Origin: Nautilus pompilius
Taxonomy: Eukaryota; Mollusca; Cephalopoda; Nautilida; Nautilidae
DNA: 64,000 bases
Assembly: GCA_018389105.1 (NCBI GenBank)
Contig: JACATO010000589.1
Span: forward strand, 422,001-486,000
Direction: 5' to 3'
Each line of letters begins with the position of its first letter. The stretch's first letter is position 1. The notes under the pieces are model-generated. The model saw nothing but the letters and a program-made list of their open reading frames with translations, was not told where the DNA came from and ran no database searches. Below are positions 1 through 64,000 of this stretch, piece after piece. The translations under genes and the position numbers were made by a program.

Positions 1-486
1 TGTGAAAGGGAAAAAAATCACTGGAAAACGACTTTGTTTACTAGTTTCTATTGATAAGGTGATGGGAAATTCCCAAACTAATCCTTCACTGTTTTATTTC
101 ATATAAATTCAAATAAAAATTTTATGTCACTTGAGATATTACTAAAATGAACTTGAGCAAATTTGTTATTGGTACTTTAAATAGTTTTATTATGCATTTT
201 TCATTATTTAAGCATCTCATTAAAAAATGTAGCTTTGTATGAAAAAGCTCATTTATACCGTGTCACCCCTCATACAGTTGCATGCAAGTGTAAGCGGAAT
301 TCTTCTCATTTATAGGATTTCAGAAATTGAAAAAACGACCCGGATACACTTGACCAAAATATTAAAAAATAAATGTAGCAGTTAAACATGGGATGTACAA
401 AAAGGTAATTGTTAGTAAGATAAAGTAAAACAAAAGATGATTGTGTTCTGATTTGTTTTTATGTATAAATGAGCACATAAGGTTAT

Positions 487-1750
487 TCAGGTAACTAAAT
501 CTAAATCACTCAATGTCATCTAGTAAATCATCATTGTCCCTTTCTTCACCACCATCATTAGAGTGATCATCTCCATCTTCCTCATTGTCACTTTGATCCA
601 ATTGCTCATCATCGTTGATCTCCTTCATTTCTTGAAGACACTCATCGACTTCTGCAATAATGTCATCTGGTATGCAGTGGCTTTTAATAGTTTCATGCAA
701 ATACAAATGTAAACTTTCAAGTTCATCCTTGTGTTTGATATATCCGTTTTGTTTGAATCTGCACATTATTATCTCTTCAGTTGTGACTTCCTTCCACACT
801 GAATCAGCCCACTGAGTCACCATCTCATAGGAAGCTCATTTTCTCTTCCCTGTGTGAGTAAACTCTTTTTTCCCATCATCAAGCCATTGATTCCAACGAT
901 CCTGCATTGCATTCTTGAACGGTTTATTGATGTATGTATTGAGGAATTGCAGCAAAGATGTCAATCCTGAGGGAATTAGCTTGGTATCGACATGATGTTT
1001 CTTCATGGTAGCATCCAGCGCATCGCTTTTGTGAGACATAGCAGAATCCATTATGAGCAATGAAGACTGTTGAAAAATACCCCTGACCATCTTGATATGA
1101 TTTTTGGTACATTTGGAGCATTCTTTAGATTCTTAAATATCAACATTGGAGGCAATCAGAATGCTTTCATTTGTTTTCAACCCACTGCACACCTGCAGTC
1201 AATACTGCTGTATAATGTAACTTTTCATACCCGTTAGATTTCTGTCGCACTGATTTCACACCTTTAAAGTCATATGTATGGGAGGTTGGCAGATCAAAAT
1301 AGCATGAGGTTTCATCCATGTTCCTATAGTCCCCATAATTTAAACTTTTCATGTCATCAAGAAACTACTCTCAAAACTCATGGGCATTATCAGGTACCTT
1401 TTGTCCACCACTGCTAGCACAATGCTTAACAGGTTGATTTCTATGCAGAAACTATGTTAGGTAACCTTGGAAGGCAACAAATTGTCGACCTTGCTGTCCA
1501 GGGTACAACTTTGCAAATAGAGTACGTGCTTTTCTACAAATCAGTTTTCCGCTCATATTTTTGTCCTTTTCCCTCTTCTCTTGTATGTATATGTATATAT
1601 ATGAGTTCTGTGTCAAAAAGTGGGTACTTGGAAGCTCTGTTATGTATTCTGATTCAAACTCAGAAGTTGATATCCTTTTGGTTGATGGCATGTCTGATTA
1701 CATCTTCTTTAACCCACTGCTGCAAATTCTGATGAGTGATCTAGGAAACT
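487..1750 (-). pseudogene. Pogo-family transposase remnant
   Basis: Pieces in the expected order on the - strand: a basic DNA-binding-side segment (1452-1691); YRNMDETSCYFDLP with the first catalytic Asp (1167-1352); LLIMDSAMSHKS with the second Asp and SGLTSLLQFLNTYINKPFK, the 'SGLTxxLQxxDvxxnKPFK' block of pogo transposases (836-1090); and the acidic tail rich in Asp/Glu (506-823). Several frame changes separate the pieces, so it is dead. The family usually encodes about 400-600 residues. Confidence 0.75.
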
Positions 1751-1982
1751 GAACAAAACGAACAGTATGAACCAATTTATAGAAGTAGAAGAACCTGTGT
1801 GGATGTATGTAATTGTGTATGTGTGAGTGTGTGTGTGTTTGTATATTTGGAGGGGATTCATATGTGCCTTCATTTTATGTACAGATGTTTGCTTTTAATT
1901 TACTAGTTTAAATCTTTTTCCTTTTATATCACAGTTTTCAAATTATTTTATTGTAAATTTTACTTGGTTTTAATTAGCTATA

Positions 1983-3291
1983 CGAGGTCTGTCGAAAAAG
2001 TATCTGACTATTTTTTCCCATGGGAAGTAATGACGTGAGGGAGGCAAAAGTGTGCATAGTGGAGCCGCATGCCTTCATGCGCATGCATGGTTTTTGGCAG
2101 GCTTGCTGAATGCATCAGTCGCTGTCTAGCAGCCAGCGTGTGAGGTGCTGTACTACTTAGTCGTTGCATTTTCATTTCGCTTGTGATGACGGAACGCGTG
2201 GAGCAATGATCTTGCATCAAGTTTTGCCAAAAGCTTGGAGATACCCAAGTGGAAACAATTCGCAAAATTCAACAGGCTTTTGGTGACAATGCCATGGGTG
2301 TTACCCAAATAAAAGAATGGTACAACAGGTTAAAAATGGCTGCATCGGTGGAGAGTGACCAGCATTCCGGGAGGCCATCAACAAGCCGCAATGCAGTTGT
2401 TATCGAGAATGTGTGGACCTTGATAATGGAGGATCATCGTTTGACGGTGCATGAAATTGGTGATGAGGTTGGGATCAGTAAAGATTCTGCACATGCTAAT
2501 TTTAAAGGAGGGTTTGGGCTTGCGCAGAGTGGCAGCGAAATTTGTGCCCAAGTTGCTTTCTCAGGAACAACAACAACTTCGTCTTGAGGTTGCGTAGGAG
2601 CTGCTAGATACTGCCAACAGGGAACCTGAGTTCCAGAATACTGTGGTAACTGGAGATAAGACATGGGTGTATGGGTATGACCCAGAAACCAAAGCTCAGT
2701 TATCACAGTGAAAGCACCCAACTTTGCCAAGGTTCAGAGAAAAATCAAGGTGATGCTGACTGTTTTCTTCAACTACTGAGGTGTTGTGCATCATGAATAC
2801 ACACCAGAAGGACAAACAGTTACAAAGGAGTACTATCAGGAAGTCTTCTGACGTCTTCGTGATGCAGTTTGGCACAAGAGACCGGATCTGTGGGCCTCGC
2901 AAAACTGGCAGCTGCATCATGACAACATCCCGGCTCATTCGTCGCAGCTGATCCAAAGTTTCTTGGCAAAGAAAGGCATTTCGCTCATTCACCAGGCTCC
3001 CTACTCTCCAGACATGGCTCCTTCTGACTTCTGGTTGTTCCCAAAAATGAAGATGCCACTGAAAGGCTCCTGCTTTGAGAGCTGAGAGGACATCATGCAG
3101 AATGCGACAGCAGAGCCAGGAGCCATTCCGGAAGAAGCATTCCAGGCATGCTTTGAACAGTGGAAGGATTGCTGGGCTAAGTGTGTGGAGGCACAAGGGG
3201 CCTACTTCAAAGGGGATTAGCAATTGAACCCCACCAAATACATAATTTTTTTTTCCCAGCCTAGGGTCGGATACATTTTCAACAGACCTCG
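1983..3291 (+). mobile_element. Mariner element (GVQW3-like, DD34D), copy 1
   Basis: 1309 bases with inverted ends CGAGGTCTGTCGAAAAAGTA and CGAGGTCTGTTGAAAATGTA, flanked by TA at 1981-1982 and 3292-3293. The + strand encodes a mariner transposase in broken frames: HTH part with NAMGVTQIKEWYNR, the block around TGDKTWVYGYDPET (first Asp), LHHDNIPAHS (second Asp) and YSPDMAPSDFWLF (third Asp). Thirty-four residues separate the last two, i.e. DD34D. It is interrupted by stops and a frame change near 2510-2600. It sits inside the pogo-type element, so it is the younger of the two. Confidence 0.9.
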
Positions 3292-3721
3292 TACATGCAC
3301 AAATGTATAAGCATGTATAGCTACATAGTTTTTAGACAATGTTAAATAAAGAAATAATAATAATATAATGCACAAGTTTACATACATTGAGTTATTTCAC
3401 CGTTTTACTGATATTCCTATCATTTTCTTTAAGAAGATTGAGTGTTTTTCCCTTAAAATTGAGGGAAAACTGCCTTCATGTATTATCCATCCTTTCATTG
3501 GTTTCAACTTTAACAACTTGGATTTGCTCAGTATTTCAGTATTTTTTCAACAAACATGGTTCAAATATCCAACCATTTGATTAGAATAGAAATATGAAAG
3601 AGCATTCATTGATTTGAGGAATGAAAAAAGTTTATCCAATCACTCGATAGACAATTGAAAAAACATGCAAACCAATTTTAAGGTAAAGTAAATACCTTTC
3701 CCTCTAAAAACATTATGGAAA

Positions 3722-4103
3722 ATGGCTCGATGCCAAGATTGTCATCCCTATTCATTTCAATTTGATAGTTTTGTTATTGGTTACCATATCTACCAACGTT
3801 CTTTGAATCCAATCATCGGTGAAAAACTAACAACCCAAAGAGAACCTGAAAATTCTGATGACAAATATGCACTGTATTTTGAGGAACAATCAAATCATTG
3901 GCCACATTCCTAGAGACATATCTAAAATATGTTCGTATATTCTTTGCATGAGCAGAACTTTGAATGCAACAGTTACGGTAAGAAGGGAGAATAAGCAGCG
4001 CAGTGGGCTAGAAGTTCCAATCACATGTTATGTGAAAGAACCCAGAAAGCCAATGGAAAATGTTCAAATGTTAATAAATGAATATTTTCAAAGATGTAAA
4101 TAG
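3722..4103 (+). pseudogene. HIRAN-domain frame inside the pogo element
   Basis: Two overlapping frames offset by one frameshift near 3880 give a HIRAN-like sequence: GYHIYQRSLNPIIGEKLTTQ, REPENSDDKYAL, then IIGHIPRDISKICSYIL, LNATVTVRRENKQ and GLEVPITCYVK. This matches the pattern 'G(Y/F)HVYxxxWxPxxGExLxxxREpxNxxDxyAVav...vvGHlPrxiSxxcslFL...i.c.VtGrR...glevPc' of stand-alone HIRAN proteins. HIRAN domains bind 3'-OH DNA ends in HLTF-type helicases. The present frame has no helicase part. It lies 85 bases from the element's right end, facing away from the transposase. Confidence 0.7.
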
Positions 4104-4254
4104 AAATAAGTCAAATCAAATGAAGTGTTTTCATTTTCTAAAAAAATTTTATCTGGATATAGTTGCAAGTGTGTGTGGGGTAACACGGTAAAAATAAAAC
4201 ACTTGTTATTAACATTGTAAGCATTTTATTTTTAAGCTATTTTTTTTTTTTAAG

Positions 4255-4347
4255 GATTATATTTTGTCTCCACAATCAAAAGATTTAAAAACAGATTTTA
4301 AATTGGAGGTTATGAATTTTTTAGGATCTGATTATGAAGAGGAAAAG
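4255..4347 (+). CDS. SYCP3: SYCP3-like candidate exon 1 of those visible
   Basis: A strong polypyrimidine tract and AAG precede it and GTAAGA follows it. The 93 bases are open in phase 0 and give 31 residues ending GSDYEEEK. The acidic, Ser-rich composition suits the disordered SYCP3 head, but there is no clear residue-level match, so membership rests on splice signals and phase agreement with the next exon. It lies 66 bases right of the pogo-type element. Confidence 0.5.
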
Positions 4348-6660
4348 GTAAGATTTAAGTTAATATTTAAAATATAAATTAACTCATTTACAACAGAAAT
4401 GCACAGGTTACATACATACTCATGGCTTGGGTCTAGGTGATGTGTAATGGTCAAATGTTGTACATATGTAAAAGTGCTTGCTTAATGCAAATGATCATGA
4501 TTTTTATACTCAACAGTGGTAATTATAAATAAATAAATTTCTATAAACTTATTGTCTGATCTCTCAAATTCCAGATACAATACTTTGATAAATTGAAGGT
4601 GACTGCTAACTTGAGTTTACATTTCTACAATGTATAATTACTGAAATAACAGCAGCACCAACTCTGATGCTCATTTGAATTATTCCATGTTAGGATCAAC
4701 AAATTCTAATGATTTAATCATGAAACCATTTCATGGAACACCAATGACAACAAACAGACTTCCAGAAGAACATTATATGTTTATCAGAAAAACACGTGCA
4801 TTGTTGCTGCCCTCAGGGTTAGCATCTGAGTCACATCATTGTAAATAAACAGGCCTAGATGTGATAGAGACACTAAGAACCTCTTTCTGTTAACAAGGCA
4901 GATAGATGCCTGTGTTTTAAAGATAATTTGATTAATATCTTTTTATTATAATTATTTAACTCTGCTTTGTAGTTCCTTAAATATTAGGAATTATTGAATT
5001 TTGTACTAGTTTTTATTATGAAAAATAGTAATGAAGACATGCTAATCAATAGAGCTTAGTTCAAATTAGATTTCCAAGATATATTATTAGCAATTTTAAT
5101 TTCTTTGAGTTTCCTTGAATGAACTTTATTTTGCTATACAAAAGAATGCAAAGAGACAGTCACAAATACAATAATTTAGTGTAACAGTAAAACATCACTG
5201 CTAAGAAGTACTTTAACTGTTGAAAATATCACAAATTATTTTCAGAAAAGAACATTCTAAGTAAATAGGAAGCAGATATCAGCCCATATTATTCAATTGA
5301 GCATTCAAATACAGTACATTAAATCTGAGATTATCGGCCTGAAGAACAGTCATTGAGGATTTATATACACGTGATGACTTTCTTTCTTATGTCTGCTGAG
5401 CTGTCATATTGAATATGAACCAGACTGAAACAAATCTCTCACTATCAAATGTTAGAACTGACAATTTTTAATCATTCCAAGAGGAATTAATTTGAACTGT
5501 AAACTGATTAGATTCTTAATTGGTCTATTTTTGTCGGTTTTTCAAGTTAACTAAGAAATAAAAAGCTTTTAAATTTCGCAATAGTTTTCAATAGTGCTTG
5601 CAACTTTTAATTGCTTTAGTACAGAACTTCTAAAATTTTATAAGATAACCATTCATTTTCAGCATTAGTTCTTTTAGCATTTATGTATACTTCTCATTAA
5701 AAAAGCAACAAACATTTTCAAGTCTGTAGTACTTCTATGATACATGTTCATATTCTGGTTAAGAAGACCTAATCCAAAAAAAAAAAAAAAATGATCATAA
5801 AGATGAAGTTGGGACCTTGCTGCTAGACCAAAGGGATTACTATAGGCATAGAGAACACTGTGTTTGACACCAGTCTTGCTTCCCCTCCTAATGATGACAA
5901 ATTTTTCAGCCAACTTGCATCCCATACCATCAGGTTTTCTTAAAATGAAATCAATCATGCTGGGTAATTGCACAATTCAATTGTTTCTCCAGCTTGTCTC
6001 CAGATTCTAGCAAGCATGCATAGTTGTTGATGGTGTCATGTTAGATGGATGTGTAGCAGTGATATTTTGGACCATACCACTAGCATGAAGCATTGTGTAA
6101 ACTGTCAAAATTTTATGATTGGTTGCTCTTTGGAGTTCATTTTGGAGAGATTGTGCTGTTTAAAACTGTTTTCTCTGGCAAAGGTGAAAATAAAATTTCT
6201 TATTGGGATTATAACCCTTGGAAAACCTACACGACATCTCCATAAACTGGCCAGTCTGATGAGAGCTTGTTAGAATGACACCGATGAACATTGTAGTGGG
6301 AAGTAATTTGAGTCTACATCATTCTTTGAACCATCCTGACGGCCTGACTACCTCATTTCATATTAAATGATACCTAGGCATTCCTAAACTAAACACACCA
6401 TGTGTGGCCAGTTTTTAAAGGAAATGATAATGGATTATGTGCAGAAATGTGTGTAGATTAAGTGACAGAAATGATTTTATCCAAAGATAACTAACATGTT
6501 TGTGCATTGTTGTTTTTTGGTTTTTTTTTTCAATATGAAAATCCTCTTCAATCAAAATATGAAGATGTTTGAACATGCCATACAAGCACTGCAAGCTTGA
6601 AAATGCTTGTTTCATGTTTTTGTAAGGCATACGTACAATGGCAGACAAAAGTTTAATAAC
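4348..6660 (+). other. Intron sequence, no gene recognised
   Basis: AT-rich DNA between the first two visible SYCP3 exons. The part at 5780-6400 is somewhat richer in GC and has short open frames on both strands, which may be an old transposon, but I cannot name a family. Confidence 0.4.
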
Positions 6661-8008
6661 TATGGCAGAACAAACAAATTGACATGTAAAATATGCAAAA
6701 AAAAACATTTCAGCATGGTCAGTGCACTGATAGAAAAGCAATTTCTCTTTTTTTTTCATTTGATATACACATGGATGGTAGTATTTTGTATACGCTCACT
6801 TTTTGGTGGTTTTTGTTGGACAACCAAAAGAACATAGTGAATTAATGCTTAACTTCTTTAGCATTAAGTCCAATGAAATGTGCTCAGAATGTGGAAATGT
6901 GCAAGGAGAAACTCATATTTAGAGATTACTAAGTGAGCTGTACAAACAAACAGGTGTCTGTATCAAATGCCATAGAAGTGGCAGATCCCAAAAAACTGAT
7001 GCTCAAGTGATTGGAAAGTTAAGCATATGTTTGAAATCAACTGACACAAGATGTCCAAAGGGGATCTAAAAGACCTACCAATTTCTACAAGAACTTTTCA
7101 GAGATGGCTTTGTGATTTTGAATTGATTTGGCATGTTGCCAGAAAAACTTTATTTTCTTGAAAGATGCAAGGGCCCAATTTCAGCAAGCATCATTTCCAT
7201 TGGACCTCAGAAATGTGGGCCATGGTGCACTGGTTTATTGAATTATGGTTCCAGAGGCTTGAATTAGATGTTTGGACTTATGTGCAGACAAGATTCTGTG
7301 AAACATTTCATTAAAAGTGTACCAAATTGACCATGAAAGGGGGGGCCATTATGGTATGGGGCTGTTTCTCCTAAAAAGGGACAGGCCCTATTCATTGTAT
7401 CCAGGAACTAACATCATTTTGTTTAACTGGACATTTTTGCCAATATACTAGAACTATATTTTGAGTATTGTATGTCTGTGTCTCAACTGGATTTTCCGAC
7501 ATGAGAGAAATAGGAAACATTTGGTTCTCATCATCAAGAATAATCACAGATCATAAAATTCTAGTTCTGAAACCCTGATTTAAATCCAATAGAAAATTTA
7601 TGGAATTAAATACACAAAGCTATTAAGATGAAAAAAAACAAACAGAAATTTGAATCAGTTCTAAATTATTCAGTCAATTTGGGCTGATATTTACATAGAC
7701 TGACTGGTGCAGTCAAATTGGGGACTCCATACATAAGTGCTGTCAAACTGTAATTATAGCTATGCAACCAAATATTAATACTTACTTTATCAGTTTATCT
7801 CATATTTCTTTCATTCTTAAATTACTGTCATCATGAAATTCCATCATATGTAAAAAAAATTGAAAGCATACAAAATATTTACTACTGATCATTTTGATGT
7901 GAATGTTATTTGAAAAAACAAGAAATTGCTTTTTTATCAGTGTATGCCCTTGCTGAAATGTTTATTTTTGCATGTTTTATGTGTTCACTTATGTTTCTAT
8001 GAATATAT
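6661..8008 (+). mobile_element. Tc1-like element with long inverted ends, copy 1
   Basis: About 200 bases at each end are inverted copies, including TTTCAGCATGGTCAGTGCAC at the left against TTTCAGCAAGGGCATACACT read from the right. Between them a dead Tc1 transposase is seen on the + strand, including the GGAIMVWGCFS signature at about 7335-7370. A second copy in the opposite orientation lies at 49176-50936. Boundaries are good to about 10 bases. Confidence 0.75.
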
Positions 8009-8462
8009 AACTTTTTTTTTGGTTGAGAAGCTTAATTTGATGAATTATTTGTTTCAGTGTAGAAAATAATTTAGGGTAAAAAATTAGTTAGAAGTTCAAA
8101 GTATTCTCTACATAACTTTTAAAATGAAATTTTTACAAGTACATGAAAAAAATCAAATATTACAATCAAAGTAAGTTTTAATTATATATAAATAAATAAA
8201 TTAGAAGTGTTATAGTTGTAAAAATTTACATTTTAAAATTTATTTTAAATTTAAATACAGTAATTATTATTTTTAATATAATTTTTACTGTTAAAAAAGT
8301 ATGTTTAAACTAGAGGATTAATTATTTTCCAGCACTTTAGTAGTAACTGAACTTACAAATGAAAATTTTTATTAAGGCAATGGAAAATTCTTGAAGTAAT
8401 CCTTTACTTCTGCTTATCTTCAACAGTGTGCTGCTAATAACAGTTTTCTATTTATTTTTTAG

Positions 8463-8520
8463 AGACTAAATAATACTACAGAAAATTCTTCAGCAGTGAT
8501 ATCCAGATGTCTTGTATCAG
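8463..8520 (+). CDS. SYCP3: SYCP3-like exon 2
   Basis: 58 bases between TTTTTTAG and GTATGT, entered in phase 0 and left in phase 1. It encodes a Ser/Asn/Thr-rich stretch (RLNNTTENSSAVISRCLVS). It has no recognisable motif. It is supported by splice signals and by phase agreement with both neighbours. Confidence 0.5.
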
Positions 8521-8826
8521 GTATGTAGTTTTTACACAATAAATATATAAAATAGATAGTGTTTATTAAACATTAAATTTCTTTCAATTATATTAAAATT
8601 TACATAATTATAAGTTATGAAGAAAATATTTCCAACTAGCAAGTTTTTAAGAGATTTTGTCAAAAATAATGTTAAAGTTGCTCTAAATATATGAAATATG
8701 TTAAAATAATGCAGCTGTAAAAATATGAAGTCATTAGATATCCAAAAGCAGGAACAAAATCAATTCCAAGTCTGACACACAAATATATTTTTATTTTTTA
8801 TACTCTTGTTTGTTTTTTGATTTTAG

Positions 8827-8877
8827 TTTATACTAAAGCAGCAACCTTTCACACACCAAATAATCTTTTTCTTAATG
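8827..8877 (+). CDS. SYCP3: SYCP3-like exon 3
   Basis: 51 bases between TTTTAG and GTAAGC, entered and left in phase 1. It encodes VYTKAATFHTPNNLFLN. It is polar and has no motif. It joins in phase to the 12-base exon that follows. Confidence 0.5.
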
Positions 8878-9901
8878 GTAAGCTACATCAACAAATTGAA
8901 AGCAAAATGAATGGAAATAAACAAGTTCAAACAAAATCCAATTTTAAAGAAATGATAAAATTTAAACTATTTATAGTTGGTATTAATTAAATAAATTTGT
9001 TGATATTTATAGTTTATACCACTTGTATTTGTTTGTTTTACTTTTTATAATTTTCACAATATAATTATATTCCATATTTACTGCCATCACAATTTTATTT
9101 TAGGTCCTAGCCATCAAAGAAGTTCAAAGAAGTTAATGAAACCATTAATATCCTTTTATTGATATTTAAAATCACTGTTTAACTTTTGATGATAATTTCT
9201 AAAATATTTTGTTAAAAAATTTTTTTTCAAAACTTTCATTCCAAACTACAGGATCCTGGCAAAAGGAAATGAAAATGAGAATTTATATTTTTCAAAAGAA
9301 ATTTTATGAAGATTTATTTAGTTTTTTTTATATTCATCCATCTCAAATTTACAGACAATATTAATTTTTTTAAATAATAAAGTTTGCTTGATTGAAATAC
9401 TTTCTTAGTGTAGCTTAGAATTTTTGTTGTCTTATTTACTTTCCATTTAGGCATGATGTTTATTTCACATTGAAAATATTCAAAAATTAGTACAATGGTT
9501 TAATTTTCTTTCATAAAATTTTTTAAAAAACACCATAGTACAGAAAAATGTACTTAAAAAGAAAATTTATATTGTGAAAAAGAATTAATGAAAAAAAAAG
9601 ACTTTCAAATATTGTTAGCACAAGTTTTTCAAAGGCAGTTTTTTGTGCAGCAGTAGCACCAGTAATTTTTCTTATCCTACAAGAGTTTGTTTGTTTGTTT
9701 GTTTCATTTTTTTTTTTTTTTACATGTTCTCCGTTCTGAAATTATTTTATTTCATAACAAATTGACCAGTAATGATAAACAGCTATGAATATTTATTACC
9801 TTAACATTTTTAAGTATACAATGATAATTCGGAAGTATTTAATGAAAATTTCTCTGAAAATTGCTTAAAACAGAAATTTCAACCTAAGTGTCTTTTTTTA
9901 G

Positions 9902-9913
9902 ATAATTCAAAAG
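9902..9913 (+). CDS. SYCP3: SYCP3-like 12-base microexon
   Basis: Twelve bases lie between TTTTTTTAG and GTAAGA. Phase 1 enters and leaves, adding four residues (DNSK counted across the junctions). Its presence is optional for the frame because 12 is a multiple of three, so it could be alternatively spliced or not an exon at all. Confidence 0.4.
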
Positions 9914-10203
9914 GTAAGAAATTGCCTTAAATTTATTATTAAAAAAATAATCATACCTATATTCTTGCTACATAATCTTTTTTCTATTTCTGTTTCTATT
10001 TAAAAAGGTTTATTGAAATTATTTTCATCTTTGTAATATGCTGCATTTAATTTTTAAAACAAAATTCAACATTTTAAACAGCTATTAAATCTCAAAACTT
10101 AGACATGAATTAGTGAGAGTTTCATTGGCAGCAACAAAAGTATTTTTTCATATACATTACATTAAAAATGTATTTTTAGTTTAATTTTATTTAATATTTT
10201 CAG

Positions 10204-10424
10204 AAAACAATGAGACTTTTGATGAAGACAACAGCACTATAACTAGTTCAGAACGATCTGTCTTTGAAGATTCTCTCTCCAGAGATAATTCTCCACCAAA
10301 TGAAAATTTTGAAGAATTTCCCAAATTTTCACTTAATCCTGAGTGCAATGAGATGCTGCCTGTTAAAAGCACAATATCAACTATGATGAAAGCATTTGAA
10401 ACAGACATGAAAATAAAACTTAAG
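10204..10424 (+). CDS. SYCP3: SYCP3-like exon 5 (acidic head to start of coiled coil)
   Basis: 221 bases between TTTTCAG and GTATTG. This is the largest exon, open throughout. It begins with an acidic Ser/Glu/Asp/Asn-rich stretch and ends MMKAFETDMKIKLK, which corresponds to the SYCP3 segment leading into the Cor1 helix (GVDINKALLAKRKR in human). Entry is phase 1, exit phase 0. Confidence 0.75.
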
Positions 10425-10545
10425 GTATTGTTAGAATCTCACCAACTATATTTCTTAAACTAATAATTTTTTCAAAAAGTGAATTGATCAAATATTAACA
10501 TCCAAGAATTTCATTCTGTTCCTTTGCACGGCATGGTACTGCATA

Positions 10546-12787
10546 CAGCATGTCTTCCCTTTATGCAGGGGGATCTTACTGAAAAAGTGTGCATAAAGCA
10601 AATACTTTAAGTTTAGGGTTAGAGATGCATACTGTACTGCCCTGATTCCATATCTACTTAAACAATAACAAAATAACACAGTATAATACATATAAAGTAG
10701 TACTAAAAAAATATGTAAACTATTTTAGTTTATTTTATACCAACAGAAACATAGACTCACATGGATGATGTGGTGTTTGTTGCGATGGTCATTATTTACT
10801 TGTGGTGTGCAGAGAATGTGGCATGGCTATCTATGTTGTCATCACTGACTGTTGGTAATGTGACATGTGACATCAAAAGGTGATGGAAGGGGGCTGATAG
10901 ATGGTGGTTGAGTTGTGGTAGTGTTTCAGGTGTTGGGGCAGATTTTGATGGGCATGGAGATACAGGTTTTGGGGTTGTTGATGGGCTAGGAGATTGCTTG
11001 AAGAACTTCAAGATGCTAGACTGCTTGATGAATTGCTGCTTTTGGTTATAGATTTTCTTAGGGAGCAAGAGCAGCATTCAAGTTGTGTTTAAACTGCAGG
11101 TTTCTTTCCAGACTAGGGTTCTGAAGCTTGTGACAGTTGCTCAGAGAATGAAAAAATGTGGGCCAATTTATTCGATATTAAGTCCTTAACCTCCTGGACT
11201 ACCTTTTCATTGTCTTCTAGTTGATCATCATCTTCATTTGTTATTTCCTTGAAGTTATCAACACTTAACTTTTCTGTATTATGCGAATCAAGGAGTTCCA
11301 ACACATCTGCTTCCTCAAGGTCTGTAAAGCCAACTTCACATCCTAGTTGCTGAGAGGGTGGCTTCACTTCATTCAAAACAGCTTTAATGTTCTCAAAATC
11401 AATTATGATATTGTAAGCCTTCCACCAACCACCAGAGTGTCTGGCTTATTTGGTCCATCTGTGCCAACTAGCAGGGGATATCATTTTTCTGAGGTAATAA
11501 ACCTTGAATGTGGCTATCACCCCCTGGTCTAGAAGCTGTAGCAATGAGGTGGTGTTAGTGGGGCAAGAAGAGAACATTGACATTGACAGTAGATGTACAT
11601 CAGGTGTGGGGTGTTCTGAGATATTAACTAGGACAAGAAAAAGCTTGAACACAAGGTTAAACTTCCTGCAGTAGCATTTAGCATCCACAATAAAATGATT
11701 TATGAATCAATTTTTACAAATCTGACCAGTCATCCAAGTCTTCTTATTATAAGCCCAGTATTTGGGTAACAGGTTCTTACAGTGTTTACTGAGTGCATGT
11801 GAGTTCATGTAGTGGTACACACAGAACATCTTGTAGTCCCCCATGGCATTGCCATGCAGTAGTAGTGCCAGCTTATCCTTGGCTACTTTTAATCCAGATG
11901 CCACTCATTGCTGATGTAGGTTCTTTTGGGCATCTGTTTCCAGGACAACCCAGTCTTGTCTGCATTAAACACTTGTCTTGGGTTGTAACCTTCTTCGATC
12001 AAAATTTTTGGCTCATCCGGACTCTTGGCAACAATCTTGTGGTTGGCACTAACTGATGATCCACAGATCTTCATGTATGGAGCTTTTTAGCTGCATAGAA
12101 ATCTATCGAACCACTCCTTACTTGCATTAAATGGCTCTTGTGTTTCTCCTGTAAGCTGGTTGTAATTCTGCTAAGTCTTACTCCATACCCATGAGTTTCT
12201 GAGTCATCTTTCACTGATTCTGGTTTTCTATCTAGAATTTAAACATCTTATCCAATGTTGGATTCCTTATTCTGGTAGTTATTTTTGCCAAAAGAGATGT
12301 TGAAGTACTCACAGTACTTCTAATCTTCTTGGCATTCTTTTATTATCTGTATGGTTGACTTGCCAAGATTAAAGGTTCGTCTGACTGCTGAAGGCCCTTT
12401 ACCACCATCCAAACATTTTAAAATGTCCAGTTTTACCTCTAAAATTAGTGCAGTTTTCTTTATTTTCATATTAGGAGGGGTATAATTATTGGAAAAATGC
12501 TTCTGAGCACTACAATGGACAATGCAAGACTGAGCAAGTGTGAAAGCTTATTTTCATTACACATAGCTTGTCATCCATTGCTTTACCATCCAAACTGTGT
12601 GCATGTCAAGGGGCTCTCTGATTGACTTCTCCAGTTTTTGGAGAAATTTTGTTGCTCTGGTGTTAATTAACTTCCTGAGTAGTGCCTTGCACATGATGTC
12701 ACTCTTCACCTGATCACATAATAGCTAATTTTTTTCACATATAGCAATATCACATATGATGATATTGCATAAAGAGTGGATTTACTA
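10546..12787 (-). mobile_element. Tigger element, copy A
   Basis: Ends CAGCATGTCTTCCCTTTATG and, read from the right, TAGTAAATCCACTCTTTATG, next to TA at 10544-10545 and 12788-12789. They resemble the Tigger end consensus CAGTAATCCCTC.CTTTATGC. The - strand carries Tigger transposase pieces: QVFNADKTGLSWKQMPKRTY (first catalytic Asp, 11889-12074), KDKLALLLHGNAMGDYK (11707-11904), then TTSLLQLLDQGVIATFKVYY (third Asp, 11446-11688) and the acidic tail (11113-11376). Frames are broken. It lies in the 6.1-kb SYCP3 intron. Confidence 0.85.
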
Positions 12788-13149
12788 TACATTGAAATAT
12801 TTTTTCCATAATTATTACAGGTTTAGGTTATTTACATCTTACGTGTAACTGGTGTTTGTTTATGCTTTTACAAATTTTATGAAAATTGTTGAATATGATA
12901 ATTTTTTAATGCAGGTTATGTACATTAGCTATTTAGTTATCTATAAGTCAACAGTTTCATTTTAAAAATAAGATTTACAAATTTTTATTTTATTTCTGTT
13001 AACATGTCAACTTTTTCTCTAAATTGAATTGCTTTCTAGTGTGGGTCCGTGTAATTGGACTGTCTTTTTTTCTCTAATTTATCACACCATTTAGCTCTTA
13101 CTTTGTGATATTAGTAGATATAAATATTTTTAATATTAAGTATTAATCT

Positions 13150-13900
13150 GGTACTGGTGTTTTGAATTTTGAACCAAGATTTCATTTTATAATGGTTGGA
13201 CTAGAAAGAAGAGCATTACACAAAACTTTCATGATGATTATATACCAGGAAATCAACAGAAAGATCAAAATTTGTTTTCTGCAAAGAGTTGCTGTTCAGA
13301 ATTCTATATAGCTGTAATGGGAAACACTAAAACATCATGAGAAGGAAAAATCTTTGAAATGGTGTGCAAAGGTTTCTAAATATTTTGCAAGAATTGCAGT
13401 GACACTGTGATAAATTTTGAAGTCCTTTTCATAGAATATTTAATTGGACATGGCTTGTATTCCAGAAAATATTTCCTGATTTGAGAATAGCCCAAAAATA
13501 AAGTGGAAGGAAAATGTCTACATGCATCATAGAAACATTAGCAAAAGCAGACAAAGAGGAGATTGTTGGTGATGTGAGAAAAAGGCCACATTCAATTGCC
13601 ATAGATAGAAGCAATGATTATGAGTATGCAAAGCTGCTATCTATGTATGACACATTTTGATGACAAGAGGCAAGGTCCTCTAGTATTACTGTTACTCAGA
13701 ATGCACAGTCATCCACTGATTTAAATATCTTTGAACTTTTAAACTCTGAAATTGAAAAAAAACAAAAAAACTATTACTTTGGATAACAATAACGGATTTG
13801 CATGTGGCATTGCAGTAGTATTGACTAAACTTTATAAGGGAGAAGCTACTTATATTAGGAAAAATGTTTCTTCTGTGTTTATTACAGGTAAGAGTTGTTG
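13150..13900 (+). mobile_element. hAT transposase fragment
   Basis: On the + strand the translation at 13530-13660 reads KADKEEIVGDVRKRPHSIAI and DRSNDYEYAKLLSMYDTF, followed by VTQNAQSSTDLNIFELLNSE (13695-13750), the N-terminal catalytic region of hAT transposases of the type found in TE-derived zinc-finger proteins. Stops interrupt it. No ends were found. Confidence 0.55.
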
Positions 13901-14299
13901 AAACTATTATTTTTGTATTTTAAAACTTTATAAGTATCTAAAAACTTAATCAAAAGTTATTTACATTTTGCAAATTGTTTTTCATGACTGAATAAAGAAT
14001 AAGCTTGAATTACTCTTTGTTTTTAAATACATTGATAACTTTTCATTTCTTTAAAGTTTTACTACACAAATGTAATAATAATTAAATGCCATCTAATTTG
14101 GGAAATGTAACATGATCTTAAGATTCCTAGAGATGGTTTTAACACAGATTTCTGCTTTATTATATTCAGTTTTCAAAATAAAAAAAACAAAAGTTAAATT
14201 GTGCCCTGAATTTATACAATTCTGATAATCTTACTTGAAAAAAGTTGGCACTTTTATAAAATAAATGTTGTTTTCTAATTTTCGATCTAATCAGTTTTT

Positions 14300-16580
14300 C
14301 ATAAACAGGTAGAAGTAAAGATGAAGTTGGACTTCCTTAATTTCCAAGTCAGTCAATCATCACTGGTCATTCTAAATGTGAAGAGACTTTATGTTCAGTG
14401 ACACTTGATTTCTTAACTGAAGCAAGTAGCTGAATGATCACTCAAGTTTCCTCTTGTCTAGTATTATGAAAACAGGAAAACAGTATGAGGTTTAAGCCAC
14501 TCAGATATTGATTGCAAAAGACTTTTGGATTATTAAAAATACACAGAAAACTGAATTTAGATCTTGTTTTTCCATAAGGCATCATTGGAAACAACTTGTT
14601 AAGGCACCCATCATTCTGCAGATTTGCTAAGAAAAGCTTAAAGTGCTACATATTTTCATTTCAATAACTGATTTAGAACTGCTTTTGTATGCAAATATGT
14701 TAATGGTTTTGTTCTTCAGAGTTTGTCATTAACTTCAATGAATAGTATTTGTGTACACATTTGAATAGCTAAATAAAAATTATTGTTTTTTCTGTAAATA
14801 TGTTTGTTTTGTAGTTATGGCTTTGATGTTAACAATTTTTATAGGAAAATTTTTCTAGGTAGCACTTCTGTCTCTATTAGAATTTAGGTTTCACTTTTAT
14901 TTCACAAATAAAAATTATAAATATTAGCAGAATGCCTACACACTATAGAGAAAGAAAACTTTTATTTTTTTTAAATATAAATTTACAAGGTATTTAATAG
15001 TACCACATGCTTTCTCTTCCTTGTTTGTCTTTTGTTATTTTCATTTCTCATTCTTTTCTTCTGTCTTTTAATGTATATATTGTCCTTCTTACATGTTGTT
15101 TCGCTAATCATAGCCCAGTAAAGAGTTCAGTGATGATAGCATCCACTTGTTCTTTTCTTTCAGTATGACCCAGACAGGTGAATTCTTTGGCTCATGTTTG
15201 GTTAGGAATGCCATATTGATTAGAAATGTTCATTTTGGATCTTATAAAATATAATTTTAGAGTCATTGAAATGAAGATCACTGCAAACCTGAAACTCAGC
15301 ACCCAAATGTCTGTTGTGATAGCCATTGAAAAGCTACACTAATTATACTTCTGCCCTCAGAATGGTTCAATGTTTTCAGTGGTTTAAATATATTTTGGTT
15401 AATTTTAAACTAAAAATTTTGTACTTTTCAAGTTTTTCACTTTAAAATTGTTTATTTTCAAACTGTTTTTATGTAAAAAGAAAAAAAAAATTTTCTTGAA
15501 ATGGCATTGGTGAAAATGACATCAGACACTAATGCCAAGTTCTGATCAAAGATGATGGTTATTTACAGAAATTTGAATGTCAGAGGTTGCATTACCAGTT
15601 TTCTTCAAAAATTGTTCTTTTGCCTGCCTTGACAATCAAACAGATCAAGATAAGTTTTTAAAGAGGATAGTAATTGCCTAGATACTACCAGTAACACAAT
15701 AATTTGTGTATTAGACTAGTCATCAGATTTGATAATTTTTGGATCTTACCAAGTAGCACTTAGAAAAACTTAGTGTTTTGATGTGGGTAAAAGAGTTTTG
15801 ATTTTCAAATAAATCTTTCAATCATTTATTCTAATATGAACAATTTTACAAAAAGATAATGACATTTTAATGTGATTAGAAATGAAAAAACTATGAATTA
15901 TCATAGGATTTCTGATATTGTTACATATTCAGTTTATTTACATGGATTTTTTTACTGAAAGATCATTAGCAAACATGGTTTATTATTAAGAATGTATACA
16001 TCAGTTCTAAATTAGTCTATGGATAAAATAATTTTTAGCAGATGTTCAAATACACTTGATTTATTCAAGAATTATAAAGGACTATTTCTGACGGCTATTG
16101 GCTGATGAAGAATTTTTTAATTAAAAAAGACTCTGAATTGTTAAATAGGTTGTATGAAAGATGTAAAATAATTTACAGCTATGGCCAGTTTTTACTTAGT
16201 TTTTCTTGCAGTATTGTACTTCCAATTATTTGCAATCAACCAATGAGTGACTGTACATAAACCAATTGCTATTTGAATCCTTTTTTTCAATACTAAACGG
16301 GTAACTTGATGCAAATATTACAAATTTTGAGTAAAATTTACTGATTATGCAGTGGAAATTTAACTTACAAACTGTTCAAATTTGTCTACAAACTGTTGGA
16401 TTTCTTTGCTCATTTAAAATCCAGTAGTGGTTTATGCAAAGAAAAAACCTTATATATATATATATATATTACACATATCAATTATGTACCAGTATTAAAT
16501 TGTGATATTTGTTGTTTGTTTGTTTTATTCATTTGGTTAATTATGGTTGGTATAGTTCTTTTAACTATTTGATTTTTCAG
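14300..16580 (+). other. Intron sequence, no gene recognised
   Basis: AT-rich intron DNA between the hAT fragment and SYCP3 exon 6. It holds a short (TA)n run at about 16451-16470. I see no coding signal or repeat ends. Confidence 0.4.
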
Positions 16581-16675
16581 AGTAAACAAGAAGAAATTGA
16601 AATCATGGCTCAGGGTAGTTTGAAAATCACGCAAAAAAATGTAAACAAAGTTTGGAATGAGCAGTATTCAGTTAG
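16581..16675 (+). CDS. SYCP3: SYCP3-like exon 6, Cor1 domain start
   Basis: 95 bases between TTTTTCAG and GTAAAT. The translation contains GSLKITQKNVNKVWNEQ, the counterpart of the SYCP3 stretch ASLKTSNQKIEHVWKTQ. It is one of the clearest matches in the gene. Exit is phase 2. Confidence 0.88.
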
Positions 16676-16905
16676 GTAAATATTCTTTAATAGTCTGTAA
16701 TCTAATTTCCAGCAACTCATAGAACTAGCAGTTTTTTTTTCCTTTTCTTTTAAAGACTCTTAGACCCAATTAATAGTCATGTTAGCAGGATGGGTAAGCA
16801 CAATTTATCCAAATGAAATAATTGCCTTGAGAGTTGATGTGTTGTAATGGTGCATAAGCACATATGTTCAGGCTGGATCAGATTCTATTTATGTGGATTC
16901 TCAGT

Positions 16906-17862
16906 CAGAGGCTTAGCAAGGTGGGGCAACAGGGGTATGTCGCCCCAGGCGCAGGTCTGAAGGGGCACAAAATTTCCTCTGGCCTATAAATTATAATGTC
17001 AATTAATAACTAGCCACCTCTGTCTGTGAAATTTCCACAGTAATTGCAAAATTAGGGAAACTCATATTCAAGCACTCAATACAGTTTGCTGGAGTAAGGG
17101 ACATAACTGTTACAAAATAATGTTTGTAATCCAGGGAATTTAAATGCAGATTATAGAATCCAGGTACCTAACATTTATAATTTCATATGGTGAAGATGTT
17201 TTCCCAAATTTAAGAATTGCATTGCAGATTTTGTTAGCAATTGGGGTTTCTATTGCTAGTTGTGAAAGGTCTTTCAGCAAGCTGAAATTAATTATGACAT
17301 ACTTGAGAACTTAAATGACTCAAGAACGACTGAGTAACTTGGCAATATTAAGTATTGAAAAAGACGTACTAATACCTTAAATTTTGAGAGTTTAATTGAT
17401 TCATTTGCAACAGCAAAAGCACAAAAGGTTCATATATAATGTAACAATGAATACCAGAATGCTACCTGTACAAGATCTAGTTAAGTATATGCACAATTTT
17501 GTAAACTAATACAATTTAGTTATAAACATAGTAGTATTTTATCAATCTGTTTTGTAATACATGTACACCACAAGTGACTGCATTCTGCATGCTTGAAAGA
17601 TCACTCTAGCTCTGTGACTTTGAATGATACTGGATGAAAGAAATATCAAAATGGTTTACAATTTAACAAATTATGTAAGTAAACCTAGTAGGTGATACCT
17701 CATTATTTCCAGGTTTACAGTTGTGATATTGTGACTTTAAATTAGCTCTTTATAAGGTGGTGATTAATTCTTTGTGATTGCCATTAAGTGGGTAATGAGT
17801 CAAAAACAAATAATCAAAACATTTCAGAGGTGGGGGTGCCGAGTACTCTTGCTATGCCAACT
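16906..17862 (+). mobile_element. hAT fragment with terminal-like ends
   Basis: The left end CAGAGGCTTAGCAAGGTGGG and the inverted right end GTTGGCATAGCAAGAGTACT are weakly alike, and the left end has the CAGAGGC.TAGCAAG form of many hATs. Inside, at 17190-17400 on the + strand, is the hAT dimerisation block: FPNLRIALQILLAIGVSIAS then CERSFSKLKLIMTYLRT and MTQERLSNLAILSIEKD. Most of the transposase is missing, so it is an internally deleted or truncated copy. Confidence 0.65.
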
Positions 17863-18585
17863 TTCCTCCTAAGCATGAAGTCTACAAGGACAAAATTTTG
17901 GATATCCCAGAATACTGTATTTTTACTTTTCCCCCAAATGGATGAGTCTTGAATTTCTTTTTGGTGCCACTTCATGAATTGCTGCTTGGTTTTAGAGTGA
18001 TTTTGTTAGCACTGCATCTTTATCATCCTTATGATGCTGGAGAAAATCTGTGCATGTGGCCTTTCTGGTTTCTTTGTGGAATTCATTCAACATTTGAGGT
18101 TCCCATTTATATGACAAATGTTGTTATAAGCCCCTCCACTTTCCTCATGTTGTGGTCTGTCACAGTAGTTGTCAACTGCTCAGTACACAGCTTATCTTTG
18201 AATTTTTTACTCTTCATAGTTTACCTAATGTCTTGTTTTCAAATGAACATTCTGTATGCATCTTCCATACATCAAAGAATCTGTGTTGATTGTGAGCCGT
18301 CAGCTGTAAGAAATCCATTTACTGCTTTCTTCCCTTCAACTCAAACTATCTGCTATTTTGAGCCCTTGTATATGCACTGCCTTCTGGTTCACTATTGAAA
18401 AATTATTGAGTGTTGGCAGGAAATACGAAAGTTTTGACAAGATTGTTTTCTGATGCTCAACTGTACACAATTTCAAAGGAAAAAAAAGTGGCATTACTTT
18501 TGGCATAATCCTCATATCTAGGATATATAGATAGTAATACTATCACTATTAACTATAGACATCAATTCAATTACTTAAAAATATT

Positions 18586-18900
18586 TTTTTGATATCTAAC
18601 TAAGCATGCTGGAATCTTAGTACTTTGAAATTATGACCCTGTCATTAGTAGAAAACTAAAATAAAATTAATCTTTATCCATTTGATCAAAACCCCTAATT
18701 ATTTTGAAAACTTCTCTTAAGCATCTGTAATTCAGACTTATAGATCTAATATTTTTAATCATTTAGTAACTATCAAATGTTTAATACCTTGAAACATTTA
18801 TGCTGTATTTTCACTAATTAATATTTTCTCAAATAAGGACTACATGTCTACACCATATATTCAAGATGTGGATAAACCCAAATTTTTATTGCCTTGAATT
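18586..18900 (+). repeat. Interspersed repeat, LINE 3'-end-like, copy 1
   Basis: Shares GATATCTAAC, GGAATCTT, AATTATGACCC and CCCTAATTATTTTGAAAACC with 26046-26240 in the same orientation. The later part (TACACCATATATTCAAGATG and the text around it) resembles the 3' untranslated region of CR1/L2-type LINEs found in many animals. No coding part is attached. Confidence 0.5.
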
Positions 18901-19199
18901 TCTGTCAAAGTAAACAAAAAATAACAAATTTTTAAAATTATTTTTATTTACCTTGAATCAAAGCATAATGAAAGAAAACTAATAATGTGTGAAAGAATTC
19001 TATACTGAACTAGGATCTTGAACAAAAAAAAAACTACCAATTTACAATAAACCATTTTGGTTTAGATGAATTAGAAAAGAAAAACTTCATTAGCACAGAT
19101 TATGCCACTGACATATTGATATAAAAATTATAAAAACTTATTTAAACTTTGTAATTATCTTGTTTTATTACTTTTAAACTAATAATTTTCTTTTAACAG

Positions 19200-19299
19200 A
19201 AACAGTATTGTGGACGAGTTTAAAGGAAAAATGCTGACAGAAATTGTACACATGGAAAAAGACATTGATAACCTTCAAGATGCAGAACAAAAATCTTTG
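19200..19299 (+). CDS. SYCP3: SYCP3-like exon 7, Cor1 coiled coil
   Basis: 100 bases between TTTTAACAG and GTATAT. It encodes heptad-rich helix, including VHMEKDIDNLQDAEQKSL, at the place of the SYCP3 stretch WDLDMQKAEEQEEKI. Entry is phase 2, exit phase 0. Confidence 0.85.
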
Positions 19300-20199
19300 G
19301 TATATCTGTTATATTACTATTATAATTCTATATATTAAAAAATTCTTTTTTTTTACTCATTGAAACATTTATTGAAAAGTCACTGTTTTAAAGTTTTTTA
19401 TTTTGAAGAGTCATGCTCATTACTTGAAAAAAAAAATTAAGGTAATAAACCAAGAGATGAATTTATTTGTGGTTCTAAACATTGAAAGATAATGAAAACA
19501 AAAACATTGTGGAAAATTACAGCAAATTTATTTCAGAATTTCCAAAACATTGTAAATTTAAAAAAAACAACAACAAAACTTTTAATTATTGAATTATAAA
19601 TTTAGATATTCAGTGATGTCTTTCCTGTATCATACTTGACACAGGGTTATTGTTGTTGGGGAATGCCATTATCATTGACCACAATATACAAGGAGTTGAT
19701 GTGATCAGTATCATGCCCACCTGCTGTTGATCATGCCTAACTTATTGCATAAGTACTTTAAGTCACCTGGACCACAGCTCTTTAACTTACTAACTACTCA
19801 GACACTGAAGTTCAGGGTGGAGTAAGCACATTGTGATTGATAATGCATCAGTAAGTCATCAATTTAAATAAATTACATAAACATTGAAATAATCTTCAAA
19901 ACATTGTTACTACTAAATTAGTTGCTCTTATTACCTTGTCACACTGTTTTGTGAACCTGAATATCTATGGAGTATTAGTTATCATTTATGTTACATGGAA
20001 GCAGACTAATTTGTATATTTTGATTGCTATTCAACATTTTAAATTATTTAGCTGATAAAGATATGTATACTACCATACAAAAATATTTTGTCTTTCAATG
20101 TTAAGACATTGTTCAGAAACTCACAGATGATGGTATTATGCAATGCAACAGCATGTCCATGATGTCACACATTTTCAGCATATGACAAAAATTTATGGG

Positions 20200-20580
20200 C
20201 ATTTTTAGATAACAAGTGAACGATAGATGGGACAGTGCAGATTAGCTGAACGCCCATGACGCTTTCCAGATCTTACACCACTATATATTTTCCTGTATGG
20301 GGTGTTGAAGGACAAGGTGTATGAACACCAACACAGAATGGTTGATGCTTCAATAACTATTCGTGTGAAAACACGAGCCACTGCATGCCACTCTGTTGTC
20401 TTGTCATCATGCTGCATTGCTTATATAGATGCCAGTGGTGGACATTTTGAACATCTATACCTATGGTAATGTATCATTTTGAAGTGTCTTTTGTAAAAGA
20501 AAAAATTTTACCTAGTATTGTCTTTGTCTACTCGATTATAGAAAAACATGTATACATCTTTTTGGGACACTGCATTTTTG
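20200..20580 (+). mobile_element. Tc1/mariner-superfamily (DDE_3) transposase tail
   Basis: The + strand translation, across frame changes, resembles the end of IS630/DDE_3 transposases: RSPDLTPLYIFLYGVLKD-like text, then KDKVYEHQHRMVDASITIR and, near the end, DASGGHFEHLYLW. It ends with GGGACACTGCAT, the usual type of terminus of such elements. The 5' part is missing or too decayed to see. Confidence 0.5.
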
Positions 20581-20790
20581 TTGTATTTAGATTTGAGAAA
20601 ATCTGATAATTGTCTGCCATTTTCAAGTATATTATACAGAATCTACACACAGGTAATGTGTTGTATGACAAGCAAGCTTTATATTTAGACAATAATTTTA
20701 AAGGTTTATTTTGCTATTAGTTAAAAATGATTTGAGTATTTATTTTTTTCAAAAAATAATTTTCTAAATAAATATTATTCCATATTGCAG

Positions 20791-20849
20791 GAGTTTTTCA
20801 AGATGCAATTAAAAACTATAGAAATATGCAGAATGTCTCAAGCAGAAAG
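20791..20849 (+). CDS. SYCP3: SYCP3-like exon 8, Cor1 coiled coil
   Basis: 59 bases between ATTGCAG and GTCAGT. It encodes EFFKMQLKTIEICRMSQAE, continuing the helix; the last residues match the SYCP3 segment before QRLKTIRQLY. Exit is phase 2. The next intron is 5.5 kb and holds at least two transposons. Confidence 0.85.
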
Positions 20850-21574
20850 GTCAGTAGATCATTTTATAAGTGCTCTTCAAAAAGAACCAAATACACCGTT
20901 GGTAACCTTAAGCATTCTTATTTACGATTTTGAATCCTTCTAGTATTTGAGTCTGCATGAAAATGTCATTTATAAATAAGATCATCTTTTGGTATTTGGC
21001 AACTTTTTAAAATGCATTGTCTTTCAGTTATCTTGCTATTTGCATGTTTAACTATCGTACTTATGAATTAAAAAAAATTACAAATCAACGGATGTTAAAA
21101 GTAGGTACAGAAAATCCTGCCAGCCAACCACAGCAGCACCATCAAAGACTAACCAATACAAAAATATTCCACTGATGAAGTCACAACTTCCACCATCCAA
21201 CAACACTTAACAAAAGAAGCATACAAATGCTAATTTTACAGGATGAAAGTATCATTAATCCTTTCAGAAAATAAGCACAACTCTTAAGAATGGTTGTGTA
21301 TGGAAAGTATAGGCCAAAGTAATTCTAGACTGTCAGCTGAAAGGAAACTAAAACCACCCCACACACGTAGTTTCTTGAAGATGCAGAAACCCCTCACCTC
21401 TTGCTGAAACCGTGATGTCGAAATTTCCTCATCAAAAACTTGGTGATTAGACATTACTCATCACAGGAAATGGATAAGTATTACAAACTTAACAACCTCT
21501 ATGAGACGACTGCGTGACCTACTCTCAGGCCTGGGATGAGCTCACCTCTCCTTTAACTTTGAAAATATACACAT

Positions 21575-23023
21575 CATACTTGCCAACTCTCCCGATTTTT
21601 AATCAATCTCCCTATAAAATGTGAAAACAACCCGGTTTTTCGTCACCCATAGTAGACATTTCGCGAGTTTCATATTTTGACCAATCAGAAATCAGCAAAC
21701 CCCGTCGCCCCCGTTGTGTATGGCTCGTGCTATCGTCGTCCGCCCAGGCCTGTGTCCCACGGCAGGCACTCACTCCCAGTTTCGACACAGGCCTCTGCGG
21801 TAACTCACACTCGCATCACCGGCCCACAACAACTTCCTGTCGCTCCGTCACCCTGATAGAAACACACAATACGCGCTGGCGACAGGGGCCGGAACTCGAC
21901 CTGTTACTGCAGTAGGACTGATGCAACCGAGCCACGTGCTTCTATTGTGGCCTGCAGTAAAAAGACTCGGACCACGACGCCTGGGGCAGAGCAAGCTACG
22001 AGGACTGGACGGTGACTTTGGCTGGATACACACCAGCCGGCTCGGCTTTAGGCAGTGGGTGCCAACAACCTAGCATATTTTTGAGTGGACAACAAGTCAT
22101 GAAGATAGTAATACTCTACCCAAAACAAACCCTAAACGCCAAGAATATGAAACAAAATGCCAGCCAGCGGGGGAGAGAGATTTTCCTTAGGTGAGAAAAT
22201 GCTCAACGCCCCAAACGAGTGCATTTTGCAAGGTAAGACAGAATTTTTGTCTATTTACATAAACTTTTTATTTTGAAATAAATGTCGCTTATTGTGTTAT
22301 CGATGCCTGTATTCCAGCATTTTCTCTTGTGTTTGATTGTAAACTGACAAGTCATTTGTCAAAGATATTTATCGTGGTATTAATAAATCATAGATGTTCT
22401 ATTTGTGGTCGGAATGCCGAGCACTGTATTGTACGTACATTCCCAGCCAGAATGCCCATGCGGGGCCCACATGGGCTTTAGGTGAGTTTCGTGGCTTTAG
22501 ATGGGCATGATCTGCAGAAGGGCTTTTTACGGGGTTTCAATGGGACCAATGGACTGCCCACTCTCGCACGGTATCGCGAGAATCGCGCACATGCTTCATT
22601 CCTTATTGTTATTGCTTCGGACGCGTCTTCTCGTACCAGCGTTTCAGGTTTGTTTCGCATGCAATTATAGTAATCAAAAACAAGATTATCAAATAATTCT
22701 GTTGATTTTAGTTTCATAAACTAATCATTGCTTTGTTGGTTTGCAGGTAACAACTACAAGTTACACGGTCTGCAGTTTTTAGTCACTTAATGTTGTATTG
22801 TAACAATACTCTGGTCAATTAAATTTTATATATGCTGTGGGGTTAGGTTAACTTTCACTCGAAAATGTATGTTCGAGATCTAGTACATGTATTTCCCGGT
22901 GCATTTGTTTGAGCAATCATGAGTGCTTACGTTTTCTTTATTCTTTGTTTACATTTTCGAGCACCTCGCGACTCGGATTGCTAAAGTCTCCCCTATGGAA
23001 ATTTTGGAAAGTTGGAAAGTATG
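21575..23023 (+). mobile_element. GC-rich non-autonomous DNA transposon
   Basis: Left end CATACTTGCCAACTCTCC and inverted right end CATACTTTCCAACTTTCC agree at 16 of 18 bases. The sequence ACACAT directly flanks both ends (21569-21574 and 23024-23029), a perfect 6-bp direct repeat; read as 8 bp it has two mismatches. The 1449 bases are much richer in GC and CpG than the surrounding intron, above all 21650-22080 and 22440-22660. No transposase is recognised. The ends resemble a widespread animal DNA-transposon terminus made of repeated CTCCCG motifs. The family is not certain; hAT-like is possible. Confidence 0.65.
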
Positions 23024-24429
23024 ACACATTAAAGATTTTAAATTTATCAGTAACAATTGCCAAGAAGGCGAATGGTTGGCTTGATCTGTTGATGACACAC
23101 TCATATCTAGTCATAAAATAGCCAGCTGCCTTTCCCAGATAATCTGGTTTCTAAAAAAAGCAGGCAAACTGATTACTGATATATAACGATACAAATAGGC
23201 AATACCTGCCATGACTTGAACCATCACCAAGGAGTTAATAAGTGAATTCTTAAATGCTTTTAAACAAGCTGAAAGAATCTGATAATGTAGAGCTAAAGCT
23301 GAAAAAGTAAAATTTGATATTTGGCTTTTTGGAATTGCTATTTTTCACCATTAAAAAAAAAAGCTATGAAAAATAAGGGTGAAAAACAACAAAATGTAAC
23401 ACAGACTAAACACCTAGCCCATCTTTTCAAACATTTCATCATCATAGTCATCTCTGAAACTGTAAAATATAAAGAAATAAACTGACACAGAACTACTAAA
23501 ACAGAATAGACAAACATAAAAAAAATAAACTAAGCTAGAAAAGTCACCATTAACAGATCTCATGCATGGTATTGTGATTAGTGTATATATATATATGCAT
23601 GTCAGAATACTTTATCATAGATCATAATGAAAGTAAAAAAGAAATGCCGTATTGCTTTATTGTTTAACAAGTCTACTAGTTATTGAGATTATGCCTAAGA
23701 TGGCTTAAATATCCTTAAAATGTTTGATTCATCAATTCTCTGACACAGTGGATATGCATGAAATAGACTTTCAACTGAGAAATTAACAATCAAAAGTAGT
23801 TCTAGCCATTGAGAAATAGTAACAACTACTGCAAAAGGAATAAAAATATAATTAAATGAGATGGAATTAATAACATTTATATTTTCACACTGTAAATGTC
23901 CAAAGGAACTAAACTTGACAATTGCAACAGAAGTTTGGCAAAACATAATTTAGAAACTTGTTCTAATCAAATGATGTAGTGCTTTTTAATGCTTGTTGCA
24001 AATGTAACTTTTGCATCTGTTTTTTCATCATTGTGACAAATTAATTAAATGTGAGATGTGTTTACTATGTTATTGTTTTTGTGGGGGAGTTGTTAATTTT
24101 ATAGGATCATCTGCTTCTATATAAAATACGAATTATTATATAACCCACATATGTATATGAAGTATTGGAAAGAATTATGGAAACAGGAAAAACTAGGTAC
24201 ACAATGCAAATGACACATGATAGAATCACTTCTCGTGTGTAAAAATAGAAATGTTCCACAGTACAGTCACATGTTGATATAGTGCTCCATGATTGTTTAT
24301 GATGCAAGCAATCAGAAAATGCCACACCTGTAGAAGGACTATAAAAGTATAGGCAGCATTGTAATGTGGTAAATGTGTGATGAATACTGAGTGCCCTGTG
24401 AAGGAAATGTCACATGACAAGCATATAGA

Positions 24430-25440
24430 AATAAGTTTTAGCTAGTGAAGGCTACTCTATGCAGCAGATTGCAGATCACCATGTTTTAGGAGCTGTATAC
24501 AACATAGTACCAGGTTTGCAAATCCTCCTCAGTTGACAATTGATGTGATCAAGGAGGAAAGCCCCAAATTATTCAAACTTCACTTTTGGAATGTTCTTTA
24601 CATGATAGATACAAGCTAGTAGAGATGCTGTGAGTGACCTAACTAACTGCAAGTACTTTAAAAAAAACAACAAAAGAGTAAGCTTAATGTGAAGTGTTCT
24701 CAATAAAAGTGTAGCTGCCAAAATACCTTTGCTGAGGAGAGGCAACCAAACAAGAAGATTGAAATGGCAGCTGCAAAAATGAAACAGTGGGATGACCAAA
24801 CTTGGAAGAAGGTTCTCTTTACATATGAATCTAATAAGTTTGAACTGTTTGGAAATAATCAATGGCAGTTTGTTCAAAGGCAGATTGCAGATTGCTATAA
24901 CAGTCAGTGTACAACAGCTAGTCAAGCTTGCAGGTGGATCAGTACAAGTGTAGGGTTGTATATTGGCCATGGGTGTTGGAGATTTGCATAACATCGAAAG
25001 TATGCTGATTGCCTATAGGTACAGGTTGGATCCTATCCATCTTGACATTCCATTTGGAAGATCTCTCATTGGGTGGGGATGGGGATTCATTTTCCAACAT
25101 GACAGTGATCAAAAGCATTTGTCAGTGAGGTAAATAACTATCTGGAATGTAAAGAGGCTGATGGAATACTCACAAAGATGTTTTGGCCTGCACAAAGTCC
25201 TGATATGAACAAGTGAGGCTATATGGGGTTTTATGGTTACTGAGGAAGACAAATGACAACCAAATATTTTTGATGAATTATGGAAAGTGCTACATGATAG
25301 TTGAAACAACATTTCAGTCATAGATTGATAACCTGTATGGGAGCAAGAAAAAGGGCTCACATACCAAATACAAATGCAATGTCCAATGTATTCATTTTTG
25401 TATATTTTCTGCAATAATGCATTCTGTAGGTGGATTGGTA
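24430..25440 (+). mobile_element. Tc1-like transposase relic
   Basis: On the + strand 24764-24991 reads WDDQTWKKVLFTYESNKFEL and FGNNQWQFVQRQ, the block with the first catalytic Asp/Glu context of Tc1 transposases (WSDESKFELFG type). Further on come FQHDSDQKH (second Asp), NYLECKEADGILTKMFWPAQ with SPDMN, and FDELWKVLHDS. Several frame changes break it. No matching ends were found. Confidence 0.75.
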
Positions 25441-26045
25441 AAGCTCATATGTCCATGCACACTGTATTTTGGCAGCATTATCAAATTTCCAATACCACTT
25501 TATAATCCGCTAGTGCTGATCAAAAAACCACCAAGTTCTTCATTTTTGACACACACACACTGAAAACACATGGATGTCAAAGGTATACTTTTGTGTTGTA
25601 TGAGCTTCCAAATCTTAACATTGAGAGAGAAAATGCATTTGTATGGTAATTTATGAAAGTGTGTATGTATCTTTATGGAACATCCTGTATATAAACATTG
25701 ATATAAGCTATGCACATCTGGAGATTTTGCATACAAATATTTTCTGCATTACTACTATATAATCAAAAAATCAATCTCTAACTAAAAGGTTACTTTAATG
25801 CAACAAGTAATTGTATTTATAAAATGAACAAAAGGTTGTTTATTTTCAGATACTATACAGCACTTTGTAAAATGACCAGGAAAAAGTACATATTGGTTTG
25901 GAAGAAGAAAAAAAAAACAACTTTTGTAATGCACAGCACATTAGTGTAGGATGTTTTTATGACTGAAATACCATTTAATGTCCTGGAAGATTGATTGTGA
26001 TGTTTAGTGTTAGTTATTTATTCAATCCATTAACAATTATTTCAA

Positions 26046-26240
26046 ACAAAAAATGGTTTCTGATATCTAACCATATTGGAATCTTGAGTCATTTGTAATT
26101 ATGACCCACAATATTAATAACTGTAGACATTTGAAGGAAAAAAACTGTCATATTCAAAATCCCTAATTATTTTGAAAACCTCTACTATGCCTTGTCATAA
26201 ACATCTAAAATTAAAATTTTTAAAAACCAGGATAAAACAA
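26046..26240 (+). repeat. Interspersed repeat, LINE 3'-end-like, copy 2
   Basis: Diverged copy of 18586-18900 in the same orientation, in the next-but-one SYCP3 intron. The best shared stretch is TCCCTAATTATTTTGAAAAC. It ends before SYCP3 exon 9. Confidence 0.5.
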
Positions 26241-26334
26241 AATATGGGATGAAAACTAATTGATATGATAGTCATAATTAGGGTGTGTGTGTTGTATTAG
26301 AAATTTTATTAAACTATTTTTTGGTCTCTCACAG

Positions 26335-26416
26335 GTTGCAAAATCTACAAAAACTCCACTCTTCTTACAATGATTCTCTGAAAGAAGCTAACAAATCAAA
26401 TAAAGTGAAATTGCAG
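26335..26416 (+). CDS. SYCP3: SYCP3-like exon 9, Cor1 coiled coil
   Basis: 82 bases between TCTCACAG and GTTTGT. Its translation RLQNLQKLHSSYNDSLKE matches RLKTIRQLYEQFIKSMEE of SYCP3, followed by NKSNKVKLQ. Entry is phase 2, exit phase 0. Confidence 0.9.
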
Positions 26417-26796
26417 GTTTGTTGAAAAAGTTAGACTTTCAAGATCAAATTTTGCATGTTTTAAAGAGTATCAGTTTATATAAATGAAAAAAAAAAATAA
26501 TGATAATTTTCTTTTATTTTTAGAGATGAATTTTAGCTGATTCTTGAAATACTCACAAATTTAGTGTAGTCTAATACAGACTATTTAGATTGATTATTAT
26601 TGAAAAAATAGTATGAACATTTGGCTTTATTTTTGCCAAAGATGCTTCACAACATAGACAGTATGAGATGTAATTTTATTGGTGTACTTTGGGATGTTTT
26701 GTGATTTATTGGTTGTGATGAACAATGTTATGATTGCATTTTTTTGTACCTCAGATCACTATATGACTAGATACTCCCAAAATCATGATGCACTTA

Positions 26797-27374
26797 CAGT
26801 AAAGTATCTATCAACCAAAAAGTTCATGACCAATAGGCTTCTGTAAAATGGATAATTGCATAAAGTTGATGCTATGATGAACATCTTCCCAAGGAAAGCA
26901 TGTAATAAACCAGAGTACCTACATCAGTTTGATTATATCATTAGTTTCTGTGTGTACTGGTATACTAACTTATTTCATTATTGTTACTAAGTCTACAAAT
27001 TAGCTTTCAGTGTGTGATGATTCTACAATCAGCATATAACTTATTCAAAGTCATGTGAGGACAAGTATACTCGTCACTCTCTCTCTCTTTAATTTCTTTC
27101 ACCCCTTGAATAACGTGTTCATCCCTACTTGCCAAGAGCATGCCCAGCAGGAACCAAGATTCCTTGAAGACTGCCGCTTGACCAAGCATTCGTCATAATT
27201 CAGGTGTTGTTGACCGCAGCATTTGTGCCCAGTAAACAAAGCAGTGGGAATTTAGGATGATACAATAACTTTTCAGGAGTTAAGTGTGGGTAACTGTAAG
27301 AATTTAGAATGCTCAAATCTTTCATAAAATAGGTTATTTTATAAGTAGATTTTAAGTTGACAGATACTTTGCTG
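26797..27374 (+). mobile_element. Small TA-flanked non-autonomous element
   Basis: Left end CAGTAAAGTATCTATCAAC and inverted right end CAGCAAAGTATCTGTCAAC differ at two positions, and TA flanks both (26795-26796, 27375-27376). The 578 bases hold no transposase. The CAGT start and TA target suit the pogo/Tigger group. Strand is arbitrary. Confidence 0.7.
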
Positions 27375-27790
27375 TACTAATAAATTCCTCTGAATAACAC
27401 ATGACTCAGCATAACATTGATTTGGTGGTATATCCATTGAATTATATTAGCAATGTTCAGATTAAAATGGGACTAATAATCTAGAAATGATATTGGTGCA
27501 ATTTAAATTGTGCTTTCTGGTCTCTGTCAAGATTGGTCTACAAGGGTACAATGTTCTGGCTACTACTGTTGTTTTTTGTCTAGAAACAGTTTTGAAAAAA
27601 CAACTGGTAACATGAATAATCTAATTGCAACTGAGCTTATTCGCATGCAGATTGAATCTAATGATTTAACTTACCATATAAAAATCTTGTGCTCTAGCAG
27701 CAAATAATTTTGATAATTTATGGATTCTCTATCTTTTAGTATGTACAAAAATGTATCATTTAACAAACTTTTTTATTTATTTATATAAAG

Positions 27791-27856
27791 AAAAATATTC
27801 AAACAAACATGAAGAAAGAATTGATGGAACTTCAGAAAAAATTACTTTTAAAATCA
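27791..27856 (+). CDS. SYCP3: SYCP3-like exon 10, Cor1 coiled coil
   Basis: 66 bases between ATATAAAG and GTAAGT, phase 0 throughout. MKKELMELQKKLLLKS is nearly the family signature FKKEMAMLQKKIMMET. This is the best-conserved part of the protein. Confidence 0.92.
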
Positions 27857-28023
27857 GTAAGTAGAGAAAGTGTCTTACAAACTTGCTTCCTTTTTGCCAT
27901 TCCTGGGTTTCAAACAGTTCCTTAAAACATTGTTTGAAGAAAAGATCTTTATATGTAAATTGTGTTGTATATCTTAATGTCTTTATGCAAAATAGTTTTG
28001 ATACATAACATCTAATAAATAGC

Positions 28024-30420
28024 CATGGGTGGATGCAGGGTTTTTCCCAAGGGGGAGGGGGTGGGTGTGAATTGACAATATAATATCCATTGCAGGGAAT
28101 ATGCCTAGCAATGAAAGCATACTAACATCAAAAAATAAAAATATACTAATTTGTTTTTTTATCTGTCAATGGTATTTGATTTTGATCAATACATATTTTT
28201 TCACATAGAAATATTTCTTGTAATTAATTTATAATTTTTTAAATTTAATTATTTTTTCAATGTTAGTATGCCTGCTTTGCTACTGTGCTGATACCAAACA
28301 GAGCTCACAATAACAACAAAACCAAACAAACAAAAAAAAACTACCATTATATTCAATACAAAATGTAAACATCTCTGTTCTTGTCCATATTTATCAATTA
28401 CTTTTTGAATAAATTTGTGCTTTTTAGCTGTAACTTTTGCTTTATGAACATTTATCATACAAAGTCCATAAAAATGATCTGCCATTTTTGACTTCAGCCA
28501 TGATTTCACCCTTCTGCTGTGCAGGTTGTTACTGGTAACATGACATAAATATAAATAGAGTACACTGATTCTTCCAACAACTCAACGAATCCATTTTTTA
28601 ATTTGCTAACACAATGTTCCACCTTTTTTGGACCACATCTCAAACCAGGTGATAGTTTCATCTTCAGTTTTCAGTTTTATACACTTCATTCATTTATTTA
28701 TACAATTTGATTTTTGAATTCTTCACGTCCAATGTGCAGCATTTGTACAGTATGAAGGCAAAAAAGACAGAAATTTTGTTTTTATGCAGTAAACTGGTTC
28801 TCTAGTGATGAAATGATTGAACTTAAATGTAGCATAAACAATGTTTGATGAAAATATTCCTCCTCAATTGAGCCAACAACAATAGATCAAAATGTTTGCC
28901 GTCTGCAACATCTGGGAACAGATAATTCAATATTCAAATTCTTTGATAACTGTTGAGCTTTAGCAAAAAGTTTGTTGAATTGTTCTGCTTTTTGTCAGTG
29001 TTCATGAAACACATTATAAGTTCCTGAACATGATTGCACTTTAGTGATATCAAGTTAAACAGTTTGTGTTACAGATTCTAGAGTTGCCAAATAGCTAGAA
29101 ATTAGTCAGACAAAAATAAACATCATTGTGCTTGAAGCAAATTCTAATTGGTGTACATCTCGTTGTGTTTTACCTAAAGCTGTGGTGGCAAGTATGCTTA
29201 ATAAATAAAAAGTGTGTTCAAAGTTGTCGGTATAAATTCCAATACTTTTGCGTTTTGCAGTCCAATGCATTTCAGATAGTAGTGGTACATTTGAGAAAAG
29301 ACTTCTCCTCTTTGGACACATGGAAAAATTTGCATCAATTGTATTGCATATCTTAGGTACACAATGAACAAACAAGCAAGGTTTTGTTGTAGTCTGCATG
29401 TCTCCCCTTTCCTTTCCTGCCATTATAGAACACCCATTGTATCCTTAGCCATGTAATTTTTCTAGATTAAAGCCAAACTTTGTACACTGGGCAATGGAAG
29501 TAGCATCCAGTTCATATAGTCTGGTGAATCCAAGAAGTTTTTCTTGAATAATATTTTCAGTGGTCGTTGTGTTGATGAAACATACACCAAGTAACAAATG
29601 CTCCTTTTCGTATATGTCAGCACTTTCATTAACAATGGTTGAAAATCCAACTTTCCTGAAAGTTTCTTCACAGAGATTGATTAGCTCACTTTCTATATGG
29701 ACTGATGTATAGTAAGCATTTTCCAAATGGTTTCATAGCGTCTCACCACCTTATTCAATATGAAAATTAAACAGGCTTTGAACAAGTCCAGTTTTGCTTC
29801 CTGGACCACACAAAGCAATGTCACATGCACAGCAAAAGAGAATGGTCAACAATATTGCATATAATAGTTATTGGTTCTGCTCAATGTTCCACTTCAAGGC
29901 ACTGTCCAGTTGACACAATGTTCTTTTCTGATGGCCAAATAGTTAGTTGCATCCATCTGTGCATTTCTGCAACAAGCAGTAAAACTATGGCTTCTTGCAT
30001 TTTCATGAGTATCTATACCAAAGGTGTTGTGATAAAAACTCCGTGTGCTCCACAATGGACTGGCTGTAGGAAAATTGTTCCTTTGGGGTGTGGGAACTAA
30101 TTAAGCTATGGTGAATACTGATTTAGCCACACGATAGACACTTTATGCTCCTTTTGTATCATTTTTGAAATCTTAATTCTTACGAAACAAGTCACTTTTT
30201 ACCAGTAGTTTGTGTTAAGGAGTGTCCATTAGTTTTATAGACAAATTAACCTGCAATATATCATCATCAGAATGTTTGGGTTGATTAGATTTAACTACTG
30301 TTGTTGAATATCGATCAGATATTTGATCGTAAGTTCTTGCCACCACCTCTGGTGTTTCTAATTTCCACTTAGCTAAAGCTTTCTGATATTCATTTTCATA
30401 AAAACATCTAAAACAAATAC
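28024..30420 (-). mobile_element. ZMYM1-like hAT element
   Basis: The - strand carries a hAT transposase of the kind domesticated in ZMYM1 and the 52-kDa repressor family. In order: KALAKWKLETPEVVARTYDQ at about 30340-30410; the stretch with LLLGVCFINTTTTENIIQEK, LLGFTRLYELDATSIAQCT and MAGKERG (29380-29726); SNVPLLSEMHWTAKRKSIGI (29106-29423); and VMLPVTTCTAE with a following GLCMINVHKAKVTAKKHKF tail (28249-28560). Frames are broken in many places. The lower end CATGGGTGGATGCAGGG has the CAGGGG.GGATCCAGGG form of hAT termini; the upper end was not found. Confidence 0.7.
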
Positions 30421-30449
30421 AAGTGTAAACCGTACTTCAATTGACTTGG

Positions 30450-31905
30450 ACTGGATCACTCAGTTATTGGATGGAGATTACTTTACCAATTTTTATAGCC
30501 TAATCTAAAAGTGGCTCCTAGCCCTTAGTTTAACCAATTAGAAGCACTGCTAGGGTCACCAAAAAATCAAAACAATTATTCTAACCAATTGGAAACCCCT
30601 CTATTTCTTAATTAACCTATCAACTTGTTTCTCAAAACTAGACAGAGAGACAGATCGTTTAGCTAGTTACTTTGACATATGTATGCTCTGTCTGCATGTT
30701 ATATTGTATTTTCCTATATTTCTACTCTTCTCAGCATTTGATCTTTTTGCCTTTACCAAGTGTTGGCAGACTTTTTATTTCTTGCCAATTTCACCATGTA
30801 CATTGTACAAAATAACTTTGTGAACACCCATGTAAACAGCCTTAAATATATACATAATATATATTAAATGAAAATTCTTTGGAGATAAGACTGTTCTCAT
30901 TCAGATCCAAAGAATTTTTAAAATTATTTTAGTTGTATTATTACTGATCACCAATGAGTGAGAGGATATGTAATAAGAGAGAAAAATGAAAAAACCCAGT
31001 CTTGGTTTAAAATTATAATCATTCTCATGAAATGTCAAATATCTTTGAGTTCTCCATATGCTGTATAACATGTTCACATTTGTTTGTATGATTCTGATCT
31101 AATACTTGAGTTTGTTGTTTTCTCTTCTAATAGGGAACACTTTCTGATTTTGTTAAAAATTTTAAAAAGTATTCGTCATTATTATGCTAATTCAAGCTAA
31201 CATGAATATATTAAATATAACACTGCATCATTTCTTCCCATTAATATCATTCTTGTGCTATAATTGTTTTGTCAACTATTTCTCAGATCTTATTTTCAAA
31301 ATAGTGGTTTTACAATCATAAATTAAAATGCAGATTTTTTAAAGATCTTGTTTCTTTATAAAAATTGTGGTATGAAATCAATTTATTTTGACTGATATCT
31401 TGTATTCAAAATATATATTACTGCTTTAGAACACTATTTTTGCTAGGTGCATTCTGCTGACCCTCAACAATTGTGAACACACACAATCTAACATATCAAC
31501 CACTGATACATTTTTAATAAATAAGTTTACTTTTCATTGCTCAAGAAAGATTGGTTTAGGAAATATGTCTTAATAGATTTCATATAGACAATACATAACA
31601 TAAAATGTAATTATGATTCCACAAATTGCATATTTTTTCAGAAAAGTGAGGAATTCCTTAAACTTGGAACATAATGGTATTCATTTTAAAGTTTATTTTG
31701 AGTGGAAAGAAAAAAAAAACAAGCAACCTAACAAATGATTGTTTGGTACCTCATTTAAAATACTTTAAATGATGTGGTAGGTTAAAAGGAAAAAAATAAC
31801 TATCTATAGTCTGGTGTCACTGCAACATTTTAAATATGTACCTAATATTTTTTGGTTTTTAATATAGTTATTAAACTAATTTTTTCTATTGTTTCCTTTT
31901 TTCAG
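30450..31905 (+). other. Intron sequence, no gene recognised
   Basis: AT-rich last intron of the SYCP3-like gene beyond the hAT element. I see no open frame of note and no repeat ends. Confidence 0.4.
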
Positions 31906-31959
31906 CATCAAAAAGACATGCAACACATGAAGGCACATTTGCAAAATGTTTTTAAATGA
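31906..31959 (+). CDS. SYCP3: SYCP3-like last exon with stop
   Basis: 54 bases after TTTTTTCAG, ending with TGA. HQKDMQHMKAHLQNVFK corresponds to the SYCP3 C-terminus QQQEIASVRKSLQSMLF. The C-terminal ends coincide to the residue. An AATAAA lies 70 bases beyond the stop. Confidence 0.92.
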   Translation, partial: HQKDMQHMKAHLQNVFK

Positions 31960-32028
31960 TGTCCTAAAATGCAAGTCACAGATTAACAATCAATGTTTAT
32001 TTTAGTAAGTTTTACTAATGACTAGTTT

Positions 32029-32034
32029 AATAAA
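32029..32034 (+). promoter_or_regulatory. Poly(A) signal of the SYCP3-like gene
   Basis: A canonical AATAAA lies 70 bases after the TGA. It is the first one on this strand after the stop, so it is the likely cleavage signal, giving a short 3' UTR. Confidence 0.6.
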
Positions 32035-32099
32035 AACCAGAACATAACATGAACTTATATATAAACTGCTCATAAAATTAGTTATAATTATATGAATGT

Positions 32100-33900
32100 G
32101 GTATCTGACAAATGGCATACCAACATCAGTTGTTTTGTTTTTTTCCAGAACATCTTGAGTAATTAAGCAAAGCCTAAGAAATGTATACCATTCCTTACAA
32201 GTTTGCTTGTCTGTTCTGCAAATATTGACAACTTCTCTTAGGCCTTGAGAAATTGTTCTAAATATATAGTGGTATTAACTAGGAAATTACCAAGTGCCAA
32301 TTCAGATGCAGTCCTATTAAACATTTCCTACAAATGTAATAAAATTGGTTACTGTTAGATGAATGTTTAATTTCTTAAATGTAGATTAGCATATTTCAAA
32401 CCTAGTTCTATTTTGAAATGTAGGGGCAAAATCTATCAGACTTATGTAATATAGTCAGTAGCTAGTCTGTAGAGTTGATCTAAATGTTTATTGGAAAACC
32501 ATGTTTGATATTTGTTTTTAATGAACTTCAAATTTACTGAAAGTTGTTTCACAGGTAATAGCAATGTTCTTTTGGGAAGATTTTTCAGAACTCGTGGCTG
32601 CTCTTTTAAGGCTGTTTTTTTTTTTTTTAACCATCCCTTCTAGTACTGTGCCTTGTTGCTAGTCACTCAATTCATTTTTGAAAAAAAACTCTTGTTTGAT
32701 GCCCTAGAACAGATAGCTCCATTAATTCTTAACAAGGTAGATGGATGACTGAATTTTATTTCTTCCTGCAAGTATATAAAAGATTGAGAAAATTTGTTCA
32801 ATATATTCATCCAGATTTCTTCAAAGACAAACTGATTAATTTATTTTCTCCTTGAAGAGTTTTGAATGATGTTCAACATCAGACAGCTCAAGAAAAGCAA
32901 GTTTCAGCTACTAACAGAAATTCCAGAACAGCTTAATTTCATTGTGTACATTGAAAAAAAATCTATTCAACCATCTTCTGAATGATAAAGGACATAATAT
33001 GAATTAAAAAGTGACATGGTGATTGAGCTTGTGCACAAATGTAGTTTACAATGTTTACTACTTTTTTGTAACATTGCCAAAATCTTGCTCAAACACTTCT
33101 AATGCTAAATTTTCTTGGTGTAGTATACAATGATAGCTCCAAAAAAAAAAAAAAATCCAGGCTTTGGTTTTGTTTTTCTTTGATGAAAAATCTCAAAGAG
33201 TTCACTTCTATATTAGAGTATATAGAGCTATTTATTTATCCCAGTGAAGTTTGTTTTTTCAAAAAATTTCTTCAGTTTCTTGGTAGTAAATCACATGTCT
33301 GATCAGTCATTGGAAACATAGTTTAAAATTCTTCTGAAATTTCTTTTAAACAATACTGCAAACAAAATTAGCTATGAAATTGATGTTAGATCTTTTAAGT
33401 ACATGTTCAGCCTAACATTAACAAACTCTAATCAATAAGTCATGAAAGATCCACTCTCCTGGAAAAGGTGTTGTTAAACAAATGCAGCTTCCCTATTTCA
33501 ACACTTAATTATTTATGATTTGGAAAAGTGTTGCAAAGGCTGCTTATTGCAGTTTATTTTTATTCATGCATAGTAATGCTTTTTTCTCAGTGGTCATATA
33601 TTCTTTTAAAGACAGCACTTTAATTTACTCTTGAAACCATGATGCGCAGTATTGTGTGTGATGCCTATTCAGATTGTATCATTTAGGGATATTCTATTTC
33701 GTGGCACAGCAGACGGATCCTTTCTTGCCATATACAAACAAAAACTAGTGTTCCAATTAGTCTTGAAATGCCCAGAGCTGTTACATTTTTTTTTTTTAAA
33801 TTCTTTGCAGTATGTCCACCTTTTGAATTCATACCTCCCATTTTAAAATTATTAAACAACAATTATGCACACTTTCATTATTTGTAATGCTGCACAACTA
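32100..33900 (-). mobile_element. Decayed hAT (ZBED-like) remnant
   Basis: The - strand gives scattered hAT-like pieces. The clearest is at 32450-32600: LKFIKNKYQTWFSNKHLDQL followed by YRLATDYIT, which resembles the C-terminal 'FSxMKxIKxKYRxxLsdehLxxlLRlat' block. EIKLFWNF and EHHSKLFKEKINQSV at 32840-32950 fit the region before it. Many stops break it and no ends were found. It occupies the space between the two convergent host genes. Confidence 0.5.
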
Positions 33901-34860
33901 GCAAAGAACTGAATGAGAAATAGAATGCTATATGTGGGAGCATTGGTAGTGTTTGGCATAGTTTACTAGCAACTACCACTAGTTGCCTATCTTGTACTAC
34001 TAATGTTGATGCTCTTGTTGAGGGTTACAAAAAAGCAATATTAGGTGATATATTGAATACTACTGAATCAGATTCTGTAAATACCCCCAAATAAAAATGT
34101 TGATATGCTCCAAGGATTTACAAAACATTACTTTTAATAACCCCCCCTTTTTTTTAAATATAGTGTTCCCCTATATTTTTTCTATGATTGAGTTTGTTTT
34201 TTTTTTTGGCTACATCTATTTTGGCAAGCCCACATGACCCTGCTGGAAAAATGACTGTTCAGTTAGAAAATGTTTTCATTCATGTGCAGCAGTGTCAGAA
34301 CTCTTTATTCATGACTTTTATCAACCAGTTCCCTTTAAAACTATTGCCATAGCATAGATATAATATGAAACCTAAATTAATATCATTGCTGAACTCTTCC
34401 TTATTCAGAATTAGTTGTATTGTTATAGCATAAGCACTAAAGTAGACATGCATCTGTTCAATTTCTTATCAGTAAAAAGATTTATTCTGTATAACTACAC
34501 ATACAAACTCTGCATATATTATATGACAGAGCTACATAGACTTTGTATTTTACTGGACAGATTTCCTCCAGTACATATGCATACAACAAATCAAATTATG
34601 TTCATCTAATGTAGCAACATGTTCCAAAACTAAAAAAAAAAAAGAAGCAACATTTATAACTATCAATAGAAATAAATAAAATTGAATTCTTTAAGCATTT
34701 GTGAATTAATGAATTTTTAAAAAAATATTGCAGTTGAGAGTTTATAACCAGTATTGGTAGCTTCTATTTCTTTTTCAAATTTATGCAACCAAGAGATTAG
34801 ACAGGAACAATTTCAGTCAGGATTATAAATAACAATAGCTAATATTTTCAATGGTCAACA
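33901..34860 (+). other. Intergenic sequence, no gene recognised
   Basis: AT-rich DNA between the decayed hAT and the RB1CC1 3' end, with short C, T and A runs. No coding signal. Confidence 0.4.
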
Positions 34861-34866
34861 TTTATT
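34861..34866 (-). promoter_or_regulatory. Candidate poly(A) signal of RB1CC1
   Basis: The first AATAAA on the - strand after the RB1CC1 stop, 293 bases downstream. An ATTAAA at 34949-34954 is an alternative. Nothing else separates them. Confidence 0.4.
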
Positions 34867-35158
34867 TCCTTTTCTGTCCACAATATGTAAAAATGATGAA
34901 TAAACAAACATAACATAGACTTTTCCTAGTATATTGTCAATAGTTTAGTTTAATTCCATGTTCTCTATACATACATTTGTAAATGTGGACAAAATTGAAA
35001 GCTACAGTTTATACTGTAAAACACACTGGCATTGATTGCCAAATTATGATTGTAAATCTGTACAACAATAACTTTACCAGCAGATATGACTTACTCTGCA
35101 TAATCAGCTTTCATACTTCCAAAGGAGAAGTGTGTATATTAAATAAATGAAAGATTGG

Positions 35159-35275
35159 TTATCGTGGTTGTGATGATGGAAGAGCCTCTCTGTTTAACCT
35201 TGGATCCTTGGGCCATGGTTTAGCTTTAACTCTATAAAACCTAGTTCCCACAGGGACTTTGAAGCGGTTTTGAGG
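35159..35275 (-). CDS. RB1CC1: RB1CC1 last exon with stop
   Basis: 117 bases after ACATTTCAG, ending TAA. PQNRFKVPVGTRFYRVKAKP matches the end of the Claw domain (human AQNRFKVPLGTKFYRVKA). After the conserved Trp comes a basic, Pro/Ser-containing tail of about 18 residues (PKDPRLNREALPSSQPR), longer than in the human protein. Confidence 0.95.
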   Translation of the reverse strand, partial: PQNRFKVPVGTRFYRVKAKPWPKDPRLNREALPSSQPR

Positions 35276-36131
35276 CTGAAATGTGTTACAGAAAAGAAAA
35301 AAATTAACTAACGCATTAATTGCAAAACTTTTTTTTGTTTTGTTACAAGATATGTACAAATTCTCATTTTCTGTTGTGTTTATAAAAAATTCCCTCAAAA
35401 TTAGTTTGAGAGCAAATACTATTTATGCAATGTTTTTCCACAGAACCAGTATGATGGTAAAGGGTAGCATACCAATAATCAAATTTTCTGTCTATTGTTT
35501 AACAAATTTCAACTCTCAGTATTTGAAACTTTTTCTTTTTTCAGAGAGCCCAAGCACAAAATGTGCATTTTAAAATGATTCTGATACAGATAGTACAAAA
35601 CAACACAGATTATTTCATAATCACTGCAGCCAACTTAAAAAAGTTTACACACTCATCTTCATTATTAATCAGTTTTGATGACTAAGATGGAGAATAAATT
35701 AGTAATTAGTTAATATATTTGTGCTATTTTCAAATTGTTAATGTGGATGCAGTTAAAGATGAAAGTCAGTCTATTTTGAACAGATTTTATTGTAAATCAG
35801 ATGTTCAGTGATCTCTTGACCATACAGTCAGAGGATTTTAAGCCACTAGATTAATTTAAAACCTGTAGTAATATGTATGCCTGCTGTGATGATTTTTTTT
35901 TTTTTCAGATGATTTACTGCAAAAGTAAATCATAACGGTCATGAGTATTCTGACTGATGCCATACCAAATGACTTGCAATAATTTTATCAGGACTCACCA
36001 GCAGAAAGGCACAATTTTATTGATTTTAAAACAAGCCCCTTCCTATGTATCTAAATATAAAAATAAATTGCATGAAATTAACATATTGTAGCAAAAGTGC
36101 TTTGGCCACTACTTTTGGTTAGATTACTGTA

Positions 36132-36990
36132 TTTTTCAGGTTATAAGTCGATGTGAAGCATAAGTTGAATTAGTCAATTTTCCTGTTTCCCAAATCTTCA
36201 TTCACACACAAGTTGAAGTGGTGTATAAGTCAACAGTAACAACAGTATAAAATTCCTGTCAAGGTTATAAAACAGCAGTGTATATCAAATGTTAAAGGAA
36301 CTTTGTCCATATTTATTATATTGGTTACATTAATGGCACATTCTTCAGTTCCATTTTGTATGAACTTAAGAAAATGTTCAAGCTTTTCCTCAAAATCTGC
36401 TGGTAGTTTGTGCTATAGTTGAATGTTAAGTCCTTTTCATAAAATAAAAAGGCCACAATGGATATCCTTTAAAATTTGGTATTTCAAGTTCTTCAGTATT
36501 TGTTGGTCTTTCATTTGTAATTCAATTGTATTTAGTCCATGGCATGCAGCATGTCGTGTCAAAACAAAGTCTTCAAGATAATATTCAATATTGGTTCATC
36601 TTGCTTGCAACCGCTGTTTGCTTTTTTCAGACTATCATAACGAATCCTTCGTTTTTTGCCAATCTCTCTAACGCCATACTGCTGTTCTGCTGCCATATTT
36701 CCACTGCTATTTTAAAAGCTGCAGTATATGCTTTCCTTTTTTTCATAGCAGGCATTTTCAAGTAAGGGTTGATATTCTTTCCAACTTTGGTGAATTGAAG
36801 CTCCCTTAAAACAATGCTATCTGTGCCCCCTAAGCACTAAATAAAAGGGAGGTAACTGAATCTGAGTCAGCATGCACTCACACATGCAATCATATATGGA
36901 TGAAATCATGATACTGGGAAATTTGTTTGAGTAGAGTAAGTTGATGGTCAGATCCTTGCAGAAAAAAGTATCGACTTGTACACTGAAAAA
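36132..36990 (-). mobile_element. Short pogo-type element
   Basis: Left end TTTTTCAGGTTATAAGTCGA and inverted right end TTTTTCAGTGTACAAGTCGA agree at 17 of 20 bases. TA flanks both (36130-36131, 36991-36992). On the - strand a start at about 36756 gives MKKRKAYTAAFKIAVEIWQQ, like the psq-type helix-turn-helix at the N-terminus of pogo transposases. The catalytic core is missing, so this is an internally deleted copy of 859 bases. It lies in the last RB1CC1 intron. Confidence 0.75.
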
Positions 36991-37270
36991 TATGGTACTT
37001 TTTCAGGCTTAAAGAGAAAACTAGTACTAAATACATTAGATGTTTGAATTGTGTTTACAGTTAAGGAGTGAGTGCATGTTTTTTTCACAGCAAGGTAAAA
37101 CTATCTGAACTGTTGAGCATTACTATAACTATTTATTGAACAAAAGATAAAAAATAATGTTATTTGTATTTGACGGAAATTATTTTGGTCATGTGTGAGA
37201 CATAAATGGTTCACAACTAAAGTATTACTGTAAGAAAACAAAAGTTTAGTTACTTTCAGAAAATCCTATA

Positions 37271-38920
37271 CAGTCATACCTCATTTTCAACTTTGTTGGT
37301 TTTTTGTTAATAATATTAGGAAAAAATAAGTCAACTAATGTCATGTCAGTCAGCAAACATATTAAAAACCCATAAAAATTTTTAAATCACATAAAAATAA
37401 ATGTTAAAATAATTTATAAGCTTAAAATTTTTTTAAATATTGTTTACATGACATTTGGTACCTATAGTTCCAGCGTTTGCTGTGTGGTGGCGCTGTAGTT
37501 CTTGTCAGCTGATTCAAACTTGTGCATGTATTTGCAGTATCTCATTTGCATTGAATTTGTGGCTTTATTTGTACCCATGGCTCCTACTGATAGTCCTAAT
37601 GCTGGTGATACATCATTGGAAGATAAGCTGGCTATTGGTGAAAAGGTCGTGCTTTTAGCTTGAATCAGACGACAGTTTATGATAAGGCACGGATTTTAGC
37701 CCATGTGAAAGATGATGTTCCAGCGATGAAGAACACCGTCATCAACAAGAAAAGGGAACATCAGTTTTCTCTTTGGATTGAACAGCAGACTCATCAGCAT
37801 ATTCCCAAGTCAGCTGTTGATTCAGGAGAAAGTGTTATCTTTGTTTAAAGACCTCAAGAAGTTTCCTAACAAGAAAGACGCAGAATTCAAGGTAAGTTCA
37901 GGATGGTTTTAGCTGCATCGGAATTCCCAGTGACTTTGGCGAAGATTATTGAGAATGGATATTCAATGTGGATGAGACTGCCAGATCATTCATTCATAGC
38001 CAAGGAGAAGGCCGCAAAAGGCCGTTTGACACTTCTGTTGAGAGGCAATTTGCTGCTGGTGTATCATGCCCAGAATCCTCAAGCGCTGAAGAACATCCCC
38101 AAGGCCTCTCTCCCAGTTGTACGGATGGCAAACCAAAAGGCTTGGGCAATTTTTGAGGATTGGTTCTTCAACCACTTTGTACCAGCAGTGGAGAAGTATT
38201 GTAAGGAGAGGGGCATCCCGTTCAAGATCCTCATTTTAGACAACGCTCCTGGTTCATCTGAACATCACCATCATTTACCCTCCCCAACAACGCCTCTCTT
38301 GCAGCCGATAGACCAGGAGATCATCAACATCTTCAAACGCTGCTACCTTAGGCGTATGCTTAGTCAGGTTGTAGCTGCAATGGAACTGGATGACAAGTCA
38401 CACTCCGTGACTTTGGAAGGGATACGAAATCTACAAGAACCGTGACACATCACCAGAATGCAGCAGGACTTTGCGCACACCAAGAAAGTGCTTGCAATTT
38501 TCGAGGAGATGGATCTCAATGCTAAACTATGGGGGCAGTCCACAATGCTACATGAAAAGATCAAAACTATTCAGGGCACTCTTGACCAGTTCTTGCAGCA
38601 CACAAAAAACCAACAGGAAGAACTTGAATCGTCAGCTGGAGAGCTTCAGACGTCAACGTAGTCTCATCTTTTTCCTCTAACCACCACCTCTGGCTTATCA
38701 AGCACATCGATATCACCCATCAGGTAAATTTTTTTTGTTTTTTCTTTACATTAGCATCAATTAAAATGCGTAAATTTGATAATTCAACATTTTTACATTC
38801 TTTTTAATAATGTTATTAGCGACATTATGGGGTTATTTATAGGAGATCTAGGCCGTTTTTTTAGAGTTTATTCGACTTAAGTCTTGGAACAAATTAATGA
38901 CGTAAGGCGAGGTATGACTG
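37271..38920 (+). mobile_element. Tigger element, copy B
   Basis: Ends CAGTCATACCTCATTTTCAA and, inverted from the right, CAGTCATACCTCGCCTTACG, flanked by TA (37269-37270, 38921-38922). These are Tigger1-type ends. The + strand carries a Tigger/CENP-B-like transposase: MAPTDSPNAG start near 37577, the HTH part to 37900, then a good frame at 37903-38445 with KGRLTLLLRGN, KILILDNAPG (second Asp) and SPTTPLLQPIDQEIINIFKR (third Asp, family motif 'TsllQPlDqgvi..fK'), and a tail to 38661. A few frame breaks make it inactive; the first catalytic Asp block is damaged. Confidence 0.9.
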
Positions 38921-39209
38921 TATACTACTAATGTTTATATTTATAAAATTCAGAAGTTTTTAAAAGTTTCTGTAAGCACTTTGATCTTTCCAAGTCAATT
39001 ATTATTGACATTAGACAACAACAAAAATATTTTCTCTGTAGTGATCAAGAGATATGAAAGATAATCTGCTCATGTGACAGTAACTAAGAATAAATTGAGG
39101 AGATTTTAAAATGTGATTTGTGAGAAATGACCTACTTTGTATTTTAGTTTTTCAGAATCTAAAACTCAGGCCAGTTAACATTATTATATATATACCCTAA
39201 TCTAAACTA

Positions 39210-41268
39210 TTAGTTTGTCATGAAAGTTTTGTCGGTTTTTATACTATGTTAATATAGGGTTAATTTTTTGCTTGCTTGTGAAGGTGTATGAGGTCCGTCG
39301 AAAAAGTATCCGACTTTTTTTCTTCAGTGGGGAGTAATGATGTTAGGGAGGCAAAAGTGTGCATAGTGGAGCCGCATGCCTTTATGCGCGTTTTTTGGCG
39401 GACTTGCAGGATGCGTCAGTTGCTGTACTAAAAAGCTTGGAGATACCCAAGCGGAAACAATTCAAAAAATTCAACAGGCTTTTGGTGACAATGCCATGGG
39501 TGTTACCCAAATAAAAGAATGGTACAACAGGATCAGAGATGGCTGCACACCGGTGGAGAGTGACCAGCATTCCGGGAGGTCGTCAACAAGCCACATTGCA
39601 GTTATCAAGAAAGTGCGGACCTTGATAATGGAGGATCGTTGTTTGAAGGTGTGGGAAATTGGTGACGAGACTGGGATCAATAAAGATTCTGAACATGCAA
39701 TTTTAAAGGAGGATTTGGGCTTGCGCTGTGCCCAAGCTGCTTTCTCAGGAACAACAACAAAGGACGTGCTGGATACTGCCAACAGGGATCCAGAGTTCCA
39801 GAATACCATGATAACTGGAGATGAGATGTGATGTACGGTTACGACCCGGAAACACCCAACGTCACCAAGTCAAAAAAAGCATGTCAAATAAAGGTGATGC
39901 TGACTGTTTCTTTGATTACTGAGGTGTTGTGCATCATGAATATGCACCAGGAAGTCCTCCGACATCTTCGTGATGCAGTTTGGCGCAAGAGACCGGTTCT
40001 GTGGGCCTCGCAAAACTGGCAGCTGCATCATGACAACGTCCCGGCTCATTCGTCACAGCTGATCCAAGGTTTCTTGGCAAAGAAAGGCATTTCGCTCATT
40101 CGCCAGGCTCCATACATTGCTCCTGACTTCTGGTTGTTCTCAAAAATGAAGATGCCACTGAAAGGCTCCTGCTTTGAGAGCCAAGAGCCATTCCAGACAT
40201 GCTTCGAACAGTGGAAGCTTCGAAGGGGATTAGCAATTGAACCCCACCAAGTATGTAATTTTTTTCCCAGCCCTCATATGTAGATAAGTTATATACCGTT
40301 TTGTAGTGTCTGGTTTTGCATACATTGTGCCCACTTTGCTTCACGAGTTCAAACTAAGCCACAGAGTGAGGCAACTTGTAACAGTAAGAAAGCATGGGGC
40401 GAGGACAAAGTGAATGAGTACAACAATGGTTCACAAAGTTTTGATCAGGAGACGTTAGAATCGAAGATAAGGAATGTAGCAGACATCCTTCCAGCTGTGA
40501 TGACAACCATCTGAGAGCCTCAGTTGAAGCAAATCCAAGAAAAACGTTGCGAGAAATCTCTGGAGAGCTTGATGTAAGCACTGCAACGTGAAAAGGCTTG
40601 ACAAGTGGGTGCCTCATGAGTTGAATGAACAACAATAAAATCGTTGATTGAAGATCTGCTCTTCATTTGTCATAAGAAACAAAAACTACCCATTTCTTGA
40701 CATGGATCCTTTACGACAGTTGGAAATGATCGGTGTCTTGACAGAGACAAGACATTAACCACATTCCAAAACCCAGCCTCCACCCAAAGAAATTCATGGT
40801 CACTGTCTGGTGGACTGCCACTGGTGTCATCCACTATAACTTCTTGCAACCGGGAGAAACCATCATAGCTGAAAGATACTGTCATGAATTAAATGTTGTT
40901 CATCGGTGAATCGAAGTGAACCAATCCTGTTCCACGACAGTGCTCGTTCTGATGTTGCAAAAGTGACTCTTCAGAAACTGAACACATTGGGATACGAAGT
41001 TCCCCTCACCCAGCCTATTCACCAGACCTTTCTCCCACAGGTCACCACCTCGACAGCTTCCTCTGTATGAAATCATCCTCCAACCAAGAAGCAATTCAAA
41101 CTGCCTTCCATCAGTTTATCGACTACAGAAATCCAGATTTGTTTCAAAATGGGATAAATACGCTTGTAACTCATTGGCAGAAGTGTATTGATTGTAATGG
41201 AACCTTCAGCAATATGAAATTTCATTGTTGTGGTAAAAAATACTGACAAAACTTTTGTAACAACCTAA
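39210..41268 (+). mobile_element. SETMAR/Hsmar1-like mariner, copy 1, with nested mariner
   Basis: Ends TTAGTTTGTCATGAAAGTTT and, inverted, TTAGGTTGTTACAAAAGTTT. Removing the inserted mariner at 39289-40276 leaves about 1.07 kb, a normal mariner size. The + strand shows Hsmar1-type transposase pieces: RLDKWVPHELNEQQ (40590-40636), SFVIRNKN, the block around FQNPASTQRNSWSLSGGLP (40760-40820), ILFHDSARSDVAKVTLQKLN (second Asp, 40925-40985) and NTLVTHWQKCIDCNGT (41155-41205). Frames are broken and the first catalytic region is shortened. A second copy lies at 53554-54767. Confidence 0.88.
39289..40276 (+). mobile_element. Mariner element (GVQW3-like), copy 2, nested
   Basis: Begins TGAGGTCCGTCGAAAAAGTA, as copy 1 at 1983-3291, and ends CCCTCA; TA flanks it (39287-39288, 40277-40278). 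Most of the right inverted end is deleted, and internal deletions shorten it to 988 bases from 1309. The + strand transposase is partly open: FGDNAMGVTQIKEWYNRI (39376-39831), then LHHDNVPAHSSQLIQGFLAK with the second Asp (39828-40283). It interrupts the SETMAR-like mariner within a sequence that reads on uninterrupted in the other copy of that element. Confidence 0.9.
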
Positions 41269-41274
41269 CATATA

Positions 41275-42812
41275 CACTAACCCCTCCCCATTTGCTGATT
41301 CCTGACAACATTAGGACGTGAAAACTAGGCCATACCATAGTTCAAGTAGTACTACATTTGCAGCATTACCCATGCTTGCTCTCCTGCGTTAGTCTTTGTC
41401 CAGTCACTGCTAGTGACGCTCTTTCGCATGTAGTGCTTACTGTACGAAGCCTTTAAAATTACTGTATTTTGTCATTCTATTAATCATGGCCCCTAAAAGA
41501 AAATTGAGTGATAATGCAGCGAGTGGATCCAAACATAAAACGAAGAAGAATGTGACTGTCGTTAGGCCAGAAAGTTGAATTACCATATAAGCATGCAAGT
41601 GGCCTAAGAGCAGCATTGTAGTCTGTATGGCAAAAATGAGAAAAAGATAAGAAATAGTGTTGCAGAAAGTATCATGTGTGACTCCAATCTCATAATGGAA
41701 AAAAGCATTAAACCCTTGGATTGAGAATATGGCACAGAAATGAGTGCCCATGAATAGCATGGTGATTTGTGACAAGGCTTTAAGTTTATGCATATTTTAT
41801 GAAAGTATCAGGTGATGATGATAGGAAGAGGTCTGGCCTACACCGAAGTGGTGGGTGAAGCAGCAGGGGATTCCCCCTCTGAGCTTTGTAAGATAAAGAA
41901 AAGGGTTACAAGCCTGAACAAGTGTTTAACACCAATGAGGGAAGAAAATGCTGATAACATCTCCAAAGAAGAGGAGAAAGCTTCAGGCTAACCCATCTAG
42001 GTGACTGCATGGTGAAGCCCAAGCTGCTGTACTTAACTCCAGAGCATTGAAGGACAAGAATAAGCACTGCTTGCTTGTTTTTTTGGAGTTCTAATAGGAA
42101 GGCCTGGGTCACCAGAGTTTTATTTTTGGATTGGTTCCATGAATGTTTCACCCAAGAGATGGAGTAATCTATCTTCTTGACCAAGTTGTGATAGCTACTT
42201 TTAAGGCCTATTACACAAGGTGCACCTCTGGTCACATTTGTACTCGATTTTAGGAGTGCAAAATTGCTGAATGCATCACTAACATCAAGGAGTTGCTTGA
42301 TGAAGTAAAGGCGTCAACCATTAATGTCTGTTGAAGGAAATTGTGGAAGGAGGTAGTGAATGATTTCTCTGGTTTTCCATCTGATCTGTCAATGAAGAGG
42401 TAAAAATTTCAAGGATATGGAGGCAGCAGAGGTAGAAGAACTGATTGACAAGGACCTAGCAGAGCTCATGAAAAGTGATGAAGAGATAGACAAAATGTTT
42501 GAATATGCTCCCTCTATAGAGTGTAGCCTGAAGATTAAAAAGGAAGTTGAGGCTGCAATGATGGCTTATCAGAAAATCTTTAAGGACCTACAGAAAAAGG
42601 CAAAACAGGTGGTTATCACAATGCACAATGATTCTTAGCAAACCCTCCACCTTTGCATCCTTCTCTGCAAACTCTCTGGATGACCCCCCCCACACACACC
42701 AAAACCATTAACATCATCAGTTTCATCATTACTCATTTTCACATAAGCCTTTAGTGTTAGTATTTGTGGTAATCTCTGGAACGTATTCTCTGCGAATAGT
42801 AAGGGATTACTG
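41275..42812 (+). mobile_element. Tigger element, copy C
   Basis: Left end CACTAACCCCTCCCCATTTG and inverted right end CAGTAATCCCTTACTATTCG, flanked by TA (41273-41274, 42813-42814). The + strand begins with MAPKRKLSDNAASGSKHKTK at 41487, a typical Tigger N-terminus. A third-Asp block (WSNLSS-DQVVIATFKAYYTR region) follows at 42150-42225, then the acidic C-terminal frame 42417-42638 with EAAEVEELIDKDLAELMKSD. Large internal losses and frame breaks make it dead. It begins 6 bases after the SETMAR-like mariner ends. Confidence 0.8.
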
Positions 42813-43155
42813 TATAGAAAAACCCTCTATGGATTAAATGTACTGCACAGTAGAATAAAAGTAACAATTTAAAGCTTGATTTTTAAAAATGGGGCATTTC
42901 TTTTGCATGCCTATTTTCATCCTTAGCCCTCAACGGAAACCTTTGCAATAATTCTGTAGGCTAATCACAATCCAGTAAAAAGAATTCACATTTTCTTTAC
43001 TACCAACTAAATGATATGTTAAAATACTATCTACTAAAGTACTTGATACAGAAATGTTTTAAAAATAGCTAAATTTGCTTGAAGTTTATGCAGTATTTTA
43101 TCATAATGTGTGCGAACAAAGGTTACTTTCATGCAGCAGGCACTGAATCACTCAC
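42813..43155 (-). other. Intron sequence, no gene recognised
   Basis: Short stretch of the last RB1CC1 intron between Tigger copy C and Claw-domain exon 3. Nothing recognised. Confidence 0.4.
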
Positions 43156-43226
43156 CTTTTTGGCTTGGCAATACTCCTTGTCAGTAATAACGCCTAACCC
43201 CCAAGCTTTCTTTGGTTCTGTCAGTC
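43156..43226 (-). CDS. RB1CC1: RB1CC1 Claw-domain exon 3
   Basis: 71 bases between TTGTTAAG and GTGAGT. It encodes LTEPKKAWGLGVITDKEYC followed by QAKK; KEYCQAKK is identical to human RB1CC1. Entry is phase 1, exit phase 0. The last intron that follows is 7.9 kb and packed with DNA transposons. Confidence 0.95.
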
Positions 43227-43691
43227 CTTAACAAAATAAAAACATCATGTAAAGCCAGTTTACCTATGAGGAACACCTCAGCAGTGGGGGTGGGGAATCT
43301 GCTTTGGTGACCAAACAAGTTAACCAAATATGATGGAGCAGCTTTTTAGTGGTAGGCCAGTTATGTTACCACCACCACAACAACTCATTTTTAAATGTGG
43401 GAGGAAACTGGAAAGTAATAGTACTAAGGTAGCTATTTAGGAAAAATGTAAATGCTATATCACATTATAATTTCACAAAATAGAAAGGAAAGAGCAAATT
43501 TCTTTTTGAAATCAGCCAACCATACTTATTAATACTCAGGTAATTGGAATTTTCTGACTTCAGCTACACAAATTTAGATAATTTTACTCAATTACTACAT
43601 AAATGCAAGATGATGAACATTATGGTTATTTTAGGCTAGCCTTACTTTATACCTGCAAGTAGTGTCACATATTTCAAAAACAAATACTAAC

Positions 43692-43819
43692 CAACTTTAA
43701 GGCCCAGGTTATCCAGACAATCTGGGTGTAAAAAATGCAGCGTGTTTCCAACTGTAAAGACAACATAATGACCATGGTCCTCATCCAGACATAACAGCAC
43801 AAGGTCTCCCATGTGGAAG
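43692..43819 (-). CDS. RB1CC1: RB1CC1 Claw-domain exon 2
   Basis: 128 bases between TATTTCAG and GTTAGT. GDLVLLCLDEDHGHYVVFTV and GNTLHFLHPDCLDNLGLK match the central Claw strands (human: GDIILVLWDERHDNYMLFTV, then TLYFLHSESLPALDLK). Entry is phase 2, exit phase 1. This exon makes the gene assignment firm. Confidence 0.95.
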
Positions 43820-45120
43820 CTGAAATATAAGTAACAGAACTAATGAACAACTGACATAGCAGTCTGAGAATATATCAACCAGAGCTGCTAAAGAAGACAA
43901 GATTTTTTTTGAAAAAAAAGTTAAAAAATAAACAAATGAACTTACCATTAAAAAAAAAAAAGACAGCACATGCAATAACTGAATCAGCCTTTAAATATAT
44001 CGTTTTCTATGAAATATTTACTAAAGATTTGGCATCTAACAATAAAAGGGTAGAATTATCAAGTCTTTAGTGGTAAGAAATTCAAATGCAACTAAACTTG
44101 GGTTCAGTGTTGGCATTATACACATTTTAACTCCCATATCTCATGCCGACAGCTATAAATGTGGACTAACTTTCAAATTATAATCATTTCATTAATGCAT
44201 ATTAGCATACAACTTAGAAAATGTACAATAAGTTTACGTTGTATGCACAATACCCTCTTCTTTTTTTTATCAAAATATTTCACAATTATGGCTAACAGTG
44301 TACACACAGAGTGACCACAAAGTTACTCCCAGCTTCCAAAATAAAGCACATGTTAATTTTAAAAATAAGTTTGTACCAGTAATAAGAAATAAACTAAAAA
44401 AAAATGAGTTACCAATATTGAAACAAAATTTCATTAACAGTTTGCTGAAATAGTTTAGGCATTACAGTCAATTCATCCACTTCTCTAGGTGAAAAGAAAG
44501 CAGTTTAGATGTCTTGTGCATCATCTTCCAAACAGCTTGCTGGGGTATACATTCTTATTATGGTACATTGGCCATAAATGTCCTCTCAGACATGGATGAG
44601 ATTATGCAAGACCCTTTGAGGAATTACTCTGTCATCTTTAAAGGTACGAAAAACTTCTCAAATGCTATACAATCTCAGAGAAAAACCATGTTACATACTA
44701 CAGACAAGGAAAAGGGTTCAGGAATGACATCACACAGCAAAGCAGTATCTCCAGTGGCTAAATCTAAAAAAACTCCTTGTATATGTCCACTTCTGTTAAT
44801 GTGCTATGCTTTGGGAGTTATAAGCAATGCAAGAAGTAACTTACACCTAGTATGGATTTTTAATTCCAACAAATTTAAGTTAATAAAGCATTTGATATAT
44901 ATAAGTGAATTAACTTTAGCATAAATACCAATGAGTCACATGATATCTGAGAGTTAGACATCTAGGCTTCTCATCTTACTCTAATTTATGTAAAAAAAAT
45001 TACCATAATAGATTTAGTTCAATGTGAATTATCACTTTAATCTTTTAAAAAAAAAAACTCTTTGAATCACTCAATATTCCCTCCAATGAGTTGTAGCAAA
45101 AGAGCTTGTTTCTCTCAGTG
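43820..45120 (+). other. Intron sequence with unclassified frame
   Basis: The stretch AGTGACCACAAAGTTACTCC at about 44310 resembles a Tc1/mariner terminus, but no partner end was found. A + strand frame at 44514-44924 (136 codons) matches no family I know and may be part of the same decayed element. Confidence 0.3.
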
Positions 45121-45850
45121 ACCCCCAGGAGATATGCTGGGAGGAGTCAGAACTGTTGTGCCATGCCCAATAAGGAACAATGGCTCATCAAGTACAACTA
45201 ATAGTAGAATATATTATCAGCGTACTATTGACTCCATTCCTTATAGGGTCCAGCCAAAGTTACTGCAAGAATTTCTGTCTAAGGAGCTAGGAGATCATGG
45301 AAATCAAAGTCATCACAGGACTAGTAGATATGGCAGACATCCAAAACTATCACATTGGAAAGTCCCTACCAGAACCCTTCATGTTGCCAAAGACAAGGGT
45401 GTAAAGAATCCAATGGAAAGGGTAGGTCTTTCTTTCTAGCTTAGTTATTTGCAAAGGGATAGTACTGCTATTTGAAAGTGCTTATCCAACTTGCTTTTGG
45501 ACACACACATTGAGTAAACTGCACAGGTATGTCAAGCAACCATTCCATACTTTTACTACTATTAGTAATGAGAAATTGCTTATGTAAATAGTTACAATTC
45601 CTGAAAAGTTTGTAACTATGTTCTCTTGTTCTATGAGAACATGATCATGGACATCTTTGAAATCCCCAAGCTATCAATATCTTCATAAAAAATGAACATC
45701 AAGCCTGCAACACACACTAAATGTTGTTTAACTAATGCTTTAGACAATGGAACGAGCATCTCTGGTGCCTCCATGCAAACAGCTCTGTTCGGTAATCTTG
45801 AAATCCAACTTTCCATACCTACCACTTAACCATTCTGCTTATTCTATTTT
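45121..45850 (+). mobile_element. Possible LINE fragment with 3' UTR-like part
   Basis: A + strand frame at 45134-45439 (101 codons) is followed by 45460-45840, whose run of phrases (CCATTCCATAC, ATGTTCTCTTGTTCTATGAG, CATCTTTGAAATCCCCAAGC) resembles the 3' untranslated region of CR1/L2-type LINEs. The protein frame itself is not recognised. Confidence 0.35.
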
Positions 45851-46039
45851 CAAGTTATATTTAATAGTTACACCAAAAACTTTCTCAGCAGTATTCCTAA
45901 TAAAACCATTATCCAAGCTATAAGCACTATTCTAATTACTATAGCTCATATAAATGCATTTTACAGTAATATTAAAGTTAATCTGCTAATCTGACAATAT
46001 ATTTAAATCTAATCCCCAATGTATAACCCGACATCCACA

Positions 46040-47740
46040 AACTTAAAGTAGATAATCAACCCAAAAGAAATGACCACAAACAGAGCCATGAGGTATATTT
46101 CACAGATAACATCTATGAACGAAATATTTAGCACCATGAACACTTCTTTCAAAATTTAAATAACCTGGGAGCCACAATAACAAACCCTGACCAAAGAGCA
46201 TACATTCTCTTAATTTTATGAATAAAGTATTGATGAAAAACTGTCAAAGGCCTTACTGAAGGACAGGTGAACAACAACCCAAGAGCACTAGTTCACCAGG
46301 CTGAGATTCAAGAAACCTACATCTACAGAAGGCATAAAGAAGAAAAAGTCAACATGAAAAAAAAAAAAAAGGGTGGAATTTCAATACTGGTAAAATAACT
46401 ACTTAGCAAAGGGATTATAAATCAGCTTAAAATTTTACAACCTTACAATGTCTACTCACAAGACAGAGATCATCCTCATGATCTAAGGTTATTCTAAAAA
46501 AAAAATTATAATAGGAGCCTTTAACAGGGTGGGCATGAGGAAATCAACAGTGGCAAACTGATAATCACCTCATCCACATTAACTAATGATGGCACCTAAC
46601 ATCAGCACGAGACCAGACAGTTTTTACTACTGATTATATTCAAATGGCCATTGATAAATTATACTTGGATACGACATTCACAGTTGACCAATGTACACAA
46701 CATGGTAACGTCAATCATGCGGTATGAATGTTCAATGAGGCAATACACTGCCATACTACCAAGAATTACAAATCCTATTGGATCAAAAAACTCCATTATG
46801 ATCTGACATTAGCTAGAATAAAACAGAAGCTGTTAACACAGGGAAACAGTCTTCTTTGTAATCATAACAGAGCTAAATCTAAGTCACATGCAGTACAAAA
46901 GAGTTGGTGTAAACAAGTTTGTAGGAAACTAGAGTTGATAAAATAGCTAAATGACAAAGAAAACCAGTACTCAAAAAAAAAAAAAAAAAAAATGGAAAAA
47001 GCAGTAGAAAATTCCTCAAAGCTAAAAAAAAGAAAGAAAGAAATTAATGTAGTTAGCATAAAACTGAAACATAAGGTGGTACCTGGATCCAGTTGCATCA
47101 CTAAAAACTGCAACATTTTGTGGAACAAGCCAAAGAAATGCCTCAATTCCCCTTCTCAAAACTGGAAGAATATAACCAAAGCTACCAATCAGTTTGAGGA
47201 TGACTTTTTTTGCAAAACACACCGGGGGGCTGCCATCTTGGAATGGTAACGTATCATGACATCTCACAACCTTGAACCAGACGCAAAGTAACTACAAACT
47301 AAATAATGGAGAAAATTGGCATTCATCTCTACAGCATAATTATGGAAACACAAAATGAAAAAAAATCTCCATCACTTGCTGTGCTTGCAGTATGCTAATG
47401 ATGTAAATGTTTGTTCTTTCTGAAAACATTAACCAGCTGTAAGAGAACTTTTGAAAATAAATGTCTATAACGTAGTAGTTAGCCAATGAAAGGGTATGTT
47501 TAAAGCACTGAAGATTCCTTCCAGTGCCATTGTGTTGTAGCAGTATAGACAGGTGAACAGAAGACATTTGACAAAGTATGAAAACAAGTATTATTGCTTA
47601 AGCTTCAGCAACCCTGTAAATTAAAGGAGTTCCTCAAGAAGCACCAGCCTTACCTTTATTTTTGGTATTTTTCAATGCTGTCTTAATTGTAAGTCCAAGA
47701 AGAGTGAAAGCAACCTGTTTTTTTATGATTACCTAAGTCC
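46040..47740 (+). mobile_element. Decayed LINE sequence
   Basis: Broken + strand frames with reverse-transcriptase-like pieces: LQYANDVNVC near 47385, resembling the YADD catalytic box, and GVPQEAPALPLFLVFF near 47622, resembling the 'GvPQGsplsP' box. In an intact enzyme the second motif comes before the first, so this stretch is either rearranged or made of two LINE fragments. Confidence 0.45.
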
Positions 47741-48300
47741 TTTGGATGGAATCCGCATCAAAGGAACTTGAGATCAAACGACGCATAACCTTGGGATGGC
47801 AGGCCTTTGGCCAAGCAAGTGCCATTTTCAAAAACAAAGACATGCCCATAGTACTAAAGAGACAAGTTTACAACCAATGCATCTTACCAAGTCACGGAGC
47901 TGAAACCTGGAACCTTACCAAACAACAATCAGTAAAGCTTAGAACAATGCAGAGAGCACATGAAAGAATCATGTTGAACATCACATGGTGCGACCACAAA
48001 CATTGAAATGGGTCTGTGAAAAGACAAAAGTCAGAGACATTCTAGAAACAATCAATAAACTCAAATGGAAGTGGGCCGGCCATCTATCAAGGAGGACAGA
48101 CAACCAGAATCACAAATTGGACCCCTCAAGGCTACACTAGAAACTGAGGACGACAAAAAACGAGATGGAGGGACGACCTCGACAAATTCAAAAAACACTG
48201 AGCAAGAGCCATTCATGACAATGACAGATATGCATGGAGAAATCTGGGGAAGGCCTATGTCCAACAACGGACTTAAACTGGCTAATGATGATGATGAAGT
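47740..48300 (+). mobile_element. RTE-like LINE, 3' end
   Basis: The + strand encodes the C-terminal part of an endonuclease/reverse-transcriptase: EIKRRITLGWQAFGQASAIF, VLKRQVYNQCILPSHGAETW with NLTKQQSVKLRTMQRAHERI, then, after a frame change, KWKWAGHLSR-like text, GRQKTRWRDDLDKF and WRNLGKAYVQQRT. It ends in ATGATGATGA repeats at 48285-48297, the usual 3' tail of RTE-type elements. It is truncated at the 5' side. Confidence 0.8.
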
Positions 48301-49175
48301 CCTTTGGTGTACAGAACCAACCACATTAAACTACTGTAAGCAAGAAGCAATAAATGCAGCAGAATAGTGTGTAAGATTAAAAACAGGAAAATATAGTTAT
48401 TTTGAGAAGCAGTCAGCCAAGAAATAAAACTCCAACCTATTTTGGTGTTGCAGATGTTAAACACCTAATGCAAATATTCTCTCTCTCTCACACAAAGCCA
48501 AAACAAGGGGTAAAGGGCCATGCAAAAATTAAGAAACACACAACAAAAGTTGATGCTACTAAGGAAACATGGAATGACCTTTTGTTCAACAGCATTAAAA
48601 GCAAGCATCAACAAACCTACTAGAGTACAAAATAAGGGTTTAAATATGACAGGGTCTGTAACATTCACAACAACAGAGAAAAAGATTGAAAGAAAGAAAA
48701 TCACAAGAATATAATCACTGCAAGAGAAGAAAACAAAAGTTGCTGCTTGGATGGAAACCCATCTTGTGGAACAAAGATAACTTATCAGTAGAAGACTAAA
48801 GACAAAAGAACCAAGAAGAAATAACCCGATTCATAACAAACCAAGAGCACAAATAACTAACTGTGTATTCTATGACATCCTCCTGGCCTAAAAAGACACT
48901 TTTTGAAGTGTCAACAACTGAAGCCATCAGTTATTTGGAACAGATAGTGTTGGAATTCAATAGTAGTGGGCATCTTTTTGCAAATTCACTTTGCAGTTGA
49001 AAAGTTCCATTTTTCTAACGTTATTTTCTTTTTCTGGAAAATCAACAATCCTTCCTGGATATCTGGATTTTACTTTATTTGAACCTTATCAGAAATCCAC
49101 AGGTTGCAGTAATTTTTATCGAATTTTTATTGTTATTCTGATAAGGATTCATTCAAACTTTTTTGTTTTTACATA
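48301..49175 (+). other. Intron sequence, unclassified
   Basis: Between the LINE tail and the Tc1 element. A + strand frame at 48402-48623 is Lys/Thr-rich and matches nothing known to me; a CT run lies at 48479-48490. Confidence 0.3.
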
Positions 49176-50936
49176 TATGGCAGAACAAACATAAATGGGC
49201 ACATAAATATAAAATTAAACATTTCAGCCTGGGTATTACATTGATGGGAAAGCAATTTCAACTGAAATATACATCAAAATGATCAGTAGTAAATATTTTG
49301 TATACTTTCAATTTTCTTACATATGATGGAATTTCATGATGACAATAATTTAAGAATGAAAGAAACATATTTGAAATTGTATTTTAAAAAACCCCAATTT
49401 TTAGAGATTACATGAGATAAACTGATAAAAAAAAAGTATTAAAATGTGGTTGCATAGCTATAATTACAGCTTGACAGCACTTATGCATGGACTCCTCAAA
49501 GTTGAATACACCTGTCAGTCTATGCAAATATTGGTTTAAGTTGACTGAATAATTTAGAACTGATTCAATTTTTTTGGTTTTTTATCTTAATAGCTTTCTC
49601 TATATCATTCCATAAATTTTCTATTGAATTCAAATCAGGGTTCAGGCCAGGCAATGTGGTTCAGTGGTGAGTGTGTTGGCTTCAGGACCTAAGGGTTCAA
49701 TTCCCGCTGCTGGCACATTGTTGTGACCCTTGAGCGAGGTACTTTACTGGCATTGCCCCAGTTGCTGCTAGGGAGCGGCCTGTGTAGGCACTCAGACAGA
49801 GGAACCAAGGGCGAGGGATGCTCTATAGCCATGACAGAGGCAAGTCTCCTATGACGAAGAAAAGTCAGAAGAATAAACCACTGCTGAAGATGGATGCACT
49901 GGGCCAGAGTGCGCATAACGATGGTGCAACGCATCCCACTCTTATGAAATGAGTGATCGAAGAAGAAATCAGGATTCAGAACTAAAATTTTCTGATCTGA
50001 GATAATGCTTGATGATGAGAACTAAATGTTTCAGATTGTTAAAATCCAGTTGAGACGTATGCAGTCTTCAAAATATATGTCTAGTATATTGATTAAAATG
50101 TCCAGATAAAAAACTGATCCATTATTCCTTGGATATTTCATGAGAAATAGCTCCATACCATAATAGATATACCCCGACCATTGATCGTTCATTTGGTACA
50201 CTTCAGCTGGAATGCTTCACTGAATCTTTGCTGCACATAAGGCCAACCATCTATTCCAAACTTCTTGAACTACAATTCATGAACCAGTGCAACCTGGCAC
50301 ACAATTCTAAGTTTCAATAAAGATGGTTCTAAGTGAACTAAAGTTGGACCACTCATTTTTTCATGGAAACATGTGCCATCAACTTGAAATTACAAAGTCA
50401 TATATAGACAGTTCTCATGGATATTGGTATATCCTCCAAATCCTTTAATATGTCAATGGACATCTTGTGCCACTGATCAGTATGAGAATCAGTTTTTTGG
50501 GGGTCTGCACTTTTATGGTGTTTGAAGTAACTGCTCATTTATTTGTACAACTTCCAGGCCAGATAACAAGACATTTTACTGCACTTCAACTGCTTAGACA
50601 TCTCGAAAAAGGAAAATTTCTCTTTGCCCAACTCTACAATTCAAGCATGTTTCATTAGATAAACTGGCTTTTTTTACCCTTTGCAGAATGTTACAAAAAG
50701 TTGTGTATTAATTTACTATATTCTATTGGTTGTCAAAAAAAACAAACAAGCAAATATAAGCAGTTGACATTCTCTAACTTTTGTCATCTTGAAATTCCAT
50801 CATAATATAAGAAAAGGTGTATGCAAAATATTTACCACCAATCATGTTGATGTATATCAGTCAAAACAAGAAATTATTTCCCTATCAGTGAAGGCCTATG
50901 CTTATTTTACATGTCGATTTTTGTTTGTTCTCTCAT
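49176..50936 (-). mobile_element. Tc1-like element with long inverted ends, copy 2
   Basis: Same family as 6661-8008 in the opposite orientation. The outer ~200 bases are inverted copies of each other: TATGGCAGAACAAACATAAA at the left against GAACAAACAAAAATCGACAT from the right. Its transposase is dead. A SINE (49646-49965) is inserted in the transposase region: the Tc1 text before it (CCATAAATTTTCTATTGAAT) continues after it. Without the SINE it is about 1.44 kb. Confidence 0.75.
49646..49965 (+). mobile_element. tRNA-derived SINE
   Basis: Pol III A-box-like GTGGTTCAGTGGTGAG at about 49656 and B-box-like GGGTTCAATTCCCGC at about 49692 mark a tRNA-derived head, followed by a ~220-base body and a GAA-rich tail. 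It is flanked by AAATCAGGGTTCAG (49632-49645) and AAATCAGGATTCAG (49966-49979), a 14-bp target duplication with one mismatch. This is typical of LINE-driven insertion. The head resembles SINEs of molluscs, but I cannot name the family. Confidence 0.85.
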
Positions 50937-50939
50937 CAT

Positions 50940-52480
50940 CCTTACACTTTTGTCCACCATGTGTTTGCGTAAAATATTTTTTCTTTGCTTTGTACTTTAT
51001 GCCCATAAATACATCAAATGTCACAGAGGTTGGTCACTCTGTGTTTTTTGTTGGCACAGGTCCATAACAAAATGCATGGCTTCTCATAGTAACCACCAAG
51101 TTGACATAAACTATAAAATAACAAGTCAACATATTTCAAGTGGTCACAATGGACTAAAAGTAAAGTTTATAAGAGGCTGAGAACGGGAGATACAGACAGG
51201 TGTCCTTGTGCTCTGTCACCAGAGACAAATGAGCATGTTCTGCACGACTGTCCCCAAATACTCTACCCACTGACCGAAATGCCAATCTCCACCATAAACT
51301 CTACAGGACCATTCAGGATCTTCAAACAGCAGCAGCATTCATCAGGACTGTTGAACTGCAACCGTAGACAATGATGTTCGAAGAACTCAATACACAAGTA
51401 CACAGAACTGAAATAAATCATTTCTAATATAAAAAAAAAGAAGATGGTTTTCATGGTGTTTTAGAGTTAACTTATCAGATCACATTTAAGCCTTATGAGA
51501 CTGGTCAGAAGGCTTACACCATTTCCTCATGAGGCTTAAGTAACTTCTCCAGTAGAAAATCTGATATAGAAAAAAAAACACCTGAAAAAAGGTCTGGAAT
51601 AATAAGAAAATGCTACAATTTTGCCCACTACATATTGAAGTCAATGAAATAAACAGTGAGATAAGCAAAAAAGAAAAAAAAATTTTTAAAAATTCCAAAA
51701 GGGAATGCTCTATGCCAAGACAGAAGAATTCAGATTATTAGCTTCTGAAACAAATGGTGTGTACAGTACCAGAAATTACCTTGTATAACATGGAAGATGT
51801 AGATGGAGAAAAGGATTAACTGAAAATTCAACAAATCCTTGATGTTTGATCTGGTTTCGACCAGTTTTTATCTTGTGTCATCAACATAAAAGACTTGTGA
51901 GATGGTTACCTGTAGCAAAAGAAATTAAATGATGGCCTAACCCTTGATCTCTCTCTCACTAACTTGGTAGAGAATTAACTAGATAATCAAGCAGCTCAGA
52001 AAATATATGCTAGGAAATTTTACCATTATTTCATTAAAGTAAAAAAAGAAGCATATTTAAATGAATTCTTGTATCTAAATTGATATATTTGAACAAATCT
52101 GTCTGATGGATAGACAGATGTGGACGACAAACACACACATACACAATAGTGGATTTCTTTTACTTTTTTGATATTACAAAAAAAGCAAAAACAAAACAAT
52201 AAACATTCATTCTGGAAACTATTTTTGTTTTTTTTATTAGAACTGCTGTAATAAATAAGCAGGAATAAGAAAATTTCTATATAGCAGCACACTGTGCTGT
52301 TCAATGTCATTTTTTTAAACAAGTCTTTAAAAAAAAAAAAAAGAGTTATCTAAAATATGCAACAAAAGATGATAAGATGAGTGTTTGATTGTTGAATTTC
52401 ATTACATGCATTTTTTAGAATAAATTTAAGTTATTGGCAAACTAACATTTTAAAACCGATTAACTACATAAACCTCTTAC
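50940..52480 (+). other. Intron sequence around a LINE tail
   Basis: Apart from the LINE fragment at 51120-51400 this AT-rich stretch has no recognised feature; 51500-52330 has low-complexity A and T runs. Confidence 0.35.
51120..51400 (+). mobile_element. LINE (Jockey/CR1 group) C-terminal fragment
   Basis: The + strand reads YKRLRTGDTDRCPCALSPET then NEHVLHDCPQILYPLTEMP, the zinc-knuckle at the end of LINE ORF2 (C-P-C...H-x3-C type 'CPCGxxxqTxEHvLqdCP'). It is followed within 40 codons by a stop and a short AT-rich tail. Only this C-terminal piece is present. Confidence 0.7.
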
Positions 52481-52539
52481 CTGGTAATTGATACTTTGTC
52501 CTGCTCTAAAAATTGGCTGGCACCCATAGACAAGCCCAT
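52481..52539 (-). CDS. RB1CC1: RB1CC1 Claw-domain exon 1
   Basis: 59 bases between TTTTTCAG and GTAAGA. It encodes MGLSMGASQFLEQDKVSIT, the short Ser-rich stretch leading into the first Claw strand. Entry is phase 0, exit phase 2. The next intron is 8.7 kb and holds the SINE, Tc1 and LINE pieces. Confidence 0.8.
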
Positions 52540-53553
52540 CTGAAAAATATCATATATGATAAATAGAATGATTTAACAACCATCATGATTCATTTACAAA
52601 CTGTAATGTGCTTTAAACTATTCAATATTAGATCCCACCAAACAAGAATGCATGAAGTTGACCCCCACAGCTCTACTGATGGATAAAGGGATCTGATATA
52701 GTCTCTTTTTAAACCAAACATGCATTAGAATGCAGCTCAACGTTTGCTATTAATTTATACCAAAATAATGTCTCTCTTCTCTATTTCAGTTAAATGATGA
52801 AATTATCCTTCTATCTTCACCAAAAAATTCAGAAAGAATACTAAATAAAATAAACCTAAAACTAATTCAGAGAGATTGGACCAATCAACTCTTGTCTTGG
52901 TTAGTCTTACAAGATAACAGCCACTGCTTCTAGTATACTAATTATACAAATGCAGTATTCATGTATGTGAATAACAAGTTTAAAAATCAGAACAATTTCT
53001 CATCTTTAAATGGGTTAAAGGCCAGTGAAATGGTATTCCATGAAAATCGCCCCCTCAAACTATCCATTGTTAAACAAAATCTATAGCAAACTGACTTTAG
53101 GACCTTGTGAAAACAAGAGTCCAGCAACATCTTGGAGTAAGTCTTTTCAAGCAATCACAGAAACCCAATACTGCTACCCAATTTAGAAGGCATAAATTCT
53201 AAGAGAGAGGTGGCACAAAATAGATAAAACAGTCAAGAGAAAAAATAACTGATCACCCCAGCCCTCTAACATTAATTCACCTGCTTTCATTTTAACCATC
53301 TGACCATCCATGCTACAATTTTCCTATGTCTATAAATCACTCTTCCATGTTTCTCAGTCATAATAAAAAATACACCAAAACAACACTGAGCATGATACTT
53401 CACTTAAGCAAATACTGTAACAACAAAATCATGTCTCCAGATTAAGATGTTACTAAACATCATTAATTTATATATATATTGTGCTTTAAACTATGATAAT
53501 TTTACAATGGCTTCATAATTTAAAAATAAAAAAAGGGGTATTAGTTTATTTTA

Positions 53554-54767
53554 TTAGGTTTGCTGAACGTGAAGCTTATTAATCAAAGTAAGTTCCATTA
53601 CAATGAATACATTTATGCCAATGAGTTACAAGCACATTTATACCATTTTGAAACAAATCTGGATTTCTGGAGTCGATAAACTGTTGGAAGGCAGTTTCAA
53701 TTGCTGCTTGATTGGAGAAGGATTTCATATGGAGGAAGCTGTCGAGGTGGTGGCCTGTGGGAGAAAGGTCTGGTGAATAGGCTGGGTGAGGGGAACTTCG
53801 TATCCCAATGTGTTCAGTTTCTGAAGAGTCACTTTTGCAACATCAGAATGAGCACTGTTGTGAAGCAGGATTGGGTCTCTTTGATTCACCAATGCCAGCG
53901 GTCGTTGGGAGAGTTTCTGATGAACAACATTAAATTCACAACAGTACCTTTCAGCTGTGATGGTTTTGCCAGGTTGCAAGAAGTTATAGTGAGTGACACC
54001 AGTGGCAGTCCACCAGACAGTGACCATGAATTTCTTTGGGTGGAGGCTGGGTTTTGGAATGTGGTTGATGTCTTGTCTCTGTCAAGACACCGATCATTTG
54101 CAACTGTTGTAAAGGATCCATTTTTCATCACACATAATGATTCAGTCAAGAAATGGGTCGTTTTTGTTTCTTATGACAAATGAAGAGCAGATCTCCAATC
54201 AACGATTTTGTTGTTGTTCATTCAACTCGTGAGGCACCCACTTGTCAAGTCATTTCACCTTGATGATTGTATCAAGATGTCAGGAAACAGTTGCCGTGCT
54301 TACATCAAACTCTCCAGAGATTTCTCGCACAGTTTTTCTTGGATCGGCTTCAACTGAGGCTTTCAGACGGTCGTCATCACAGCTGGATAGACGTCTGCTA
54401 TCTTCCTTATCTTCAAGACTCACATCTTCTGATTGAAACTTTGTAAACCATTATGGTACTGTGCACCCATTTGCTGTGTTCTCACCCCATCCTTGCTTAA
54501 TTTTACGAGTTGCCTCGCTTGCTTTGTGGCCCAGTTGAAACTCATGAAGTAAAATGGCACAAAAACTTTTCTATCCATGCTTCACTCAGAACCCTAGAAC
54601 AAATATCCATTTTACGATTTTTAAAAAGGTAGGTTTAGTATAATGTCTGCCAAAGCACACGCTGCAAAACAATATGTAACTTATCTACACACCTTCACAT
54701 GCATGCAAAAAAATGAACCCCAAATTAACATAGTATAAAAAGCAACAAAACTTTTGTAACGACCTAA
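53554..54767 (-). mobile_element. SETMAR/Hsmar1-like mariner, copy 2
   Basis: 1214 bases flanked by TA (53552-53553, 54768-54769). The transposase 5' end is at the right (inverted end TTAGGTCGTTACAAAAGTTT); the left end keeps only TTAGGTT. On the - strand: MDRKVFVPFYFMSFNWATKQ at about 54585-54520, KWVPHELNEQQQN, SFVIRNKND, then TVWWTATGVTHYNFLQPGKT with KTITAERYCCEFNVVHQKLS and RDPILLHNSAHSDVAKVTLQ (53725-54027). The second catalytic Asp reads Asn here (LHNSA for LHDNA) and frames are broken, so it is dead. Uninterrupted by the nested mariner present in copy 1. Confidence 0.9.
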
Positions 54768-54915
54768 TAAAATTAACTCTACAGAGAAAATGAAAGTTTA
54801 TTAGCAAGTGTTCGGTAGGCTTGTATTTGTATTATTTTATTTTCATCTGATAAATTTATAAAAATAAAATTCCTGTATTATTATTATTATATAGGTGTGC
54901 AATTTTAACACTCAC

Positions 54916-54960
54916 TTTTTGCTGTAGTTTTTCAATTTCTTCATCTTTGACTTTTATAGT
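54916..54960 (-). CDS. RB1CC1: RB1CC1 short coiled-coil exon
   Basis: 45 bases between TTTTTAG and GTGAGT, phase 0. It encodes TIKVKDEEIEKLQQK, the end of the coiled coil before the Claw domain. A mariner element starts 149 bases into the following intron. Confidence 0.8.
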
Positions 54961-55683
54961 CTAAAAATAATATCAATAGGTTTTTAGACAGTATAAAAAG
55001 ACATGTGGTAGGAAAAAGCTAAAAATCTTAGTAAAGGATTAAAAAATATTCCTATAACACAGTTAATTAAAACTAGTTAAAGAACATCCTCCATAGCATG
55101 CAGAATTCACTTAAATGTATGAGGTTCATTAAACAAAAGTAGATAGGTTAGAAAGTAGGACTTCAAATCTTAAAATTCATCAAATAAATGCAAATAAAAA
55201 GAGTTTCTATTAGGTATCAATCTAGATATGAAGTTAAGTTTCTTTCCATACAAAGATATCCACACACAAAGTCTGAGGGATGCTCCTGGCCTAACTGCTG
55301 GTTCACACAATCAGCATAAAACCATACTAAATTTCAATAAAGAGTAGGTAAAATAAGCAGTTTTTAAAAATCTTTTAGACGCTAAATTAATGTACAAGGA
55401 AATTCAAAGTATTTGATTATATGAACATTTATTGAAGTAATACAAAAAAATGCCTCTTAGAAAAATAAAAAATGGCATTGAATAAATGTTCAGAAGATAC
55501 CGTTTTTAATTTCCCTTCTACAAAAGATAAAAAGAAAAATTACCAGAAGATAATAGAGATTGTAGTTATCATCTTAACATTCAAATGATGAAAGACTTAG
55601 ATGGCCATTTCAACTTGATAATATTTAAAATGCATGTTCAATCTTTAGATAGATCAACAAAATAATAAAGAATTAAGTTTCAC

Positions 55684-55735
55684 TTTTTGCAATTCTGTTA
55701 GCTTTTCTTGTGCTTCTTCTGTCATTTCCACGGAG
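55684..55735 (-). CDS. RB1CC1: RB1CC1 short coiled-coil exon
   Basis: 52 bases between TTTACAG and a weaker donor GTGAAA. It encodes SVEMTEEAQEKLTELQK. Entry is phase 2, exit phase 0, agreeing with both neighbours. Confidence 0.78.
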
Positions 55736-55949
55736 CTGTAAATAATGAAATACAGTGTTATCACTACTTTGGCTATTGCTTTAAAACTTTTCTAATGTTA
55801 TGTTCAAAGCCTGAAATCAGCTGAGATGACTGGCCACCAATGTCGGTAATGTCCCAACACATTATTCTGTTGTTTTTCTGCACAAGTGCAGTGTAAATTA
55901 AACACCATGAGCATCATTGTGTGTGATTCTTTGTGTTGTTTAGATCATT

Positions 55950-57080
55950 CTGAAGTTTCCCATCTAGTTATTTGATTTTAAAAAAAAATTTTAATGAAAA
56001 TGTCTGAGAATCAGGATGATAATAAAATAAGTACTGCTGATGGAAATGCAGTTTAAAAGCATATAAGTTGTTGCATGAGAATAAAGGCAATAACATATAG
56101 GTCTCTTCTAGAAATAAGTACTGTCACTCATAAGGGAAGTAAAAGAAGCTAAAGCAATGGCAAGAAAGGAACCATTTGATTATCATTTGCTTGAATTAAT
56201 TTGGTGTAGTCATTGTCAAAGGAGCAAATATTCAATATTACCTACACAAGACGTTATTCAATAATCTCCATGATATGCATATCAGTATTGGATATGGTGG
56301 ACATAATTGTACAGAAAAAGAGAGTTACAACTTAAATAGAAAAAAGAGGTAACTGTGTTACATCTGATTCTTAGCAAATCTTGCCAACAAGAGAATTCAA
56401 TGCCCTGAAAAAATCTAGTGTCAAAACCCATGATTTTAAGGAATTCAACTCAAGATGCGAAGTCGACATCAACAACTTGAAGTTTAATCTCAATGGAGAG
56501 TACAGATTTAATATGAATTTATTATCAACACCGCCTCACAAAATTTATTTTTTGTGACCAATGAAATTTAATGAGACCATGTCTGTCTCTGAAGCAAAAG
56601 TTGATCTGTTTACTTTTAATTTGCCTAAAAAAGTTATTCCAATCTAGAAACAGAAGAGAATTTAGAAAAGCCAAGAGAGATTAAAAAATAGCTCCCAAAC
56701 CCAAAAAGAACAATACAACAACCAGAATGGTGCTGGAAAAATATTTCTTACTGCTTGCTTTGTGAAAAAGAATGCACAGGTGCTCACAGTTTTGTATTGT
56801 GCAACAGATATGTGCACACAATCTGCAGAGTGTCTGGCACCATTTGTGATAAGACAAAAAAAGTTAGATGCATTGAAGCTGGCCGTGATCATGGCAGTTC
56901 ATGGTACAAACTTGGCACTGAACATGGAGTGTTGAAACAACTTTAGGCCCAAAGTGAATTCATGATTTGGACAGACTCAAATGTAATACAAAAAGATGCA
57001 AGTGAAGTTAAGAGAATTCTGTGTAACTCAAAGTGCTACAACATTTTAGTCTGTTGCAACAAATAATTCTCACACACCTT
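55950..57080 (+). mobile_element. Integrase-type element, C-terminal fossil (KRBA2/SCAND3-like)
   Basis: A broken fossil on the + strand. CLLCEKECTGAHSFVLCNRY with VHTICRVSG (56740-56830) is a zinc-binding C-x2-C...C-x4-H-x2-C tail, and ILCNSKCYNILVCCNK (57010-57065) resembles the Cys-rich end of integrase-bearing elements related to KRBA2 and SCAND3. The integrase core is not visible. No ends were found, and its class cannot be settled from this piece. Confidence 0.4.
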
Positions 57081-57835
57081 TCAATGAGTTAAATAATTCT
57101 TTAATTGCATTAAAAAAAAATACAATATACTATTCTATATAATACAAATGCCTACATTTACAACATAAAACATCTAATTAAATTTTTTAGAGATTATTTT
57201 TAGTTTATTTTGAACTTGGGCCAGTAGAGTCTGGTCAATATCAATATTTTGTGGTCTAAGCCTGAAATTCTTGATTTTAAAATTATTTCAGAAAATGACC
57301 AAATCACATGACCAGTATTGATAATGGTTAGTTGTCATGAGCACTGGCCAGATTTCAAATTTGGCGATAACATATACATAAGACAAACCGTGTCAGGTTT
57401 CATTTGCTTTCTGTGGAAACTAAGGATCAAGCATTGAAAGTAAACTTTCAAAAAGAACCTGAATGCCCATGATGTTTACAGCAGTATAGAAATAATTAGT
57501 CTGCCAGACCCATCTTCCACCATCTGCTGCTGTGTCACAAATTCACCTATGTCCATGATTACTTTCTCATAAATAATTTTTTAAAGCAAGCTGATGCAGA
57601 GATCTGCTTGGAATTGTTGATGGGGCCAAGTTCAAATACTAACAATGAGACACTTTCCCCACTTTTGGGGGGGCTAATTACTGGATACATTTCATACCGA
57701 TTTTCAATGCATAATATTGTTTTCATGACTGAAATAGTAGTAGAGAAAATAACTAACTGGTATCCACATGGATTTAAATGCCCATCAAGCTGCAATAAAA
57801 AAACTAAAACATGATCTAAATTAAAAGTAACTGAC

Positions 57836-57949
57836 CTTTCAAAGGTAGCATCACCACCGACAGCAGATCCTGTCTGTGATAGGGTGGAAAGCTGTTCTTG
57901 ATATGCAATTGTCTGTTGTTTTTGCAACTGTAATTCATCTTCACATTTT
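57836..57949 (-). CDS. RB1CC1: RB1CC1 coiled-coil exon
   Basis: 114 bases between TATATAG and GTCAGT. Gln-rich coiled coil (KCEDELQLQKQQTIAYQEQL) followed by a Gly/Ser/Thr linker. Entry and exit are phase 2. The frame stays open on both sides into intron sequence, so the ends were set by splice signals. Confidence 0.82.
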
Positions 57950-58268
57950 CTATATAAAAAGATTTTCAACTGCTCATGATTTTGCATAGAACCTTTGTTG
58001 AAATTTATGGATAGTGATGCTATTTCAGTCAAGTTTCATTTAGATATCCCCAGTATAACGAGTTTTCCATAGTAAATTTTTTTAAAGGAAGACTACAAAA
58101 ATGAATAATTTCTCATCTTGCATCCTTTAAAGTTTTGCATGCAAACAAAATAACTGTTTTGTCAAGAAACAGATACTAATCAAACAAAGTTTCCAGTAAC
58201 TATTACTGAATAGCAACATAAAAGCATACGCATTCAGAGAGAGAGAGCTGCACAAAGTTTATATTCAC

Positions 58269-58362
58269 CTTGATTCTTCCTCTTTTTCTGCAAGAGTTTT
58301 CAAAACATTCACTTTTTCCTCCCTCAAATGGGCCATATCAACTTTAGTCTGTTCACATATTT
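58269..58362 (-). CDS. RB1CC1: RB1CC1 coiled-coil exon
   Basis: 94 bases between TTTTCAG and GTGAAT. Heptad-rich translation including AHLREEKVNVLKTLAEKEEE. Entry is phase 1, exit phase 2. The joined codons across both junctions are open. Confidence 0.82.
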
Positions 58363-59146
58363 CTGAAAACAGTATTATTTTGAACAGTTCATTCTCAAAA
58401 CAATTAAATTCACATGTGAATACCTGACAAATTCCAACCAGACTATTTCACAATCATGAGTTCACAAAAAATGAATATTCCTAAAGTCTTCAAATGCTTT
58501 TCAGCAGCCTAAAAAAAAATAAATTAACAAATAACCTGAATAAATGACATCCCTGAAGTGTATTTCTGCCAATTAGTCTCACAGACATCAACAGATATTG
58601 GATCAAGTTTGAAAAAAAAAAAAGATAATCAAGAAACTTCTAACTTCCAAACAATATAAGCATTGCTCACTGATTATTAATCAAATCTGATGTAGCTGTA
58701 GAAAGAATATTCAGCATAGTAACATAAAACAATAAGATTACAGTGGAAATGACTAAAAGAAACTGAACAGTTTTATTTTTGAATAAATTATACAAGAAAT
58801 GTACCATTTAGTTACTTAAAATAATATCTATAAAAACAGAAAAATGCAGTATTTGCAATATTCATGATTGATACTTTCCTGCCAGAAAAGCATGTACCTA
58901 TCATATCCAACAATCTTCCTATTCTTTGGAAAAGAGTTCAAACAGAACTCAGTTTAGTCATAGCTACAAATACTTTCAGAAATCATTAAAAAAAGACAAT
59001 CAAGCTGAAATGAGCACAAACTCCTTGGCCATTTCATGTACTACATGAGCCACTTATTTTTACATGGGATCCACTTAAGAATAGTAGTATTTTTTGTCTA
59101 AAACAAAACAAAGGACTTTAAATCCTAGTTCCTATCCATTGCCTAC

Positions 59147-59255
59147 CTTGCTCCAGCTGATAGTTGCTAAGCACTTCTGATATTTCTTTTTTCAAGATGT
59201 TGATTACTTGATCTTTCTCCTCTGTTATTTTAGATAAAGCCTGGTTAAACACCAT
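59147..59255 (-). CDS. RB1CC1: RB1CC1 coiled-coil exon (first visible)
   Basis: 109 bases between TCACTTAG and GTAGGC. It encodes LSKITEEKDQVINILKKE and neighbouring coiled coil. Entry is phase 0, exit phase 1. A hAT element begins 245 bases further upstream on this strand, and no earlier exon was found before the window ends. Confidence 0.8.
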
Positions 59256-59499
59256 CTAAGTGAGAAAAAAGATATATATTTATACACACACACACAACAG
59301 TCATTGTTTATGCTTTAGGCCTTGTTTAGTACAGTTAATGATTAGTATCTATTAATAAGCAGCTACATGGTTTCTTGTGGCATATCTCAATCCTGAGCCA
59401 AGCTGTCCTTTCTGTTATCAAGTTGAGTCATGGTCAAAACTTCTAGCAGAAAGCATGGTCATAGAAAAGAGACTAGAGCAATAGCCAGAAGGTGTAGAC

Positions 59500-61365
59500 C
59501 AGGAGTGGCCAACCCAACTCATGGCAGCATTTAGAATGACCCGTGTGATGGAGAAGTAAAAGATGAAAATTGACTAAGGAAAAGCAAACACGAAATACTA
59601 TAACTTCTGTTCTGTACACTGCTATCAAGTAACCTGCATCAATATAGAGTTGACTCATCACTACCTAAGTTGAAAGCTTTACCAAATGAGACTGACAGTG
59701 ATTGTAAGTTTGATTTGTCTAATTACAGTTGCAATGTCCAAGAAATATAACTTGGAAAGACACCTCATACAGAAACATGAGTATCCTGCTGGATCTTCTC
59801 CAAGAGCAGATTATATTTAAAAAAAAGAAGAAAAGGGGTGAGACTTTTATCTCAGCAAAATGTTTTTGCCAAAGAGAAGGAAATAATGAAGAGCATGATG
59901 AAAGCATGGCAAAATAGTGAAAGACAATGACTGAAAACATTGCTTTATCTCATCATATAGTCACGAGAAAAGTGGAAGACACGGCAAGTGATGTGTCAAA
60001 ACAGATTAACATTATGGTTTTTTTTTTTAAGTACTTTTCAACTGCAATGGATGAAAGCTGTGATGCCACTGATAATGCACAATTACTCTTATGTTTGATG
60101 TGTTAATGATAATTTTATGTTGTTCAAAATCTTCTTAGCCTAGAACAGCTTCTGACCATAACCATGGCTTTAGACATTTTTGAAACAGTGAAGGGATGTG
60201 AGAATGGTGGACAAAGCTTAAGTGGAGTAAACGGGAATATTTGCACTGATAGATCACCTGCAATGGTGGGGGTAGTTGCATCTCTTTGTTGGAGAAGTAT
60301 TTGAAACATAAGTTATTCAAACACCACTTTATTATTCATCAGGAAGTGCTCTGCATTATAAAAAAATAAAACTTAGCGATTATTGATCCTATTACATGCT
60401 GTTGCACTACCAGTAGATGGAAGGGTGTTCAGAGTGTCATTTGAAGATGAAACCAACAAACATGGAGAACTGCTGCTACATTGCTCTGCCCACTGGCTTT
60501 TGAAAGGTAAAGTGCCGACATGTTTTTTCCAGTTGAAGGACTAAATGCTTCAGTTTTTAGAACAGAAATGTGAGTTACATTTGGAGTATGATTTGGCTTT
60601 CCTAGTAGATACCACAAATTATCTTGATGGGCTTAGTACTCACTTAACAAGGAGAAAATTGTTTATTTCCAATGATGTTTAGCCTGATTGGTTTTTTTTA
60701 AAATAACAACAAAATTGTTTTTATGCATTTTGTCTCAGAAAAATCTTATCACTTCCCCACTTTAAAAAGTCAACAAAATAAATGTGATAACCTAGATTCA
60801 GACTTTGATAAAGTATAACCTTACCCTCTCCATCAATCGATTTTCCATTTTGGACAGTGAAATAGGAAAATATCTACCTAGAATCCAAATGGAAATTGCA
60901 GACATTAAAAATAACCCAGAACATCTAGCAAAATTTCAAGATCTTTGTGATTCACTGACTTCCCCTGATTTGAAAACATTTTGGAAATTTGTTCCTAAAA
61001 GTGAATACCCAGAAATGCACAACATTGCAGTGTTGTGTGTAAATTTAGATCCACCAACATTTGTAAGCGGGTGTTTTCAACAATAAATTTTGTTAAAAAT
61101 AAGTACAGATTTGTACTGACAGATGCTCATGTGGGCTTCTGCTTTTGTTATCAACCTCAAAAATCAATCCTAATACTGATAACTGAAAAGCAAGTTTAGA
61201 AACCACATTCTAAATTCATATTATTCTTTGTTTTTTAAATCAGGATTCCAAGTTTTTTGTTCTCTTTTCACTAAAAAATTATTTTAATTTGTGTATAGGG
61301 CAGTGACCTGCCAAAAAAATTCTGCCCATTTATTAGCACGCATGAAAATAAGTTGGTCACCTGTG
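59500..61365 (+). mobile_element. hAT element (ZBED5/GTF2IRD2-like) with 8-bp target duplication
   Basis: Ends CAGGAGTGGCCAACCCAACT and, inverted, CACAGGTGACCAACTTATTT. GTGTAGAC flanks both sides exactly (59492-59499, 61366-61373), the 8-bp duplication made by hATs. The + strand encodes a broken transposase of about 500 codons: KYNLERHLIQKHEYPAGSSP (59730-59800), AMDESCDATDNAQLL (60045-60090), KGKVPTCFFQLKD (60505-60545), DLAFLVDTTNYLDGL (60590-60640) and an open stretch 60805-61086 with HLAKFQDLCDSLTSPDLKTF and WKFVPKSEYPEMHNIAVLCV, then FSTINFVKNKY-like text. Several frame breaks make it inactive. Confidence 0.9.
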
Positions 61366-61373
61366 GTGTAGAC

Positions 61374-61717
61374 AAACAAGATATTTGCATATCTGTGACA
61401 GGTGGAAGATTTTATAGATTACATTTACCCACCCTCTTTCCACATATTATTTAGCTATCTTCATTTTCCACTTTGTTTTTTGTTTTACTGTTTTATTTTT
61501 TAGAATAAACTGATCACTCTCGACTGTTCTTCCTACACACACAGATTCCATTTTAAACTGTCATAGAGTTACAAATGCTCTATCGCCAAGGTTATCAATC
61601 AGCCTAGTGGTGTTACTAATGTGACTACAAGCCCCACATAGCTGGTATTTCACAAATGAAATTTAAGTGACTTACTGCAGAATTAACAAATTGGAATGAT
61701 TAAGTGATTTACTACCA

Positions 61718-61757
<40 letters not shown>

Positions 61758-62270
61758 TCTTGTTTTTCAGATTTACATGCTAGTGAAAAATATATAGAAC
61801 ATTGTCCTATCTGCCAAGATGTAACCAAACAAGTTAATAATTAGCCTTAACTAATGAACAAATTTAAATTCATAATCAAGACTAACAGGGTTCTGCACAG
61901 CTTACCAAAAGATGGGGGCAGTCGACCCATGTTGTTGGAAAAAGTGGGGTCATTTTTTTTCAATGTGGGGACCACATCTGAATGAATAACAAAATGACAA
62001 TAAACATCTATTTTTAGGCCACATCAGGTAATGTCATTGTGTAAGCAGTTTTGATTATTTAAACCATTGAGGAGTGATTGATAGAACTGCTTTTCTTAAA
62101 CCAATATTGTTGTTTACTAAAATAAATTATATGAACGCTTATAAAGTTGACTTGTATGACTAAACGAAATTGGTGTTTTAAAAGAATAATGATAAATTCA
62201 TACAACTTTATTAAATATTTTGTTCAAAGAAACATTATTGAACACAATTGAGCAGGTTCTCAAGTCCATA
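61374..62270 (+). other. Sequence without recognised gene
   Basis: Apart from the TA run, AT-rich DNA with no coding signal; the lower end of the next hAT probably lies within its right half. Confidence 0.35.
61721..61753 (+). repeat. (TA)n microsatellite
   Basis: About 16 uninterrupted TA units between the hAT at 59500 and the hAT at 62.3 kb. Confidence 0.9.
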
Positions 62271-62279
62271 CAAGAATCA

Positions 62280-64000
62280 GGGCAATTAGCAGGAAATATA
62301 TATGTATATCTTTGATAAAACATTTAACACTTCTGAATCAAATATGAAAGATTAAACAGTAAAAAAAAAGTCAAAATCAAGCATTGACATTTCCCAAAAT
62401 GAACTAAGTCTCTAAAAATTAAAGTAGCACTTGTATTTGTTTGGTTCTTGTGGATAGTAAACATTCTTCTGTCTTTGGAATTTCTCCAATGGAGAAAAGC
62501 AGCAGAAAAGTCAAATTGACCAATGGGTCCTCCCTCCAGTTTAACCAAGAGCAGATCATCTAGTTTTGAGCTACAGTAGATAGCCTGTTGTGAGATGATG
62601 TTTTCACCAGATTTTGAGCACTGAACCCTCTCTCTCTGACTGAGGTGTGGATCGGAGCACTCAAAGCTAGAGAGGTAAGTTTCAGCAAATTGGGCACATC
62701 TTCCTTATGATATTGGTTGATGAGGCTCCACAGATCCGTCATCTTACCTCTGGGAAAACCAGCATTGATCACTAAAGACTTGAGAAGAGCCCACTCCTTT
62801 CTGGTTGCAGCTGAATTATTATTTTTTTTTTTGTTTTGACATTTATGATTTTCCAATCAGTATTCCCAGCTTGTCATTTCCCCACGTCTCCAGGTCAGTC
62901 TGTGAGAGGAATGATAACAGTCTAAGTCCCAATGCCCCATAAGCATATATGATGTTACTGCCATCTGCTGGGAATCTCTGGTCAAGTTTCTCAAGTAAGC
63001 CATCCACAAAATTTTCTTTGATGCTATCAATATTTTGTTTTCCTTTGACAAAATGAGTTTCCTTGTAAACAAGTTTTCCTCCAATAACTTTCAGATGATC
63101 ATTTTGAAGTTTGTGAAGATAACTGTGATCATCCACACCAGCTCTTATTTTCTGAAGAGCTGATCTACAGGTTGTGACTGAAGTTTCTACCAGGCTGACA
63201 TCTAGATCTATTTTGATACAAATGGCAATATGTCCATGAGCATGTATGTAGATGCAATAAAATCATACTGGACCAACTTGTTGCCATATCCTTTAGATTT
63301 AGCATCCTTATCTGTGGTAAAAAAAGTGATAAGGGAGTCCAGGCACTGATAGACTGTGTTGACAGCTAAATAGACTGACAGCCATCTCACCTCATGCACT
63401 TCTTTCACTTTGAGCTTAGGCTCATTTAGCATCTCCTGGATGGATGCAAGCTTAGTTGTCCTGTTAGCAGATGCCTTAAAAAAAATAAATATACCAGTCA
63501 GTGTTGTTTGGTAGTCTACCAGATAGGGCACAGAATCTGCTGCTTGTGATGTGACCAGAGCTAGTTTGTGGGCAAGACAATGATAGTTTATCAGCATTGG
63601 ATTATTTCTAAGCATGTAACCAGTCAAGCTCTCTCCTATTCCAGTCATCATCTTGGCCCCATCAGTTCCAAATCCCATAACTTTAGTGAGTGGAATTTGC
63701 TGTTCATAAAGAATTTCATTCAACTTGTCATGTGTGGCCTTACCAGTTGCACATTTCACTTCTGGGTTGCACAAAAATACAGTACTTGGTTCAAAAGTGT
63801 CTGGATCTATAATTCTGGCATAAACTACGAGTTTTTTTTCTCACTGATATGTCAGTGCTCTAATCACACAGGACACTGAGGACTGGTGATTTTATGAGCC
63901 TGTCATTGATGTTTTCCCTAATGATTGCTGCTATGGATTCTAACATCTCGGGAGCTGTTCTGTCAGAACTGTAGTTTACATTTTTGGCTGTTTTCAAGCC
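62280..64000 (-). mobile_element. hAT element (ZNF862-like transposase), runs off the window
   Basis: On the - strand a hAT transposase is almost continuous from 64000 to about 62430. A stretch from the right edge reads SSDRTAPEMLESIAAIIREN then ISVRKKLVVYARIIDPDTFE; the frame 63208-63774 has KVMGFGTDGAKMMTGIGESL and NYHCLAHKLALVTSQAADSV (catalytic region) and VHEVRWLSVYLAVNTVYQCL; 62843-63136 has HKLQNDHLKVIGGKL; 62560-62856 has KLTSLALSAPIHTSVRERGF and SAQNLVKTSSHNRL, the hAT dimerisation block. One TAG replaces the expected Glu codon in the C-D-E-S-T-D motif at about 63860, and there are two or three further interruptions. The 5' part lies outside. It is the best preserved transposase here. 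Confidence 0.85.

What the first reader, a model, noticed from the sequence alone, without database searches (positions are those of the whole stretch)
258..4188. A pogo-type transposon that carries a HIRAN-domain gene
Two TA-flanked inverted ends (CCGTGT[C/T]ACCCC) enclose both a pogo transposase remnant on the - strand and, facing the other way, a HIRAN-domain frame at the far end. HIRAN normally recognises DNA ends in HLTF-like remodelers and also occurs as lone proteins in TE-rich animals. Its place inside the ends suggests it is a cargo or accessory gene of the transposon, perhaps handling DNA ends during transposition or repair. I am not aware of a description of this pairing. The link is inferred from the ends; function is a guess.
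Basis: partly seen in the sequence, partly recalled or inferred. Interest (0 to 1): 0.75.

Follow-up and report, generated by a model that had tools for sequence, protein, structure and literature searches.

The report
Decayed pogo transposon carrying HIRAN gene
A broken, old animal jumping gene of the pogo type holds, between its two matching ends, a second small gene for a domain that in human cells grips DNA ends; this hints that some transposons may bring their own DNA-end-handling protein, but only one decayed copy could be examined.

Summary
TA-flanked inverted ends at 256-282 and 4164-4190 match at 23 of 27 bases; among 5,072 TA-anchored inverted sites in the window the next best reaches 15. 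Inside lie a pogo transposase relic on the minus strand (1697-506; DDE_1 E 1.7e-9) and, facing the other way, a 126-codon HIRAN frame (3722-4103; one frameshift, no in-frame stop; E 5.3e-7 when read through, above Pfam's cut-off). Repeats around the HIRAN frame do not exceed shuffles, so HIRAN is most simply part of the transposon. Short ends, TA target and a DD35N triad (hand count) fit the Passer group of pogo. A role at DNA ends is a guess; HLTF's two stacking tyrosines are not conserved. Two other pogo relics in the window show no detected HIRAN. A new variant of a known kind resting on one dead copy.

The parts
256..4190 (.). whole element with its TA duplication (body 258-4188)
   Evidence: inverted ends with TA on both sides
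256..282 (+). left terminal inverted repeat, TA included
   Evidence: 23 of 27 bases match the right end
4164..4190 (-). right terminal inverted repeat, TA included
   Evidence: 23 of 27 bases match the left end; next best of 5,072 TA-anchored sites is 15
506..1697 (-). pogo (Passer-like) transposase relic, with in-frame stops and frame changes
   Evidence: DDE_1 E 1.7e-9 in 839-1132; HTH_Tnp_Tc5 E 0.032, below cut-off, in 1455-1697; frames
1981..3293 (+). younger mariner inserted between the two genes, with TA duplication
   Evidence: 28-base inverted ends, 89%; HTH_48 E 1.2e-5; second copy elsewhere in the window
3722..4103 (+). HIRAN gene, ATG to stop, about 126 codons with one frameshift
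   Evidence: HIRAN PF08797 E 5.3e-7 read through; half frame E 0.011; read-through

Best explanation
This is a dead copy of a two-gene DNA transposon of the pogo superfamily, closest in form to Passer. When it inserted at a TA it carried a transposase gene and, pointing the other way, a complete small gene for a lone HIRAN protein that stops 60 bases before the right terminal repeat. Both genes then decayed, and a mariner inserted between them. Shown: the ends, the gene order, the mariner, the decay. Inferred: that HIRAN was a standing accessory gene of this transposon family and not a passenger of one copy. Inferred with low confidence: the HIRAN protein bound the 3' ends that the transposase exposes at excision and competed there with the host remodeler HLTF, so that the host did not strip or resect the transposition complex too early.
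For: Ends far beyond chance. Transposase and HIRAN both inside them. HIRAN frame complete from ATG to stop, with one frameshift. No inverted or direct repeats around the HIRAN frame beyond shuffles, so no sign of a separate insertion. Hand count: at least 6 disablements in about 1,190 bases of transposase against 1 in 382 of HIRAN, which is compatible with equal age. For the mechanism only an analogy: the isolated HLTF HIRAN part inhibits removal of Cas9 by HLTF and inhibits end resection in a dominant-negative manner (PMC11237066, passages).
Against: One copy only. No host genome. Two other pogo-type relics in the window have no HIRAN match, though they are of another type. By the alignment, HLTF Y72 and Y93, which stack on DNA (PMC4666394, one passage), are I and D here, and N90 is E (N91 is kept); residue numbers were placed by hand. 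The nested-insertion test covered only 3294-3722 against 4103-4163, not the stretch left of the mariner. Fold model of low confidence (mean pLDDT 53.6).
Confidence: 0.55

Rival explanations
1. One-off capture: this copy, or a small subfamily, picked up a HIRAN gene, for instance by imprecise gap repair after excision; HIRAN has no part in transposition.
For: Only one copy is known; other pogo relics in the window lack a detected HIRAN; published Passer elements have one ORF (passages).
Against: The captured piece is a whole intronless reading frame from ATG to stop placed 60 bases from the end, not a fragment of a larger gene.
Confidence: 0.28
2. Nested insertion: a separate HIRAN-bearing element or a retrocopy landed inside a pogo transposon.
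For: A second, undisputed nested element (the mariner) lies in the same transposon; there is a 7-base A run 37 bases after the stop.
Against: Best inverted repeat around the HIRAN frame lies within the range of 20 resampled controls at lengths 14, 20 and 27; the longest direct repeat, 9 bases, is reached by 41 of 100.
Confidence: 0.12
3. If HIRAN is an accessory gene: it serves as a recruiter of host repair, or as a regulator that binds the transposon ends, not as a competitor of HLTF.
For: HIRAN is described as a domain that directs remodelers and repair enzymes to DNA ends (passages).
Against: No partner domain is present in the 126-codon frame (one family only).
Confidence: 0.35
4. The ends are a chance pair and the two genes are unrelated neighbours.
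For: None found.
Against: 0 of 100 shuffles hold the pair; 23 of 27 against a next best of 15 among 5,072 sites.
Confidence: 0.01

Closest known systems
Passer family of the pogo superfamily (PMC7386202 and PMC9976928, passages)
   Different: a second, divergent gene of the HIRAN family inside the ends; third catalytic residue reads N in this fossil
HIRAN domain of HLTF (PF08797; PMC4666394 and PMC11237066, passages)
   Same: Pfam match over profile positions 5-92 of 96; HLTF HIRAN chains are the PDB matches with a stretch that passes on its own and lead the fold search, weakly
   Different: a lone protein without ATPase or RING; two stacking tyrosines and one asparagine of HLTF replaced
HIRAN protein of European chub iridovirus (PMC6563503, passages)
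   Same: a HIRAN protein encoded by a mobile or infectious entity of animals
   Different: a virus, not a transposon; sequences not compared here
Ciliate Tec elements (PMC7325037, passages)
   Same: Tc1/mariner-group transposon with genes beyond the transposase, one in the opposite direction
   Different: the extra gene is a site-specific recombinase, not HIRAN

Membership tests
pogo superfamily, Passer group | TA target site duplication | tested here: met
   TA at 256-257 and 4189-4190
pogo superfamily, Passer group | terminal inverted repeats shorter than 30 bases | tested here: met
   27 bases counting TA, 23 matching; similarity drops after that
pogo superfamily, Passer group | DDE_1 transposase with Tc5-type DNA-binding domain | tested here: met
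   DDE_1 E 1.7e-9 passes the cut-off; HTH_Tnp_Tc5 E 0.032 does not
pogo superfamily, Passer group | catalytic triad DD35D | tested here: inconclusive
   spacing of 35 by hand count on the frame; third residue is N in this decayed copy
pogo superfamily, Passer group | a single ORF encoding 400-500 residues | tested here: not met
   a second gene lies inside the ends; the transposase region spans about 397 codons with a probable deletion. This feature is descriptive, so the copy is called Passer-like, not filed as a member
pogo superfamily, Passer group | placement in the Passer clade of a transposase tree | not tested
   no reference set of pogo transposases was at hand and the relic is broken
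HIRAN domain (PF08797) | profile score above the curated cut-off | tested here: met
   29.8 bits against 24.7, only when read through one frameshift; 15.9 bits for the downstream frame alone
HIRAN domain (PF08797) | HIRAN fold | tested here: inconclusive
   single-sequence model, mean pLDDT 53.6; ranks 1-9 of the PDB fold search are HLTF HIRAN, best E 0.033, TM 0.20, none at E 0.001 or better
HLTF-type HIRAN that binds 3' ends | residues of HLTF that contact DNA: Y72, Y93, N90, N91 | tested here: not met
   I, D, E and N at the aligned places (numbering by hand), so one of four kept
HLTF-type HIRAN that binds 3' ends | binding of 3'-OH DNA ends | not testable with these tools
   needs protein from an intact relative

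The most novel reading that the evidence does not exclude
A family of animal pogo transposons encodes its own HIRAN protein, which occupies the 3' ends made at excision, shuts out the host remodeler HLTF and so protects the transposition complex: a transposon-borne counter to host DNA-end processing, and a source of lone HIRAN genes in animals.
Probability: 0.12. Interest if true: 0.8.

Novelty: new variant of a known kind. Interest (0 to 1): 0.5.

Why it matters
Passer-type cut-and-paste transposons are described with a transposase gene alone (passages) and leave repair to the host. A second gene of a DNA-end-binding family inside the ends would suggest that some carry a helper or shield for that step, and would offer an origin for lone HIRAN proteins in animals. 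It is directly testable by counting copies in the host genome.

Tried and rejected
Chance ends: rejected. Nested element around the HIRAN frame: no repeats beyond resampled controls (first-order Markov resamples of the flanks, 20 and 100; region tested 3294-3722 against 4103-4163 only). Retrocopy: only a 7-base A run, no duplication beyond controls.

Other copies: host genome not held. Window: no second pair of these ends and no second HIRAN; the only other tblastn match of a HIRAN half is 22 residues at E 0.51 with a stop. IMG/VR, exact 14-base end, C form only: 89 stretches (80 listed), none with both end forms in inverted order 100-8,000 bases apart in the DNA fetched; so many single hits are expected by chance in a collection of that size (rough estimate, not computed in a call). 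Protein scans: IMG/VR with HIRAN (1 and 5 pattern stretches) and transposase (9 and 169), prokaryote genomes with HIRAN (4) and transposase (93); none confirmed by tblastn. Phage records by tblastn and plasmid records by blastn: no match. These collections hold little or no animal DNA, so the misses say nothing about the host.

HIRAN in PHROGs: one weak hit (E 0.035, unknown function); NCBIfam: 0 families for HIRAN and for the transposase fragment. PDB by sequence: the two best-ranked rows are leucine-rich-repeat receptors (E 1.6e-5 and 2.3e-4) with no stretch that passes on its own; HLTF HIRAN follows at E 0.071-0.097.

Literature: nine searches, seen as listings. 113 papers hold 'HIRAN domain' (40 listed), 6 also hold 'transposase', 7 'mobile element', 0 'Repbase'. 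From titles, starts of abstracts and passages of the papers opened, I saw no description of HIRAN in an animal transposon. Repbase itself, subscription papers and Iyer, Babu and Aravind 2006 (seen only as a citation) were not searched.

Full report
What is there. Bases 256-282 and 4164-4190 are inverted repeats, each with TA on its outer side. The 12-base core CCGTGTYACCCC, allowing one mismatch, occurs only at these two places in the window, and 0 of 100 shuffles hold two. Against all 5,072 TA-anchored inverted sites of the window, the left end matches the right one at 23 of 27 bases; the next best site reaches 15. These are the ends of one transposon, 3,931 bases between the TAs.

What lies inside. 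On the minus strand, 1697 to 506, is a pogo transposase relic: DDE_1 E 1.7e-9 for 839-1132 and a sub-threshold HTH_Tnp_Tc5 match, E 0.032, for 1455-1697; two further fragments gave no related family. Read by hand, it has at least four in-frame stops and two frame changes, a probable deletion, an acidic tail, and a catalytic triad spaced 35 residues as in DD35D whose third residue reads N. On the plus strand, 3722 to 4103, is a frame from ATG to stop with one frameshift and no in-frame stop. Its downstream half alone hits HIRAN at E 0.011 and its upstream half hits nothing; read through the frameshift it scores E 5.3e-7, above Pfam's cut-off, over profile positions 5-92 of 96. By sequence in the PDB the HLTF HIRAN chains are matched at E 0.071-0.097; two better-ranked leucine-rich-repeat receptors there have no stretch that passes on its own. 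A fold from this single sequence is of low confidence (mean pLDDT 53.6); the first nine rows of the fold search are HLTF HIRAN, but with E 0.033 at best and TM about 0.2.

A mariner with 28-base inverted ends (89%) sits at 1981-3293 between the two genes; its frame hits HTH_48. A second copy lies at about 39.3-40.3 kb, 87% identical over 1,004 aligned columns; blastn pieces of 29-863 bases give 79-93%. The mariner came after the pogo element and is itself diverged, so the pogo copy is older. Without the mariner the element is about 2.6 kb.

Is HIRAN really part of it? Lying inside the ends does not exclude a later nested insertion. The best inverted repeat between the two sides of the HIRAN frame lies within the range of 20 resampled controls at lengths 14, 20 and 27, and the longest direct repeat, 9 bases, is reached by 41 of 100. 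The test covers 3294-3722 against 4103-4163 only. The decay of the two genes is compatible with one age: 1 disablement in 382 bases against at least 6 in about 1,190 (hand count). The gene stops 60 bases before the right repeat. The simplest reading is one transposon with two divergent genes. Whether this is a family trait or one capture cannot be told from one copy.

The missing test. No whole genome is held for this window. Six protein scans, one exact-end scan and two similarity searches confirmed no relative, but those collections are viral, prokaryotic, phage and plasmid. Within the window two further pogo-type relics, at 37269-38922 and about 11.1-11.9 kb, have no HIRAN match; the first has other ends (TACAGTCATACCTC).

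How it may work. Transposases of this group cut at TA and leave free 3' ends (recalled). HLTF finds 3' ends through HIRAN and strips bound Cas9 from cut DNA, and its isolated HIRAN part inhibits removal and inhibits end resection in a dominant-negative manner (PMC11237066, abstract and passages; that paper says nothing of transposons in its text). A lone HIRAN protein made by a transposon could do the same at excision. This is inference by analogy. Against it, two tyrosines that stack on the DNA in HLTF (PMC4666394, one passage) are I and D here and N90 is E; the placing rests on the alignment and hand numbering. I hold 'HIRAN gene inside a pogo-type transposon' at about 0.85, the standing accessory-gene reading at about 0.55, and the HLTF-competition step at about 0.12.

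What is known. Intact Passer elements are 1.6-4.0 kb with one ORF of 400-500 residues, TA targets, mostly repeats under 30 bases, and DD35D (PMC9976928, passages). Pogo elements have one or two ORFs, described as encoding transposases (PMC7386202, passages). A survey of pogo-like elements speaks of additional ORFs in general terms and of a recombinase in ciliate Tec elements (PMC7325037, passages). A fish iridovirus carries a HIRAN protein (PMC6563503, passages). A study of transposon-derived transcription factors does not mention HIRAN (PMC10027918, passages). In nine searches, mostly seen as capped listings, I saw no description of HIRAN in an animal transposon; Repbase itself was not searched.

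Verdict. A new variant of a known kind, resting on one dead copy.

Noticed in passing
window 37269-38922: A Tigger-like pogo element on the plus strand (DDE_1 E 1.9e-14) with TA-flanked ends TACAGTCATACCTC and no HIRAN match.
   Followed up: partly
window 11113-11889: Another Tigger-like relic on the minus strand (tblastn E 8.4e-18 to the element at 37.9 kb over 11476-11889, one stop inside); the frame at 11113-11445 looks like its C-terminal part (recalled resemblance).
   Followed up: no
window 39287-40272: Second copy of the mariner that sits inside the pogo element; 87% identical over 1,004 aligned columns.
   Followed up: partly
window 54298-54537: A more distant Mos1-type mariner relic on the minus strand (27% identity, E 1.5e-4); frames at 53725-54081 and near 40.4-41.2 kb resemble each other and look like parts of the same family (by eye).
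   Followed up: no
window 62843-63840: Minus-strand frames that look like a hAT-type transposase relic (recalled resemblance; Pfam gave no such match for 63208-63840).
   Followed up: no
whole window: G+C 33.6% and CpG observed/expected 0.25: strong CpG loss, as in a methylated animal genome; no tRNA and no Rfam match; the species was not identified.
   Followed up: no
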